Part shown: positions 1 through 55,777 of the stretch, one piece after another
Position numbering within the stretch: position 1 is the first letter of the stretch
Layout of the letters: each line of letters begins with the position of its first letter
Source of the DNA: Parcubacteria group bacterium
GTDB taxonomy: Bacteria; Patescibacteriota; Minisyncoccia; Phycocordibacterales; CALRBT01
DNA length: 55,777 bases
Reading direction: 5' to 3'
Assembly (NCBI GenBank): GCA_943354475.1
Contig: CALRBT010000005.1
Location: 1 to 55,777, forward strand
Position numbers and translations under genes: made by a program
Notes under the pieces: generated by a model
Seen by the model: only the letters and a program-made list of their open reading frames with translations
What the model was told of the DNA's origin: nothing
Database searches by the model: none

Positions 1-191
1 ACCCCCTATCCAACACAAAGACCTTATTTCTTCTTGGTCTTTTGTTAAAAGAGAATATTTACGACCTAAACAGGACTTCTTCCCTATTTCAAAGGGATGC
101 CGGTTGTCTACGGTGAACAAAAAGACTATAACACCTAGAGACCATCGAAGTCAAACTTTCAATTAAGTCACTGTGTGGTAGTTTACTTTGG

Positions 192-365
192 CTATTTTAC
201 AAAAAAACTGAAGACAAAAGCGGCCACTGACCCAACAGATCCAGTATTAGTTTCATCATAATATGAGTAAGCGCTCACGGAAACAACAAGAACGAAACTT
301 ATCAGTATGATTGCGACAAATCCTACAAGAAAACTGAAGAAAGATTTATTGAATAATTTAAACAT
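192..365 (-). CDS. Small single-pass membrane or secreted peptide (57 aa)
   Basis: This reading frame is too short for the ORF track. It has a basic N-terminus (MFKLFNKSFF), then about 22 hydrophobic residues, then a short SAYSYYDETN segment and a second hydrophobic tail ending SFFVK. That resembles a signal anchor or a two-segment membrane peptide. The sequence before its ATG (AAGAAAACGGAATT) resembles that before the large surface protein (AAAGAAAACAAATT), neither being a real Shine-Dalgarno. It is separated from that gene by a terminator, so it needs its own promoter. No family recognised. Short hydrophobic frames arise easily in AT-rich DNA, so it may be spurious. Confidence 0.4.
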   Translation of the reverse strand: MFKLFNKSFFSFLVGFVAIILISFVLVVSVSAYSYYDETNTGSVGSVAAFVFSFFVK

Positions 366-508
366 AATTCCGTTTTCTTAGAAGTTTACAAAAAATTAGT
401 TAAAGTTTAAGTTTACAGACGATATAGTAAAACCTTATAGAGATATTGTAATACAGTATGCTGTGAAAAGCGATTAGGGCGATCTCGAGGACATCCTTAT
501 AAAAACAC

Positions 509-542
509 AAAAACCCCAATCTCTTTCGAGATTGGGGTTTTT
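509..542 (-). terminator. Intrinsic terminator of the surface-protein gene
   Basis: A perfect 15-bp stem (AAAAACCCCAATCTC and its complement) encloses a 4-nt loop. Read on the minus strand it runs into TTTTTGTGTTTTT. It lies 45 bp past the stop of the surface protein. Confidence 0.9.
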
Positions 543-586
543 GCTAACCCTCCCTTAGCCTAAGCTAGTGGAGCACAAGTGGTCTA

Positions 587-3500
587 TTAGATGGTGACAG
601 AAAGGGTCTGAGAATCCGTTGGGAGTTCTTTTACCTTGTAGTCATTCAACCAGTCAGCTGTAGTTTCGCTATGGCTGTTAGCTGAACGATCTGACCATAC
701 AAATGAAGGTGTTTGTGTTCCTGCGGCACCAGCAATTACAGAATAGATATCTGGAGTTGCGATACTTGATGTAGGAGCTGCAACACTGACGCTTAGGTAG
801 GTAAGACCTGACCATGTTCCGCCAATAGTGCTCTTCAAGCTGTATGTCTCTGATGAAGAAACTTGCTGTTCAGAATCAGCTACGAAGCTAATGGTTCCAC
901 TCGTTAGAGTAGTTCCGAGAGCGTCGAGGCCTCCAGCCACAGAAGCTGTTGAAGTAGCGAATGTACCAGAAATCACGTTGTTATTGCTATCAACCAATTG
1001 CATAGTACTTGTCGCACCAACAGTAACTGCTGCTGTCTTTGTGATTGTGAACACTATTTTCTTCCATCCAATCTGGTTAGCGGCGTCGGCATCAACTTTA
1101 ACCTTCGCAAGAACCTTTCCAGATCCAGGTGAAAGAATGCTAGATGCCTGAGCAACCATGTTTACGGTAGGCTTACTCTTGACTACGTACATGTTGCTTG
1201 CTGCTTGGTCTGTGGCATATTCTGCCTCAGTTCCACCAGTCCATGGCTGATACTTGAAGCCTTCGAGTGTTACCTTAACATTTGCTGTTGAGGTAGCTGA
1301 ACCAGAAGAAACGGTGTTGAGGTCAAGATAGACATCAACCAATGCTCCTGCTGAATCGTTTGAAGGAATCTTCAAAGCTAGGCCTGTTGTAGTACCGGTA
1401 AATACTGAGTTGAAGGAACTAATTGTTCCAATTTCTGTACTACCATTCTTAAGTACTGCTCGTACGATGGCACCTGAAGAGTTTGCGTTCGTTACCTTAA
1501 GTGCAATATCAGTAACTTTGAAGTCCTGATTAACTGCAGTAAGTCTAAATGAAGCAACTTTCTTTCCTGTGTTTCCACCAACAAGTAATGTTGTTGCTAC
1601 TGATGAATCAGTAAGCGCGGTAGCTGCAACGCTTCCGGCAGCAGCGGTGATTGTCTGGCCTACAACTGCACCTGTTGATACAGATGAGTTACTTGCTGAC
1701 GTACCAGCGACTGTTAGAGAAGGAATTGTTGTGCTTCCAGTAAGGAAGGTTGAACTAAGTGTTCCGTACACTTCAAATGCCATAGTTGCACCTGCAGCCA
1801 AAGGCTCGCTGATGTTCCATGATTGTGAAGATGCACCTGTTGCTTTTACACTGGTTGTCTTTGTGCCGTATTTGACATAAAGATCAGTTGTAGAAGCAGC
1901 TACAGAATCTCCTCCAAGAGCGAGGGTGATTGTGTTGAGATTTACAGACTCAGCTGAGTTTGCAGTTACTCGGAAATCACCAATCTTGTAGGCGGTCTGA
2001 GGAACAACAACTGACTGACTACCGTATGCGCTGTACTTAGAACCAGTAACTGCTCCGACTGAAACTGTTCGAGTATTACCTGAAACAGCTGAGTTTGAGA
2101 AGTAAGTAAGGGCACTTGTTCGTTGTAAGTTACTTGATCCAGCAACGATTGTTGCGGTGATAGTATCACCAGAAACAATTGTGTGCTGAGTTACATCGTT
2201 GTCGTAGATATCAGCTTTTACTTCCAAAGTAACAGGTGTTCCTGGAGTTACTTTCAAAGCAGAACCTAGACTAAATGCAGTTCCGGCAATGGCACCAGAA
2301 ATGTTCTGGGTACTACCAACCTGTACTCCATTAGCAAAGAGTGTTCCGTTTCGGAGACTTACTGTCTGTCCTGCGACAGTTGTTTTTACAGTAAGAGTCT
2401 CTACCTTGATAGCTTCACCAGCTGCCTTAAGCTCAAATGTAGCAAGAACTACGTTTGAAGCATCAGGATTGATGTTACCTGAAGGTGAATCGGTCTTCTT
2501 TGTAATTGTAAGGGTTCCTGCGCTAATTGTCTGAACTCCTGATGTTTGTGCAGAGAATGTTCCGGCAGTTATCGTAGATAGAATTGGCTGTTTAAGTTCA
2601 CTATCAACAAGCATCACATCTGAAGCCTGTCGTAGAGAGAAGCTAAATGTTCGGGTAGAACCACCAACAATGTCAGCCATAAGCTTAATTGTTCGTGAAC
2701 CTGTAGCTAATCGTACCGGACTTGCGCTGAGATCGAATGATACGTATCCATTTGAATCAAGTGAAGCAACAGTGTTTCCAACCTTTACGCTATCGATAAA
2801 TAGCTCAAAGTTTTGAAGATCACTTGTTGTAACTGATCCAATTTGTCGGAAAGTAATGTTCTTAAGATCAAGAGCTCGTGTTCCCACGCTCAATTGTTCC
2901 TCCCATACTTTATAATCATCCTGAGGGTCAACATCCGCTGTTGTAGGAGCAAGTCCTGCAGTAACGAATACACCCGTAGCAAGTGTTGCAGCTGCAACAG
3001 ATTGAGTTCCTCCCATTATTGGGAATGTTCCTGATGCAGGAACACTTGACTCAACTGAAGTAAGCTGTACTCCAACAATCTGTCCAGCAGTTGAATCGAG
3101 GATGTCAGCTTTTACTGAAATCACAACAGAAGCTCCTGCAGGAACCATGAAGAGTCCTGATGGGTCATTGAAAGTAATAACTCCACTTGAAACTGTTGCA
3201 GAGTCAGCTGCTCGCTTTGAACCATTGAACAAGTTCACATTAACAAGTACTGAATCGTTTGAGATTCCAATTCGATTCAAGACAACTTTCGTTACCTTAG
3301 CCTCGGCACTTGTAGTGTTTGTGAAGGTGAAGTGTGCCAAGTCAGCAAGAGCTTGTCCTTGGATGATTGCACCGTTTGAAGGTGAATCAGGTGAAAGTGA
3401 AACCATAACTGTTGTTCCTGTTGGAACTACAGTTGTAGTACAAGGCTTTCCAGTAGTTGAGCTGTATGCAGCTCCTCCTGTACAACCTGTATCAACTACA

Positions 3501-3964
3501 GGTGTAACAACTACTACTCCGCCCATGGTGTTAAGCTTTGCTCTGGTAACTGGACCAACATAGCCCGCTACTGGAGAAATTCCGTGCTTTGACTGAAATT
3601 TCATAACAGCGGCCTTTGTGGCAGGACCAAAGTAACTTGTTTCATTACCAGGTGAGCCTGCTCCTGTTGAAGCAACCTTTGTATCAGCACTCATATTGAG
3701 TACTTTCTGAAGGTTCATTACATCAACCCCGGTTGAACCGACTGTAAGGTTCTTAGAGAAAGTGTAACTACTTGTTGAAGTCGTTGATGATGACCCCTGA
3801 AGCGCAGCTAGCTGCGTAGTCAGTTGTGCAATCTGTGCTTGTAGGTCAGATAACGCGTCAGCATGCGCAGGGGCCACTGAGGCTCCGAGAAACATGCTCA
3901 CTGCGAAAACAATTCCTACAAAACCAGCAACTACCTTCGTAGTGTTTGATTTTAATAACAACAT
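587..3964 (-). CDS. Large secreted surface protein with peptidoglycan-binding domain
   Basis: The track ORF starts at 4108, but a classic signal peptide begins at internal Met49 (MLLLKSNTTKVV...VAPAHA, cleavage after AHA), so I place the start at 3964, giving 1125 aa. The mature protein opens with a short coiled coil (SDLQAQIAQLTTQLAALQ). A type 1 peptidoglycan-binding fold follows (VMNLQKVLN...YFGPATKAAVMKFQ), then a short Thr/Val linker with two cysteines. The remaining ~900 residues are Thr/Ser/Val-rich beta-sandwich-like repeats with almost no cysteine. This is the layout of candidate S-layer or surface proteins of Parcubacteria. No C-terminal anchor is visible. The strong promoter, long leader and strong terminator suggest high expression. 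The exact role is inferred. Confidence 0.85.
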   Translation of the reverse strand: MLLLKSNTTKVVAGFVGIVFAVSMFLGASVAPAHADALSDLQAQIAQLTTQLAALQGSSSTTSTSSYTFSKNLTVGSTGVDVMNLQKVLNMSADTKVASTGAGSPGNETSYFGPATKAAVMKFQSKHGISPVAGYVGPVTRAKLNTMGGVVVVTPVVDTGCTGGAAYSSTTGKPCTTTVVPTGTTVMVSLSPDSPSNGAIIQGQALADLAHFTFTNTTSAEAKVTKVVLNRIGISNDSVLVNVNLFNGSKRAADSATVSSGVITFNDPSGLFMVPAGASVVISVKADILDSTAGQIVGVQLTSVESSVPASGTFPIMGGTQSVAAATLATGVFVTAGLAPTTADVDPQDDYKVWEEQLSVGTRALDLKNITFRQIGSVTTSDLQNFELFIDSVKVGNTVASLDSNGYVSFDLSASPVRLATGSRTIKLMADIVGGSTRTFSFSLRQASDVMLVDSELKQPILSTITAGTFSAQTSGVQTISAGTLTITKKTDSPSGNINPDASNVVLATFELKAAGEAIKVETLTVKTTVAGQTVSLRNGTLFANGVQVGSTQNISGAIAGTAFSLGSALKVTPGTPVTLEVKADIYDNDVTQHTIVSGDTITATIVAGSSNLQRTSALTYFSNSAVSGNTRTVSVGAVTGSKYSAYGSQSVVVPQTAYKIGDFRVTANSAESVNLNTITLALGGDSVAASTTDLYVKYGTKTTSVKATGASSQSWNISEPLAAGATMAFEVYGTLSSTFLTGSTTIPSLTVAGTSASNSSVSTGAVVGQTITAAAGSVAATALTDSSVATTLLVGGNTGKKVASFRLTAVNQDFKVTDIALKVTNANSSGAIVRAVLKNGSTEIGTISSFNSVFTGTTTGLALKIPSNDSAGALVDVYLDLNTVSSGSATSTANVKVTLEGFKYQPWTGGTEAEYATDQAASNMYVVKSKPTVNMVAQASSILSPGSGKVLAKVKVDADAANQIGWKKIVFTITKTAAVTVGATSTMQLVDSNNNVISGTFATSTASVAGGLDALGTTLTSGTISFVADSEQQVSSSETYSLKSTIGGTWSGLTYLSVSVAAPTSSIATPDIYSVIAGAAGTQTPSFVWSDRSANSHSETTADWLNDYKVKELPTDSQTLSVTI

Positions 3965-4382
3965 AATTTGTTTTCTTTTTATAATTTGTCTTTCAAGTCC
4001 TCCCCTCTTTTTAAAGATGAGTTGGACCAAAAAACGGGAACTTGAAGTTATTATTTTTCGACTAAAAAAATAATAGTACCTCAAGGATAAACTACTAACA
4101 TGAAACAAAACATGATTCTTTTCTGTTTCAGATATTAAGAGACCATGCTTTGCATCCTCATACTATTCTTTATCACTCCTTATGATTTTCGACACAGGGT
4201 AATAAAGATAGTGGACAATGTTTTAGGGAAATTCTTTCATTAAACTTACCGCAACAGAAAAAGGAATGCTGAAATTTCCGCCTTAAATTCATTAAGCCGA
4301 AAATATTTTTTGGTGATCGTTTTAAGATCATTAAAGAAACTTTTTTCTATTCAATTTTCAAAGATCTTTCGTTCTTTTTCTC

Positions 4383-4481
4383 GTGTAGAGATTACTACAC
4401 TTTTCAGTCTCTCTGTCGATTTACAGTTACTTTAAATGTACATCGTTTTACGTACATTTATAATCTGTAAAGTAGATTATA
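4383..4481 (-). promoter_or_regulatory. Inverted repeats in the promoter and leader of the surface-protein gene
   Basis: The 720-bp gap between the surface protein and the next gene has no convincing ORF. It holds three perfect inverted repeats: GTGTAG/CTACAC (4383-4400), TAAATGTAC/GTACATTTA (4433-4460) and TATAATCT/AGATTATA (4459-4481). The last overlaps the predicted -10 box and the first two lie in the ~500-nt untranslated leader. They could be operators or leader-RNA hairpins that stabilise the message. Confidence 0.5.
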
Positions 4482-4504
4482 GTATTTCGAAGAGAGGCCT
4501 GCAA
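4476..4504 (-). promoter_or_regulatory. Sigma-70-type promoter for the surface protein
   Basis: On the minus strand TTGCAG (4504-4499) is followed by exactly 17 nt and a perfect TATAAT (4481-4476). Transcription would start near 4469, leaving about 500 nt before the chosen start codon. Confidence 0.7.
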
Positions 4505-4685
4505 AAAATAAATTGTGGATAACTAAAATAAGGGTTTTTTGGAACCTCTCATAGAGCACATCCACAAACCAAAAGTAACCTTTTTGGACAAAAAAGTCAA
4601 CTAAATCCACCCTCAGTAATAATATGGAAAAGTAGCAGGAAAAAGGTCGTTTGGGTCTTGAATTTTGAATGGTCTAAATATCTAT

Positions 4686-5531
4686 CTATTTATCTGTACG
4701 GAGCGAATATCGACTCCATCTACGCTCCCCTTCTTTCTTTAGGACATTCTCATCAACCATTGCTAAAAGCTCCCGTTGGAGCGTCTTCTCACTACAGTCC
4801 TTTATAAAGACTGATATGTCCTTTATAGAAACCTCCCCACTTTTTTGAATAGCGCTTATTATAAGATTTCTTCTATTTTTTTTATTAACTCCGCCAGAAG
4901 ATTCACCTCCAGTGAAAGTGGCTTTTTTCTCATTCCCAGCCCCTGATATATGTCCTTTATAAGAAATGTCTTTTATGCCACGGAGAGGTTTCTTGTCGCC
5001 AAGTACCTTATAGTAACTTCCCTTATCGTCGTTACTCCTGTTTATTAACTCCGAAAAAATTGAGTTTTGATTTAACTTATTAAGGAAAAAACCCTCGTCA
5101 AAATACTGACTTTTTTGTACTGAATCTGGCTTAGGAACAAGATCGAGTAGGGCTTCTATTTCAACCAAGAGAACCTTTTGGTTCATTGGTGAAAGCATCC
5201 CCGCAACAGAAAGAATTTCTAGTAGAGATTTTATATCAACAAATACCTTATTTAGTTCTAGAAGAAGTGTTTTTTGCTTTTCTGTAATTAGACTAAAGGA
5301 CAGCATCCCTGAGGTTCTTACAAGATCAATGGATAACGATCTGATACGCCATTTAACTGGTTCTTGTGAGTCGAATAAATTGGATACTAAGTGTATGGCA
5401 GCTGCTATTCTTTCTGTTTTTTTTAGAAAAAAATCTAGAAGATCCTGGTTTCCAAAAAAACCTTGTGTATCAAGGTTATTCCACGCCTTATCAATTAAAT
5501 TGTCCTTTATATTTCCAGCTTCCTCTTTCAT
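4686..5531 (-). CDS. Putative winged-helix DNA-binding regulator
   Basis: 281 aa. Residues 1-150 look alpha-helical. A low-complexity Gly/Ser/Lys linker (residues ~195-220) leads to a C-terminal domain of about 60 residues (NRRNLIISAIQKSGEVSIKD...) that reads as a DeoR/MarR-like winged helix. No enzyme motif is seen. A TATAAT box ends 10 nt before the ATG, so the mRNA is probably almost leaderless. An 18-bp imperfect palindrome lies ~50 bp upstream of the ATG, and its half-site GTCCTTTATA recurs inside the gene, which suggests autoregulation. Whether it controls the neighbouring surface protein or ftsK is not shown. Confidence 0.6.
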   Translation of the reverse strand: MKEEAGNIKDNLIDKAWNNLDTQGFFGNQDLLDFFLKKTERIAAAIHLVSNLFDSQEPVKWRIRSLSIDLVRTSGMLSFSLITEKQKTLLLELNKVFVDIKSLLEILSVAGMLSPMNQKVLLVEIEALLDLVPKPDSVQKSQYFDEGFFLNKLNQNSIFSELINRSNDDKGSYYKVLGDKKPLRGIKDISYKGHISGAGNEKKATFTGGESSGGVNKKNRRNLIISAIQKSGEVSIKDISVFIKDCSEKTLQRELLAMVDENVLKKEGERRWSRYSLRTDK

Positions 5532-5581
5532 TGTCTTTTATATTATATGTTGTGTCTTTTACTGAATTTTTATCAAATTTT

Positions 5582-5599
5582 GTCCATTATATAAAGGAC
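5582..5599. promoter_or_regulatory. Candidate operator palindrome
   Basis: GTCCATTATATAAAGGAC is palindromic except for one pair. It sits just upstream of the promoter region of the winged-helix gene. Its half-site GTCCTTTATA occurs four more times within 800 bp (4797, 4818, 4952, 5502), with weaker forms GTCTTTTAT at 4968 and 5533. Confidence 0.5.
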
Positions 5600-5723
5600 T
5601 TGCTTTAAGGTAAAGCTCTTCTATATTGGTCAGCCGTGAATACCTTGTCAGCGTGGCTAGCGAGGAATAGGCATAAAACCTGTTTTATTATCGGCGACTT
5701 TTCAAGCTTATCGCCCTTTTTTT
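5600..5723 (+). ncRNA. Possible small structured RNA ending in an intrinsic terminator
   Basis: The 350-bp gap before ftsK has no ORF. It ends with GGCGA (5693) ... TCGCC (5715) followed by seven T, a plausible terminator on the plus strand. Upstream are potential helices AGCCGTG/CGTGGCT and ATAAAAC/GTTTTAT. I cannot match it to SRP RNA, 6S RNA, RNase P or tmRNA. It could equally be the terminator of a short leader. Confidence 0.3.
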
Positions 5724-5880
5724 GTTATCTATCAACACATTCACCTGATAGATTACGATAATTTTCTAAATCAAATCAATGACGTTGTTTTAGTACATAG
5801 CTACTTTAAAAACTTCTCAGCAACAATAAGGATATCTGCAGTATTCTATGTTAAAATGAATCTGAAATTTTTAAACAAAT

Positions 5881-8175
5881 ATGGCCAAAAAAGATTCTGA
5901 GGACTCAAAAGAGAAGGGTGATAAAAAAAAGAAATCCGCCAAAGAACCTGAGAGTAGTTTCTTAGGGAAATTACCCGAGAAAACTTTGCGTGGAGTTTTT
6001 GCGGTGCTCTTGTTCATCGTTGCGACATTCTTCATACTCTCTCCTTTTGGAATAGCAGGGCCTGCCGGAAATAAGTTATTCGAGCTCGTCACACTACTTC
6101 TGGGTTACGGTTACTATCTTCTACCGATCCTTAGTCTCATGCTCGCAGTTTCATTTTTACAGGAAAAGGAGCGGCACTTTGCTATAGTAAAAACGATTGG
6201 ATCAATTTTATTTTTCCTATCAGGGATTGGTATCATCACCTTAGCATTACCTGAACACGGAGGAATTGTTGGAGGAATTATCACCTCTCCTCTTATTGCA
6301 CTTTTTGACATCTACATACCATGGATCATATTGACCGGACTCCTTACTATTTCTTTCCTTGTTATGTTTGAAGCAGAACTAAAAATCGGAAACATCCTCT
6401 TCCCTATCCGCCTATACAAGCAATGGAAGGAACGTAAGAATGCTCTAAATACAGTACCAGTTATTGGAAACCCTTCTCAAACACTAACCACTCAGGAGGA
6501 GAAGAAAATGGATGAAAAAATAGAAGAGAGCGAGATCGCTTCAAAAGCCAAGGGGGATGGCGCAAAGGATTCTGGAGACAGGAGATCAGAAAAAGAAGTG
6601 GCGAAAGGAGGTGAAGCTGACGCAGGATTTTTAACCAACTTTGTTAGCTCTACCCCGTTTACCCCACCACCCCTATCTTTACTTGAGGGTGATCGTGGCA
6701 AGCCAGGAGTTGGCGATATCAAGGCAAATGCTAATCTCATTAAAAGAACATTTCAAAACTTTGGAATTGACGTTGAGATGGATGAGATCTCAATAGGTCC
6801 ATCAATTACCAGGTATTCATTGAAACCTGCTGAAGGAGTCAAGCTTTCCCGAATCGTTGCCCTTCAGAGCAACCTTGAGCTAGCCTTAGCTGCGCACCCC
6901 ATCCGTATCGAAGCCCCTATTCCAGGTAAATCATTGGTGGGTATTGAAATTCCCAATACCACCAAAACGACAGTTGGACTCGGCACACTACTTTCAAGTG
7001 AGGAGTACCAGAACTCACCGAAACCACTTCTTGTTTCTCTTGGTAAAGGAATTTCTGGAAAATCTTATTTTGCCGACATTGCAAAGATGCCACATCTCCT
7101 CATTGCAGGAGCAACAGGTTCTGGAAAATCAGTCACCGTACATGCAATTGTAAACTCTCTCCTCTATCGAAACTCACCGGAACAACTTCGCCTCATCATG
7201 ATTGACCCAAAACGTGTAGAGCTTACCCTCTATAATAAAATTCCGCACCTCTTAACTCCTGTTATTACCGATGCAAAAAAGACTATTATGGCCTTGAAAT
7301 GGGCAGCAAAAGAAATGGACCGACGATACAATATCCTTGAAGCTGAAGCTGTCCGGGATATCGACTCGTACCACAAAAACGTTGTTGTCCCTGCCTACAA
7401 TAAATCAAAGAAAGAACCTGGCAACGACGGCGCCCCCGCAACACTGCCAGAAGCAATGCCTTACATCGTGATCATTATCGATGAACTAGCGGATATTATG
7501 CAAGCGTACCCAAGAGAGCTCGAGAGTTCAATTGTTCGACTAGCTCAAATGAGTCGCGCAGTTGGAATTCACCTCATTCTATCAACACAGAGACCATCAG
7601 TTAATGTCATTACAGGTCTTATCAAAGCAAACGTGCCATCGAGAATTGCTCTCCAGGTTGCTTCCCAAATTGATTCCAGAACCATTCTCGATACTAGTGG
7701 GGCTGAGAAACTTCTTGGTGCTGGAGATATGCTCTATCTTTCAGGAGACATGTCTAAACCACAACGTATCCAGTCGGCATTTATTACAGAAACCGAGACC
7801 AAAAATGTGGTAAAATTCCTTGTTGACGCATACAAAGATGAGATTCCTCAAACAATTGAATTTGCTCAGAATAACGGAATTGAGATTGAAAAGAATAGCA
7901 TTTTCGACGCAATGGATAGCAGTGATGGAGACATGGATGAAGACGACCTTTACGAAGAAGCGCGGCAAATTGTTGTTGATTCAGGAATTGCTGCAACTTC
8001 ATACTTACAAAGAAAGCTTCGTGTTGGGTATGCCAGAGCAGCGAGACTTATGGATATTCTTGAAGAACGCGGCGTTATTGGACCAGCTGACGGTTCGAAA
8101 CGACGTGAAGTAATTGGTGCAAAACCAAAAGAGGATCCCCAGGAAGAGCTCTCTGGCACAGCCCCTACGTTTTAA
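5881..8175 (+). CDS. ftsK: DNA translocase FtsK/SpoIIIE
   Basis: 764 aa. The protein pumps DNA through the closing septum and helps dimer resolution. A Lys-rich N-terminus is followed by about four membrane segments (residues ~35-170), then a short charged linker, shorter than in Proteobacteria. The motor domain carries Walker A GATGSGKS near residue 410, the conserved IDPKRVELT and IIIDELAD (Walker B), and the STQRPSV motif. The C-terminal gamma winged helix (residues ~690-750; YLQRKLRVGYARAARLMD) reads polar KOPS-type sites. No Shine-Dalgarno precedes the ATG. The genes for a small anchored protein and recA follow on the same strand. Confidence 0.95.
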   Translation: MAKKDSEDSKEKGDKKKKSAKEPESSFLGKLPEKTLRGVFAVLLFIVATFFILSPFGIAGPAGNKLFELVTLLLGYGYYLLPILSLMLAVSFLQEKERHFAIVKTIGSILFFLSGIGIITLALPEHGGIVGGIITSPLIALFDIYIPWIILTGLLTISFLVMFEAELKIGNILFPIRLYKQWKERKNALNTVPVIGNPSQTLTTQEEKKMDEKIEESEIASKAKGDGAKDSGDRRSEKEVAKGGEADAGFLTNFVSSTPFTPPPLSLLEGDRGKPGVGDIKANANLIKRTFQNFGIDVEMDEISIGPSITRYSLKPAEGVKLSRIVALQSNLELALAAHPIRIEAPIPGKSLVGIEIPNTTKTTVGLGTLLSSEEYQNSPKPLLVSLGKGISGKSYFADIAKMPHLLIAGATGSGKSVTVHAIVNSLLYRNSPEQLRLIMIDPKRVELTLYNKIPHLLTPVITDAKKTIMALKWAAKEMDRRYNILEAEAVRDIDSYHKNVVVPAYNKSKKEPGNDGAPATLPEAMPYIVIIIDELADIMQAYPRELESSIVRLAQMSRAVGIHLILSTQRPSVNVITGLIKANVPSRIALQVASQIDSRTILDTSGAEKLLGAGDMLYLSGDMSKPQRIQSAFITETETKNVVKFLVDAYKDEIPQTIEFAQNNGIEIEKNSIFDAMDSSDGDMDEDDLYEEARQIVVDSGIAATSYLQRKLRVGYARAARLMDILEERGVIGPADGSKRREVIGAKPKEDPQEELSGTAPTF

Positions 8176-8211
8176 AACAAGAGTGCGCTACAATACAAGA
8201 ATAAAATCTAC

Positions 8212-8643
8212 ATGACATCCGACATAAAACACTACATTACCTATATTTCACTTATTGTAATTTTCTTAACCATCGGAGGATATACATTGTTTCAATTTCG
8301 CCACATCATCGATGGTCCAAGTATTAGTATCAACAATCAAAAAGGTAGCCTTGTACACAGCGCAGTCTTCCCTCTTGAGGGGGAGGTACGTAATGTAAAA
8401 GAGATGCAAATTGATGGACGACACGCCTTCACTGATGAATCTGGTAAGTTTTATGACATTATACTCCTCTCAGAGGGTTACAACGTCATCACATTAATTG
8501 GTAAAGACAAATTCAACCGAAAAGTTGAGCAGAGAGTTGAGATCGTTTATAAAAAACCGGAATCTGAAACAGCAACCGCCACGAGCACCAAAAAGGTTGC
8601 GGCAACAAACAATAAAGCTGTCGAAAAAATGATAAATTATTAA
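8212..8643 (+). CDS. Membrane-anchored small protein with Ig-like fold
   Basis: 143 aa. One N-terminal membrane segment (ITYISLIVIFLTIGGYTLF) is followed by a ~85-residue beta-rich domain (GPSISINNQKGS...FPLEGEVRNV...ITLIGKDKFNRKVEQRVEIVY) that reads like a bacterial Ig/FN3-type module. The tail is Thr/Ala/Lys-rich. It lies between ftsK and recA with 15-37-bp gaps, so it is probably co-transcribed. No catalytic residues; a cell-envelope role is inferred from topology. Confidence 0.7.
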   Translation: MTSDIKHYITYISLIVIFLTIGGYTLFQFRHIIDGPSISINNQKGSLVHSAVFPLEGEVRNVKEMQIDGRHAFTDESGKFYDIILLSEGYNVITLIGKDKFNRKVEQRVEIVYKKPESETATATSTKKVAATNNKAVEKMINY

Positions 8644-8658
8644 GATAACAACTACAGT

Positions 8659-9747
8659 ATGCAAAAAGGGAAAAAGGTGGAGAAAGAAAAGAAAGTGATA
8701 GGTGAGAAAGGAAGCAAGGAGGATAACAAGGCTGGTATTGAAGATACGCTACGGGCAATTCGAACAAAATTTGGGGAAGACTCCATCATGAAGCTTGGCG
8801 ATCAACCGAAGGTTGATATCAACGCAATCTCTACTGGATCAATTAGTCTAGACATGGCACTTGGTGTTGGTGGGCTCCCCCGTGGACGTATTGTTGAAAT
8901 ATTTGGACCAGAGTCTTCCGGCAAGACGACGTTAACCCTACATGTGATTGCAGAGGCTCAAAAAGCTGGTGGTATTGCGGCCTTTGTTGATGCTGAGCAT
9001 GCAATGGATCCTGAATACGCTAAGAAGCTTGGAGTAAACATTAATGAACTACTCATTTCTCAACCAGACACTGGTGAACAGGCTCTCGAGATTGTTGAAA
9101 GTCTTGTGCGCTCAGGAAAGATTGATGTTGTAGTCATCGACTCAGTGGCGGCACTTACCCCGAAGGATGAAATCGAGGGTGACATGGGGGCATATCATGT
9201 TGGAAAACAAGCGCGTCTAATGTCACAAGCCCTTCGAAAACTCACTGCCATTGTTGCTAAAAGCAAGACCATTGTGGTATTTATCAACCAAATCAGAATG
9301 CAGATTGGGGTGATGTTTGGAAACCCCGAGACAACACCAGGTGGTAAAGCATTAAAATTTTATACCTCCGTTCGTATCGATATTAGAAAAATCGCCCAAA
9401 TTAAAAAAGGAGAAGAGGTTATCGGCTTTAGAACAAGGGCAAAGGTGGTTAAGAACAAGGTTGCGGCACCTTTTAGAGCAGGTGAGTTTGACCTGATGTA
9501 CAATGAAGGAATTTCGAGAGAAGCAGAGCTTATCACCTTGGGTGAGAAAACAGGAGTAGTTACAAAAAGTGGTTCCTCGTATGCTTATGGAGACATTAAA
9601 ATGGGACGTGGCTATGATTCGACTCGCCTATTCCTACGAGAAAACAAGAGGGTTGCAAATGAAATTGAAAAAGTAATTAGAAAGAAAATTGAAGCAGGAG
9701 TTGTCTCTCTTGAGAGCAAGGGATCTGGAGATGATGCAGGAGAGTAA
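8659..9747 (+). CDS. recA: Recombinase RecA
   Basis: 362 aa, the usual length. It forms ATP-dependent filaments on single-stranded DNA for strand exchange and repair. Walker [10 protein letters not shown] lies near residue 84, with conserved [29 protein letters not shown], the loop region [21 protein letters not shown], and the C-terminal domain ending in an acidic tail. The Lys-rich extension before the RecA fold is about 30 residues long. No Shine-Dalgarno is seen. A strong bidirectional terminator follows. Confidence 0.97.
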
Positions 9748-9766
9748 TTTCGATACATCAAAGTTA

Positions 9767-9804
9767 CAAACACCCGGGTTTGCGAAAGCAAACCCGGGTG
9801 TTTG
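9767..9804. terminator. Bidirectional intrinsic terminator after recA
   Basis: CAAACACCCGGGTTTGC, loop GAAA, and the perfect complement form a 17-bp stem with a T-rich flank on both strands. It separates recA from the convergent small membrane protein gene. Confidence 0.9.
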
Positions 9805-9831
9805 TTTATACACTTACTCCCAAAAGAATCT

Positions 9832-10164
9832 TTAAAGGTTTTGTCCACTAAGTGTGGTTGTCCCAGCTACTATTTTTCTCATAACATCTCTCAAGAGCCA
9901 TAACGCAAGGAGCGCTAGACTTCCTATGAGGACCTTGACTCCGAGCTCGGTATTACTGAAAGCTGCGATATTAAATTGGTACCATGCACCAAAGTCGGTA
10001 ACGGTTGGCATGTTAGCTATTACATGCGAAATGGAGACTGAAGTTGAGAGTATGATAGTAAAAATAGCGGCGACATAAAGCTTGAGTGTCACTGGATTAA
10101 CTAGGGTATGCCAAATGTACACTGCATATACACGGCGCATGATTCTTTTGTTTAGTTGAGACAT
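9832..10164 (-). CDS. Small membrane protein paired with the sigma factor
   Basis: 110 aa with a basic N-terminus and two predicted membrane segments (LKLYVAAIFTIILSTSVSISHVI and VLIGSLALLALWLLRDVM). It lies 53 bp downstream of the sigma-factor gene on the same strand. That is a position where anti-sigma or envelope-sensing partners are often found, but it lacks the zinc anti-sigma motif (HxxxCxxC). Its role is therefore unknown. Confidence 0.65.
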   Translation of the reverse strand: MSQLNKRIMRRVYAVYIWHTLVNPVTLKLYVAAIFTIILSTSVSISHVIANMPTVTDFGAWYQFNIAAFSNTELGVKVLIGSLALLALWLLRDVMRKIVAGTTTLSGQNL

Positions 10165-10217
10165 GTATATTTTTGTTTAATTTTATTTTTGTTAAAACGT
10201 TAAAACAGTGGGTTTAT

Positions 10218-10805
10218 TTAAAATGGGCTGCTCGCCTTACGAAAGGCTTCCTTGCCTCTATGCACCCTTGTCTTTACTGCAGCGATTGTAATCCCCTCTT
10301 CATCGGCTATCTCTTTTTGACTGAGACCATCGATAAAGTGTCGTCTAAGCATACGCGCAAGATCGGTTGGAACTTTGGAAAGAATCCTAATGACGTAATC
10401 ACTTATCTCCTTTTCAGGCAACCCTTCAACTTTGGCGTCACGTAAAACATCTTCGAGTTCATCACTTAACGGGACTGTTGCAGCCTTATCTTTCTTTCGC
10501 TTTTGATAAAGAGTAATGGATGTATTAATGAGGATACGATATCCCCAGGATTTGAAACTAGCTCCCTCTACGGCTTGAAAACGTGGGGCGTAGTAATAAA
10601 TTTTAGTGAAAGTCTCTTGAACGACATCTTCAGCGTCTTCCTGATTGCGAAGAACACTAAGCGCCTTTCGAATAAACGCGTCCTCGTAACGGGTGATAAG
10701 AATGGAAAATAAGCTTGGATTCTTAATAGAGAGTGCCAAAATTTCTTCATCTTTTCGCTCGTCGAGCGTTATTTCCTTTTCTGTTTCTTCTAAAAATGAG
10801 CTCAT
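10218..10805 (-). CDS. ECF-type RNA polymerase sigma factor
   Basis: 195 aa. Region 2 (YEDAFIRKALSVLRNQEDAEDVVQE, then FTKIYYYAPRF and SFKSWGYRILINT) recognises the -10 box. Region 4 (DLARMLRRHFIDGLSQKEIADEEGITIAAVKTRVHRGKEAF) is a clear helix-turn-helix for the -35 box. There are no regions 1.1 or 3, as in group 4 sigma factors. A two-transmembrane protein is encoded next. A 52-nt inverted repeat lies about 55 bp before the start codon and may regulate it. Confidence 0.92.
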   Translation of the reverse strand: MSSFLEETEKEITLDERKDEEILALSIKNPSLFSILITRYEDAFIRKALSVLRNQEDAEDVVQETFTKIYYYAPRFQAVEGASFKSWGYRILINTSITLYQKRKKDKAATVPLSDELEDVLRDAKVEGLPEKEISDYVIRILSKVPTDLARMLRRHFIDGLSQKEIADEEGITIAAVKTRVHRGKEAFRKASSPF

Positions 10806-10859
10806 AATGCCAGCTTACCTTAGAGTACCCAAGCGAGCAACGCTTGTAACATTAGAGTG

Positions 10860-10911
10860 GAGAGATTGTCGGCTTGATGACAAAAATTTGTATATCAATC
10901 GACAACCTCTC
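10860..10911 (-). promoter_or_regulatory. Long inverted repeat upstream of the sigma-factor gene
   Basis: GAGAGATTGTCG (10860-10871) and CGACAACCTCTC (10900-10911) pair with one mismatch, and TTGAT/ATCAA continues the helix inside. The odd pair is A-C on the plus strand but U-G on the minus strand, so an RNA fold would favour the sigma-factor transcript. A smaller hairpin, CAAGCG/CGCTTG, lies at about 10830. Confidence 0.45.
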
Positions 10912-11065
10912 AGTTTGGCTAATAATTGTTTCGACCTTCTCTATTGGTAATAACGTCCTCGGGGCTAAAAAAGTTTCAGTCGCTCATGTGTCAAAAATCC
11001 AGAACTTCACATATTCCTTAAGTTACGTTAGAATAACCCTCGTTACTCACTTTTATACTGAATAT

Positions 11066-11638
11066 ATGTTGGAATATAATGAAATAACCCTACGAAAAGT
11101 AATTGTCCTCGATGGAGAACCTTGTGAAGTCCTCGCTTCACACGTTTTCCGTAAACAGATGCGAAAACCAGTCAATCAAACCAAGCTTAAAAACCTAATT
11201 TCAGGGAAGGTTATCGAGAAAGCTTTCCATGCAATGGAGAAGGCTGAGGAGGCCGATATTACTGAGCGAAATGTCAAATACCTCTACAGTGCTAAGGGTG
11301 ACGTGTGGTTTTGTGAAGAAAATGATCCTAGTAAGCGTTTCGCGATTAAAGAGGACGTCATCGGTGAGCAAATCCGCTGGATGAAAACTAATAGCATTAT
11401 TAAAGCAATTAGCTTTGATGAGAAGGTTATTAGCGTACGTATTCCCGTTAAAGTTGAGCTCAAAGTGACCGAAGCGATGGGGGCAGTTAAGGGAAATACG
11501 GTACAGGGTGGTAGCAAAGAGGTGACCCTTGAAAATGGAACGAGAATCCAAGTACCCATGTTTATTAACGAAGGCGACGTACTCCGTATCAATACCGAGA
11601 CGGGTGAGTATGTGGAACGAGCAGATAAACAAAAATAG
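11066..11638 (+). CDS. efp: Elongation factor P
   Basis: 190 aa when started at the internal ATG (11066), which matches family length; the track start at 10874 is an upstream extension. The start follows a TATACT box by only 6 nt, so translation is probably leaderless. EF-P binds ribosomes stalled on proline stretches. The KOW-like domain I (LRKVIVLDGEPCEVLASH...KLKNLISGKVIEKAF), OB domain II and C-terminal OB domain III (ENGTRIQVPMFINEGDVLRINTETGEYVER) are complete. The loop that carries the modified Lys/Arg in other bacteria (PGKGQ in E. coli) reads KQMRKPVNQ here. Confidence 0.93.
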   Translation: MLEYNEITLRKVIVLDGEPCEVLASHVFRKQMRKPVNQTKLKNLISGKVIEKAFHAMEKAEEADITERNVKYLYSAKGDVWFCEENDPSKRFAIKEDVIGEQIRWMKTNSIIKAISFDEKVISVRIPVKVELKVTEAMGAVKGNTVQGGSKEVTLENGTRIQVPMFINEGDVLRINTETGEYVERADKQK

Positions 11639-11668
11639 GATTTAAAAAGTAGGAATTGGAAATTAAAA

Positions 11669-11699
11669 GAACCCCTGCAAACATAGCTTGCGGGGGTTC
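11669..11699 (-). terminator. Intrinsic terminator of the 86-aa orphan gene
   Basis: GAACCCC.GCAA pairs with TTGC.GGGGTTC. On the minus strand it is followed by TTTTAATTT, on the plus strand by no T run. It therefore mainly ends the minus-strand gene and may also slow efp readthrough. Confidence 0.75.
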
Positions 11700-11718
11700 A
11701 AAGTGTCTGAACTTAACC

Positions 11719-11979
11719 CTATTTGGGAGGACAAGGCCTCCATCCATCCCTACCTAAACCTTTATGGTAAACTACTTGTTCCCTTGTGCCGTCCGACTTT
11801 TCTCGCCAACCAATGATATCTGGGTACTCCGGAATCAAGGTGTCGTTATCACCATCCTCTTCTTCCCAAACCCAACGATTGATCTCTGTGCCGACAGATT
11901 GTAGGTAAACAACATCGAGCTTGATGACACCTCTTGCCAGTGCAGAGCGAAGCATCCACTTGGGTGAATCGTTGTGCAT
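11719..11979 (-). CDS. Orphan small protein with strong Shine-Dalgarno (86 aa)
   Basis: The track start (12036) lies inside a terminator-like hairpin. The internal ATG at 11979 is preceded by GGGGAG at 8-nt spacing and is the better start. The protein starts MHNDSPKWMLRSALARG and has an acidic patch (EEEDGDNDT) and many aromatic residues. No signal peptide, membrane segment or known domain is visible. It is bracketed by two strong hairpins. A strong ribosome-binding site is unusual among core genes here, and this is one of five such orphan genes. Confidence 0.65.
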   Translation of the reverse strand: MHNDSPKWMLRSALARGVIKLDVVYLQSVGTEINRWVWEEEDGDNDTLIPEYPDIIGWREKSDGTREQVVYHKGLGRDGWRPCPPK

Positions 11980-12012
11980 AACATAATCTCCCCTCGTTGT
12001 ACTGGGACAACG

Positions 12013-12049
12013 TAAACCCCCTCGTAGAATCATCATACGAGGGGGTTTA
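12013..12049. terminator. Perfect 14-bp hairpin upstream of the orphan gene
   Basis: TAAACCCCCTCGTA and TACGAGGGGGTTTA enclose 9 nt. On the plus strand it continues TTTATTTG and could end efp readthrough. On the minus strand it would form a stable 5' hairpin on the orphan mRNA. Confidence 0.65.
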
Positions 12050-12219
12050 TTTGATAAAAATTAGAAATAGAAATATCAACTCAATCCTCTTGCATGAGAT
12101 ATTGAGCTCATATGTGTATTTAAAGTAAAAGTAGGTTGATACATATTAGCTGGTACTATGTACGCAGAAATCTGGAGAGTGATCTCCAGATTTCAAAGTG
12201 GGAACAATATTTGAAAATA

Positions 12220-12429
12220 TTATCTGGAAACGTATGGAAGGAGGCCCATGAATCGTGCTCGTTTGATAGCCTCTGAGAGTGCTCGCTGATGCTTGGCACT
12301 TACCCCTGTCTTCTTGGGTGAAAGAATTCGAGCGTGCGGATTGAGGAACTTCTTCAGCGTCTCGACATCCTTATAGTCGATATGTTTGATATTATTTTGG
12401 GTGAAATAGCACTGTTTTAGATTTTTCAT
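12220..12429 (-). CDS. rpsR: 30S ribosomal protein S18
   Basis: 69 aa. S18 binds S6 on the small-subunit platform. The conserved core [51 protein letters not shown] is complete. It follows ssb in the common rpsF-ssb-rpsR order but is separated from ssb by a 188-bp gap holding element A1. No rplI follows. Confidence 0.95.
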
Positions 12430-12494
12430 AATGTGGGCTTCAGATTAGCAGAAAGTGGTAATTTTGACAAGTTCTGATTAACTAAAGTTCGTTA

Positions 12495-12617
12495 AGGGTT
12501 TGGATAGGTGGATGCAATTCTAGGAGCAAGGAGGCTGATTTCTGTAGACGTACTAAACGTACGGCGGAGGAGATCAACGACGCAGCGACAAAGAAGTGCG
12601 CCTCCTATACGAGCCCT
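12495..12617 (+). repeat. Element A, copy 1 (structured foldback repeat)
   Basis: About 123 bp between ssb and rpsR. Outer arms AGGGTTTGGATAGGTGG (12495-12511) and CCTCCTATACGAGCCCT (12601-12617) pair with two U-G pairs and two mismatches. A bulged A and the 4-bp helix TGCA/TGCG follow. The core shares TGATTTCTGYAGACGTACT and the GACAAAGAAG-type 3' flank with copies at 45563 and 48916. The right arm abuts the ssb stop codon. All wobble pairs are U-G on the plus strand. Confidence 0.8.
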
Positions 12618-13106
12618 CTAAAAAGGGATATCGTCGGGGTTGATATCCTCTTCTGGATACTCAATAGTGTCCAATGCCGCCGACTCTTGAGGTGCAGGAG
12701 CCTTAGATTTGCTTCCTGAACTCGCTGAAGCTGGGGCAGATGAATCCTGTCCAAAGCTTCCACCAGTCCCTCCTGTGCTCGCTCTAGGGCCAAATTGGAG
12801 ACGGTCACAGATGATTTCAGTCCGGTACTTCTTGGTGCCATCTGGAGCATCCCAACTCCTTGTGCTCATCCTGCCTTGTACCAAGACAGAGCTTCCTTTC
12901 TTTAGATAAGAAGAGACCAGGTCAGCCTGTTTTCCAAACACAACAACATTGTGATACTCGACACTCTCCTGTTTAGCTCCTTTGGTATCCTTCCAGACAC
13001 GATTGGTAGCAAGTGAGAAACTGGCCACATTATTACCATTTGGCATCGCACGAATCTCAGGATCACGGGTCAAATTACCAAAAACAAAAGCAATGTTTAA
13101 ATACAT
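12618..13106 (-). CDS. ssb: Single-stranded DNA-binding protein
   Basis: 162 aa. It covers single-stranded DNA in replication and repair and recruits partners through its tail. The OB-fold (MYLNIAFVFGNLTRDPEIRAMPNGNNVASFSLATNR...YHNVVVFGKQADLVSSYLKKGSSVLVQGRMSTRSW) is followed by a Gly/Ser/Ala/Pro-rich linker and the canonical acidic tip ending DDIPF. It lies between rpsF and rpsR. No Shine-Dalgarno. Confidence 0.96.
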   Translation of the reverse strand: MYLNIAFVFGNLTRDPEIRAMPNGNNVASFSLATNRVWKDTKGAKQESVEYHNVVVFGKQADLVSSYLKKGSSVLVQGRMSTRSWDAPDGTKKYRTEIICDRLQFGPRASTGGTGGSFGQDSSAPASASSGSKSKAPAPQESAALDTIEYPEEDINPDDIPF

Positions 13107-13147
13107 TCAAATTTTAAATTAGCTATTAAAAACTTTGGAACGTTTTA

Positions 13148-13672
13148 TTAGGCAATAACCAAATCCTCAATAGTCTTATCAAGTTCAGCTTCAGTGATTA
13201 CTGGTTTGTCCACCACCTCTTCATCAACCGTCTTTGTGTCTTTGATGTCTCCTAATACCGGAATAGATTTAAGAACAACTGGTTTCTTAGCAGGCATCGT
13301 GCTCTCTCGAACGGTGTTAATAAGGAGAAATCGAACAAGGTGAGGAAATGCATCAAGGAATTTCTTTAGCTCTAGAGCCTTGCTTCGATCAAGATCAAAC
13401 TTTACCCAAGAGAAATGCGCCTGAGTAACACTCTGTTTCTTACCACCAAGGAGGTACGACATTGGGTAAGCAAGTGGGACCACTGCTACATCACCGGAAG
13501 CGATAAAGTTACCTCCAAATTCTGTAATTTTGGCCTTAATTTTTTCGATTTCACCAGCCACTTCAGAGGCAGGGACGGCAGGAGAAAGGTGGAAGCCAAG
13601 CTCATAAACCTTGCTTTCGCCTGGTTCTAGCTCTACTTCGACGACTTTCTTTGAGATTTTCTTCTTTTCCAT
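13148..13672 (-). CDS. rpsF: 30S ribosomal protein S6
   Basis: The ATG at 13672 (MEKKKISKKV) is chosen over the track start at 13726, giving 174 aa. The S6 fold (YELGFHLSPAVPASEVAGEIEKIKAKITEFGG...LAYPMSYLLGGKKQSVTQAHFSWVKFDLD) is recognisable. The protein is longer than the usual ~100 aa because of an acidic C-terminal tail. Co-transcribed with ssb, 41 bp away; tatD lies 54 bp upstream. Confidence 0.88.
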   Translation of the reverse strand: MEKKKISKKVVEVELEPGESKVYELGFHLSPAVPASEVAGEIEKIKAKITEFGGNFIASGDVAVVPLAYPMSYLLGGKKQSVTQAHFSWVKFDLDRSKALELKKFLDAFPHLVRFLLINTVRESTMPAKKPVVLKSIPVLGDIKDTKTVDEEVVDKPVITEAELDKTIEDLVIA

Positions 13673-13726
13673 AGACTGCAATTTAACACAATGGGCAACC
13701 CCTTGCAACCTACTTACCCCGGACAA

Positions 13727-14536
13727 CTACCTTATATCAAAAACCCTCATGGCATTTGAAACCATGGCCATTTTAACCACCTCAACGTTGTCCCCTTTTA
13801 GTTGAGCAATCCGCTTTACCACCTCCTCAACATAGATTGACTCATTGCGCACTCCTCGGTGAGGTACGGGGGTTACGTAGGGACAGTCGGTCTCACTCAT
13901 AATCATCTCAAGTGGCACTGCCTTAATAACTTCATCATAATCTGAAGTAAAAGTAATCACCCCAGTAAAGGAGAGTGTAAAACCTAAGGTCAGGAACTGT
14001 TTGGCAATGTCGACATTACCAGCAAAGAAGTGGATGTTGCCACGGAGCTTAGATTTGTTGGTCTTACCATATGAAGTAAGAATTTCAAGAATATCCTCGT
14101 AGGCATCCATGGTTCGAGGAGAAGGTCTACCATGGATCATGAGCGGTTTGTCGAATTCAAGCGCAAGTTCAATTTGTTTTTTAAAGAGTGGAACTTGTCG
14201 TTCCTTTTCTTTAATTTTCATCTCAGCGTCCTTAATCCTAAAGTAGTCTATTCCACACTCCCCTACTGCCACCACCCGTTTATTAGATAAAAGAGCACGG
14301 TAAAAGTCAGCGTCAAATGCCTCCGCGCGATTGTCCGCTGGATGCTGTCCAATGCAAGCAAATACTTCCTCATAAAGTTCTGATGTATCGACTGCTTTTT
14401 GCGATGTTTCTCTGTCACAACCAACCGTTATCGTCCAGACATTCCTCTCTTTCATCCGAGCAATCACCTCCGCTCGGTCAGTGTCAAAACCTTCGAAACT
14501 TATGTGTGAATGTGCATCAAAGTATTCTGGTCTCAT
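13727..14536 (-). CDS. tatD: TatD-family metal-dependent deoxyribonuclease
   Basis: 269 aa TIM-barrel hydrolase with the TatD metal ligands: DAHSH at the N-terminus, GECGIDYFR, MIHGRPS, IHFFAGN and SETDCPYVTPVPHRG. Family members are 3'-5' exonucleases or D-aminoacyl-tRNA hydrolases in DNA repair and quality control; which applies here is unknown. It appears to head the tatD-rpsF-ssb-rpsR operon. Its promoter carries the TATAACCTAAC motif also seen at tRNA genes. Confidence 0.93.
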   Translation of the reverse strand: MRPEYFDAHSHISFEGFDTDRAEVIARMKERNVWTITVGCDRETSQKAVDTSELYEEVFACIGQHPADNRAEAFDADFYRALLSNKRVVAVGECGIDYFRIKDAEMKIKEKERQVPLFKKQIELALEFDKPLMIHGRPSPRTMDAYEDILEILTSYGKTNKSKLRGNIHFFAGNVDIAKQFLTLGFTLSFTGVITFTSDYDEVIKAVPLEMIMSETDCPYVTPVPHRGVRNESIYVEEVVKRIAQLKGDNVEVVKMAMVSNAMRVFDIR

Positions 14537-14545
14537 TGGATAGGC

Positions 14546-14556
14546 GTTAGGTTATA
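14546..14556 (-). promoter_or_regulatory. TATAACCTAAC promoter motif before tatD-rpsF-ssb-rpsR
   Basis: On the minus strand TATAACCTAAC lies 10 nt before the tatD ATG. The same 11-mer precedes tRNA-His and tRNA-Arg, and a one-base variant precedes secE. It reads as a -10 box plus a conserved start region. Confidence 0.55.
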
Positions 14557-14584
14557 GCTTTTAGGTGATGGGGAGACCAAGATT

Positions 14585-16033
14585 TCAGTCCTTGCGAGGA
14601 AATAAATTTTCTGGTTTTTTGTTAATTCTAGTTGCGTTGATAATTAAATCGGCCGTTTCTGGCAAAAAAGGTTGGAGCATGCAACCAACGCGATATAGAT
14701 TTAATACAAGGTTTACAATAATTTCTTTAGCAGTCTCTGGGCTTTCTTTTAGTAAGGAGAATGGTCTCTTTTCCGTAATTTCTCTATCAAGATCTCCTAT
14801 CTTTGACCATATGTACTCCATGGCCATATTAATTTTATATTCACTCAGAGATTCGTCTATGTAGCCATCTTGAAATGTATACCCATAGTTATCGACCTTA
14901 ACAGGCTCATCGAGATTATCTTGGGCCATTTTCATAATGCGAGCAGAAAGATTACCTAAACCGTTGGCAAGATTTGCATTATAGACCTCTTTAAATTTCT
15001 CCATCGTAAAATCACCGTCGTCGAAGGGAGATATGTGGCGTGCCATATAGTAACGAAATGCGTCTGCACCATATTCGTCAATAACTACATTTGGATCAAT
15101 AACATTACCTATAGTCTTCGACATCTTCTGTCCACCGACGGTAATATAGCCATGAACAAATACTTTTGACGGCAACCTAACACCAGTAGAGAGAAGCATT
15201 GCGGGCCAATAAATCGTGTGGAAACGACTAATCCCCTTACCAATTACATGGACTCTCTCATTAGATTCCTTCCAAAACTTTTCATAATCAGCACCGTCAT
15301 CAGAATATCCAAGTGCGGTTATATAGTTTGAAAGCGCATCAAACCAAACATACATTGTTTGTGTCTCGTCATCAGGAACAGGAATTCCCCACCCCTTAGT
15401 TCTAGCTACGGAACGAGAGATGCTGAAGTCTTCGAGACCTGAGTTAATAAAGCTGAGCACTTCGTTCTTTCTGGTTTGTGGAATTATTTGTAACTCATCT
15501 GATTCAACAAGATTCTTTAGTTTACTTTGATAGTTTGATAGCTTGAAAAAATAATTTTCTTCTTCAACCTCCTCTAACTTTTTTCCTGGATGCTCTGGAC
15601 ACTCACCGTTTACCAAATCTGCTTCTGTCTTGAATTCTTCACAACCAAGACAATACATTCCCTTATAACTTTTTTTATAAATATCTTCTGGTTTACAAGC
15701 TCTCCATAGTTTTTGCGCACCGTCACGATGTCTGGGGTCTACAGAGGTTTGTATAAAATAATCATTTGAGATGTTTAATCTTTTTTCAAGGTCAATAAAC
15801 TCTTTCGCATGCTTATTAACATAATCAGCAACAGGAATCCCTGCCGATTCTGCCGCCTGAACATTTTTCTGGGCATTATCATCAGTGCCACTTAGAAAAA
15901 ACACTGTGTCATCCATCAAACGCCTGTAACGAGCAATGATGTCTGCTTCAATAAATTCCTGTGCATGCCCTAAGTGTGGCTCCGCATTAACATATGGAAT
16001 CGAGCTTGAGATAAAAAATTTTTTTTCTTTCAT
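14585..16033 (-). CDS. metG: Methionyl-tRNA synthetase
   Basis: 482 aa class I synthetase charging tRNA-Met. The N-terminal SSIPYVNAEPHLGHAQEFIEADIIARY contains the HIGH-type motif (HLGH). A zinc-finger-like insert (CLGCEEF...CPEHPG) is present, and KMSKS reads GGQKMSKTIGN near residue 305. The helical anticodon-binding domain follows. The C-terminal tRNA-binding domain of many MetRS is missing; a free domain of that type is encoded at 54850-55179. The AI-2E-type gene lies 10 bp upstream on the same strand. Confidence 0.96.
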   Translation of the reverse strand: MKEKKFFISSSIPYVNAEPHLGHAQEFIEADIIARYRRLMDDTVFFLSGTDDNAQKNVQAAESAGIPVADYVNKHAKEFIDLEKRLNISNDYFIQTSVDPRHRDGAQKLWRACKPEDIYKKSYKGMYCLGCEEFKTEADLVNGECPEHPGKKLEEVEEENYFFKLSNYQSKLKNLVESDELQIIPQTRKNEVLSFINSGLEDFSISRSVARTKGWGIPVPDDETQTMYVWFDALSNYITALGYSDDGADYEKFWKESNERVHVIGKGISRFHTIYWPAMLLSTGVRLPSKVFVHGYITVGGQKMSKTIGNVIDPNVVIDEYGADAFRYYMARHISPFDDGDFTMEKFKEVYNANLANGLGNLSARIMKMAQDNLDEPVKVDNYGYTFQDGYIDESLSEYKINMAMEYIWSKIGDLDREITEKRPFSLLKESPETAKEIIVNLVLNLYRVGCMLQPFLPETADLIINATRINKKPENLFPRKD

Positions 16034-16043
16034 TGTTTCTTTA

Positions 16044-17108
16044 CTAACTGAGTAATCCTCCGAGACTTTGTCTGTGTTTTTTCACATCATCTACGAACTC
16101 CTGAATAGCAGCCGCGATTGGTACCGACAGAAGTATCCCCAGGAATCCTGCCAGCTTGGCACCAATAATAAGCGCAAGAATGACCAGAATTGCCGGAACC
16201 CCTACCACCTTCTTTACAACCAGCGGATAGAGGAGGTGGTTTTCAAACTGGTGAATGATGAGGTAGATTAATCCTACAATAACCCCAAGATGGACGCCAC
16301 CATCGGTGAGCCCTATGGCAACCCCTGGGATTGCTGCCAAAATCGGTCCAAAAAGTGGAATTAGCTCACAGAAGGCTGCGAAAATCGCCAAGAGAAATGC
16401 GTAGCGAATACCAAAAATCGTCAGCACTAGATAAAGAAAAATACCGACAATAAATCCAAGAAGTAATTGTCCTTGCATCCAAAGCCCTATTTTCATCTGA
16501 GAGCGTCTCCAAAGATCGAGCACATATTTTTGATGTTTCGGTGGAGTGATGAGCTCAAGAAAGTCATCTATTCCGGTTTCTTGCACCGCAAAATAAAAAG
16601 AAAGAACAAAAATCATAACGAAGCTAAAAATGCCACCAAAGACCACATTCACGGTATGCCAAAAACTTGACCCAAGACCAGTTAGTGCGTTTTGAAATTG
16701 TCCAACAGCCTCCCCAATCGGCAGACTGTTGGTTAAATTCTGAATAGTCTGCTCAGAAACCGGCAAGATACTGACCGTTTGGATTGTCTCACTGTTAAGG
16801 TATTGGGGAAGGAGTGCGAGGAAACCTGAAACTTCCTCAAGGAGGGGTGGGACGAAGAAGTACAGGATACCAACGAGTGAAGAAACGATTACTGAATATA
16901 TCAGGATAACTGATGGCACCCTTGGGATTTTATAGACTGCCAGCTTTTTGATAGCAGGCTCAATTGATGAAGCGATAACCACTGCAGTGAGCACAATAAG
17001 CACAATGTCTCGGATATAGTAGAGGACGCCCAAGAGAAGCACAAAAAGAATAGTTTTTATGATCGTACCCGAAGTAATCTCAATGGTAGTATGGGTACCG
17101 ACAGTCAT
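16044..17108 (-). CDS. AI-2E family transporter (PerM-like permease)
   Basis: 354 aa with about eight membrane segments. The early segment pair (TIIKTILFVLLLGVLYYIRDIVLIVLTAVVIASSIEPAIKKL), the soluble middle region, and the C-terminal GPILAAIPGVAIGL and LGILLSVPIAAAIQEFV are typical of the AI-2E/PerM family. Members export small molecules or ions; the substrate cannot be read from sequence. It lies between metG and glyQS with 10- and 40-bp gaps. Confidence 0.88.
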   Translation of the reverse strand: MTVGTHTTIEITSGTIIKTILFVLLLGVLYYIRDIVLIVLTAVVIASSIEPAIKKLAVYKIPRVPSVILIYSVIVSSLVGILYFFVPPLLEEVSGFLALLPQYLNSETIQTVSILPVSEQTIQNLTNSLPIGEAVGQFQNALTGLGSSFWHTVNVVFGGIFSFVMIFVLSFYFAVQETGIDDFLELITPPKHQKYVLDLWRRSQMKIGLWMQGQLLLGFIVGIFLYLVLTIFGIRYAFLLAIFAAFCELIPLFGPILAAIPGVAIGLTDGGVHLGVIVGLIYLIIHQFENHLLYPLVVKKVVGVPAILVILALIIGAKLAGFLGILLSVPIAAAIQEFVDDVKKHRQSLGGLLS

Positions 17109-17148
17109 AGAGGCATCATAGCATCAAACCTAGGCAGACCAAAGAGAG

Positions 17149-18489
17149 TTACTTGATGGAAGATTTGATATGGTCAACTAATTCAGAAACAGGCATCCGC
17201 TTCTGCTCTCCACTGTCACGATCGCGGATAGTCACCGTGTCTTTCATTTCTAGATTCTCACCAAGGGTGTCGAAGTCAATGGTGATACAAAATGGTGTAC
17301 CAATTTCATCTTGTCTTCGGTAGCGTTTACCAATATTTCCATTGTCATCAAAAACAACTTGAGGAATTTCTTTTTTGATCAGCTTGTAGACTTCCCGTGC
17401 TTTGGCGACAAGTTCTGGTTTGTTTTTAAGGAGTGGAAAAATGGCTGCCTTAACTGGAGCAATGCTTGCTGGTAATGCGAGGTACGTCCGCGTCTCGCCA
17501 CCCATTTCATCTTCACGGAAAGCAGAGACTAGCACTGCAAGCAATGTTCTGCCGTGACCAAAAGTTGGCTCAATAACGTGAGGAATAAATTTCTCTTTAG
17601 ATTTTTCATCAAAATAAGATAAGTCTACGCCAGAGCTAGCTGAATGATTCTTTAAGTCATGGTCAGTGCGGTAGGCTAAACCATAGAGCTCTTTCCTTCC
17701 AAAAGGATAATCGAACTCAAAGTCAACGGTGCGCTTGGAGTAATGCGCTCTATCCTCAGGGGCAACCTCCAGTTCGTGAACCATATCTCGTTTAATACCA
17801 ACACGCTCAATCCATCTCCACATTTCCTCTTTCCACATTTGGAAATACTTCTCCCAATCTTCCTCACGGATAAAATATTCGAATTCCATCAGATCAAATT
17901 CCCGAACTCTAAAAAGAAAATCTCTTGGAGCAATCTCATTTCTATATGCCTTACCAATCTGTGCTAAACCAAATGGTAGCTCTGGATGCATCGTATCGAG
18001 AATATTTTTAAAATTAACAAACATTCCTTGAGCAATTTCCCCTCTCAAGTAAGCGATGTCTGTACTACTACTTCCCATACCAACAGGAAACATCAGGTTG
18101 AATGTTTTTTCTTCGCCAAGCTCGCCTCCACAATCTGGACAACTATTTTTCTTTTTGTTTTCTTCGGCAAGGTGGTCAGCCCTAAAACGATGATGGCACT
18201 TTTTGCATTCAATCACTGGGTCCGTAAAACCAGAAAGATGTCCGCTCGCTTTCCACACCGCCTCTGACATAATTGTCGCACTTGAGATACCGAAAATATT
18301 TTCCTGTTCGGAAATAAAATGCTTCCACCATAACTCTTTGATGTTATGAGCGAGTTCTGATCCGTAAGGTCCATAGTCCCACGTACCAGCGAGGCCTCCG
18401 TAAATTTCAGAGCCCTGAAACACAAATCCACGCCTCTTACAGAGTGAGACTATTTTTTCCATTACATTTTCTTTGTTTTCTTTTTCCAT
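17149..18489 (-). CDS. glyQS: Glycyl-tRNA synthetase, single-chain class II type
   Basis: 446 aa. It charges tRNA-Gly. This is the alpha2 type found in archaea, eukaryotes and many bacteria. Visible features: KIVSLCKRRGFVFQGSEIYGGLAGTWDYGPYG at the N-terminus, motif 2 (YRNEIAPRDFLFRVREFDLMEFEYF), motif 3 (VIEPTFGHGRTLLAVL), a CXXC pair (CKKCHHRF...CPDCGG) in the insert, and a C-terminal anticodon-binding domain (LALPASIAPVKAAIFPLL). Complete. Confidence 0.95.
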   Translation of the reverse strand: MEKENKENVMEKIVSLCKRRGFVFQGSEIYGGLAGTWDYGPYGSELAHNIKELWWKHFISEQENIFGISSATIMSEAVWKASGHLSGFTDPVIECKKCHHRFRADHLAEENKKKNSCPDCGGELGEEKTFNLMFPVGMGSSSTDIAYLRGEIAQGMFVNFKNILDTMHPELPFGLAQIGKAYRNEIAPRDFLFRVREFDLMEFEYFIREEDWEKYFQMWKEEMWRWIERVGIKRDMVHELEVAPEDRAHYSKRTVDFEFDYPFGRKELYGLAYRTDHDLKNHSASSGVDLSYFDEKSKEKFIPHVIEPTFGHGRTLLAVLVSAFREDEMGGETRTYLALPASIAPVKAAIFPLLKNKPELVAKAREVYKLIKKEIPQVVFDDNGNIGKRYRRQDEIGTPFCITIDFDTLGENLEMKDTVTIRDRDSGEQKRMPVSELVDHIKSSIK

Positions 18490-18510
18490 ATTGGTCTTGA
18501 GTTGAGTTTG

Positions 18511-20445
18511 TTAAGGGGTTACGTTTCCGTCAAATGTCTGTGCACCAACGTCTCCTGTGGTAGTAGTTAGTGTCTGTCCAAAGCCTTGAAGTTTTATCTT
18601 AGTAAACTGGTCTTCTCCAGTTACGACAGGATTCTTGATTACTTCAGGGGAACTCCCAATCTGACTAACACTTGGCAATATGGAAACCTGGAAAGCTGCC
18701 ACCCTCCCAACACTTCCCGTTTGCCTTAAGTCTCCGATATTCCACGTAACTGTTTTTGAATTCTGATCAAACGAGATGTCTTCACCTGCTGGATTTTTAA
18801 CCCCGAGCCATTTCACATAGTTTGGGAGTTGTGCTTCCACCCTAGTGCCTCGCACTATATTTGATGAATTGAGAACTGTAAAGTACACCGTGTACGTTGT
18901 CTCTTTTTCCGCCTTTGGAGGTATCGGACCGGTGTTGGTAAACGGTACGTTGAGGTGAGAAATCCTGGTGTTAAGCAAGAGCTGTGAAGAGAATTTGACT
19001 GTCTTTGAAGCGGTAGCGTTAATTTCCTCCGGTGCGTTCGTATCTCCTACTCGTCTTCCTTTGGCGCTAAGCGCAAGGGAAATTGAGGCATTCTTTAGTC
19101 CAGAAGAGCTCAGTGTCTGTATCGGAAGTGTTGCAAAGTTGAATGTCGCCCTTCCACTCTCTCCTGGTTCAATACGGGCAAGATTTGGAATATTGCTCTT
19201 GTCCCAAATGATTGAGTTACTGAGAGATTGATAGAAACCTTGGTTTGCCTCAACAGAGGCCTTATCAAGAGATGCTCCTGAAAAAGCGACTTGGATGGAT
19301 GCATCCAGAATTGGAGTTGGAAGATTATTACTCCAAGTGATTTCTCCGCGAATCATTTTACCAAAACTAGAAGCGTGTTCTGCCGCACCGTCGCCATCGA
19401 TAGTTAGGTCAACACCAAGAAAAGGTTTTTTAATGATAATTGATCTAGAAAGAGCAGTGAAGGTAGTTTCTAAATTCTTTTCGTTATCTTGACTTTGGAG
19501 TCCAGAAGAGAATTTGAAAATCCTCTCTTCTTCATCCTGGCCTTGGAGCGTCCCCACGAGGCGAATCGTCTTTGTCGTCCCTGGAGCAATGTCTCCAAGT
19601 GTCCAAATATTGTTATCAAAAGCTGGTTTTGGCGTCGCCTCCTTAAACTGGAAACCAAATGGATACTCTGCTTTAAGCAAAACGTTTTGCACAACAGATG
19701 TTGAGTTTGAGGTGATCGTAAAAGTAAAATCAAAAATCTGTCCTGCTGAAATTTCTGTAATAGAGTCGACTGCCACCCGTATCGGTGAAGCATTCATCAG
19801 AATGTCGTAATTAGCGGATTTTGAAAATGTTGCATTTGATCCACTCACTCGGTACTCAAGAAGAAGTCGTATCGTCCTCTTGTCGTTCTCTTCACCAAAA
19901 AGGACCGCTTTTTCGGTTCGTTGGATAATCGCCCCTGATGCCAAGTCACCAATCGTCTCAATACTGCGAGGAAGTGGTGTGGCAAGATTGGTGACACTAC
20001 GTGTGCCGTCTGGATATTCAACAGTCAGCTTTGCACCAAGGAGCGGTATACTATTTTTATTACGAAGCGTTACCGTGAAAGAGAGTGGTTCCCCTCCTCC
20101 AATTGAAATAGGTCCAGTAACACCAAGTTCGATTTTTTCGGCAGAAATTGTGTTTCCTTTTCCATAAAAAAGAAATCCTGAAAAGCCAAGTGCACCAACA
20201 AAAAAAATAACTGAAACAAATAGTAATTTTTGCATAAAGGTAAAGCGAGATGTCGTTGAGGGTTTCTCTGGTAATACCAGTTCCTCACGTCGCCATTCTT
20301 CGGCAACTCCATAACTCTTCTCGTGTAATTCTTCCGCATCAAATCTATCTCTCTCTACCCCTTTCTGTGAGTAGAGTCGTTTTTTCAGCTCTTCAATACG
20401 GCTTTTATCCTCATTTTGATTGGTGCGTCCAGGATTAGGTTCCAT
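18511..20445 (-). CDS. Membrane-anchored surface protein with repeated beta-sandwich domains
   Basis: 644 aa. A charged cytoplasmic N-terminus of ~90 residues precedes one membrane segment (KLLFVSVIFFVGALGFSGFLFY). The ~520-residue outer part has repeats like SFTVTLRNKNSIPLLGAKLTVEYPDG and FTFTITSNSTSVVQNVLLKAEYPFG, the pattern of CARDB/DUF11 adhesion-type modules. It lacks a cell-wall sorting motif. Such proteins usually act as extracellular scaffolds or adhesins, but no specific function can be assigned. Confidence 0.75.
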   Translation of the reverse strand: MEPNPGRTNQNEDKSRIEELKKRLYSQKGVERDRFDAEELHEKSYGVAEEWRREELVLPEKPSTTSRFTFMQKLLFVSVIFFVGALGFSGFLFYGKGNTISAEKIELGVTGPISIGGGEPLSFTVTLRNKNSIPLLGAKLTVEYPDGTRSVTNLATPLPRSIETIGDLASGAIIQRTEKAVLFGEENDKRTIRLLLEYRVSGSNATFSKSANYDILMNASPIRVAVDSITEISAGQIFDFTFTITSNSTSVVQNVLLKAEYPFGFQFKEATPKPAFDNNIWTLGDIAPGTTKTIRLVGTLQGQDEEERIFKFSSGLQSQDNEKNLETTFTALSRSIIIKKPFLGVDLTIDGDGAAEHASSFGKMIRGEITWSNNLPTPILDASIQVAFSGASLDKASVEANQGFYQSLSNSIIWDKSNIPNLARIEPGESGRATFNFATLPIQTLSSSGLKNASISLALSAKGRRVGDTNAPEEINATASKTVKFSSQLLLNTRISHLNVPFTNTGPIPPKAEKETTYTVYFTVLNSSNIVRGTRVEAQLPNYVKWLGVKNPAGEDISFDQNSKTVTWNIGDLRQTGSVGRVAAFQVSILPSVSQIGSSPEVIKNPVVTGEDQFTKIKLQGFGQTLTTTTGDVGAQTFDGNVTP

Positions 20446-20573
20446 GGAGAAAAGTATACCACAGGAGACAGAGGTTTTAGGGGATAGGTTATGGATATTA
20501 GAGCAAAGCCCAAAGGTAAACCACGTTTTAGTATTTTGGTTTTTGGTTCCAAACCTATACCCTATAGCCTAAT

Positions 20574-21167
20574 TTACAGATGACTCTCACGTAATGACTG
20601 ATTGATTTCAAAAAGCGCCTTCTCGTGACAAGTATTCATTTCATCAATAAGTATCCGATTAAAATGAGTAGCCTGTACGAATCGATCTAGCTCATTATTT
20701 GGCGCAAAGTAACCTAGATGATACAGAATCTTCATAATCATAATGTATTCAAAATTTCGCAATTCATCTTTTGAAAACATCTCTAGACTTAAAAAATCCA
20801 AACTACTTTCAAGGAGTGCGTACAGTTCAATCTGAGGTTCTTCTCCGTGAAGTAAACGTCGGAGTAGCGTAAAAAAGCGAACGATGAGCAGCCGCTCCTC
20901 TCGCCTTGTCTCAAAATTCTTCCAGACACTATCTGGATTACCTGCATTAATTAAGCGCCAGATTTCCTTGCCTCGGACCAATGAGACATCACTCTGACAA
21001 TAGTCCTGCAGAGAAAATCTCAGTTTTGATTTCAGATGTCTCGCTCCGGTCGCTTGGGCACTAAGAAGGCCGAACTCTTTGGTAAAGATGGTGAGAAAAC
21101 GATTTGCTTCGCCGGAGTTGGTTCCTGAGAGGATAAATGCCTTGGTATGGTAAATATGCCTGGACAT
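20574..21167 (-). CDS. recO: DNA repair protein RecO
   Basis: 197 aa, shorter than the usual ~240. The N-terminal OB-fold (HIYHTKAFILSGTNSGEANRFLTIFTKEFGLLSAQATGARHLKSKLRF) is clear and a helical domain follows. The four-cysteine zinc motif of some RecO proteins is missing. RecO loads RecA on SSB-coated DNA with RecR. Its ATG overlaps the ileS stop as TAATG, so translation is probably coupled. Confidence 0.88.
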   Translation of the reverse strand: MSRHIYHTKAFILSGTNSGEANRFLTIFTKEFGLLSAQATGARHLKSKLRFSLQDYCQSDVSLVRGKEIWRLINAGNPDSVWKNFETRREERLLIVRFFTLLRRLLHGEEPQIELYALLESSLDFLSLEMFSKDELRNFEYIMIMKILYHLGYFAPNNELDRFVQATHFNRILIDEMNTCHEKALFEINQSLRESHL

Positions 21168-24100
21168 TACATCAATGTAACTTTGAACACGAAATCTCCA
21201 ACAAGAATTTCCCCACCGTCATTATCCCCATACTCAACAGCACTTGCTAATACCGTCCTTTTAATCTGTTCTTCAAATTTTTTCAACAATAATTGTCCCT
21301 CTTCTGTAGTGACAATTAACAACTTAACTTTATCATTTGGATTTAATCCTTTCTGCTTTCGCAATTCCTGAATTCCTCGAGTGAATTCACGGACATCTCC
21401 TTCCTCTTTAAGCTCTGGGGTAATTGTTACATCTAAGAAAACTGTGCGGTCTAATCCCTCACCACCAAAGGAAATATGTTTAACATTTAACTCATCTTTT
21501 ATTAACTCTAGCAATGCTTCATTTCCTTTTAGCGCTTGATTGTAGATCGTTAATTCCCCGAGTGGCTGCCTGACAACAATCTTTGCTCGCGATCTCGCCT
21601 CAAGTCCCAGTGTTACTAACTCTCTGACTTGCTTCATTTCATCAACAATATCAATCTTAAGATTTAATTTTGACTCTGGCCAACTAGCTAAGTGCACACT
21701 CTCGACCTCATCTTCAGTCTTAAGCTCAAGATAAAGATACTCAGCAAAGAATGGCATAGACGGTGCCATCAATTTTGCATACTCCTTGAGCACAAATTGT
21801 AGCGTACTCAAGGCTTTCTGTTTGTCCGCCAAATCATCGCCCTTGAGTCGATCCCTTGATCTGCGCAAATACCACACCGAAAGATCATCAACGAAAGCCA
21901 TCAGTGGTCTTGTCGCCCTATCTAGTTCATAAACCTCCATACCAGAGGTGACTTCGAGAATGAGTTGGTTGAGTCTTACTAATATCCAACGATCAAGGAC
22001 ATTATCTGATGTGTCTGAGGCGTCAACTGAAGCATCTTTGTAGAGCTTGTAAAACGAGAGAACGTTATCGAGCTTGCCAATAACCTTGTTAGCGGCTTCG
22101 GCAACCCCCTTCTCAAAGAAGTTAAGGTCTTCTGATTTCATCAATTGAGACGAGAGAAGATAATACCTCATCGCGTCAACTCCATATTTATCAAAAAGAA
22201 GTTGTGGATCAGGAAAATTATTTTTAGACTTAGACATTTTCTGACCATCTTCAGCAAGAATTGTTCCTGTAGTTACCACATTCTTAAACGACACCTTATC
22301 GAAAAGTAGTACAGAGAGGGTGTGTAGGTAATAGAACCACGTGCGTGTTTGTGCTATATACTCCGCGATAAAGTCAGCTGGGAAGTTATCATGGAACCAT
22401 TCCTTCCTCTCGAACGGATAATGATTGGCGGCAAATGGCATTGCACCCGACTCAAACCAACAATCAAAGACTTCTGGAGTTCTCGTCATGTCGCCTCCAC
22501 AGTCACAGCTAAGTGATACCTCATCGATATAAGGTCGGTGAAGATCTAGCTCATAATTTCCATTGTGTGGACGCACAGTAAATGACAGCAGTTGAATTTC
22601 ACCATTCTTGATAAAGTCACCATCTTTGCCCCACAACTCTATTGCCTTTTGAGCATCAAGTGCAGCTGCAACAGCCTGTATAAGCCAGCCAACGTATTCG
22701 TGTCCAACAATTAAAATATTTTTGTTTTTGTACTTTGTGTCTATTTCATAAAGAAATTCTCCGAGTCGCTTTTTCATTTGGAGAAGATTCTCTCCTCCTT
22801 CTGGTACTTTTGTAAATCGCTCCTCGTAATCTTTGAAGAAATTATGGTACTCGTCAACTGACTTTCCATCAAACTCACCGGTATTGATTTCACTCAAACG
22901 ACTATCGGTAACGACAGAGTCAGTCTCCAGACCTAATTCTCTTGCAACAATTTCTGCCGTCTCTTGGGTGCGCAAAAACGGAGAGACAAAAACCATATCA
23001 ATCTTTTTCTCTTTGAGAAGAGCGCTTGATTCGAGCACTTGTTCCTTCCCTTTTTCTGTAAGATGAGCGACTCCGGGAGTTTTTGAATCAACGACTTTTT
23101 TTACATTACTTTCAGCTTCGCCATGTCGCATTACAAAATATTGATTACCAGTCTTCCTAGTCAGGTCTCCGAGTTCATCAACAGAGGCGACGAATATTTG
23201 TTTGTGACAGGATGCACACCTCCAAATTGGTAATGGGGATGCCCAATAACGATTTCTTGAAATATTCCAGTCAGGTGCTCCTTGAACAATATTTTTAAAA
23301 CGCCCCTCCTTTAGATGTCCTGGTACCCAGTTTATCTTTTCATTAAGTCCTACTATGTTTTCCTTCTTCTTATTTACAGCCACAAACCATGCTGGAATTG
23401 CATAGTAATAAAGCGGTGTCTCACACCTAAAACAGTGTGGATATGAGTGAATGATCTTTTCTTTTGCAAAAAGATATCCTCGATGCGCAAGACTTTTTAT
23501 TATCTCAATATCAGTTCTCTGATGATCATCCTTGGGTTTAATCAGTAATCCTTTAAAATCAACAACTTCGTCTTTGAAACGTCCATCGTCCCCGACATGC
23601 CAAACAATGGGAATGTTTTTTTCCTTTGCAAGTTCCATATCTTCTTCCCCGTATGCTGGAGCTAGGTGCACAATTCCTGTCCCACTATCATCTGCAACAT
23701 ACGGAGCACTGTACACCTTCCAGGCATTTTCTTTATTTGGAAAGTTCTTGTCTAGAAAATAATCAAAAACTGGCTTGTACGATTTTCCTACGATCTCTTT
23801 ACCCTTGAATGTACTGACAATATTTGCGCCGTCAGGAAACACTTTATCAAGTAGTTTCTTACCAACAATGTACATTCCACCATCAGCTGAGACTTTCACA
23901 TATTCAATTTCTTCACCAACAGCGGCCGCCATATTTCCTGGAAGTGTCCACGGAGTAGTCGTCCACGCCAAGAGATAGGTTCCTGGTTCATCAACCAATT
24001 CAAATTTAACGGTTACTGAAATATCTGTAATATCCTTATAACTATTATCCATAGCAATTTCAGAATTTGCTATAGGTGTTTCGCAACGAGGGCAGTATGG

Positions 24101-24652
24101 CAATACTCTTGTTCCTTCATAGACTAGTCCTTTTTTGTTTAGCTCGCCAAGAGCATACCAAACTGACTCTATATACGAGTTATCCATTGTTTTGTATGAG
24201 CCATCAAAATCAACCCATCTACCCATTCTGTCAACGGTTTTTTTCCAATCGTGAACAAAGGTTAACACCTTACTTCGAGCGTAATCATTAAACTTTCCAA
24301 TGCCATAAGCTTCAATTTCTTTTTTCCCAGAAATTTTTAAATCTTTCTCAACAATATTTTCTATAGGTAGCCCGTGGCAATCCCATCCCCAACGACGTTC
24401 GACATATTTACCTCGCATTGTTTGATAACGTGGAACGGCATCTTTAATAGTACTGGCCAGAATGTGTCCATAGTGAGGCAACCCTGTAGCGAATGGTGGA
24501 CCATCATAAAAAACGTAAGAATTCTGAGGATCATTTTTCTTAAGCGACTTTTCAAAAATCTTGTTATCATCCCAAAATTTCAAAATCTCCTCCTCCCGCA
24601 GAGCGCCAGCGCTTTTCTCCACTTTTTCTGTTTGGTCTTTATTTTGAGCCAT
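21167..24652 (-). CDS. ileS: Isoleucyl-tRNA synthetase with inserted histidine-phosphatase domain
   Basis: 1161 aa. The IleRS body is complete: HYGH (HIGH motif) near residue 60, editing domain with LLAWTTTPWTLPGN, the type-2 marker NISRNRYWASPLPIW, KMSKS near residue 807 (GQKMSKSKNN) and an anticodon-binding C-terminus. Residues ~502-702 hold an extra domain that opens YFVMRHGEAESN and continues to VSPFLRTQETAEIVAREL, GEFDGKS and LIVGHEYVGWLIQ. These are the RHG, R, E and GH motifs of the phosphoglycerate-mutase/histidine-phosphatase family. The IleRS fold resumes at LHRPYIDEV...CGGDMTRTPEVFDCWFESG. AGGA lies 6 nt before the ATG. recO is coupled downstream. Confidence 0.95.
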   Translation of the reverse strand: MAQNKDQTEKVEKSAGALREEEILKFWDDNKIFEKSLKKNDPQNSYVFYDGPPFATGLPHYGHILASTIKDAVPRYQTMRGKYVERRWGWDCHGLPIENIVEKDLKISGKKEIEAYGIGKFNDYARSKVLTFVHDWKKTVDRMGRWVDFDGSYKTMDNSYIESVWYALGELNKKGLVYEGTRVLPYCPRCETPIANSEIAMDNSYKDITDISVTVKFELVDEPGTYLLAWTTTPWTLPGNMAAAVGEEIEYVKVSADGGMYIVGKKLLDKVFPDGANIVSTFKGKEIVGKSYKPVFDYFLDKNFPNKENAWKVYSAPYVADDSGTGIVHLAPAYGEEDMELAKEKNIPIVWHVGDDGRFKDEVVDFKGLLIKPKDDHQRTDIEIIKSLAHRGYLFAKEKIIHSYPHCFRCETPLYYYAIPAWFVAVNKKKENIVGLNEKINWVPGHLKEGRFKNIVQGAPDWNISRNRYWASPLPIWRCASCHKQIFVASVDELGDLTRKTGNQYFVMRHGEAESNVKKVVDSKTPGVAHLTEKGKEQVLESSALLKEKKIDMVFVSPFLRTQETAEIVARELGLETDSVVTDSRLSEINTGEFDGKSVDEYHNFFKDYEERFTKVPEGGENLLQMKKRLGEFLYEIDTKYKNKNILIVGHEYVGWLIQAVAAALDAQKAIELWGKDGDFIKNGEIQLLSFTVRPHNGNYELDLHRPYIDEVSLSCDCGGDMTRTPEVFDCWFESGAMPFAANHYPFERKEWFHDNFPADFIAEYIAQTRTWFYYLHTLSVLLFDKVSFKNVVTTGTILAEDGQKMSKSKNNFPDPQLLFDKYGVDAMRYYLLSSQLMKSEDLNFFEKGVAEAANKVIGKLDNVLSFYKLYKDASVDASDTSDNVLDRWILVRLNQLILEVTSGMEVYELDRATRPLMAFVDDLSVWYLRRSRDRLKGDDLADKQKALSTLQFVLKEYAKLMAPSMPFFAEYLYLELKTEDEVESVHLASWPESKLNLKIDIVDEMKQVRELVTLGLEARSRAKIVVRQPLGELTIYNQALKGNEALLELIKDELNVKHISFGGEGLDRTVFLDVTITPELKEEGDVREFTRGIQELRKQKGLNPNDKVKLLIVTTEEGQLLLKKFEEQIKRTVLASAVEYGDNDGGEILVGDFVFKVTLM

Positions 24653-24694
24653 AAGTAATCCTCATACTATCACTTTTGTCCTTACACGCAAAAA

Positions 24695-24714
24695 GATCGC
24701 CCTCACGGGCGATC
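24695..24714 (-). terminator. Intrinsic terminator whose loop holds the orphan gene's stop codon
   Basis: GATCGCCC (24695-24702) and GGGCGATC (24707-24714) form a perfect 8-bp stem. On the minus strand TTTTTGCG follows at once. The TGA stop of the 24703-24978 gene is in the 4-nt loop. Confidence 0.85.
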
Positions 24715-24978
24715 CCCCACAAAAAAATCCGTGGTTACCGAAAGACTTCCTGTATGGCTAGCTTCCAGGAGTACTTCAAGTTCGGCCAGTATAGGGTCTC
24801 CTTCAACAAGAGGGTTCCGAATAGTCACCGGCTCTGTGTTTAGAGCACAATCTGCCCAAACCAAGACTGGAAGTCTCCTCGGGGATAAGAATCCGTCCAA
24901 ACGACCTATTGCCTCAATAAGTCCGGTGATTGAAGTAACGGGGCGATATAAGACGTCTACCCTTTTACCATTTGGCAC
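24703..24978 (-). CDS. Orphan small protein, Shine-Dalgarno-led (91 aa)
   Basis: The track start is ATG at 24993, but GGAGGG lies within its first codons and 7 nt before a GTG at 24978, which I prefer. The product (PNGKRVDVLYRPVTSITGLIEAIGR...) has no signal peptide, membrane segment or known motif. Its last four codons (GDRP) form one strand of its own terminator. It lies between dut and ileS on their strand but is insulated by the terminator. One of five Shine-Dalgarno-led orphans in the window. Confidence 0.6.
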   Translation of the reverse strand: MPNGKRVDVLYRPVTSITGLIEAIGRLDGFLSPRRLPVLVWADCALNTEPVTIRNPLVEGDPILAELEVLLEASHTGSLSVTTDFFVGDRP

Positions 24979-25046
24979 GATGTAACCCTCCATTCACGGT
25001 GATCAATTTTACCTGTTCCCCATATTACTTATTTTTAAAATATTTA

Positions 25047-25475
25047 CTACTTCCCCGAACTTCCAAATCCTCGCTCACCACGAACACTCTCTTCAAGTTC
25101 CAAGACTTCTACAATCTCTACTTCTTCAGATTTTTGAATAATCATTTGTGCCACCTTTTCTCCTTTTTTGAATGTATGGGTAACTTTTGAAAGATTAATA
25201 ATCCCTACCAACACCTCACCTCGATATCCGGAATCAACCACACCCCCAAGCGTCTTTAGTCCATTCTTGATTGCAAGTCCGCTCTTATCCCAAATAAGTC
25301 CCACATATCCAAAGGGAACTTCCACCGCCAAACCGGTGGCAATCCCCTTGCGCTCGCCTGGCTCTATGACCACATCTTCACGACTTAGCAAATCAAATGC
25401 GGCATCTCCTATATAAGCATAGGTCGGTAGTGGCAACTCTTTATCTAACCTTTTTATTTTTAAAACCAGATTCAT
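25047..25475 (-). CDS. dut: Deoxyuridine triphosphatase
   Basis: 142 aa trimeric dUTPase. It hydrolyses dUTP to dUMP and pyrophosphate, keeping uracil out of DNA and feeding dTMP synthesis. The motifs are in order: GDAAFDLLS (1), DKSGLAIKNGL (2), GGVVDSGYRGEVLVGIINL (3), KGEKVAQMII (4) and the C-terminal RGERGFGSSGK (5). Its ATG overlaps the glyA stop (TAATG), so the two are translationally coupled. Confidence 0.96.
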   Translation of the reverse strand: MNLVLKIKRLDKELPLPTYAYIGDAAFDLLSREDVVIEPGERKGIATGLAVEVPFGYVGLIWDKSGLAIKNGLKTLGGVVDSGYRGEVLVGIINLSKVTHTFKKGEKVAQMIIQKSEEVEIVEVLELEESVRGERGFGSSGK

Positions 25476-26665
25476 TATTTTTTCTTACTCATTTCTTTTC
25501 GCAAAATCACGTCAATCTTCTCCGCAATCTTTTTCATATCCTTTTCTTTCTTCCCACGAGTTGTCTCAGCAGGAGTTCCAATTCTGATTCCTGAAGGATC
25601 CATCGGGCTACGGGTATCAAAGGGAATCGTGTTTTTATTGACAATAATGTCGTTTTTCTCTAACACATCCGTTGCGTCCTTACCGCCAATCCCCTTTCCA
25701 TCCATCCAAGTATCAACCAAGATCAAGTGACTGTCCGTCCCCCCTGAGACAATACGCCAGCCGAGTCCTGCCAAGCTCGCTGACAGTTCTTTGGCATTGG
25801 CAATAATCTGCTTTGCATAAATCTTAAATGCTGGAGTTGCTGCTTCTCCGAGCGCGACTGCGACCGCTGCAATCTGATTTAAATGTGGACCACCCTGCAT
25901 ACCAGGGAAAATTGCTTTATCAATCAAGATATCGATATTCCTTGAATCTTTCTTTGAGAAAATTAGGGCACTGCGTGGACCGCGCAATGTCTTGTGTACG
26001 GTAGTCATCACCACATCAGCGTATGGAAACGGCGATGGATAAACACCACCTGCAACCAAACCACCCAAGTGCGACATATCAACGAGTAGGTATGCTCCCA
26101 CTGAATCTGCAATTTCTCTAAATTTTTTAAAATCAATCTTGCGTGGATAGGCAGTAAATCCTGCGACAATGATATCTGGTTTATGCTCAAGAGCTATTTT
26201 CGAAATCTCCTCGTAATTAATTACTTCTGTTTTTTTATCGACACCGTAAGGAACCTGCTTCCAGAATTTACCCGTTATTGAAACCTTGTGTCCGTGCGTA
26301 AGATGCCCGCCGTGATCGAGACTCATTCCCATAATCTTGCCGCCAGTCGGCACGAGTGCGAGATAAACTGCGACGTTTGCAGGAGAGCCAGAGAGTGCTT
26401 GTACGTTAACCGCCCAACTGTTCGGAGAGAGCTTAAAGAGTTTCAGAGCTCTCGCCTTTGCCAAGTCCTCCACTTTGTCCGTCACGGAGTTGCCCGCATA
26501 GTAACGTTTGTGCGGATAGCCTTCAGCATATTTGTTGGTAAGCTCGGAGCCAAGAGCTTGAAGTACATCTCTCGAGACGTAATTCTCTGACGCAATGAGA
26601 TTAATCACCTTCTTTGAGCGAGCTGATTCTTCTTTGATTAATTTTTCGATTTGTTTGTCTTTCAT
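25475..26665 (-). CDS. glyA: Serine hydroxymethyltransferase
   Basis: 396 aa from ATG 26665 (MKDKQIEKLIKEE); the track start at 26704 adds 13 unlikely residues. PLP enzyme converting serine and tetrahydrofolate to glycine and methylene-tetrahydrofolate, the carbon donor for thymidylate synthase. Conserved NLIASENYVS, YAEGYPHKRYYAG, MSLDHGGHLTHG and VVMTTVHKTLRGPR (PLP lysine in THK) are visible. Coupled to dut downstream. Confidence 0.95.
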   Translation of the reverse strand: MKDKQIEKLIKEESARSKKVINLIASENYVSRDVLQALGSELTNKYAEGYPHKRYYAGNSVTDKVEDLAKARALKLFKLSPNSWAVNVQALSGSPANVAVYLALVPTGGKIMGMSLDHGGHLTHGHKVSITGKFWKQVPYGVDKKTEVINYEEISKIALEHKPDIIVAGFTAYPRKIDFKKFREIADSVGAYLLVDMSHLGGLVAGGVYPSPFPYADVVMTTVHKTLRGPRSALIFSKKDSRNIDILIDKAIFPGMQGGPHLNQIAAVAVALGEAATPAFKIYAKQIIANAKELSASLAGLGWRIVSGGTDSHLILVDTWMDGKGIGGKDATDVLEKNDIIVNKNTIPFDTRSPMDPSGIRIGTPAETTRGKKEKDMKKIAEKIDVILRKEMSKKK

Positions 26666-26711
26666 GGGAAATTTCGTTAGCCTTGATTGGCTAGATAATA
26701 CCATAAAATTG

Positions 26712-26745
26712 GAAAAGCCCGGCGAAAGCTAGGCTTTCCCGGACC
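26712..26745. terminator. Hairpin between the ClpX-zinc-finger gene and glyA
   Basis: An imperfect GC-rich stem (CCGG.GAAAGC with GCTTTC.CGG) is followed by CTTTTCC on the minus strand and CCTTTTATG on the plus strand. It insulates the orphan gene from glyA. Confidence 0.7.
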
Positions 26746-26766
26746 TTTTATGTATTTTGACTAAAA

Positions 26767-27183
26767 CTAGGTTGTTGTTTCAGAATCCAGTCCGAGGTCT
26801 TTTTCGAGTGCGATGAGCTCGGATACGGTCTCTGCCAAACGATCATTCAGATTAGCTGCTTCGGCTTCAAGTTCTGACTTTTGTCTTAGTAGTTCCATAT
26901 GTCTGTTCAACTTAACCGTGCGTTCTTTGCGCAAATTACGACTAGCTCCTCGTAGAGCCTTAATCCAATCTGATGCGAGACCGTCAGGAGGACACTCCCG
27001 CAAAAGATCTTCCGCCGATAAAGTGTTTTCTTCTGTTTTTGGAACTTCGTCGCAAGCATCCATTGCGAACTCGACGCACTCATTACAAATAAAGACCGTC
27101 GGCCCAGCGATGAGTTTACTCACTTTTTCCCCGGACTTGTCACAGAATGAGCAATGCAGTGTATCCTTGGCGAAGTGTGCCAT
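26767..27183 (-). CDS. Stand-alone ClpX-type zinc-binding domain with coiled coil
   Basis: 138 aa. Residues ~10-42 ([15 protein letters not shown]...[12 protein letters not shown]) match the C4 zinc-binding domain normally at the N-terminus of ClpX, with CxxC...CxxC intact. There is no AAA+ domain. An acidic linker and a coiled coil ([37 protein letters not shown]) follow. In ClpX this zinc domain dimerises and docks substrates and adaptors, so a free copy could be an adaptor; that is inference. GGAGG lies 8 nt before the ATG, and a TTGACA -35 lies about 75 nt upstream of the ATG. One of the five Shine-Dalgarno-led orphans. Confidence 0.75.
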
Positions 27184-27292
27184 TTCTTAGTCCTCCATTC
27201 CCATGATTGGCATTCTAATTCACAGAATGGTGTAAAATAGCGAGTCTGTCAAGCCTACGATTCCTCTCTAAAAAACGGTATAGTTTACTCAA

Positions 27293-28195
27293 ATGAAGCA
27301 CGACCTCAAACTCAAAAATGTCCTCTCAATGAAAGAGTTGGAAAAAAGTATGCGTAATATTGTGTTTCGAGGACTCTATAACAAAGCGGGTGAGAAAATA
27401 AAGCCCTATGAAAACGCTACATTTAGTCTAGCCAAAGTCCACCCACCCAAAGCCATCGGTATACCTGCCGAGGTACGCATTGGTTCAAAGCGAGAGTTTC
27501 TCTTTACCCCACAGCCGACGGTCTATCAAAACCAAATCGAAATAATGGAGACTGTTGACGATTTTCTTAAAACAAAAGGGATGACGCTCACCAACCTTAA
27601 AGGAGCGGTTGAATATTCATGGGAGGGACGAGGAGATTTTCACATCCTTCCACCAATCATTGAAAAACATACTTACGATCTCAAGGAAGGCTTTATTAAC
27701 CTTGAGAAGCTCTCTTCTCGTTTTGGCGGAATGTACGTTCGTGATGCACGAGGAAACATGCACCATCTCTCGGACAGGGAGTTACATGGATTCTATATTG
27801 ATGAAGTAAGCAACCTCAGCTCACTTGAGGTATTTAACTCCAACGCACCACTCATCAACTACGGACTGCCTTATAGCGGAGAACATGACTTCTATATCAT
27901 TTGTGATGGAACACACCGCATTGACTACGCACTTGAGAAGTTAAACAAACCAATCACCGTCATCTTGGTTGAACCAAAAGTAAAATCAAAGCCTCTCATC
28001 CCCTACTACGCGTTCCCCGTACCCCTTCGTCCCACCATCAGACTCTCGAGTAAAAAAGCAGAGAAAATGTTTTACCGACTTGAACGGGACAAAATCCATT
28101 TACTCAACGATTACATTAAAAAGACACTTCACTATGATTGGGAAATTGTAGGGTTACAGGTTAGTAAGTTACGAAGCAATGTCGAAATTTTTTAA
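27293..28195 (+). CDS. ParB/Srx-like domain protein of unknown function
   Basis: 300 aa. The most telling segment is FYIICDGTHRIDYALEKLNKPITVILVE (residues ~199-226), which resembles the xxDGxHRxxAA...G...IPV core of ParB/sulfiredoxin-fold nucleases. The rest is unfamiliar and no helix-turn-helix is seen. A TATAGT box ends 8 nt before the ATG, so translation is probably leaderless. It heads a plus-strand group with cytidine deaminase, thymidylate synthase-like and HAD genes, separated from them by a 182-bp structured gap. A link to pyrimidine metabolism is suggested by position only. Confidence 0.5.
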   Translation: MKHDLKLKNVLSMKELEKSMRNIVFRGLYNKAGEKIKPYENATFSLAKVHPPKAIGIPAEVRIGSKREFLFTPQPTVYQNQIEIMETVDDFLKTKGMTLTNLKGAVEYSWEGRGDFHILPPIIEKHTYDLKEGFINLEKLSSRFGGMYVRDARGNMHHLSDRELHGFYIDEVSNLSSLEVFNSNAPLINYGLPYSGEHDFYIICDGTHRIDYALEKLNKPITVILVEPKVKSKPLIPYYAFPVPLRPTIRLSSKKAEKMFYRLERDKIHLLNDYIKKTLHYDWEIVGLQVSKLRSNVEIF

Positions 28196-28246
28196 ATTCG
28201 TACATTTGGCGCATTTCTTTCAGCAGAAAGACCTCATTGAGCACAA

Positions 28247-28366
28247 TGACCTACTGGGTACTTGGTCGTGTCGCTTCACTCATTTGCTCCCGCAGAGTAG
28301 ATTCACCTACACTTTGGTCGCAAGCTTCGTTCACTCCTCTTTTAGCAAAAAGACCTACCCGGTAGA
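28247..28366 (+). repeat. Candidate foldback element between the ParB-like and cytidine deaminase genes
   Basis: Arms CTACTGGGTA and TACCCGGTAG pair over 10 bp with one U-G pair on the plus strand and enclose about 100 nt. The interior includes CACTCATTTGCTCCCG, like the apical loop of element B. Small hairpins CTTTC/GAAAG and CATTG/CAATG precede it. Its arms match no tRNA that I found in the window. Confidence 0.35.
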
Positions 28367-28377
28367 ACTGCATCCAA

Positions 28378-29268
28378 ATGAACAAATTTAATGAACAAAT
28401 TTTGCAGAAATTACAAAAAGGTTTGTCTCTTTCTGTAGTTAAAAAAGCAAACGCTCAAAATAACAGCGTTTCAATTGCAATCTCTACATCAGGTAAATCG
28501 TACCTCGGAGGTAAGATTGAATCAGACACCAACCTTCTCGACATTAGTTCGGAACATTCTGCTTTAGCACTGGCTCTAGCCCATCGTGATTATAAGATTG
28601 AACAAGTAATCACCTTGGTCGAAAATGATAGCGTTATCATTTCTCCTCTCATACTGAAGATACTCGTGGACTTTGGTATCCGAACCAAAAAACCTGTACG
28701 ATATATCGTACAAAATAAAAGCGGGCAAATTTTATTTAAGACAAATGATTCGCAAAAAGAAATTCCTTTTTATAAACCAGTCAAACAGATACTAACACTG
28801 TCCAACAAAAAGCTTGTTCATAATTTTAAACAAATTGATCCAAAACTTAGTAAAAAAATACTAGTCGATGAGTTAAGGAAGTTAGCTCTCGTAGGACTCG
28901 AAAGCGCCTTCACCACTAAAGATGGTTCCAGTCGCTACGGCGTCGCCGTAGCGACTGGAAGTGGCAAGGTCTATTTTGCCGGACAATACTCTTCACCTGA
29001 TAAAAGACTTGGACTCCATGGTGAGGTTTCTGCCACACTCACCGCCCTAATGAAGGGTGAGCGAGCAATTACCCATATTGCAATTGTTTCTGACAAGTTT
29101 CCAGACACACCAGCATTGATATGTGGTTGTTGCAGACAATGGCTCAGTGAATTAGCTCTGAAATTCAAATGGAATCTCCATATAATTTGTTTTGCAAAAA
29201 TGAACTCTAGTTATACTATGGATACTATAGAATCATTGCTCCCAAGGGCATGGTCAAGTAAAACATAG
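28378..29268 (+). CDS. Tandem cytidine deaminase-fold protein
   Basis: 296 aa. Two deaminase-like halves are visible. The N-terminal half (VSIAISTSGKSYLGGKIES...ISSEHSALALALA) keeps a degenerate helix without the zinc cysteines. The C-terminal half has HGEVSA near residue 212 and ICGCCRQWLSE near residue 248, the [H]AE and PCxxC zinc site of active cytidine deaminases. This two-domain layout resembles the E. coli and plant enzymes, in which one half is catalytically dead. It would make (deoxy)uridine from (deoxy)cytidine. The stop directly abuts the ATG of the thymidylate synthase-like gene. Confidence 0.85.
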   Translation: MNKFNEQILQKLQKGLSLSVVKKANAQNNSVSIAISTSGKSYLGGKIESDTNLLDISSEHSALALALAHRDYKIEQVITLVENDSVIISPLILKILVDFGIRTKKPVRYIVQNKSGQILFKTNDSQKEIPFYKPVKQILTLSNKKLVHNFKQIDPKLSKKILVDELRKLALVGLESAFTTKDGSSRYGVAVATGSGKVYFAGQYSSPDKRLGLHGEVSATLTALMKGERAITHIAIVSDKFPDTPALICGCCRQWLSELALKFKWNLHIICFAKMNSSYTMDTIESLLPRAWSSKT

Positions 29269-31701
29269 ATGCCAAATAACACACTTCCATTTCCAATCGT
29301 CGACGCTCTCCTTCTGACTCCAAAAGAGGCCGATTCTGGAGCACTTGGTATCTGTACTAATACTTCAGCACCTGGACAAGTCTACAATGAGATCGAAGAA
29401 GAACAACGACCTTTTGTCTCGGTCATTGGTTCACTGATCGTTAGCCGCGATGGAACCGAGCGTATGATCTTAAACACACTAGCTCACCCATCGGTGCGCT
29501 ATATCATCCTCTTCTCCGAAGAGTCCCTCACTTTCTCACCAAGTACCAACCTCCTGTTAGCTCTCCAAAATGGTGTCAATTTCGAAGCTTCCGGAAACTA
29601 CATCAAAGACGGTAAGGCTGCCTCAGCACATTATCCAAATCTTTCGGCAAAAATCATTGATGCGTTTCGCGAGAATATTACCGTCATTCCACTCTTTATG
29701 TATCGAAATGATTATTCAAGACCTGTTGTACTTGAGTACTTAGAGTGGTTACGGCCAAAAATTAATGACGAGATTTACGAATTCCTCAAAGAAACCACGA
29801 CCAAAAAATCAATCTACTATGATAGTTTGAATGCACTAATTGCGCTCCTTAGTAAACTACCAAAAAAAGATAAGCCTTTTATCGACCTCGACCCCAAAGA
29901 ATTCCAGCATCTACAACCACCAAAAATAGAACTGTCAGCGGAAGATTTGACGGTGTCTGTACCATTTAAAGTTTCAAAAGAAAAAGAATTAATCCGTCTT
30001 GATATCGCTATCGAAGACAAAACATACTATCTCAAAGGTAAAAGTGAGTTCTTGATGGAATACTCTTTAATGAAATTTATTGGTGATGATAAAAAATTTA
30101 TCTCCCCACTCGAGCAACTACTTCTCGGCGCCGAACTTGCACGAGTCGATACCGAAATCAAAAACAAGATAGAAATAAAAACAAGGGTCCATTATGCTGA
30201 TATAACTGGGGCAATTGAAATTCCTCTTGAATCAAACACATCACTGATTACCGACAAACGCTTTTACTATAAAGTTAGTGTGCGGGAGCAAGATATCTCT
30301 GTTATGTGTTTAGCCTTTGATGTCTGCGAGGAGGTATTTGAATTACGCTCTCCAACAAACGGCGCGATATTCAACTGGCTCGCGGAGAAAAATCGGTTTG
30401 AGGAGTATGAAATGGATATACTCCATAGAATGGACGTTGGTGGGCAAATAGGAAGGGCTGGGATTGCAGCCAAACTTGGCTTTGCCTTTATTCAAGATTT
30501 TTCGAGTATCTTCAGGATTAACACCGAGGAGCTTCCCTTACTCATATCACAAGGTGATAGTTTTCTTGAAATACATAAAAATATTTTGATGAAAATTTAT
30601 ACCGAAGGACTGACCGAAGAACATGGGGATAAGCAGAAAGGGTTGGCACGAACTGGTATCGCTCTTGCTATCTATCGAGATTCGAAAAATGCGCTCGCTT
30701 CACTACCCGCCTTCTACAAACAAGGTGATCAAAGTACTGAAGAGATGCGCCTTAATTACAAAAAACAGCTCCTTCGTTTTGATCACGATGGTGACTACAG
30801 TTATGGACAACGTACCCGGGCACATTTTGGATTCGACCAACTACCAAAGACAATTGAAATACTAAAGAGTAATCCTAACCACGCTACCGTTATTCAACGA
30901 TTTGATCCAACCGTTGATATGGGAAGTCATATTGTTCCAGAGACTGGTAAACTCAAATATACCCATGACCCATGCCTCACTCATGATATTTTTATTGTCC
31001 ATGGTGGGAAACTTCATTCGTTCCATATTGCCCGTGCACACAATACCGTCAACGCCTATCCTGAAAATATTTTTGGCCTCTTCGATGCTTATGTTACAAC
31101 CATTCGAGAAGAGTTGGGTGTAAAGAGTGGAGATATGTATATGCTTTCAAACCGTGCCAACATCCTCCTTCTAACTGAAGAGCAACGCACCAAGAAAATA
31201 CTAACCGAGCCATCAAAGCCTTCGGATGATATGGATACCGCAAGTGGTCCGTATGAGGTAGGAGAGGATCTGGAGAAAGTTGACGTTGAAGGAGTTGTCG
31301 CCTACAGATTTATAGAGTTACAAGAGAGGCTTGAGAAACCAACAAGCGAATCAGGAAAAAAGATTATTAGTCGATTAGAAAATTTTGAAGGGATAGATAC
31401 AATTGAGCGTGCTGTTAGCTACTACGAGAGTAAGGGAGTGATGCATAACAATCCAGTACTCACCGAATACCAAGCAGGACAACATAGTACTCAGAATAAT
31501 CCCCAAGCTGATCAACTAATCTTTTTCCAAGCAAACACTATGGGAGGAAAACTTCACGCAACTGCAGTATTCGCAAACCGTTCACTAAAAAACATAAATG
31601 ACGATACCGAAACAATAAACTACCTCTCTACCCTCTTTAGTAAACGCCTGAAAGTACCTCTTGGGCACCTATCTCTATTCTACGTAGGCTATACTAAGTA
31701 A
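29269..31701 (+). CDS. Thymidylate synthase-like fusion, methanogen type (810 aa)
   Basis: Three parts. Residues 1-~140 (RPFVSVIGSLIVSRDGTERMILNTLAHPSVRYIILFSEES...) resemble the MtrA/DUF4346-type domain that accompanies archaeal-style thymidylate synthases. Residues ~505-650 hold a thymidylate synthase core: YGQRTRAHFGFDQLPKTIEILKSNP, the catalytic-cysteine motif HDPCLTHDIFI (Cys near residue 568), and ARAHNTVNAYPENIFGL. Here the dUMP-reading Asn is kept but the RSxD Asp is Asn. The last ~130 residues (QLIFFQANTMGGKLHATAVFANRSL) look like a second, cysteine-less synthase half. It would methylate dUMP or a related nucleotide. Substrate and folate/pterin donor are unproven. Confidence 0.75.
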   Translation: MPNNTLPFPIVDALLLTPKEADSGALGICTNTSAPGQVYNEIEEEQRPFVSVIGSLIVSRDGTERMILNTLAHPSVRYIILFSEESLTFSPSTNLLLALQNGVNFEASGNYIKDGKAASAHYPNLSAKIIDAFRENITVIPLFMYRNDYSRPVVLEYLEWLRPKINDEIYEFLKETTTKKSIYYDSLNALIALLSKLPKKDKPFIDLDPKEFQHLQPPKIELSAEDLTVSVPFKVSKEKELIRLDIAIEDKTYYLKGKSEFLMEYSLMKFIGDDKKFISPLEQLLLGAELARVDTEIKNKIEIKTRVHYADITGAIEIPLESNTSLITDKRFYYKVSVREQDISVMCLAFDVCEEVFELRSPTNGAIFNWLAEKNRFEEYEMDILHRMDVGGQIGRAGIAAKLGFAFIQDFSSIFRINTEELPLLISQGDSFLEIHKNILMKIYTEGLTEEHGDKQKGLARTGIALAIYRDSKNALASLPAFYKQGDQSTEEMRLNYKKQLLRFDHDGDYSYGQRTRAHFGFDQLPKTIEILKSNPNHATVIQRFDPTVDMGSHIVPETGKLKYTHDPCLTHDIFIVHGGKLHSFHIARAHNTVNAYPENIFGLFDAYVTTIREELGVKSGDMYMLSNRANILLLTEEQRTKKILTEPSKPSDDMDTASGPYEVGEDLEKVDVEGVVAYRFIELQERLEKPTSESGKKIISRLENFEGIDTIERAVSYYESKGVMHNNPVLTEYQAGQHSTQNNPQADQLIFFQANTMGGKLHATAVFANRSLKNINDDTETINYLSTLFSKRLKVPLGHLSLFYVGYTK

Positions 31702-31702
31702 T

Positions 31703-32359
31703 ATGTTTGATTTTACGGAAATTAAAGTCATCGGGTTTGATCTCGATCAAACCCTCTACGAGAAGTCGCACGAAGTGGATGCTGAAATTCAAAGCTATAT
31801 CTATGAGAAAATTTCCACACAAAAAAAATGTTCTCTTGAAGAGGCTGAGCTTCTTTTCTCTGGTTTATATAAAAACGGTCGTGGTTTAAGTGGTAGCAAA
31901 ACTCTAGAAACCTTGGGAGTTCCAAACGCAGGTGAGGTAGTGCAAGAAGCCCTCGAATTTGCAAACATTGCTTCAGTTTTAGTTCCAAATAAGGCAACGA
32001 TTTCTCTGCTAAAAAATATAAAAGAAACCTATAAAAATATTGACCTGCTTACTGGTTCAAATGACTCAAATGCATCTATAAAACTTGCGAAGCTAAATAT
32101 TGGTAAAGAAATCTTTGGTACAATCTTTACCGCAGACAATGCTTCAAAATCAGATGGTTCGATGTATAAACTTTGGTTGGATACCTATGATTTTCCAGCA
32201 GAGAAATTCCTCTATATTGGTGACCGTCCAATGAGTGACTATGAGATTCCAAAAAAATACGGGATTAAAAGTATTTTAGTAAATGTTAAGGAGCAAGACC
32301 CTTCGATTGATTGTTTACAGTTAAAAAATCTATCTGACTTAAATCAGTATCTCCTCTAA
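31703..32359 (+). CDS. HAD-superfamily phosphatase, pyrimidine 5'-nucleotidase-like
   Basis: 218 aa. HAD motif I FDLDQTLYE, motif II LLTGSND, the motif III Lys in ASKSDG, and motif IV IGDRPMSDYEIPKKYGIKS are all present, with a helical cap of the Sdt1/YjjG pyrimidine nucleotidase type. It starts 1 bp after the thymidylate synthase-like gene. Together with the deaminase this suggests nucleotide salvage or clean-up of (deoxy)pyrimidine monophosphates. Confidence 0.85.
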   Translation: MFDFTEIKVIGFDLDQTLYEKSHEVDAEIQSYIYEKISTQKKCSLEEAELLFSGLYKNGRGLSGSKTLETLGVPNAGEVVQEALEFANIASVLVPNKATISLLKNIKETYKNIDLLTGSNDSNASIKLAKLNIGKEIFGTIFTADNASKSDGSMYKLWLDTYDFPAEKFLYIGDRPMSDYEIPKKYGIKSILVNVKEQDPSIDCLQLKNLSDLNQYLL

Positions 32360-32366
32360 AACACCT

Positions 32367-32394
32367 ACGGCCGAACCTTACTTGGTTCGGCCGT
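32367..32394. terminator. Perfect 11-bp convergent hairpin
   Basis: ACGGCCGAACC, loop TTACTT, GGTTCGGCCGT. It lies between the convergent HAD gene and the orphan gene. Neither flank has a long T run, so it may act as a barrier rather than a strict terminator. Confidence 0.65.
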
Positions 32395-32399
32395 TACTA

Positions 32400-32789
32400 C
32401 TACCCCTCTGCAGTCATCCGAGATGGAGTTGCCCACACAAAGTGGCGAGCAACGCAGTTTTCTTTTTGGAAATAACAAGGTAAACAAGTCTCTGCTGGTA
32501 AAACAACCTCGAAATCATAGTGGTCACGAACGAGATGAAGATAAGTTCGTTCACCAATAAGTACACCCTTTAAAACAGCTTTTTCAACTATACAAAGTGG
32601 CAAATTATATTCTTCACAAAGTCTTGTAAGAGCCTCATTTCGCATCTCCCCTTCCTGAAGATGTGTCTCTAACGAAGAGACGCCTTTGTATGGCTGGGAA
32701 CCTTGGGGGTTAGTTGGCAGACCTTCCAAATACTGCCATAGAATCCCCGTAGTATCTCTTTTGTAGATAAATAAGCGGAGTATCGACAT
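32400..32789 (-). CDS. Orphan protein with strong Shine-Dalgarno (129 aa)
   Basis: GGAGG lies 6 nt before the ATG. The protein starts MSILRLFIYKRDTTG and ends with a cysteine-containing stretch (ETCLPCYFQKENCVARHF) that could bind metal. The middle (LTRLCEEYNLPLCIVEKAVLKGVLIGERTYLHLVRDHYDFEVV) looks alpha/beta. No known family, signal peptide or membrane segment. It sits alone between two strong hairpins. One of the five Shine-Dalgarno-led orphans. Confidence 0.65.
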   Translation of the reverse strand: MSILRLFIYKRDTTGILWQYLEGLPTNPQGSQPYKGVSSLETHLQEGEMRNEALTRLCEEYNLPLCIVEKAVLKGVLIGERTYLHLVRDHYDFEVVLPAETCLPCYFQKENCVARHFVWATPSRMTAEG

Positions 32790-32850
32790 GACATCCTCCA
32801 GTTTCTTTATTTGTTCATTACTGATGCAAGTGTATACCTTACTGTACTAA

Positions 32851-32885
32851 TAACAACACCCCCACCTTTGGTGGGGGTGTTGTTA
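32851..32885 (-). terminator. Terminator of the secE-nusG-rplK operon
   Basis: TAACAACACCCCCAC and its perfect 15-bp complement enclose CCTTTG, and the minus-strand side ends TGTTGTTATTAG. It lies 26 bp past rplK. Confidence 0.85.
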
Positions 32886-32910
32886 ACTCTAAGTAGTTTT
32901 CGATTGAATA

Positions 32911-33336
32911 CTATCCCTTTACTTCAACACCCATTGAACGCGCGGTTCCGGCAATGATATTCATCGCTGCATCAATATCATTTGCATTGAGGTCAACCAT
33001 CTTTTTTTCTGCAATCTCTTTGAGCTGTGCTTTACTGATTGAACCAATCTTGGCAGTAGTATTTTTTCCTGACCCCTTCTCTTTGTTCATAGATTTAAGA
33101 ATGAGGCGAGATGCTGGAGGAGTCTTGAGTTCAAAGGTAAAACTCCTGTCTTCGTAAACAGTAATGATTACGGGAATAATATCCCCCATCATGGTGGCGG
33201 TTGCGGCATTAAACTTGGAAACAAAGTCACCGATGTTAACCCCTGCCTGACCGAGTGCGGGACCCACAGGAGGTGCTGGATTAGCCTTTCCACCAGGAAT
33301 CTGTAATTTAAGTTTTTTGGTAATTTTCTTTGCCAT
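32911..33336 (-). CDS. rplK: 50S ribosomal protein L11
   Basis: 141 aa, full length. L11 forms the GTPase-associated centre with 23S rRNA. The N-terminal domain [37 protein letters not shown] and the C-terminal rRNA-binding domain ([19 protein letters not shown]...[15 protein letters not shown]) are complete. It follows nusG. rplA, its usual partner, does not follow; a terminator does. An AACCTAAC-type promoter motif precedes its ATG, so it may also have its own promoter. Confidence 0.97.
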
Positions 33337-33393
33337 ATAAGTTAGGTTAGAATACTGGATTATGTATAAAAGTCAATCGTACGCTTCCTTTGA

Positions 33394-33939
33394 CTAAGCT
33401 CTGCGAATTTGCAAGAAGTCGAGCTCAACAGGTGTTTCGCGACCGAACATTGAGACCAAGACCTTCACCTTACCGCGACTCTCGTCAACTTCACTCACCC
33501 GCCCCTCAAGATCCTTGAACGGACCGTCACTGATAATAATCAGGTCATCAGTTTGAAGGTCGATTGCATGCTTCGGTGTATCTGCTTTCATTCGCTTAAA
33601 GAGCGTTTCAATCTCTTTGTCATCGAGAGGTACTGGCTGAACACCGGAGCCGACGAAGCCTGTAACACGAGGCGTGTTACGTACCACGTACCATGAGTCG
33701 TCATTAACCACCATGTCAACGAGCACGTATCCTGGGTAGATTTTCTCCTCTTCTTCAATTCGTTTGCCGGCCTTGATCTTGATTTTCTTCTCAGTTGGAA
33801 CAATCACATTAAAGATACGATCCCCCATACCGAGTGATTCAATACGTTGTTTGAGATTTCGCACAACCGCATTCTCGTATCCGGCATAGGTATGTATTGC
33901 GTACCAATTACGTTCACCACTTATTTGCTGTTTAGACAT
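33394..33939 (-). CDS. nusG: Transcription termination/antitermination factor NusG
   Basis: 181 aa. The NGN domain (NWYAIHTYAGYENAVVRNLKQRIESLG...EEKIYPGYVLVDMVVNDDSWYVVRNTPRVTGFVG) and the KOW domain (GPFKDLEGRVSEVDESRGKVKVLVSMFGRETPVELDF) are both present. It binds RNA polymerase and couples transcription to translation or Rho. It lies 14 bp after secE. Confidence 0.97.
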   Translation of the reverse strand: MSKQQISGERNWYAIHTYAGYENAVVRNLKQRIESLGMGDRIFNVIVPTEKKIKIKAGKRIEEEEKIYPGYVLVDMVVNDDSWYVVRNTPRVTGFVGSGVQPVPLDDKEIETLFKRMKADTPKHAIDLQTDDLIIISDGPFKDLEGRVSEVDESRGKVKVLVSMFGRETPVELDFLQIRRA

Positions 33940-33953
33940 ACAGATATGTTATG

Positions 33954-34136
33954 TTAACGAATAAAAGTAGCTAGACCCTTAAGAAACAGAAAATCAAACA
34001 GACCGAGAAAAAAGGCGACCCCAAGTGAAATTAAAATCACCACGATAGTAAAAACCACTGTTTGTTGCTTTGTTGGCCAACGAACATGTTTCAATTCTCC
34101 TTTTGTTTCCTTTAAGTATTCGATGAATGATGACAT
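33954..34136 (-). CDS. secE: Preprotein translocase subunit SecE
   Basis: 60 aa, the single-membrane-segment form. The amphipathic helix YLKETKGELKHVRWPTKQQ is the SecE signature and one membrane helix (VVFTIVVILISLGVAFFLGLFDFLFL) follows. It stabilises SecY. First gene of secE-nusG-rplK. A TATAAC box ends 8 nt before the ATG, so it is probably leaderless. Confidence 0.95.
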   Translation of the reverse strand: MSSFIEYLKETKGELKHVRWPTKQQTVVFTIVVILISLGVAFFLGLFDFLFLKGLATFIR

Positions 34137-34139
34137 AAA

Positions 34140-34150
34140 TTTAGGTTATA
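34140..34150 (-). promoter_or_regulatory. TATAACCTAAA promoter motif before secE
   Basis: One base different from the TATAACCTAAC found before tatD, tRNA-His and tRNA-Arg. A related TTCTAACCTAAC lies upstream at about 34208-34220. Confidence 0.5.
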
Positions 34151-34344
34151 GTGATTAGGTTTATAGTCTTGCTTCGCGACATAAGTGTTCACCTTGTTCC
34201 CTTAGGTGTTAGGTTAGAACCAAGAACACAGAAACCAGTGAATAAATAATATTTGAAAAAAACGCTATCTTAAATTAAACTCCCCGATATTAAAAAACAC
34301 CCCGCGGGGCTCTAATACATACTACTTTGTTTACTAAAAAAGTC

Positions 34345-34392
34345 AATACCAACACGTAAACCTCCGTTTCCGGAGGTTTACGTGTTGGTATT
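34345..34392. terminator. Perfect 22-bp terminator hairpin
   Basis: AATACCAACACGTAAACCTCCG, loop TTTC, and the complement. On the minus strand GACTTTTTT follows. It ends the SIMPL-domain gene and shields the secE promoter. Confidence 0.85.
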
Positions 34393-34419
34393 TCGACCAC
34401 TTCACTTATTTCACTACTT

Positions 34420-35214
34420 CTACCTAATCTCGTAGACAATACTTACGTTCGACACAATCTTATTTTCTCCAACTGGAACAGATGGTGCCACTGCCGCAGC
34501 TTGCATCATAACGTCTCCCCCCATCCCCTTACCATAATACATTTGATTACCATTATTTTCAGAGTAACTAACGATGCGTACCAAGCGAACACCGAGATCA
34601 CTTGCCAATTGTTTTGCTTTCTCTTTTGCTTTCGTAATTGCCTGTTCACGTGCCTGTCGGTTAATCTCATCTGGATTATCAACAGTGAAATTGAGGCTAC
34701 TTATATTTGATGCGCCAGTTGATCCAACTAAACTAAGGAGCTCTCCTGCTTTTTCAAGGTCGCGAACCTTAATCTCAATACTCTGACTGACCTCATAGCC
34801 AATTATTCGCTGAGCACCTCCAACAGGACAATATGCTGCGGTACAGACAATCCGCTCATATTCATATTTTGGGTAAACATTATATCCGGTAGTTTTGATA
34901 TCCTTTTCAGCAACACCGGCTTTTTTTAGAGCGTCAATACCAGCATTTGTTTTTGTTGTTGCTGATTTTTGAGCTTCGCCAACTGTCTTTGCACTTTCAG
35001 TTACCGAAAAAGAGAATGTTGCTAAGTCTGGCTTGATATATGCTTCACCTTCACCTGAGACTGAAATAACGTTTGAGGCAGGTGCTGGGGCAATCGTGCC
35101 ATAGGTTTTTATCTCATTGGCAGTTAGTGCCAATAGATATAGAGATAAAATAACCCCAAGAAAAGTGGCGATCATCCACGCCCGTCGTTTTTGTACTACT
35201 ATTTGTTCATCCAT
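34420..35214 (-). CDS. SIMPL-domain (DUF541) membrane-anchored protein
   Basis: 264 aa. One N-terminal membrane segment (AWMIATFLGVILSLYLLALTA) is followed by the SIMPL fold: VISVSGEGEAYIKPDLATFSFSVTESAKTVGEAQ, a central TTGYNVYPKYEYE segment with two cysteines, and REQAITKAKEKAKQLASDLGV. Family members are periplasmic or surface proteins with poorly defined roles (interleukin-receptor-kinase interaction, oxidative stress defence). Likely monocistronic. Confidence 0.85.
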   Translation of the reverse strand: MDEQIVVQKRRAWMIATFLGVILSLYLLALTANEIKTYGTIAPAPASNVISVSGEGEAYIKPDLATFSFSVTESAKTVGEAQKSATTKTNAGIDALKKAGVAEKDIKTTGYNVYPKYEYERIVCTAAYCPVGGAQRIIGYEVSQSIEIKVRDLEKAGELLSLVGSTGASNISSLNFTVDNPDEINRQAREQAITKAKEKAKQLASDLGVRLVRIVSYSENNGNQMYYGKGMGGDVMMQAAAVAPSVPVGENKIVSNVSIVYEIR

Positions 35215-35268
35215 ACTTTAATTTTGATTAATTAACAAAAACACCCAATAAGTAGTCATTATATCACA

Positions 35269-35745
35269 CTAGTCCACAGCACCTTGTGAATGCACCCTCC
35301 TCCAAATCTGACCACCCCCTTTTGATTCTTCACTAAGGGTGAGTGTTGTACTGCTTATCGCAAGGATGTTATAAGAGAAACTAAGTCCTGGCACCCCTTC
35401 ATCTGGGCAGTAAATGCTAACCGAATTCTTCTCAAGATTCCATGAACAGCTTACGTGATTTGGTTGGCTGTGTAAGAACGAGCTAAATACACGCACCCCA
35501 TCGGCAACAACAAAGTCAATTTCCTCACTATCGTTAGGAAAACAGACCTCATCAGGTTGTGCTTTTTTGCACCCTGGATCGTTTGGGTTTGAAAGATCAA
35601 ATGTCCATGCGCCAATAATATCTTTTTCACTGAAGGTGGCGACGTTCTCTCGATCCTCAGGAGCAGAGAGAGTGCCCGCATAAAATATCGCACCAACAAC
35701 AATTACTACCGCTATCACTAATCCTATTATAATTTTGGTGCGCAT
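35269..35745 (-). CDS. Membrane-anchored lipocalin-like hypothetical protein
   Basis: 158 aa. N-terminal anchor IIIGLVIAVVIVVGAIFYAG, then a beta-rich domain beginning IIGAWTFD and ending LTLSEESKGGGQIWRRV, a pattern seen in small lipocalin-like domains. Four cysteines (GCKKAQPDEVC, SCSW, IYCPD) could form disulfides outside the membrane. The divergent gene at 35873 has a similar LLGAWAKT start. Function unknown. Confidence 0.55.
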   Translation of the reverse strand: MRTKIIIGLVIAVVIVVGAIFYAGTLSAPEDRENVATFSEKDIIGAWTFDLSNPNDPGCKKAQPDEVCFPNDSEEIDFVVADGVRVFSSFLHSQPNHVSCSWNLEKNSVSIYCPDEGVPGLSFSYNILAISSTTLTLSEESKGGGQIWRRVHSQGAVD

Positions 35746-35872
35746 ATTATTTTTTATTAAACACAGCGAAGTTTATAATTTAAGGCACCGGAACTAATGA
35801 ATGGTTGTATTTTAGCATAAAGAAAGGCGTGTTATTATTCATATACTTTATAGACATTAAAATAATAACTAA

Positions 35873-37057
35873 ATGGAACCAACCACCATCTTTCAGAATG
35901 TGCGCCGACACAAATCAATCGTCATTGATATCTCAGTTCTTTTGATAACACTTGCGACTATTGGAGGGTTATTATTCTTTTTCTCTTCAAAAAAATCTTC
36001 CATAGAAACAAACCTCCTTGGTGCATGGGCAAAGACTGCCGTTACATACAATGACCACCGAGAAGTAGTGCCTCAAGAAGAAACTGAATATTGGGGTTTT
36101 GTAAAAGAACCCATGGATAAAGGGTTCCGTGAATACTACGGGACCAGCACCCAATCCTTAGGTTCTCTCGGATCGTGGAAGGTGCGCACTGTTGGCGGTA
36201 CCAAAATACTTGATTCTTTTTTTTACGGAGACACTTCAAAGAGTGATTCTTACAAAATACAAACCTTAACGAAAGATACTTTAGTACTTGCAAGATTGGG
36301 TGAAAATGATATTCCTGATAACTATACACTGGAGTTTGTACGTGTCCGAACTCCAGAGGAGGAGTCTGCCATTGTCTTGAGTACCACAGGCGAAGAGAGC
36401 GTTACTATTTGTAACAAGCTAAGTAAGGAAGAAAATGTTGATGGACAAGTTATCCTCCCCATAACCTGCACTAGAGAAATTGGGAAAGAAGAGCGTGCTG
36501 ACTTTACCTACAAACCAGACGGCTCACTTATTGTAAGTAGAGAAGGAAAAACTATTTTTGCACTTGAAGCTGACAATGGAGAAGAAGGTGGTAACTTTGT
36601 CTCCCTTACCAACGGTATAGGCCCGTTTCTTTGGAGTGGTTCACTTTCTCTAAAGGATATAACTTTTGATGGCTATAGCGACCTACAAGTACTGGTTTAT
36701 GCTGGAGCATACAATTACTCCTATAGTTTTTACAGATACAATCCTCAAACACACACCTTTGATAAAGAGCCTCTGCTAAAGGATGTCGTCAATCCAGACA
36801 TCGACCTCAAGACAAAAACTATTTCTTACTTTAACAAAGGTCGTGGGCTCGGTGATCTCCACACATTTGGAACATATCGTTTTGAAAATGGAAGATATAT
36901 TCTTGTTCACGAAGAAAATCAGGATATCGCTCCTGGATCGGAGTTTGACAGCGATGACATGAAATATATTCGTACCGTGCGCGAGCTCCAGAATGGAGTG
37001 ATGATGGTAACAAAAACAGAAACTCTGACAAGAAAAGAGGTCTTTGGAGAAAACTAG
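35873..37057 (+). CDS. Membrane-anchored XAC2610-like surface protein
   Basis: 394 aa. One membrane segment (ISVLLITLATIGGLLFFFSS), then a lipocalin-like module (NLLGAWAKTAVTYNDHREV...), then a C-terminal region with the calcium-loop-like motif DITFDGYSDLQVLVYAGAYNYSYSFYRYN typical of XAC2610/FG-GAP-type domains. A TAAAAT box ends 9 nt before the ATG, so it is probably leaderless. It overlaps the convergent methyltransferase gene by 4 bp. Role unknown; likely extracytoplasmic. Confidence 0.6.
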   Translation: MEPTTIFQNVRRHKSIVIDISVLLITLATIGGLLFFFSSKKSSIETNLLGAWAKTAVTYNDHREVVPQEETEYWGFVKEPMDKGFREYYGTSTQSLGSLGSWKVRTVGGTKILDSFFYGDTSKSDSYKIQTLTKDTLVLARLGENDIPDNYTLEFVRVRTPEEESAIVLSTTGEESVTICNKLSKEENVDGQVILPITCTREIGKEERADFTYKPDGSLIVSREGKTIFALEADNGEEGGNFVSLTNGIGPFLWSGSLSLKDITFDGYSDLQVLVYAGAYNYSYSFYRYNPQTHTFDKEPLLKDVVNPDIDLKTKTISYFNKGRGLGDLHTFGTYRFENGRYILVHEENQDIAPGSEFDSDDMKYIRTVRELQNGVMMVTKTETLTRKEVFGEN

Positions 37058-37944
37058 AAAGCACTCCAGCGTGCAAAAATTCCACAAGGAAGTAGTCTCC
37101 CTCCTTCACTTGATTCTCTTAAAGTTAATTCTCCCGACTCCAAAACCCCATTAAACTTTTGAACCAAAGGTTTTAAGTTATTCTCATAAGCGATAGATGA
37201 GTATCCTGCTGAGTAGCCATTCAGTATAAAGAATAGTGGTTTGTCACTAAGTAGTTTCATCGCTGTCTCAATAAGAGGAGTTAGATCTTCCTCTATTTTC
37301 CAAAGCTCTCCTTTTGCGCCGTGTCCAAACGCAGGAGGATCCATGATAATTGCGTCATACTTGTTTCCACGCCTAATTTCACGATCTACAAACTTCTTTG
37401 CGTCATCAATAATCCATCGAACAGGCTTATCTGAAAGTTTTGATAATGTGGCGTTTTCCTTTGCTAGAGCAATAGCAGTCTTTGAGCCATCAACATGAAC
37501 AACCTGAGCTCCAGCAGAAAGGGCTGCGAGTGTAGCCCCTCCGGTATATCCAAAAAGGTTGAGTACTGAAGTTGGTCGATCTGTTGCCTTAATTTTATCA
37601 ATAATCCATTGCCAGTTGGCGTACTGTTCTGGAAAAAGCCCGATATGTTTAAATGGTGCGAGCACTATCTTAAAGACGAGTCCGAGTTCGGTAAAAGTAA
37701 TCTGCCAACTTTTTGGTACTCCCATAGACACTTTCCAGGAACCACTCTTACCTCCTTCGCCTGGCTTAAAGATTACATTGGCATCCTGCCACCTTTTTTT
37801 ATCTAAGTGCTTTAACCAAAGCGCCTGAGGATCAGGTCGAGCAAGTATCACCTTACCCAACCGTTCAAGCTTTTCCCCATCCCCACTATCAAGAAGCTCG
37901 TAGTCAGAGGAGGTTTCGGTAATGAGTATACTGCGATGTTCCAT
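37054..37944 (-). CDS. Class I SAM-dependent methyltransferase (RlmI/RlmK-like)
   Basis: 296 aa. SAM-binding motif I VLNLFGYTGGATLAAL, motif II VVHVDGSKTAIALAKEN, and the catalytic motif IIMDPPAFGHG are those of the 23S rRNA m5C methyltransferase family (RlmI). The N-terminal PUA domain of RlmI is missing; the first 90 residues form a small beta domain instead. The target base is not determined by sequence. Confidence 0.85.
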   Translation of the reverse strand: MEHRSILITETSSDYELLDSGDGEKLERLGKVILARPDPQALWLKHLDKKRWQDANVIFKPGEGGKSGSWKVSMGVPKSWQITFTELGLVFKIVLAPFKHIGLFPEQYANWQWIIDKIKATDRPTSVLNLFGYTGGATLAALSAGAQVVHVDGSKTAIALAKENATLSKLSDKPVRWIIDDAKKFVDREIRRGNKYDAIIMDPPAFGHGAKGELWKIEEDLTPLIETAMKLLSDKPLFFILNGYSAGYSSIAYENNLKPLVQKFNGVLESGELTLRESSEGGRLLPCGIFARWSAF

Positions 37945-37961
37945 GGAAGAATTTTTTACAA

Positions 37962-38462
37962 TTATTTCTTTAACTTTCCGATGTCTGAAGCGAGCTGGGC
38001 AAGATTTGCTTGGATCTTCTCAAGAGTTATCTGTTCGTTTTTTTCTTCTTCAACTTCCAACTTGTCTTCTTCAGTAATCTCGTCGACATCTTCTTGGATT
38101 TCATCGATATCCTTTTGGATCTCGTCGACGTCTTCTTGAATCTCGACAACATCTTCCGCAATTTCATCAATTCCCTCTTCAATTTCATCAAGATTTTCTT
38201 CAACGTCACGCAAACTTTCTGTGTTTCGATTCACCGACATTTGAATAAAAATTGAAAGATATATAGCTTCGAGGGAAACGATAGTTGTGAGCACGAGAAG
38301 AACTCTATCCCAAGGAACTCCTGCTATACCAAGAATGAAGGCGGAAGCAAAAAATAGTGTATGGACCACAAGTGAAGCGGGAGATCCAATCCATTTAGTA
38401 AAGGTTGCTCCTATCCCCCTCTCTTCAATTTTTATTTTTTTCTGAGTATTATTTTTTTCCAT
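37962..38462 (-). CDS. Two-transmembrane protein with heptad-repeat tail (DUF1003-like)
   Basis: 166 aa. Residues ~20-75 hold two membrane segments around GVPWDRVLLVLTTIVSLEAIYLSIFIQMSVNRNTESLRD, which resembles DUF1003 and low-affinity iron permease proteins. The tail has nearly perfect heptads (EIQEDVDEIQKDIDEIQEDVDEI) and is strongly acidic, a long coiled coil. The repeated DNA in that stretch makes it prone to length change. Function unknown. Confidence 0.65.
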   Translation of the reverse strand: MEKNNTQKKIKIEERGIGATFTKWIGSPASLVVHTLFFASAFILGIAGVPWDRVLLVLTTIVSLEAIYLSIFIQMSVNRNTESLRDVEENLDEIEEGIDEIAEDVVEIQEDVDEIQKDIDEIQEDVDEITEEDKLEVEEEKNEQITLEKIQANLAQLASDIGKLKK

Positions 38463-38486
38463 GATAACTACTGTTACATACCAGTT

Positions 38487-39461
38487 CTACCTTGCTCTTT
38501 TTGAAGAGAGGTATGAGAAGAAAATAAAAATAAGGCCAATCAAACCAGTAATAACTTCTGGAACATGGACAACGAGCCCAACAAACATTGAAGCGGCAAG
38601 ACCAAAAATTGCCCAGTGAGCGCCGTGCTCTAAATAAATCAATGTATCGAGCGTTTTTTTACGAACAAAATGAAGTGTCAGTGTTCGAACAAAAAGTGCA
38701 CCGATACCGAGCCCAACTGCAATAATCAGAATTGAGGATGTTAAAGCAAACGCGCCGACAACACCATCGAGCGAGAATGCTGAGTCAATCACATTGAGAT
38801 ACAGGAATAACGCCAAACCACCAGACGCAATGTTCTTTATACCGCGATTAAAGGAGTTGGCAACACCTTCAACAAGTACGAAGAGTACAATTCCAATAAT
38901 TCCTGCAATAAGAATTGATGACGCAATAGCTGGTAGTACGAAACTAAATATCAACAGAACGATGAGAGCGAGGGCTATTTCTAGTGCCTCAATTCTTCCC
39001 AATCTTGAGAGATATTTCTCAATAACCTCAATCCAATGAACATCCTTTGCTTCATTAAAAAAATATTTTAGTGAAACCATCAACAAAAAACTTCCTCCGA
39101 AAGCACTGATTGCTGGATGAACTGATTCAAGAAGATGTCCGTACTCTGCGGCGTTATAAATCGCCAAGTGTGCTATAAAAAACGGCGATGTCCACAGAGC
39201 AACACTCACAATCACAACAGGAAGAACGACTCTTGTCCCAAAAACTGCAATCAATATACCCCAAGTTAAAAATCGTTTTTGCCAAACCTTATCCATCTTA
39301 GCAAGAATTTTTGCGTTGATGACCGCATTATCAAACGAAAGTGTTACTTCCAAAACACAGAGAATCATTGTAAGGAACAGTGCGGCAACACCACTCCATA
39401 AATAAACAGCAGTGAGTGCGACTATAGAAATAATAAATGGTGGAATAAATGCTCTATTCAT
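38487..39461 (-). CDS. DUF475/TerC-superfamily integral membrane protein
   Basis: 324 aa from ATG 39461; the track start at 39515 adds a non-family stretch. About nine membrane segments. EVTLSFDNAVINAKIL and NVIDSAFSLDGVVGAFALT carry the paired acidic motifs of the TerC fold, thought to handle metal ions such as manganese. No manganese-riboswitch consensus was recognised in the short leader. Confidence 0.85.
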   Translation of the reverse strand: MNRAFIPPFIISIVALTAVYLWSGVAALFLTMILCVLEVTLSFDNAVINAKILAKMDKVWQKRFLTWGILIAVFGTRVVLPVVIVSVALWTSPFFIAHLAIYNAAEYGHLLESVHPAISAFGGSFLLMVSLKYFFNEAKDVHWIEVIEKYLSRLGRIEALEIALALIVLLIFSFVLPAIASSILIAGIIGIVLFVLVEGVANSFNRGIKNIASGGLALFLYLNVIDSAFSLDGVVGAFALTSSILIIAVGLGIGALFVRTLTLHFVRKKTLDTLIYLEHGAHWAIFGLAASMFVGLVVHVPEVITGLIGLIFIFFSYLSSKRAR

Positions 39462-39530
39462 AATAATGACCTTACGGTGGCAAGCACCTCTTTTAATAGC
39501 ACACGATGAAACCAAACTAACGAAAAAAAC

Positions 39531-41183
39531 CTACATTGTCGAGTGATGTGACATTAAACGTTTTATATCCTCCCGAGTCCCTCCTACTTTTTTGCCAGGA
39601 TTTAAAACATTCAAAGGATCAAAGATATGCTTCACTTCCGTGAATAAATCGCAGACTTCTTTCCCATACATCATTTCAAGATATGGTGTACGGATAATAC
39701 CATCATTATGCTCACCTGTAATTGATCCGTGGTACTTGGCAATCAATATATACACCTTTTCAGAAAGTTCAAGGATAATGTTTCTTGATTTTTCTGAAGA
39801 GAGGTCCATGAGTGGGATAATATGAAAATTGCCATTTCCAATGTGTCCTGCAATTGTATAGATGATATCGTACTGACCAAGAAGCGCATTGAGTTCCGGT
39901 AAAAATTTTGGGTACACATCTGGATCAACAACAAAGTCATCTATGAATGCTGAGGCATAAAGCCCACGGGAACTTTTGCGTAGAAGGGAAAAACTTTCTC
40001 GCCTAACGATCCAATACTTATTCGCTTCCCTTTCGTTCTTAGCGATCCGAGTCTTAAGATTCATGTCCTTCAGTGATTCCTCCGCAAGCTTACAAACTCG
40101 CAAAGCTTCCCCACTTGTATCCTCCGCAAATTCTGCCATTAAGATTAGTTTTGGAACACCACCAGTCATGACCATTGAAACTTCTGGTAAAAACGAAAGC
40201 CCTAAAGAAACCGCTCCAGTGACACCTAGTTTACTAATCATTTGTGGTAAGAATCGAACGGCGAGTTTGAAGGTGTGGTCATCGTAAGACTCAAATGATT
40301 CTGGGTTAAATCTAAGAACCCTGCGCACTATCTCTGGCAGTGTATCAAGATTCTTGAGAAAAATAATGAGCATTGCTCGATGTTCTTTTGGTGTCACCAG
40401 AGAAATCTTGGCGGAAGTCATCAGCGCTAAAGTCCCCTGTGCTCCCGTTAATAACTTTGCAAGATTAAATGTCCCCTTTTCTTCATCAACAACACTCCAC
40501 AGTGCGTATCCTGCTGAGTTCTTAGAAACTTTTGGCTTAGCATTCGCGATAAGCTCCTTATTGTGAGAAATAAGCTCTGATATTTTACGATAAATATCCC
40601 CCTCAAGGGTTTGTTCAATTTTTTTCTTTTCTAACTCCTCATTGTTTAACTCTTTAAAGTTAGCGATGCTGCCGTCCGATAGAACTGCGTTTATTTCTTC
40701 AACATACTTTTCTGTCTTTCCGTAGCGAAGTGAACGCTCACCGCCTGAGTTGTTGTTCACTATTCCGCCCATCGCAGCAAGTCCACGAGAAGCTGGGTAG
40801 CTGGGCAACAGCAGGTTCCTTTTTAACGTCTCTTTTTCAAAATCACGGTAGTACATTCCTGGTTCGACCAAGGCGTCCTTATCTGTGAGTTCGAGGAGCT
40901 GATTCATATGCTTCGTAAAACCCATAGCAATAGATGAGGTGAGGGGGCCACCACTCATACAAGTGCCAGCTGATCGTGCTGTAACGGATACATTAGTCCC
41001 CTTTTCCCGCTCACCGTGAACATAAGAAAGGACTGCTGAAACGTCTGCCACATTTTTCGGAAAAATGACGAGTGTTGGCCTCTCTTCAAAAACCGAAGTG
41101 TCACGACTAAACTCTGTTAACGTTTTTGAATCAGTGACAATCTCTCCTTGTATTATTTTTTGTAGTTCTTCTTTTTGAGACAT
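39531..41183 (-). CDS. FAD-linked D-2-hydroxyacid (lactate/glycolate) dehydrogenase
   Basis: 550 aa from ATG 41183; the ORF extension overlaps the next gene. The PCMH-type FAD domain has RPTLVIFPKNVADVSAVL, ARSAGTCMSGGPL and GGIVNNNSGGERSLRYGKT. The C-terminal substrate domain has AGHIGNGNFHIIPL and SITGEHNDGIIRTPYL, close to the HxGxGNxH and GEHGxG motifs of GlcD and D-lactate dehydrogenases. No iron-sulfur domain is fused. The enzyme would oxidise a hydroxyacid and pass electrons to a quinone. It starts 1 bp after the alternative-oxidase-like gene, which suggests a functional pair. Confidence 0.88.
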   Translation of the reverse strand: MSQKEELQKIIQGEIVTDSKTLTEFSRDTSVFEERPTLVIFPKNVADVSAVLSYVHGEREKGTNVSVTARSAGTCMSGGPLTSSIAMGFTKHMNQLLELTDKDALVEPGMYYRDFEKETLKRNLLLPSYPASRGLAAMGGIVNNNSGGERSLRYGKTEKYVEEINAVLSDGSIANFKELNNEELEKKKIEQTLEGDIYRKISELISHNKELIANAKPKVSKNSAGYALWSVVDEEKGTFNLAKLLTGAQGTLALMTSAKISLVTPKEHRAMLIIFLKNLDTLPEIVRRVLRFNPESFESYDDHTFKLAVRFLPQMISKLGVTGAVSLGLSFLPEVSMVMTGGVPKLILMAEFAEDTSGEALRVCKLAEESLKDMNLKTRIAKNEREANKYWIVRRESFSLLRKSSRGLYASAFIDDFVVDPDVYPKFLPELNALLGQYDIIYTIAGHIGNGNFHIIPLMDLSSEKSRNIILELSEKVYILIAKYHGSITGEHNDGIIRTPYLEMMYGKEVCDLFTEVKHIFDPLNVLNPGKKVGGTREDIKRLMSHHSTM

Positions 41184-41184
41184 T

Positions 41185-41892
41185 TTATTTCTTTTCCAAC
41201 AGTTTTCGGATATGGTGCATCGAGCTGTTACGGTGGACCAGCTCATCATTTCTGATTGAGAGGAAAAGTTCGTATTCATTTCTCACATGTCGTCCATAAA
41301 AGTCGAGATATTCACTCGAGACAGGTTTTTTCTTCAACTTATCTCCCTGTTGTTTAAGAAAAAGATCATACTCACGAAAAGCGTGGTCTTCAAAAAGATA
41401 GTTGAGTTCGAGTGCTCGACGTGGACTAAAGAAATAGAGTATAAAGACTGCCCAAAAATAAAAGAGTGAGAAAAGAACGGGAATAAGTGTGTGCATAAAA
41501 AAATTGGCGCCATGTTCCTTTTGGACAATGTGACTGATAACTACCACATGCATCGTCTCATTATCTTGCGCCATACGACTAAAGGCTGAAGTCTTTGCAA
41601 GTTCAATGGCTTTTTTTTCGTTACCATGGAAGGCTGACAGAAAGACGTAGCTTGCCACTTCCCACGACTGGTACGGAATACGAGCAATCACTTCTATCGC
41701 CTTGAATTTCTGATAGCTTGGCTTTTTTCCATAAAACAGGGTACCGAGGGAAACGAGAATATTTCCAAGTACTCGAGAAGTGAAAGAAACCTTACAATTA
41801 TCACACTCCTCTTTGTACGCACGAAAGGAGTCTTCGTCACAAAGTTTCTCTGCCAAGAGTTCATGCTCTGCCTTATCAAGTTCTGGAACCAT
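41185..41892 (-). CDS. Alternative oxidase-like diiron protein
   Basis: 235 aa. All six expected diiron ligands fit: E67 (FKAIEVIARIPY), E112 and H115 (QDNETMHVV), E168 (LELNYLFEDH), E217 and H220 (RNDELVHRNSSMHH). Spacing and the hydrophobic patch FFMHTLIPVLFSLFYFWAVFILYFF match monotopic alternative oxidases, which take electrons from quinol to reduce oxygen to water without pumping protons. The adjoining FAD dehydrogenase could reduce the quinone. Divergent from well-known members, so another membrane diiron carboxylate enzyme is possible. Confidence 0.75.
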   Translation of the reverse strand: MVPELDKAEHELLAEKLCDEDSFRAYKEECDNCKVSFTSRVLGNILVSLGTLFYGKKPSYQKFKAIEVIARIPYQSWEVASYVFLSAFHGNEKKAIELAKTSAFSRMAQDNETMHVVVISHIVQKEHGANFFMHTLIPVLFSLFYFWAVFILYFFSPRRALELNYLFEDHAFREYDLFLKQQGDKLKKKPVSSEYLDFYGRHVRNEYELFLSIRNDELVHRNSSMHHIRKLLEKK

Positions 41893-41956
41893 GCCTTTAT
41901 TTTACCCTATCGTGAGATTATTCAGAAGGGCTTAAATTAAATTCGTGCTGATATTT

Positions 41957-42400
41957 CTATCCAATATATCTAACCTCATCTGAAAGAATCGTTCCAGCTT
42001 TAAGATCAGTTTGAATCGGCTGAGGTAAAATATTTACCTCATCATCTTTATCTACCCATTTTATATCAAAGAGTTCGTGCTTATGTGTCCCTTCAAATTT
42101 TGAAATATCTAAATAATCTATTGGATTTGTGACCTCAAAAAAGAATTCAACTGTTTGGACCTCTTCTTTTTCTGTAACTGCCTTCATGTTGTGAACGTAC
42201 AGCAACCTTCCAATCTCTGGTTTAATACCAAGCTCTTCAATAATTTCCCGAACTAAACATTCTTTTATTCCTTCTCCCCACTCTAAATGTCCCCCAGGAA
42301 GTGCAAAGCCTGCTGAGGTCGGCCTATGCTGTACCACGAGCAACTTACCTTCGTGGTAAATAATCGCTCGACACCTGATGGTTAATTTTTTCTCTGACAT
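41957..42400 (-). CDS. Nudix hydrolase
   Basis: 147 aa. The Nudix box GGHLEWGEGIKECLVREIIEELGI fits GX5EX7REUXEEXGU. It hydrolyses a nucleoside diphosphate linked to another group; the substrate cannot be predicted. It lies 3 bp after ilvE on the same strand. Confidence 0.93.
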   Translation of the reverse strand: MSEKKLTIRCRAIIYHEGKLLVVQHRPTSAGFALPGGHLEWGEGIKECLVREIIEELGIKPEIGRLLYVHNMKAVTEKEEVQTVEFFFEVTNPIDYLDISKFEGTHKHELFDIKWVDKDDEVNILPQPIQTDLKAGTILSDEVRYIG

Positions 42401-42403
42401 ACT

Positions 42404-43321
42404 CTACACTGATGTTAAAAAATCTAAATATTTTTCTTCTTCCCCATGCATCACTCGCCAATGAATTTCTTTGATTCGCTTAGTGATTGGACCAATCTTA
42501 CCATCCCCTATCATACGCGCATCAACTTCTTTGATTGGTGCAATGAATGCGGATGTACCTGATGCAAAAATTTCATCAGCAACATAGAGCTCGGTGAGGT
42601 CAATCCCCCGTTCCTGTACCTGAATCCCCATATCGCGGGCAACCTCTAGCACCGTACGTCGGTTGATACCCTCAAGAAGGTCACTGGTAGTGTCGGGAGT
42701 TATCAACACATTGTCTCTGACCATAAAAATGTTGGCGGCGGAGAGTTCACAAACGTGTCCATGAACATCAAGGAAAATGCAGTCGTCATACCCACTATCA
42801 ATGGCGTCCTGTTTACCAAGTACCGAGTTGACGTAGGCGCCATTTACTTTGGCACGAGATGGAATCGAGAAATCAGGAACGCGACGCCAAACACTCGTTT
42901 TTAGTCGCGCACCATCTTGAGGAACGATTGGTTTTGCTTCGTAGATAAACATACTCACCGTGTTTGAGAGTCCACGGGAGCGTGTTCCAGCGACCAGATC
43001 TGGAACGTGGACGGTGGCACGGACGAACACATCTTCGATAGGAGTATTTGCAGAGACAAGTTCTTTGACTGCACCGACAAATTTCTCATAATTCCACTCC
43101 TTTTCAAAGGTATCCATCCCAATAATTCGAGCTGAATTAATTAACCTCCGGTAGTGTAGGAGTAAACGAAACGCCATGAGTCCATTCTTTGTCACTGATA
43201 CTTGAAACACAGTGTAAACACTAAGTCCATACAATACAGAAGAACTCGCAACACTGAGGTGTGCGTCGGCAATCGGAACAATCTTATCGCCAAAGTATGC
43301 TTTTTCATATATTCGAGCCAT
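42404..43321 (-). CDS. ilvE: Branched-chain amino acid aminotransferase
   Basis: 305 aa class IV PLP aminotransferase. ATG 43321 is chosen over an upstream GTG. DAHLSVASSSVLYGLSVY, RRVPDFSIPSRAKVNGAYVNS (PLP lysine in RAKVN), and ELSAANIFMV with EGINRRTVLEVARDMG are typical of IlvE. It interconverts Val/Leu/Ile with their 2-oxo acids. No other branched-chain biosynthesis gene is in the window, so a catabolic or scavenging role is possible. Confidence 0.92.
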   Translation of the reverse strand: MARIYEKAYFGDKIVPIADAHLSVASSSVLYGLSVYTVFQVSVTKNGLMAFRLLLHYRRLINSARIIGMDTFEKEWNYEKFVGAVKELVSANTPIEDVFVRATVHVPDLVAGTRSRGLSNTVSMFIYEAKPIVPQDGARLKTSVWRRVPDFSIPSRAKVNGAYVNSVLGKQDAIDSGYDDCIFLDVHGHVCELSAANIFMVRDNVLITPDTTSDLLEGINRRTVLEVARDMGIQVQERGIDLTELYVADEIFASGTSAFIAPIKEVDARMIGDGKIGPITKRIKEIHWRVMHGEEEKYLDFLTSV

Positions 43322-43450
43322 CACTTACAGTATACCGCCATTTTTATAAAATGTTGCTACGGCTTCTCTGATAAGTAGTACCAACTCCCTAACAAAATCT
43401 ATCAATATAAAACAAAAAAAACAGCTTTCGCTGATTTACTTAGGTTACTA

Positions 43451-43557
43451 TAAAAAAGAAGAAGGGCAACTGGATACGGGGAATCGTACCAGCTGCCTTT
43501 CCGATAGTCCGCGGGGCCAACGCGGGGAGAGCAGCAAGGGTCAGTTGCAGGTGACCC
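43451..43557 (-). ncRNA. Candidate small RNA (~107 nt) in accessory region
   Basis: On the minus strand the segment starts with hairpin GGGTCA/TGACCC (43538-43557), has a GC-rich middle (CCGCG/CGCGG possibilities), and ends with stem GGCAGCTGG/CCAGTTGCC (43464-43496) followed by TTCTTCTTTTTT, a strong terminator. A TTGACT box lies 17 nt from TAGCTT upstream. The 62-aa ORF over it has no credible start or composition. It matches no RNA family I know. Confidence 0.45.
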
Positions 43558-43604
43558 ATACCTAAGATAAAGCTATCATGGGAGCAAAATAAAGTCAAGG
43601 GGTA

Positions 43605-43636
43605 GTCGGTGAGTGGCTGCAACCCCACTCACCGAC
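43605..43636. terminator. Perfect 12-bp hairpin after the cysteine-rich peptide gene
   Basis: GTCGGTGAGTGG, 8-nt loop, CCACTCACCGAC, about 45 bp past the stop of the 41-aa peptide. The T-rich stretch on the minus strand starts only after TACCCC, so termination efficiency is uncertain. Confidence 0.6.
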
Positions 43637-43681
43637 CCCGGCAGACTGCTACCTCACAGCCCTACCGATGCAACATCAGGT

Positions 43682-43807
43682 CTACTTCCGGTCGAGACAT
43701 CGACCGGATGACGAGCACCAATTGTCGCATTTCTCGGCGTAGGCTGGTTTGGCAAGTGCGAGGCAAAGCCCCACAACTGCCATGAGGCACAGTACTGTGT
43801 GTCGCAT
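43682..43807 (-). CDS. Secreted cysteine-containing micropeptide (41 aa)
   Basis: Too short for the ORF track. AAGGGA lies 7 nt before the ATG. MRHTVLCLMAVVGLCLALAKPAYA is a textbook signal peptide with an AYA cleavage site. The mature peptide would be only 17 residues (EKCDNWCSSSGRCLDRK) with three cysteines. A TTGACC box lies ~115 bp upstream of the ATG, with a weak TAGGGT 17 nt downstream of it, and a strong hairpin follows. The overlapping track ORF (43662-43940) is a shadow. Function unknown; a secreted signal, bacteriocin-like or envelope peptide could look like this. Confidence 0.6.
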   Translation of the reverse strand: MRHTVLCLMAVVGLCLALAKPAYAEKCDNWCSSSGRCLDRK

Positions 43808-43969
43808 GAAATTTCCCTTCACGCAGACCTTGGGAACTACTCCGCCCCCCACCTCTCTCCCGATAGGTGTACAAAGAACGGATTAGACCCAGAAGCACCC
43901 TACTACCTCTGAGTGGATAGGTCAAGACATGAGTGTCCAAGAACCCTCATTAAGATTAATTTACACAGC

Positions 43970-44524
43970 TCATCCATTAGAATTACTTCGTTGATAAATT
44001 TGAATATCGTACCCCTTTGTTTCTTCATCACTTCTCGACAGCCCCAATAATTCAAGTTTAGTAAAGAGTTCTTCCTTCACCTCTTCTGGACTAACATCAT
44101 CATCTACTAATCTTTCAAGTTCAACAAAGGTGCCAAGTTGCTCTACCTGGTCTAAACAAATCTCACATTCTCCAAGTTTACCCTTTCTTCGTATTTTTTT
44201 AACCTCAAGTACAGGCGACCACCCAAGAGTGGTGAGTATCAAATGGGTTGCTTTTGGATCCACAACTTCTGTTTCGTACTCTATGTTATCCATCTCTCCA
44301 GAGCGTTGTTTTTTAAGGTTGAGTTGGGCAGTGTTTTTCAAATAACGTATGCGTATAAATACATCACCTTCTTTGGAGTTAGCCAACCCTTTGGTACTAC
44401 CTCCCAAAGAATAGATAACATCTCGTTGACTTATTGGTTCAGAGAGAACACAACTCTTCTCCTTAAGACGAGTCTCGAGCTCTTCGAAATTATTCACCTT
44501 TAATTTTACTTCTATTTCGCGCAT
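43970..44524 (-). CDS. CYTH-domain protein (CyaB/ThTPase-like)
   Basis: 184 aa from ATG 44524 (MREIEVKLKV), preferred because EIEVK is the conserved N-terminal CYTH motif; the track ORF starts further up in element B2. Further motifs: FIRIRYL, AQLNLKKQRSG, YETEVVD and FVELERLV. CYTH enzymes hydrolyse or cyclise triphosphates (triphosphate phosphohydrolases, class IV adenylate cyclases). The substrate is undetermined. Confidence 0.88.
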   Translation of the reverse strand: MREIEVKLKVNNFEELETRLKEKSCVLSEPISQRDVIYSLGGSTKGLANSKEGDVFIRIRYLKNTAQLNLKKQRSGEMDNIEYETEVVDPKATHLILTTLGWSPVLEVKKIRRKGKLGECEICLDQVEQLGTFVELERLVDDDVSPEEVKEELFTKLELLGLSRSDEETKGYDIQIYQRSNSNG

Positions 44525-44535
44525 ATATCGTGGAT

Positions 44536-44663
44536 AGCTAGAGAGAATCGGGGTCAAGTTTCTAAGTTCGCAAGCTCACTAAGAACTTCCTCCCCGGACT
44601 CGCCGACAAGCACTCACTTTGTTCGTCTTGTATACCGGCTCCGTCTTTCAATACTCTCTAGCT
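44536..44663 (-). repeat. Element B2, foldback repeat with tRNA-His-derived arms
   Basis: Arms AGCTAGAGAG (44536) and CTCTCTAGCT (44654) pair over 10 bp. The plus-strand left arm GCTAGAGAGAATCG is identical over 14 nt to the 3' end of tRNA-His (45403-45416). The interior, on the minus strand, starts TTGAAAGACGGAG and has a hairpin ACAAG/CTTGT with apical GACGAACAAAGTGAGTG, closely matching element B1. The inner pair is GCCG/CGGC here and GGCG/CGCC in B1, a compensatory change. Confidence 0.75.
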
Positions 44664-44807
44664 CACGCCAAAAATATAATCGCTAAACGCTCCGCTTTTT
44701 TCTCATTATTTTTGGGTGCCGTAGTCGAGGACGTTAGAACTGTGTTTGAGCGATTGGATGATGCGAGCATCTACATTCCTGACCTACATCCAGTGGGGTT
44801 GGTGTAG

Positions 44808-45326
44808 TCATTGATGCACAACGGACTGCGGCTTGTTGGGTTTACTTAATTCTTCCGTTGCAATATCAATAAATACTTTGTGAATGGCGCGGAATTCAGT
44901 TGTCATCTCGTTGTATGACTGAGATATAACTTTCTTTTCTCCTGACAGCATCGTTACGGAAATCTTAGCAGAACTTTCATCTGGAAGTCCCTTGATAGCT
45001 ATGTTTTTTATGTCCTCAAATTTGTTTTCGCTGAGAGAACGCACCAATCTTTCAAAGTTCGCCTGATTTCCCTTTTCTTCATAGGAAATTGTTCCCTGAA
45101 ATATTTTTCTTACGGATGTATCGCCAGCAGAATTAACCGAAACCTCATAACCTCCGTATAGACCACTCACATCAGACATTTCAATTTGCGCAATATCCTG
45201 ACCCAAACTCCCTGTGGTTGGTGTAGATTTGATTTGCGTTGCCTGTTTTTGAGATATCCCAAAATAATATCCAAGCAAAAGTAACACAGCGACGACCCCG
45301 ACGATATAGATTACTTTGTTCTTCAT
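44808..45326 (-). CDS. Membrane-anchored hypothetical protein
   Basis: 172 aa from ATG 45326; the longer track ORF runs through the tRNA-His gene and is rejected. One membrane segment (VIYIVGVVAVLLLLGYYFG) precedes an outer domain with IEMSDVSGLYGGYEVSVNSAGDTSVRKIFQG. No catalytic motif. Right after the stop lies a possible hairpin CTACACC/GGATGTAG. Function unknown. Confidence 0.65.
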   Translation of the reverse strand: MKNKVIYIVGVVAVLLLLGYYFGISQKQATQIKSTPTTGSLGQDIAQIEMSDVSGLYGGYEVSVNSAGDTSVRKIFQGTISYEEKGNQANFERLVRSLSENKFEDIKNIAIKGLPDESSAKISVTMLSGEKKVISQSYNEMTTEFRAIHKVFIDIATEELSKPNKPQSVVHQ

Positions 45327-45398
45327 CCCAAAAGTATACCAAGTTCGAACTGATTTTACAACCTTGTTGGTGCGTATTATCTCTTCAATTCCCGTTAG

Positions 45399-45470
45399 GG
45401 TGGCTAGAGAGAATCGAACTCTCGATACCAGTTCCACAAACTGGAGTTTTACCACTAAACTATAGCCACC
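45399..45470 (-). tRNA. tRNA-His (GTG)
   Basis: The minus-strand cloverleaf has acceptor GGTGGCTA/TAGCCACC including the extra G-1 paired to C73, anticodon loop TTGTGGA (GTG) and T-arm GAGAGTTCGATTCTCTC. CCA is not encoded. Its 3' sequence is copied in element B2. Confidence 0.95.
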
Positions 45471-45485
45471 ATATAAACCAGAGGT

Positions 45486-45496
45486 GTTAGGTTATA
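45486..45496 (-). promoter_or_regulatory. TATAACCTAAC promoter motif before tRNA-His
   Basis: The minus-strand TATAAC box ends about 20 nt before the mature tRNA 5' end and is followed by CTAAC, as at tRNA-Arg and tatD. Confidence 0.55.
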
Positions 45497-45562
45497 GGAA
45501 ATAGGTTTTGGTAAAACCTACATTGATCTAAAACCTAACATCTATCACCAAACCTGTTTCCG

Positions 45563-45688
45563 GTAGGTCGCCTGTAGTGGATACAATTCGAGGCGCGAGG
45601 AAGTCGATTTCTGCAGACGTACTTAAACGTACGACGAAAGAAATCGACAACGAAGCAACAAAGAAGTGTACCGCTACAGGCGACCTAC
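45563..45688 (+). repeat. Element A, copy 2 (structured foldback repeat)
   Basis: Arms GTAGGTCGCCTGTAG (45563) and CTACAGGCGACCTAC (45674) are perfectly complementary over 15 bp. TGG/CCG (with a U-G pair), a bulged A and TACA/TGTA follow. The core GATTTCTGCAGACGTAC and GTACGACGAAAGAAATC forms an inner hairpin. The right arm contains the TAG stop codon of the PduO gene. Confidence 0.85.
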
Positions 45689-46242
45689 TTATAGTCAGGT
45701 GACTGCTCTGTTATACCAGATTTATGGTTAGAAAGTCGAGCAAGTGCATATAGGATGCTCGAGAGTCGATTGAGGTAAGCCAAAGTAAAAGCTCCTACTT
45801 TTATATTCCCCTCCTCTGAAACTGCAACCACGCGACGCTCTGCTCGACGTGCCAAGGTGCGCGCGAAGTCAAAATATGATGAGAGTTCGCCTCCTCCCGA
45901 TATAAAGAATGAGTGAATCGGTGGCAACTCTTTTTCAATTTCTGCGATTACCTTTTCAACCTCACGAACCTTTTCTTCTTCTACTGTCATTGGTGTCCCC
46001 GCAAGCTCTGCTTGAATAATAAAAAGTGTTTTTTGGATATCGTGAACTAGGTCAGAAAACAAAACGCCCTCAGTACCGACCCTGAAACCAGCATCCTTTG
46101 ATTTAAGTTTTGCAAAACCTAAAAATGAATTAACTTCGTCCATGGAACCCAACGCCTCTGATATTACTGAGCTCTTCGAGATACGTTGATTACAACCAAA
46201 TAATCCAGTATCCCCCTTGTCCCCTTTTCCTGTGTAGAGCAT
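45685..46242 (-). CDS. PduO-type cob(I)alamin adenosyltransferase
   Basis: 185 aa from ATG 46242; the track start at 46263 is a TTG. It adenosylates cobalamin to coenzyme B12. MLYTGKGDKGDTGLFG (ATP loop), ALGSMDEVNSFLGFAK, FISGGGELSSYFDFARTLARRAERRVV and YLNRLSSILYALARL are the family signatures. No cobalamin biosynthesis gene is nearby, so it probably serves imported B12. Its stop lies in the arm of element A2. Confidence 0.92.
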   Translation of the reverse strand: MLYTGKGDKGDTGLFGCNQRISKSSVISEALGSMDEVNSFLGFAKLKSKDAGFRVGTEGVLFSDLVHDIQKTLFIIQAELAGTPMTVEEEKVREVEKVIAEIEKELPPIHSFFISGGGELSSYFDFARTLARRAERRVVAVSEEGNIKVGAFTLAYLNRLSSILYALARLSNHKSGITEQSPDYK

Positions 46243-46253
46243 ATTTTTGTTAA

Positions 46254-46577
46254 TTATTTCCAAACTCGTTTTTTATTTTCTTCTTCCTTTTCTCTAAACG
46301 CCTTCTCCAAATCAATGTCATAGTGATTGCAAATGTCGAGGAGATATATAAAAACATCAGAAGCTTCTTTACCAACATCAAAACTATCTGAACCAATATC
46401 CACCTTCATCTTTGAAGCCTTCCTGCCAGCTTTTGCCAATTCCCCACACTCCTCCAAAAATAGCATGAATATTTCCGAAATCTGCCCTCCTTCAAACCCA
46501 CGCTCAACTATCATCTCTTTGATGTACTGCTGATAATCAGCAAGGGTTGGATTTTGTTTTAAGTGCAAGTTGCTCAC
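46254..46577 (-). CDS. MazG-like nucleotide pyrophosphohydrolase
   Basis: 107 aa with a GTG start. The EEXXE...EXXD metal site of the all-alpha NTP pyrophosphatases is visible as FLEECGELAKAGRKA and VGKEASDVFIYLLDICNHYDIDLEKAFREKEEENKKR. It cleaves (deoxy)nucleoside triphosphates, often non-canonical ones. It overlaps the possible upstream TTG start of the PduO gene, consistent with one operon. Confidence 0.85.
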   Translation of the reverse strand: MSNLHLKQNPTLADYQQYIKEMIVERGFEGGQISEIFMLFLEECGELAKAGRKASKMKVDIGSDSFDVGKEASDVFIYLLDICNHYDIDLEKAFREKEEENKKRVWK

Positions 46578-46597
46578 CGTTTATTTGTTAAGTGTAC

Positions 46598-47428
46598 TTA
46601 TAAGTTGTGGGTTAAGTCACCGATTGGAGCAAGGCTCATTCGATCAAGTTTTGGAGCGAGTTGTTTCAAAAAACCTTTCAAATTTTCTATTTCCTGCTCG
46701 AGCTTTTTAGCTCCAGTAATCGATTTTTCACTAAAAATAAAAAGCTTTTGATTAACAAGTTCTAAATCGTGCTCCCAACTATTATTTAGCAGGTGTGAGA
46801 GAATATCTGGAGTAAAAATCTCAAATACCTCAATCTCATACTCTTTGGGTACATAAAGCTTAAACATTTTTTCAAATTCAGTAGGTAGTGAAATATTTGG
46901 TAGAAAAAACTGTTTGATGCCGGATAGGTTTTTGTTATGAATATTGTTCAAATATAAATGTGGGAAACTTCCCAAGAAAGTAGTCTCAAACACGGTATAA
47001 AAATGACTTCGAGAGTTTTTACCTGTACCGGTAATGTAGGAGTATTCAAAGATACGAAAATTGTGGTTATCGAGCTTTCCACTCATTCCATGTCCAACGG
47101 TACCAGCACTACCTTCTCGGAACATTAGGGCGGATTTTTCAATTGAAAAGTTGTGTGTGTATTGATAACCAAATTTTTGTGCAATTTCCCGCCAGAGTAG
47201 CTCCTTAAGTTTTGCGGCACGCTTGACGAAAAGGACGATTTGGAATACCCCCAGAAAACTAATCGTAAGGATTCCAACAAAAAGCAAAAGATATGGAGCA
47301 TCTCCTTTTCCATATACATACCAAAGGGATACCAGAGATATAATCACAATTTCAACCCCAGCAACACCGATCATAAGGAACCGGATCTGCTCTAGTGCTT
47401 TTTTACTTTTCTCTTCCATTGAGTTCAT
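46598..47428 (-). CDS. DUF3137-like membrane protein
   Basis: 276 aa. Two membrane segments (FLMIGVAGVEIVIISLVSLWYVYG and LLLFVGILTISFLGVFQIVLFV) are followed by a soluble domain with LKELLWREIAQKFGYQY, FYTVFETTF and YEIEVFEIFTPDILSHLL, reminiscent of DUF3137 proteins. Cytoplasmic side and role unknown. Probably transcribed with mazG, 20 bp downstream. Confidence 0.55.
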   Translation of the reverse strand: MNSMEEKSKKALEQIRFLMIGVAGVEIVIISLVSLWYVYGKGDAPYLLLFVGILTISFLGVFQIVLFVKRAAKLKELLWREIAQKFGYQYTHNFSIEKSALMFREGSAGTVGHGMSGKLDNHNFRIFEYSYITGTGKNSRSHFYTVFETTFLGSFPHLYLNNIHNKNLSGIKQFFLPNISLPTEFEKMFKLYVPKEYEIEVFEIFTPDILSHLLNNSWEHDLELVNQKLFIFSEKSITGAKKLEQEIENLKGFLKQLAPKLDRMSLAPIGDLTHNL

Positions 47429-47506
47429 TTTAAATTTATGGAAAGGTCTTTCATGCGAGCAGAGAATTTGCTCGCATTGGACATCCTCAATTCACTTCAT
47501 TCATTT

Positions 47507-47593
47507 TGGTGCCCGAGAGAGGACTTGAACCTCCACACCCGTAAGGGCACATCCACCTCAAGGATGCTTGTCTACCAATTTCAACACCCGGGC
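47507..47593 (-). tRNA. tRNA-Leu (GAG)
   Basis: Minus strand. Acceptor GCCCGGG/CTCGGGC, long variable arm (TGCCCTTACGGGT), anticodon loop CTTGAGG (GAG), T-arm GGAGGTTCAAGTCCTCT. CCA appears encoded (GGGCACCA). A 9-bp hairpin ATGCGAGCA/TGCTCGCAT lies about 40 bp past its 3' end. Confidence 0.94.
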
Positions 47594-47627
47594 AATCACA
47601 CAGCGTTACTATACCAAACCTCATAAA

Positions 47628-47657
47628 AAACAAAAGAGGACTTTCGTCCCCTTTTGT
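47628..47657 (-). terminator. Terminator of rplS
   Basis: AACAAAAG.GGAC pairs with GTCC.CTTTTGTT, and the minus-strand exit is TTTTGTTTTTTATG. It begins directly at the rplS stop. Confidence 0.8.
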
Positions 47658-48110
47658 TTACTCTTCTGTTTTTTCAACCACCTCCTCTGGAGCTTCTTCT
47701 GGCTCTACGGCCTCAACAACATTGTTTGCTTTGCGTGAGTGCTTCATATGCTTTTTAACCTCTTTGGCCGCTTTATCGCGGATGTAGTAGAGCTTTGAGC
47801 GACGAACTTGTGCGGTACGAACAATCTCAATCTTATCAATCATTGGGGAATAGAGTGGAAAGATCTTCTCAACACCGACACCGCTGGCAATCTTGCGAAC
47901 TGTAAAGGTTCCGCCTGCTTCACTGCCGTGTTTACAAGCAAGAACAAGTCCTTCAAAGGCCTGGAGGCGTACCTTTTCCTTCTTTTCCTTATCTTTCATA
48001 TCTCGCTCAACAATCCGCTGGGTAACACGCACGGTGTCCCCCGCTTTAATGCCAAGTTTCTTGCGACTTTCCATATTAACTGGAGATGTTTTGATGGTAG
48101 TTGTATTCAT
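47658..48110 (-). CDS. rplS: 50S ribosomal protein L19
   Basis: 150 aa from ATG 48110. The conserved core is [14 protein letters not shown]...[65 protein letters not shown]. An acidic C-terminal tail of ~30 residues extends it beyond the usual ~115. It lies 34 bp downstream of the pseudouridine synthase gene. Confidence 0.95.
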
Positions 48111-48144
48111 ATCTTGTAGACGATAATCTAACACACCGTGCCTA

Positions 48145-48876
48145 TTACTGCAAATTATTGAACTCCTCTAGTGCTGCTAGAAAATCTGGCGGGTACGGAG
48201 CCTCCACTGTAGTTGGTTTACCTGCAACATTCAGGAAAGTAATCTCCCTAGCGTGGAGTGCTGTCCGCTCAAAACCAAGCATCTTCGGCTGATTTTCAGC
48301 ATAGAGTTTGTCGCAGATAACTGGATGATGAATTGCCTTAAAATGGACCCTGATCTGGTGAGTACGCCCTGTCTTTGGCTCTACTTCAACAAAGGTTAGC
48401 CCCTTAGTCCGTCCAAGGACACGATAGAGCGTCTGTGCTTCACGAAGCTCTCCTCTTGCGCCCGGTTGAGCTGACCAGCGTCTAAAATCCTTGCTACTCT
48501 TCCCTATTGGTCGGTTAATTTCACCTTCGTCGTCTTTGAGGTTGCCATAGACAAATGTGTGGTACTTTTTTCCCACCACCCTATCTTGAAATTGTTGTTT
48601 GAGGTGAAGGAATGCGTTTTGATTCTTTGCCAAAATAAGGACACCCGATGTCTCCCGATCAAGCCGGTGAACAATACCGGGGCGAGTAATAGCCTCACCA
48701 TTTGCCAATACCAACGGCTCTCCAACCTCCTTCATCTCTGGATGCTTTACCAACACCCAAGAAGCTACTGACTCCTCTATAGTGCGTCCATCTGCATGTA
48801 CCACAAGTCCTGCAGGCTTATTAATGACGATATAATCGCCGTCTTCAAAAAGAATGGGAATTTCTAAACTACTCAT
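48145..48876 (-). CDS. RluD/RluA-family pseudouridine synthase
   Basis: 243 aa from ATG 48876. [15 protein letters not shown], the catalytic [18 protein letters not shown] (Asp in HRLD) and [23 protein letters not shown] are definitive for the RluA family. It isomerises uridines in rRNA or tRNA. There is no N-terminal S4 domain. The track ORF extends into element A3, so the internal ATG is preferred. Confidence 0.93.
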
Positions 48877-48915
48877 CCGCCTAGTATACAAAGAAAACGA
48901 GATTTCACTAACATG

Positions 48916-49036
48916 GCACCTGCAAATTTGGATGAAGTTCGAGGCGCGAGGAAACTGATTTCTGCAGACGTACTCAAGGTACGACGGAAGAAATCGGCGA
49001 CGAAGCAACGAAGAAATTCGCCAAATTTGCAGGTGC
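48916..49036 (+). repeat. Element A, copy 3 (structured foldback repeat)
   Basis: Arms GCACCTGCAAATTTGG (48916) and CCAAATTTGCAGGTGC (49021) are perfectly complementary over 16 bp and extend by two further pairs including one wobble. A bulged A and TGAA/TTCG follow. The core TGATTTCTGCAGACGTACT and GACGGAAGAAATCGGCGACGAAGCAACGAAGAA matches copies 1 and 2. The right arm runs into the TAG stop codon of uppS. Confidence 0.85.
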
Positions 49037-49722
49037 TACTTTCCGTGTCGTCGGTCGCGTTCACTATATTCTTCCAAAATTTTTAAAAATTCTTCTTTGC
49101 TAAAATCTGGCCAAAGAGTGTCACAGAAGAAAAGTTCACTATAAGCGATTTGCCACAGAAGAAAGTTTGAGAGTCGTTTCTCTCCGCCCGTTCGAATTAC
49201 CAAGTCAGGGTCAGGAACTCCTGCGGTCCAAAGAAACTGTCCGAAGTTACCTTCATCTACACCCTCCTGAACCTCTTTTGGTGCTTGCGCAAAGCGTTTT
49301 GCCGCTTCAACGATTTCAGCACGTCCTCCATAGGAAATAGCAATGACCAGTAAGAAACCGTCTCGCTCTTTTGTCTCCTCTTCAACTTCTTTCAAGTAAC
49401 CTTGAAGGTCTTCGGGTAGTCGCTCGATTTGCCCAGCGAATTTAATTTTTATATTTTCATCCTTCCAAAAATCTTTTTCTTGATGGAAAGCGATGCGAAT
49501 CAGGTCAAAAAGATAGCTCACCTCTTCTTCGGCTCGTTTCCAATTTTCTGTTGAAAAAACGTACACTACGGCTGATTTCACACCAGCTTCTTTAGCCCAA
49601 AGGACACAGTCCTTGAGCCTATCCTTGCCAGCCTTATGACCCTCAATTGAAGAAAGTCCTTTGCCCTTTGCCCATCTACGATTACCATCGATAATTACTC
49701 CGATCGAATTTGGAACTTTCAT
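49036..49722 (-). CDS. uppS: Isoprenyl (undecaprenyl) diphosphate synthase
   Basis: 228 aa cis-prenyltransferase that builds the C55 lipid carrier for cell-wall polymers. IGVIIDGNRRWAKGKGLSSIEGHKAG contains the DGNxRW active site, with YVFSTENWKRAEEEV, ISYGGRAEIV and DLVIRTGGEKRLSNFLLWQIAYSELFF following. Complete. The acylphosphatase gene lies 9 bp upstream on the same strand. Confidence 0.95.
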   Translation of the reverse strand: MKVPNSIGVIIDGNRRWAKGKGLSSIEGHKAGKDRLKDCVLWAKEAGVKSAVVYVFSTENWKRAEEEVSYLFDLIRIAFHQEKDFWKDENIKIKFAGQIERLPEDLQGYLKEVEEETKERDGFLLVIAISYGGRAEIVEAAKRFAQAPKEVQEGVDEGNFGQFLWTAGVPDPDLVIRTGGEKRLSNFLLWQIAYSELFFCDTLWPDFSKEEFLKILEEYSERDRRHGK

Positions 49723-49731
49723 TTCTTTAAA

Positions 49732-50007
49732 TTAATAGACAATATTAAAGCCAGTAAAGCTGAGATTTGGATTATCCCACGTAACTTCCACATTTTCAAC
49801 AGAAGACAAAAGAGATCCTCGGTGGAGATAACTGATTAGTTGCACAAGAAGTTCCTTCTCTCCTTGAGCAACAACCCACACGGATCCGTCAACAAGATTC
49901 TTTACTGTACCGACAAGCCCCAATTTTCGTGCTCGTCGCTTTACAAAATCTCGATACATAACCATCTGGACACGGCCACTGACCCTTACCTCTATTTGAG
50001 CGTTCAT
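49732..50007 (-). CDS. acyP: Acylphosphatase
   Basis: 91 aa. The fold RVSGRVQMVMYRDFVKRRARKLGLVGTVKNLVDGSVWVVAQGEKELLVQLISYL matches acylphosphatase, with the catalytic Arg kept (YRDFV) and Asn in VKNLVDGSV. The usual GVGFR loop reads MVMYR, so phosphate binding may differ. It hydrolyses acyl phosphates. Confidence 0.88.
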   Translation of the reverse strand: MNAQIEVRVSGRVQMVMYRDFVKRRARKLGLVGTVKNLVDGSVWVVAQGEKELLVQLISYLHRGSLLSSVENVEVTWDNPNLSFTGFNIVY

Positions 50008-50123
50008 TAAAAAATTTTAACATAAACCCACAAAAACGAGCAGCGCAACAAATTGTCAGGCGTCGATTAACATATTGCGTAAATATCGATATACTTTAGA
50101 AACTAGCATTAACTCATTACATC

Positions 50124-51068
50124 ATGGATTTCCTTCGTCGAATTGGGCTTTCGCTTACCACTGGTTATATTTTTTTCTTTTTTGGTGAACGTATTTTTTG
50201 GTCACTTCCTAACAATCCCGAACTGAACACACCGATTGACCTCATGGCAACATGGCTTGTTTACTCATTTTTTGCCTACCTCTGCTTCATCATAATCAAG
50301 CAGTGCCGTGTCCGTTCGGTGTGGGCAGTGTTTTTAGTTGCCGCACTTTATGGTTGGCTTATTGAAGGGGTCTTCTCTTTAACCACCTTTGGTATTGGCA
50401 GTATGCCGTTCCCTTATTCAATTGTTTGGACAGCTCTGGCGTGGCACGCGCTCTGTGTTATGGGTGGCTGGTATTGGATGCTACAACTACTACAAACTTC
50501 AACAAAAAAAGTACTGATAGGTTCCATGCTCCTTGGTATCTTTTGGGGAGTTTGGTCACTCTACTGGCCAACTACTGGTTTGGTGTCGACACCTGTAAAC
50601 TATCTTGTGTATACACTTTTCTGGACAGCTCTCTATATCCTTGCACTTCATAGTTACCACTGGCTAAGCAGTGAGATATTTTCTGCAACAAAAACAGAGA
50701 AGGTAATATTAGGACTTATCACTCTTGCTTGGTACTGCGGTTTTACGGTGACACAAGGAGGCTTCTTACTTCCCCTTACTGTACTTCCCATCCTCTTTGG
50801 AATAATTTATTTTGCTTTACAAAAAAACAAACGGAAAGAGACCTCGCCTGACGTCCTCACTTCTATCAATAAAAGAATCTCTTTCAAACGATCCGTCTTT
50901 ATTCTCCTCGCCCCTCTTCTTGCCACAGCCATCTTTAGCTCTGGATTTTATTTTCCGACCAACATTCCTTACCTAGTGACACTGAGCACTCTCGGCATAG
51001 GAATGTTTGTAGTGAGTTTGTATAACGTATTTAGAACCAAGAAGTCTTCCCAGGGAATTGATAAATAA
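50124..51068 (+). CDS. Polytopic membrane protein of unknown function
   Basis: 314 aa with about nine membrane segments rich in Trp and aromatic residues (SLTTGYIFFFFGERIFWSL, MATWLVYSFFAYLCFIII, AVFLVAALYGWLIEGVF, ...). There is a short basic loop (QKNKRKETS) and a Lys-rich tail. No motif recognised. It lies alone between acyP (divergent) and tRNA-Val. Confidence 0.75.
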   Translation: MDFLRRIGLSLTTGYIFFFFGERIFWSLPNNPELNTPIDLMATWLVYSFFAYLCFIIIKQCRVRSVWAVFLVAALYGWLIEGVFSLTTFGIGSMPFPYSIVWTALAWHALCVMGGWYWMLQLLQTSTKKVLIGSMLLGIFWGVWSLYWPTTGLVSTPVNYLVYTLFWTALYILALHSYHWLSSEIFSATKTEKVILGLITLAWYCGFTVTQGGFLLPLTVLPILFGIIYFALQKNKRKETSPDVLTSINKRISFKRSVFILLAPLLATAIFSSGFYFPTNIPYLVTLSTLGIGMFVVSLYNVFRTKKSSQGIDK

Positions 51069-51101
51069 TCCATTTTAGTTATACTGTATCCGTCCTTAAA
51101 A

Positions 51102-51174
51102 GGGCGATTAGCTCAGTTGGTAGAGCAACTCATTTACACTGAGAAGGTCGGGGGTTCAAGTCCCTCATCGCCCA
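51102..51174 (+). tRNA. tRNA-Val (TAC)
   Basis: Acceptor GGGCGAT/ATCGCCC, D-arm TAGCTCAGTTGGTAGAGC, anticodon loop TTTACAC (TAC), T-arm CGGGGGTTCAAGTCCCTC, discriminator A. CCA not encoded. A TATACT box lies ~25 bp upstream. Its last 19 nt are repeated at 51329. Confidence 0.96.
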
Positions 51175-51347
51175 CTAAACAAAAGAGACAATGTATCACA
51201 TTGGTGATTATTGTTTATGAGGCAAGATGAGGGACTTGAAAGACGGAGGCGATATACAAGACGAGCTTTGCGAGGACTTGTCGCCGAGTCGGGGTCGAGA
51301 AAATTTTGTTTACAAAATTATTCGTGACCAAGTCCCTCATCGCCCAC
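51157..51347 (+). repeat. 19-nt direct repeat of the tRNA-Val 3' end flanking a 153-bp insert
   Basis: CAAGTCCCTCATCGCCCAC occurs at 51157-51175 (tRNA end) and again at 51329-51347. A tRNA 3' end duplicated as a direct repeat is what site-specific integration leaves behind. The insert has no integrase and no ORF but contains element B1. Confidence 0.75.
51226..51341 (+). repeat. Element B1, foldback repeat with tRNA-Val-derived arms
   Basis: Arms GATGAGGGACTTG (51226) and CAAGTCCCTCATC (51329) pair over 13 bp, and both derive from the tRNA-Val 3' end. Hairpin I (GGCG...ACAAG/CTTGT...CGCC, apical GACGAGCTTTGCGAG) matches B2. Hairpin II is AATTTTGT/ACAAAATT. Same strand as the tRNA. Confidence 0.8.
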
Positions 51348-51400
51348 AAAAACTTAAAAACCCTAAGTGAGCTTAGGGTTTTTAAGTTTTTGTGGGCGAT
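51339..51400 (+). terminator. 29-bp perfect terminator-like hairpin after the tRNA-Val/B1 unit
   Basis: The arms begin ATCGCCCACAAAAAC and are perfectly complementary over 29 bp around loop TGAG. The descending arm contains TTTTTAAGTTTTT on the plus strand. The outer end again uses the tRNA acceptor sequence ATCGCCCAC. Confidence 0.7.
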
Positions 51401-51427
51401 AGTAAGCAACCTGCCTTGCTTACGTGA

Positions 51428-51537
51428 AGGACTTGAAGAGTTTGAACGTATCGCGCGCAACGCAGTGAGCACGATATGTAAGGGAACACTTATACTCTTG
51501 AGTAAAAACCGTACAGAATCTGTAAGATTCAAGTCCT
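51428..51537 (+). repeat. Element B3, foldback repeat
   Basis: Arms AGGACTTGAA and TTCAAGTCCT (10 bp) resemble a tRNA T-arm end. Hairpin I is GTATCG...CGATAT with interior GCGCGCAACGCAGTGAGCA, similar to B4. Hairpin II is the palindrome TACTCTTGAGTA. Confidence 0.6.
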
Positions 51538-51549
51538 ACTGACTTGAAA

Positions 51550-51600
51550 AGGTTCTCCCACATTTTTGAGGATATGTGTATCCGAAAAAATGGGAAACCT
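51550..51600. repeat. Long interrupted hairpin
   Basis: AGGTT/AACCT, CCCAcATTTTT/AAAAAATGGG and GGATA/TATCC stack into one long stem. It is followed by GAACCTGTAAGGTTC, another small stem-loop, and TAGTCCC, resembling T-arm debris. Confidence 0.5.
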
Positions 51601-51751
51601 GAACTGAACCTGTAAGGTTCTAGTCCCAAATGTTTTACTCGAGGTTTACCCCCCCCAGTAAAACAGTAAAACAGGAGTCTCCCCCAACGGGGGCGGGTAT
51701 CTTTCTCGTTTTGCTTCGCAAAACATAGAAGGGTCTTTCGAGACCTACACA

Positions 51752-51839
51752 GTAGGAATCTTTCCCTACGGGAACGGTACAGGCTTCATATCGTACTCGC
51801 TTTGCTCCGTGCGATATATTCAGCCTTTTCGATTCCTAC
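51752..51839 (-). repeat. Element B4, foldback repeat with tRNA-Arg-derived arms
   Basis: Arms GTAGGAATC (51752) and GATTCCTAC (51831) match the tRNA-Arg T-arm (GTAGGAATCG at 51897). On the minus strand hairpin I is AGGC...ATATCG/CGATAT...GCCT with apical CACGGAGCAAAGCGAGTA, and hairpin II is TTCCC/GGGAA. Confidence 0.65.
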
Positions 51840-51863
51840 ACGCTCGTGCATTGGCACGAGCTC

Positions 51864-51895
51864 GGGGGGACACTCACTACGTTCGTTGTCCCCCC
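51864..51895 (-). repeat. Foldback of the tRNA-Arg acceptor strand
   Basis: GGGGGGACA and TGTCCCCCC pair over 9 bp around CTCACTACGTTCGT. One strand is the 3' acceptor sequence of tRNA-Arg itself. The precursor RNA could therefore pair its trailer with the acceptor strand, in competition with the correct acceptor stem. Confidence 0.65.
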
Positions 51896-51960
51896 GGTAG
51901 GAATCGAACCTACATCAAGAGCTTAGAAGTCTCTTGTTCTATCCATTGAACTACGGGGAG
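51889..51960 (-). tRNA. tRNA-Arg (TCT)
   Basis: Minus strand. Acceptor CTCCCCG/CGGGGGG (one wobble), anticodon loop CTTCTAA (TCT), T-arm GTAGGTTCGATTCCTAC, discriminator A. CCA not encoded. Confidence 0.95.
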
Positions 51961-51971
51961 AAAAACTAGTT

Positions 51972-51982
51972 GTTAGGTTATA
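51972..51982 (-). promoter_or_regulatory. TATAACCTAAC promoter motif before tRNA-Arg
   Basis: Identical 11-mer to those before tRNA-His and tatD. The TATAAC box ends 16 nt before the mature tRNA end. Confidence 0.55.
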
Positions 51983-52089
51983 ACTTACAGATACTAGCTT
52001 GGACACAAAAACCTAAAACAATATAGGCACACTAGCACAAAAGTAAGGTCAGATAAAGCCTGTTTTTTGTTCTTAGTTCTTGATTCTTA

Positions 52090-52422
52090 TTAGATGCCGG
52101 GGTCAGCGATTTCAGGTTCACTTATTCGGTACATCTCGAAAGTTCGAGCTCTATTTTGAAAAAATGAAAGTGTCTCTTCGAGGGCTTTGTTGTCAAGTGC
52201 TATAACTGACTTAGTAGCACTTATTACCCTTGGTTCAGAGATGCCACGATTAACTTGAAGAAATAAATATCCATCAAGTGCCAACACCAGCAACACAGTC
52301 AATATCAAAAAACTGACGTTAATCTTCCAGTCTCGATTACGATGATGTTCCAGTGTCGAGACTTTGCTACGAACGAAATATTTTTTAAATTTTAACAAAA
52401 CAGGCCTAAGTGAAATGTTCAT
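52090..52422 (-). CDS. Small anchored protein of the pilMNO group
   Basis: 110 aa from ATG 52422 (MNISLRPVLLKFKKYFV); the longer track ORF overlaps pilO. A basic N-terminus of ~35 residues, one membrane segment (VSFLILTVLLVLALDGYLFLQV), then a short outer part rich in Arg/Glu. It starts 5 bp after pilO. In other bacteria pilP follows pilO, but no PilP fold is visible. Role in pilus assembly inferred from position. Confidence 0.6.
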   Translation of the reverse strand: MNISLRPVLLKFKKYFVRSKVSTLEHHRNRDWKINVSFLILTVLLVLALDGYLFLQVNRGISEPRVISATKSVIALDNKALEETLSFFQNRARTFEMYRISEPEIADPGI

Positions 52423-52427
52423 AAGAA

Positions 52428-53051
52428 TTATTTGTTTTTTAACACATTGAGTGAAAATACCCCACTCCAACGTCTCACCTTACCTTTAAGGTCAGTATCT
52501 GGAACCACAGTAAGGTTTGCTTGAGTAAAATTGACTTGGTACGGCATCGTTTCAACTAACGCAATAAACTGCATGACATCAGCCCACCTCCCATCAACCC
52601 TAACTTGCAAATGAAGTATTTCCCACTTACTTAAATCAGATGGTTGTATTGCTTCATTTTTAAGAACAACAGGATCTTTTGATTTCGTTTCTGTGGTCGA
52701 TTTTGTTTTTCCCAAAAGAGGTGTGAAACTTGGGGTTTGAATTTCAAGAGTAAGATTATTGGTACTTGCGAGTTTCTCAAGTGAGACAAGAAATGCAACC
52801 GTATTCTCATCCTTTTGCCCGAGAAAATATGAGTTCAGAGTGTCTCTCTTTGTTGAAGTTTCATTAAACAACGTTTTATTCTCACTAAGGTGTTTTACTT
52901 TCTCCGCTTCATTTGCGATATCTTGGGCAAGTAAAGAAACTTCCATCTCTTTCTGTAAAATACTCCAGTATAGAAAGCTGTGTAGCGCTATTGCTACAAG
53001 GACCACTCCTGTCAGCATAGCGACAATTATTTTGGTTGGTAATGATTTCAT
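52428..53051 (-). CDS. pilO: Type IV pilus inner-membrane protein PilO
   Basis: 207 aa. One N-terminal membrane segment (IIVAMLTGVVLVAIALHSFLYWSIL), a coiled coil, then a ferredoxin-like domain (LEKLASTNNLTLEIQTPSF...HLQVRVDGRWADVMQFIALVETMPYQVNFTQANLTV) typical of PilO. PilO and PilN form the alignment complex bridging PilM and the secretin in diderms; with no outer membrane expected here it would link motor and pilus base. Sequence similarity is weak; position supports it. Confidence 0.8.
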   Translation of the reverse strand: MKSLPTKIIVAMLTGVVLVAIALHSFLYWSILQKEMEVSLLAQDIANEAEKVKHLSENKTLFNETSTKRDTLNSYFLGQKDENTVAFLVSLEKLASTNNLTLEIQTPSFTPLLGKTKSTTETKSKDPVVLKNEAIQPSDLSKWEILHLQVRVDGRWADVMQFIALVETMPYQVNFTQANLTVVPDTDLKGKVRRWSGVFSLNVLKNK

Positions 53052-53053
53052 AT

Positions 53054-53590
53054 CTAAAAATTCCCTTTAATACTGAGCGTAAAATCTAAATTCTCAGCTT
53101 TTATTAAATCAGCGATGGAATGCTTAATTTCCGTGAATGATTTTTCATTCTGGAGGCTATTCTTAAAGTTAATGAGTGCATCTCTTGTTGTAGCGTGGCC
53201 GGTGAGTACTAAGGAGTTGCTACCTCCCGTAGTTGTGTAATCGATACTCTCAAGTTTGACTCCAGGTACCATTTGGTTAGTAATTTTGGTAACCATCGCG
53301 ATAAGGGTTGTATCGTCTCGTTCCTGGCGGAGTACGGAAATCTTATTGGTTATGTCTCCAAGGGCAGTAATATAATCCTCACCTTGAGTTGCTTTGATTG
53401 TACTAATCATTTCTTCTTTTATTTTCGTACGATCATCATGTTCAACTTTCAGTAAAACATATGTTGGTATAAGAAAAGCCAACCCAATGAGGAGTGCTGT
53501 TAGAGTGAAAACAAGGATGATTGAAGCTATGCGTAATCGATACTCCACCCTGATTTTCTTTTTACTATACTCTGGTAGTAGGTTTGGCAT
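53054..53590 (-). CDS. pilN: Type IV pilus inner-membrane protein PilN
   Basis: 178 aa from ATG 53590 (MPNLLPEYSKKKIRVEYRLR); the extended ORF overlaps pilM. The N-terminal NLLP motif binds PilM. One membrane segment (IASIILVFTLTALLIGLAFLIPTYVLL), a coiled coil and a ferredoxin-like domain (MVPGVKLESIDYTTTGGSNSLVLTGHATTRDALINFKNSL) follow. Lies between pilM and pilO with 2- to 10-bp gaps. Confidence 0.88.
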   Translation of the reverse strand: MPNLLPEYSKKKIRVEYRLRIASIILVFTLTALLIGLAFLIPTYVLLKVEHDDRTKIKEEMISTIKATQGEDYITALGDITNKISVLRQERDDTTLIAMVTKITNQMVPGVKLESIDYTTTGGSNSLVLTGHATTRDALINFKNSLQNEKSFTEIKHSIADLIKAENLDFTLSIKGNF

Positions 53591-53600
53591 TGTTTTTATT

Positions 53601-54722
53601 TTATGAAGTTCGAAGTGCCAAACCGACCGTCGTTGCGTAACGAAGGGAGTCAGCAAAATCAATTGGTGGAATGGTTTTTTCAAAATCAAGAACATTCGTC
53701 CAGACATTTCCCAACTCAACCGACATACGTAAACTACTAGAGAGATAGTCAACGAGACCAATCAAGTTGGCGTCCCCTCCGCAGAGAATGATTTTCTGAA
53801 TTTGGTCAGGAACCCTACCCTCTCGGTCTTTTGAGTTATGCCAGTAGATATAATGACGACTAATTTCATCACGAAGTACTGAAACCGGAGTCAGGAGTGC
53901 ATTGAACACTTCTTTATTTTCAAAGTTTTTTGAAAGTCCTTTTTCTTTCTTTATTTTTTCCGCCTCCTCTTCCCCTATTGAGAATATTTTCTGGAGTGCT
54001 GTACATAGTAGATTTCCACCAATATCAAGTGTTGAGGTATATCTAACTACTCCTTCACTCTTTATCGAAATACCACTTCTTGTTTTACCAAAATCGACAA
54101 TCATATACGTTCCCAAATCTCCAAATGGTACGAGTGAACGGGCTATCGCTTGTGCCTCAATTTCAAAAGAGAGGGGTATCAATCCGGAAGTTTCAACCAA
54201 TTCCGTATAGCTCTGCACAATAATCCCCGGCATGACGGATACGCTCACCTCTATATTTGTCGACTGTGCTTCATTTGCCTTTATGGGGTCAAAATCAAAA
54301 ATAACTTCAGCGGGAGAAAGGGGGACATTGTCCTCAAGACCAAATTCGATACTGCTTCGCATTTCTTCTTCACTCCCCCGAGGAATTGATGTTTTGAAGA
54401 GGTACACCTTTTCTTCAGGGAGTGAGACTCTAACGAAACGAAAACCAAACTTTTTTTTGAGATCCTTTAAGATTTCCCGAAGAACTTCTGGTTTTACTAA
54501 TTCTCCTGAAACCACAACTCCGTTGGGTATATCGAGATTACCAAATCTTCCGATTGTAAAACCCTCTTTTTTTGGAAGGAGTTCAAGAAACCGAACGGAT
54601 TGATATGATATATCAAGTCCGACCGATTGCATTTCCAAAAACTTTGGCACAGGAAACATTCGTAAAAATAAATCGTGATCGTGTTGATTCGCAATTGTCT
54701 TATTTATCAAAGTCGCTTTCAT
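53601..54722 (-). CDS. pilM: Type IV pilus assembly ATPase-like protein PilM
   Basis: 373 aa actin-like protein. SVGLDISYQSVRFLELL (phosphate 1), IVDFGKTRSGISI (phosphate 2) and IILCGGDANLIGLVDYLSSSL (adenosine) are the actin-fold ATP-binding motifs; GEEEAEKIKKEKGL is also typical. It binds PilN at the cytoplasmic membrane face. A perfect TATAAT box ends 9 nt before the ATG, so the operon is probably leaderless. No pilin genes are in the window. Confidence 0.93.
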   Translation of the reverse strand: MKATLINKTIANQHDHDLFLRMFPVPKFLEMQSVGLDISYQSVRFLELLPKKEGFTIGRFGNLDIPNGVVVSGELVKPEVLREILKDLKKKFGFRFVRVSLPEEKVYLFKTSIPRGSEEEMRSSIEFGLEDNVPLSPAEVIFDFDPIKANEAQSTNIEVSVSVMPGIIVQSYTELVETSGLIPLSFEIEAQAIARSLVPFGDLGTYMIVDFGKTRSGISIKSEGVVRYTSTLDIGGNLLCTALQKIFSIGEEEAEKIKKEKGLSKNFENKEVFNALLTPVSVLRDEISRHYIYWHNSKDREGRVPDQIQKIILCGGDANLIGLVDYLSSSLRMSVELGNVWTNVLDFEKTIPPIDFADSLRYATTVGLALRTS

Positions 54723-54731
54723 AATAACTAA

Positions 54732-54737
54732 ATTATA
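54732..54737 (-). promoter_or_regulatory. -10 box of a leaderless pilM promoter
   Basis: The minus-strand TATAAT is separated from the pilM ATG by 9 nt, so the transcript starts at or just before the start codon. The -35 region (GTAATG) is weak. Confidence 0.6.
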
Positions 54738-54849
54738 GTGCGCAAACTTATTCGCATTACTATTAGTATATCGTGGACGAGATAAACAAAGAAGTGACTT
54801 GTTGACGAGGCTCGATGGTGATGAGTTATTTAAACTTAAAAACTAAATA

Positions 54850-55179
54850 TTATCGTACCTCACTACCTGCCGGCATAGTTGAAGAAACTTCCATTAGAGA
54901 AAAGTCATCTTTTTCGGATGAAGCGGCCATAATCATACCGTTACTTTCAAGCCCTTTTATAATCCTTGGTTCGAGGTTTGTAATAAACGGACAGAGCTTA
55001 CCAACCAATGTTTGAATGTCTTCAAAGTGAAGTGCAATACCTGAGATAATTTGCCTTGGTTTTTCTTCCCCAAAATCAACTTCAAGGCGTAGCAGTTTAT
55101 CAGTATCGGGAACCTTCTCGACACTGAGAATTTTACCAATCTTTATTTCTAATTTTTTAAAATCATCTATGGTTGCCAT
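54850..55179 (-). CDS. Stand-alone tRNA-binding domain (Trbp111/MetRS-beta type)
   Basis: 109 aa. DDFKKLEIKIGKILSVEKVPDTDKLLRLEVDFGEEKPRQIISGI and NLEPRIIKGLESNGMIMAAS are the OB-fold tRNA-binding signature found at the C-terminus of many MetRS and in CsaA/Trbp111. Because the MetRS at 14585 lacks this domain, it may act in trans. It lies 4 bp after ruvX. Confidence 0.9.
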   Translation of the reverse strand: MATIDDFKKLEIKIGKILSVEKVPDTDKLLRLEVDFGEEKPRQIISGIALHFEDIQTLVGKLCPFITNLEPRIIKGLESNGMIMAASSEKDDFSLMEVSSTMPAGSEVR

Positions 55180-55183
55180 ATTT

Positions 55184-55576
55184 TTATTTGTTTTTAAACT
55201 TTTGTTTATCTAGATAGCTTTGTAAAATAATTGCAGCAGCAGAGGCGTCAAGCATATCGTTTTTACCTTGGATCATCTCAGCCTGCTGAGACGACATAAA
55301 CTCTGGTTCCAAGTGAATAGTGAGCTGCGTTATTTCCTCGAGTTCTCTTTTAAACTGATGCACCTGCTCCATAATACTATTCTCCCTCTGCTCGTAATCT
55401 CTCGATTCCCCAAGAACAATCTCTTCGACTCCTTCATCCAGACAAATCTTGGTTAGGGTTTCAATAAGATGGGTGTTGTTCTGCAAGACCATTTTCGGAA
55501 AAGCCATAGTCCCCATCTCATCTGAGAGCGCAACCCCTACTCTTTTACTACCATAGTCAATTCCCAAATAACGCAT
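55184..55576 (-). CDS. ruvX: Holliday junction resolvase-like RuvX/YqgF
   Basis: 130 aa RNase H-fold protein. MRYLGIDYGSKRVGVALSDEMGTMAFP, EIVLGESRDYEQRENS (Gly-x-Pro replaced), LEPEFMSSQQAE and the final MLDASAAAIILQSYLD carry the three acidic residues. Family members process 16S rRNA 5' ends or resolve junctions. Confidence 0.93.
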   Translation of the reverse strand: MRYLGIDYGSKRVGVALSDEMGTMAFPKMVLQNNTHLIETLTKICLDEGVEEIVLGESRDYEQRENSIMEQVHQFKRELEEITQLTIHLEPEFMSSQQAEMIQGKNDMLDASAAAIILQSYLDKQKFKNK

Positions 55577-55634
55577 AGCGTCCAGTTTACCCCAAAACTA
55601 ATCAAAATCACATAACCCCATACAGTCTATTTGC

Positions 55635-55662
55635 TTGAGAAAAAATTAAAAATGGATATACT
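55635..55662 (+). promoter_or_regulatory. Promoter of tRNA-Ser
   Basis: TTGAGA, 16 nt, TATACT, ending 16 nt before the tRNA. Confidence 0.6.
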
Positions 55663-55678
55663 GGCTTAGTTACAGTAA

Positions 55679-55763
55679 GGAGGGGTCGCATAGTGGTTTA
55701 GTGCACCGGTCTTGAAAACCGGAGTACCGCAAGGTACCGAGAGTTCGAATCTCTCCCCCTCCG
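55679..55763 (+). tRNA. tRNA-Ser (TGA)
   Basis: Acceptor GGAGGGG/CCCCTCC, anticodon loop CTTGAAA (TGA), long variable arm (GTACCGCAAGGTAC), T-arm GAGAGTTCGAATCTCTC, discriminator G typical of serine tRNAs. Confidence 0.95.
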
Positions 55764-55777
55764 CAAATTGAAACTTC

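Follow-up and report, generated by a model that had tools for sequence, protein, structure and literature searches.

The isoleucyl-tRNA synthetase (IleRS) encoded in the 55,777-nucleotide stretch of Parcubacteria DNA analysed here (the window) is, on the evidence of its sequence, a complete synthetase with intact aminoacylation motifs, within which lies a histidine phosphatase (HP) domain whose predicted active site is also intact. The explanation that we prefer, with a probability of roughly 0.55, is that a functional IleRS here houses a small-molecule phosphatase that is catalytically competent and whose substrate would be tied to the aminoacylation or editing cycle. Several lines of evidence favour this explanation: the intact active sites of the inserts, the intact HIGH, KMSKS and TTTPWT motifs of the synthetase, the single ileS, the occurrence of multiple HP copies at multiple sites, HPs in valyl-tRNA synthetases (ValRS), a free-standing HP beside ileS in one relative, and the conflict between the trees of insert and synthetase body. 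In addition, the other payloads found in these synthetases (GNAT, HAD and serine hydrolase domains) are likewise small-molecule enzymes. Synthetases with extra domains are already known. The combination of IleRS and HP nevertheless appears to be undescribed, as the open-access literature searched gave no account of an HP inside a synthetase.

The features of the window gene are collected in Table 1. Its frame begins with ATG and contains no internal stops, and the protein scores 855.7 bits against the NCBIfam ileS profile TIGR00392 (cut-off 621.4). The GEED of the CP1 editing site is located downstream of TTTPWT, at about residues 331–335. A search with the N-terminal part of IleRS indicates that this gene is the sole ileS of its genome, which is 98% complete. 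AlphaFold2 models the whole protein with a mean pLDDT of 89.5 and a pTM of 0.83, with most of the insert region at 90–97.

Table 1. Features of the ileS gene of the window and its inserted histidine phosphatase.
Feature	Coordinates	Strand	Basis
ileS, isoleucyl-tRNA synthetase with inserted HP (1161 aa)	21167..24652	minus	TIGR00392 and Pfam matches
HIGH signature, as HYGH (aa 60–63)	24464..24475	minus	motif search
CP1 editing motif TTTPWT, intact (aa 231–236)	23945..23962	minus	motif search
Zinc ribbon half 1, C479-x2-C482, immediately before insert	23207..23218	minus	motif and relatives' alignment
Inserted HP domain and linkers (aa ~499–701)	22550..23158	minus	PF00300, fold model, PDB matches
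RHG motif (aa 509–511): R509 and nucleophile H510	23120..23128	minus	R and H invariant in 89 IleRS inserts
R561, phosphate-pocket arginine	22970..22972	minus	invariant in 89 IleRS inserts
E588, expected proton donor	22889..22891	minus	88/89 IleRS inserts, D in one
H651, second catalytic histidine	22700..22702	minus	invariant in 89 IleRS inserts
Zinc ribbon half 2, C716-x-C718, immediately after insert	22499..22507	minus	motif and relatives' alignment
KMSKS, intact (aa 805–809)	22226..22240	minus	motif search

The insert is predicted to be a branch-1 HP, similar to CobC, PhoE and PspA, with an intact active site. The Pfam family His_Phos_1 (PF00300) matches residues 506–668 with an E-value of 5.7e-29 (101.6 bits against a gathering cut-off of 21.7), and the insert modelled alone adopts the HP fold (pLDDT 96.3), with top PDB matches that are all HP phosphatases (TM ~0.73–0.77; 19–24% identity). 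It occupies the loop between the CxxC and CxC halves of the zinc ribbon, following the CP1 editing domain, at a site where insert-less relatives have a loop of ~10 residues (e.g. GSVAELEKLTNQKVKDLHRPFIDEF). The original prediction, made from this sequence, had delimited the insert exactly, between SVDELGDL and DLHRPYIDEV, and had correctly read an intact RHG...R...E...GH series (RHG at 509–511, R561, E588 and H651). It had also placed the domain near the junction of editing and catalytic parts; this stands in that the insert follows CP1, but the site itself is the zinc-ribbon loop and not the editing or catalytic fold. Against curated profiles, the insert falls short of every cut-off for HP subfamilies with a known substrate, scoring below those for 2,3-bisphosphoglycerate-dependent phosphoglycerate mutase (NF038349; 79.8 vs 225 bits), alpha-ribazole phosphatase CobC (TIGR03162; 70.5 vs 162.9 bits), phosphoserine phosphatase PspA (NF045917; 58.3 vs 350 bits) and phosphohistidine phosphatase SixA (TIGR00249; 42.1 vs 74.5 bits). 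Recent acquisition of foreign DNA was rejected, given that the GC content and codon usage of the insert match those of the remainder of ileS.

HPs inside IleRS are widespread in the order and its class and occur elsewhere in Patescibacteria, a large assemblage whose members are tiny and uncultured. Within the order (Parcubacteria), a profile search detected them in 54 of 60 genomes, a sample of one genome per family that includes that of the window and for which contig-edge or split frames (G001, G011 and G016) were examined separately. Four genomes (G021, G028, G053 and G054) encode an IleRS of 972–980 aa with a clean gap at the insert site, and IleRS was not found in the order genomes G037 and G058. 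Elsewhere, the domain is present in 7 of 11 genomes in the remainder of the class and in ~13 of the 121 other patescibacterial genomes in which an IleRS was detected. An assembly artefact is ruled out by the presence of the insert in so many order genomes from different families, together with the confident AlphaFold2 model of both parts of the protein. In a scan of GTDB contigs, the best 80 of 246 confirmed stretches are all IleRS frames, bearing the names Nomura-, Campbell-, Taylor-, Kaiser-, Adler-, Wolfe-, Vogel-, Lloyd- and Zambryskibacteria, Parcubacteria and Paceibacterota, as well as one Berkelbacteria. One short contig among these best 80 of 246 is labelled Spirochaetales and is probably misbinned. 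Three close relatives (G028, G054 and G255) possess no HP gene anywhere in their genomes, and the HP function is therefore dispensable.

The active site is conserved throughout this range. R-H-R-E-H at positions 509, 510, 561, 588 and 651 is complete in 88 of 89 IleRS inserts, with E replaced by D in the remaining one, and all five residues are present in six of six ValRS inserts. These positions rank among the least variable alignment columns, whereas most of the domain drifts, the IleRS inserts sharing 32–50% identity with that of the window. Because detection with HP models could conceal degenerate inserts, IleRS frames were also sought by their N-terminal part alone; among these, no degenerate insert was seen, and each site holds either a clean gap or an intact domain, apart from an unrelated insert of ~130 aa in G088 and G106. 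The HP-profile match of the latter two derives mostly from the shared IleRS flank, and they were rejected as carriers. All IleRS frames above 1100 aa recovered in this search are intact HP carriers or otherwise explained: the long IleRS of G080 owes its extra length to low-complexity additions, and the extra sequence in that of G062 is not at the insert site. The original prediction had called for a comparison of this kind and had named, as the outcome that would speak against it, degenerate inserts without the catalytic His in most relatives. Such inserts were looked for across Patescibacteria and the reverse was observed, with the catalytic His and Arg invariant in 89 IleRS inserts; its premise of an active phosphatase gains support from this, and the catalytic residues are also intact in the best 80 of 246 GTDB loci. 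A leftover insert serving as a structural or neutral spacer might be entertained, given that the loop accepts other inserts, yet it is very improbable because the catalytic residues are near-invariant in otherwise divergent inserts; the samples also lack the decaying forms to be expected of it. A catalytic and not a structural role for the insert is almost certain.

Insert and synthetase body appear to have distinct histories. By p-AU values that are indicative, as the trees come from 'quick' searches and some groups were picked after these had been seen, the tree of IleRS bodies without the insert, in which members of the order are split among several deep clades, rejects both a joint clade of the order (3.9e-6) and family f115 as one clade (1.7e-4), and the HP tree rejects the main clade of the body tree (7.6e-8). 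In the HP tree, f115 forms one clade (93; 99 starred in a wider tree), as do 17 of 18 order inserts (96 starred). Most simply, gene transfer and recombination would have replaced the bodies of the synthetases around an insert that stayed in place; the same pattern would arise if the insert itself had moved laterally within lineages. Identity along the window gene is patchy, its N-terminal part being nearest to L083 and the insert-less G146, and its C-terminal 120 residues nearer to the order. In one member of the class (G319), IleRS lacks the insert and a separate 209-aa HP of the insert type is encoded between argS and ileS. The frames overlap in the order argS–HP–ileS–recO, with recO following ileS as in the window. 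This free HP is 51% identical to the insert of L118 and is nested among class inserts (97 starred). In G226, the gene for an insert-type HP lies at another genomic location, and its product has D instead of the proton-donor E.

Judging from their distribution and phylogeny, HPs have been recruited several times into IleRS and ValRS. Family f132 carries two tandem HPs at the IleRS site, the second copies of which branch apart from the first in the HP tree, and the IleRS of G289 contains three HPs at three sites. G104 encodes both an IleRS with a GNAT domain and an HP located after the KMSKS region and a ValRS with two HPs. Other ValRS inserts (G034, G011, G271 and G277) are found in the region corresponding to the IleRS site. 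In the HP tree, the ValRS domains branch separately from the site-1 IleRS inserts, in two or more positions, though the deep branches are weak. Further payloads accompany them: HAD and serine hydrolase domains in ValRS (G277, L075), in G277 besides its HP, and a GNAT alongside the HP in IleRS (G104, L111). The zinc-ribbon loop emerges as a place where enzyme payloads readily settle. This variety of positions bears on the possibility that the HP is a regulatory module, whose target for dephosphorylation would be the synthetase, tRNA or a partner, or which would adjust IleRS activity on sensing a phosphometabolite. That the domain lies near the editing and catalytic regions along the chain and conserves its active site is compatible with such a role, but a domain found at three sites, in two synthetases and free in G319 is ill-suited to fixed allosteric wiring, and no dedicated kinase was identified. 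Regulation is consequently an improbable account; an HP that adjoins ileS as a free protein and is inserted at three places suggests that it is the enzyme activity that has been kept.

A more serious competitor, which we consider possible though clearly less probable than the preferred explanation, is that the HP is an active housekeeping or metabolic phosphatase unrelated to aminoacylation; an essential, highly expressed enzyme would offer it a loop that tolerates insertion and would secure its production despite genome reduction. In keeping with this, HPs have entered two synthetases at several sites that bear no relation to each other, unrelated payloads (GNAT, HAD, serine hydrolase and the ~130-aa insert of G088 and G106) lie there or elsewhere in the chain, and for many order members the insert is the only HP of the genome. 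Chance lodging, however, would not be expected to choose IleRS and ValRS repeatedly, and the free HP beside ileS in G319 indicates a link. Phosphoglycerate mutase is unlikely as a common role: at least 11 insert-bearing genomes lack enolase and PF01676 mutases alike, whereas in others enolase, such mutases and the insert occur together. A stand-in for a missing pyrophosphatase was rejected for the genome of the window, as an ordinary inorganic pyrophosphatase (PF00719) is present there.

Under the preferred explanation, in which the phosphatase serves the aminoacylation or editing cycle, established HP chemistry predicts that the domain would hydrolyse a phosphomonoester via a phospho-His510 intermediate, with E588 acting as acid. 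Physically joined to the synthetase, or produced alongside it, the domain would be expected to act on a substrate made by, or harmful to, that cycle. Our best guess from this association is a small phosphomonoester linked to aminoacylation or editing; AMP released as editing turns over, or some stray compound of the aminoacyl-nucleotide type, may be conjectured. The original prediction had conjectured an adenylate by-product or an alarmone-like signal as the substrate, or a role in sensing phosphorylated metabolites. The promiscuity of the HP family and the absence of any match above cut-off to a subfamily of known substrate count against assigning a substrate linked to aminoacylation; PPi removal is of no evident need in a genome with its own pyrophosphatase, and the relatives without any HP gene show that the function is dispensable. 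More speculatively, the tethered phosphatase could provide an extra quality-control or detoxification step, destroying a phosphorylated by-product or adenylate-like poison made at, or aimed at, IleRS and ValRS. An intact phosphatase that is order-wide in an essential synthetase, has been repeatedly recruited and seems to have outlasted synthetase replacement points to a selected activity beside tRNA charging. To our knowledge, almost no biochemistry has been done in this lineage and nobody has so far looked for such an activity; the insert represents a concrete enzyme to assay.

Known systems resemble the window protein in part. The stand-alone HPs PspA (4ij6), PhoE (1h2e), CobC (6e4b), Rv2419c (4pz9) and the riboflavin-pathway HFP (9mmh) share the fold and catalytic residues of the insert, but at 19–24% identity their substrates are not transferable to it, and it is embedded in IleRS. 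An HP is also joined to an RNA-acting enzyme in the RNase H/acid phosphatase fusion NF005567; the insert scores 72.8 bits against this profile, below its cut-off of 326, and the HP there is fused to RNase H rather than inserted in a synthetase. The family ileS_w_GNAT (NF040702) similarly pairs IleRS with an extra small-molecule enzyme domain, but this is a GNAT rather than an HP, and the window protein reaches 274 bits against a cut-off of 1999, with no GNAT in its Pfam scan. In Mycoplasma penetrans, methionyl-tRNA synthetase (MetRS) bears an appended N-terminal aminotransferase that makes methionine, the domains being functionally independent (PMC7694997); of the precedents read it is the nearest, and it favours the lodging of an unrelated enzyme. 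This MetRS is, like the window IleRS, a reduced-genome synthetase with a second enzyme (PMC7694997), the HP activity here being predicted; it differs in that its extra domain is N-terminal and known from one species, whereas inserts of the window type are internal, order-wide and repeatedly recruited. Protection of a synthetase from adenylate mimics is provided by resistance enzymes that act on aminoacyl-nucleotides, namely the GNAT MccE, the peptidase MccF and the HIT hydrolase MccH (PMC7157772). Although these are directed at inhibitors of AspRS, are encoded as genes or domains of their own and include no HP, their enzyme types may be likened, by analogy, to the GNAT, HAD and serine hydrolase payloads found here (PMC7157772).

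Multiple histidine phosphatase (HP) domains occur within single isoleucyl-tRNA synthetases (IleRS). In the genome family f132 (L063-L072), two tandem HP domains occupy the zinc-ribbon loop of frames of 1441-1551 aa, with the second copies placed in another part of the HP domain tree than the first. The 1572-aa IleRS of genome G289 contains three HP domains, each at a different site, with catalytic residues intact except for an E to D replacement in the second. Genome G104 encodes an IleRS in which a GNAT domain and an HP occupy two sites, as well as a ValRS that has a pair of HPs. The ValRS of G277 carries three enzyme payloads: a HAD hydrolase, located in the editing-domain region, together with an HP and a serine hydrolase of family PF06821. 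In L104 and L105 (G088 and G106), the zinc-ribbon site of IleRS instead holds an unrelated insert of ~130 aa.

HP domains are also fused to other proteins, either attached to the C-terminus of a membrane protein with multiple passes (L143 and L144, from G228 and G264; whole frames 437-451 aa) or following a domain that by eye resembles D-isomer-specific 2-hydroxyacid dehydrogenases (L145 and L146, from G177 and G124; whole frames 550-552 aa). In G319 (L254, L157), a free-standing HP of the type inserted in IleRS is encoded in the order argS - HP - ileS - recO with overlapping frames, and this ileS is without an insert. A Parcubacteria-type HP-IleRS was found on a 3-kb contig (L230) that is assigned, probably by misbinning, to a Spirochaetales MAG.

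Besides the IleRS insert, the window's genome encodes a sole HP, with a hydrophobic stretch at its N-terminus; this protein appears membrane-anchored. RecO, whose gene lies immediately downstream of ileS, is a short protein of 197 aa in which the N-terminal domain alone is recognised.

Coordinates of the genes discussed
Feature	Locus (genome)	Position
Second HP	L001, L150 (G000)	C2:26904-27482
RecO	window (G000)	20574-21167
Three-HP IleRS	L077 (G289)	2667-7382
Three-payload ValRS	L075 (G277)	1327-5157
GNAT and HP IleRS	L111 (G104)	1638-5990
Two-HP ValRS	L080 (G104)	2375-6208
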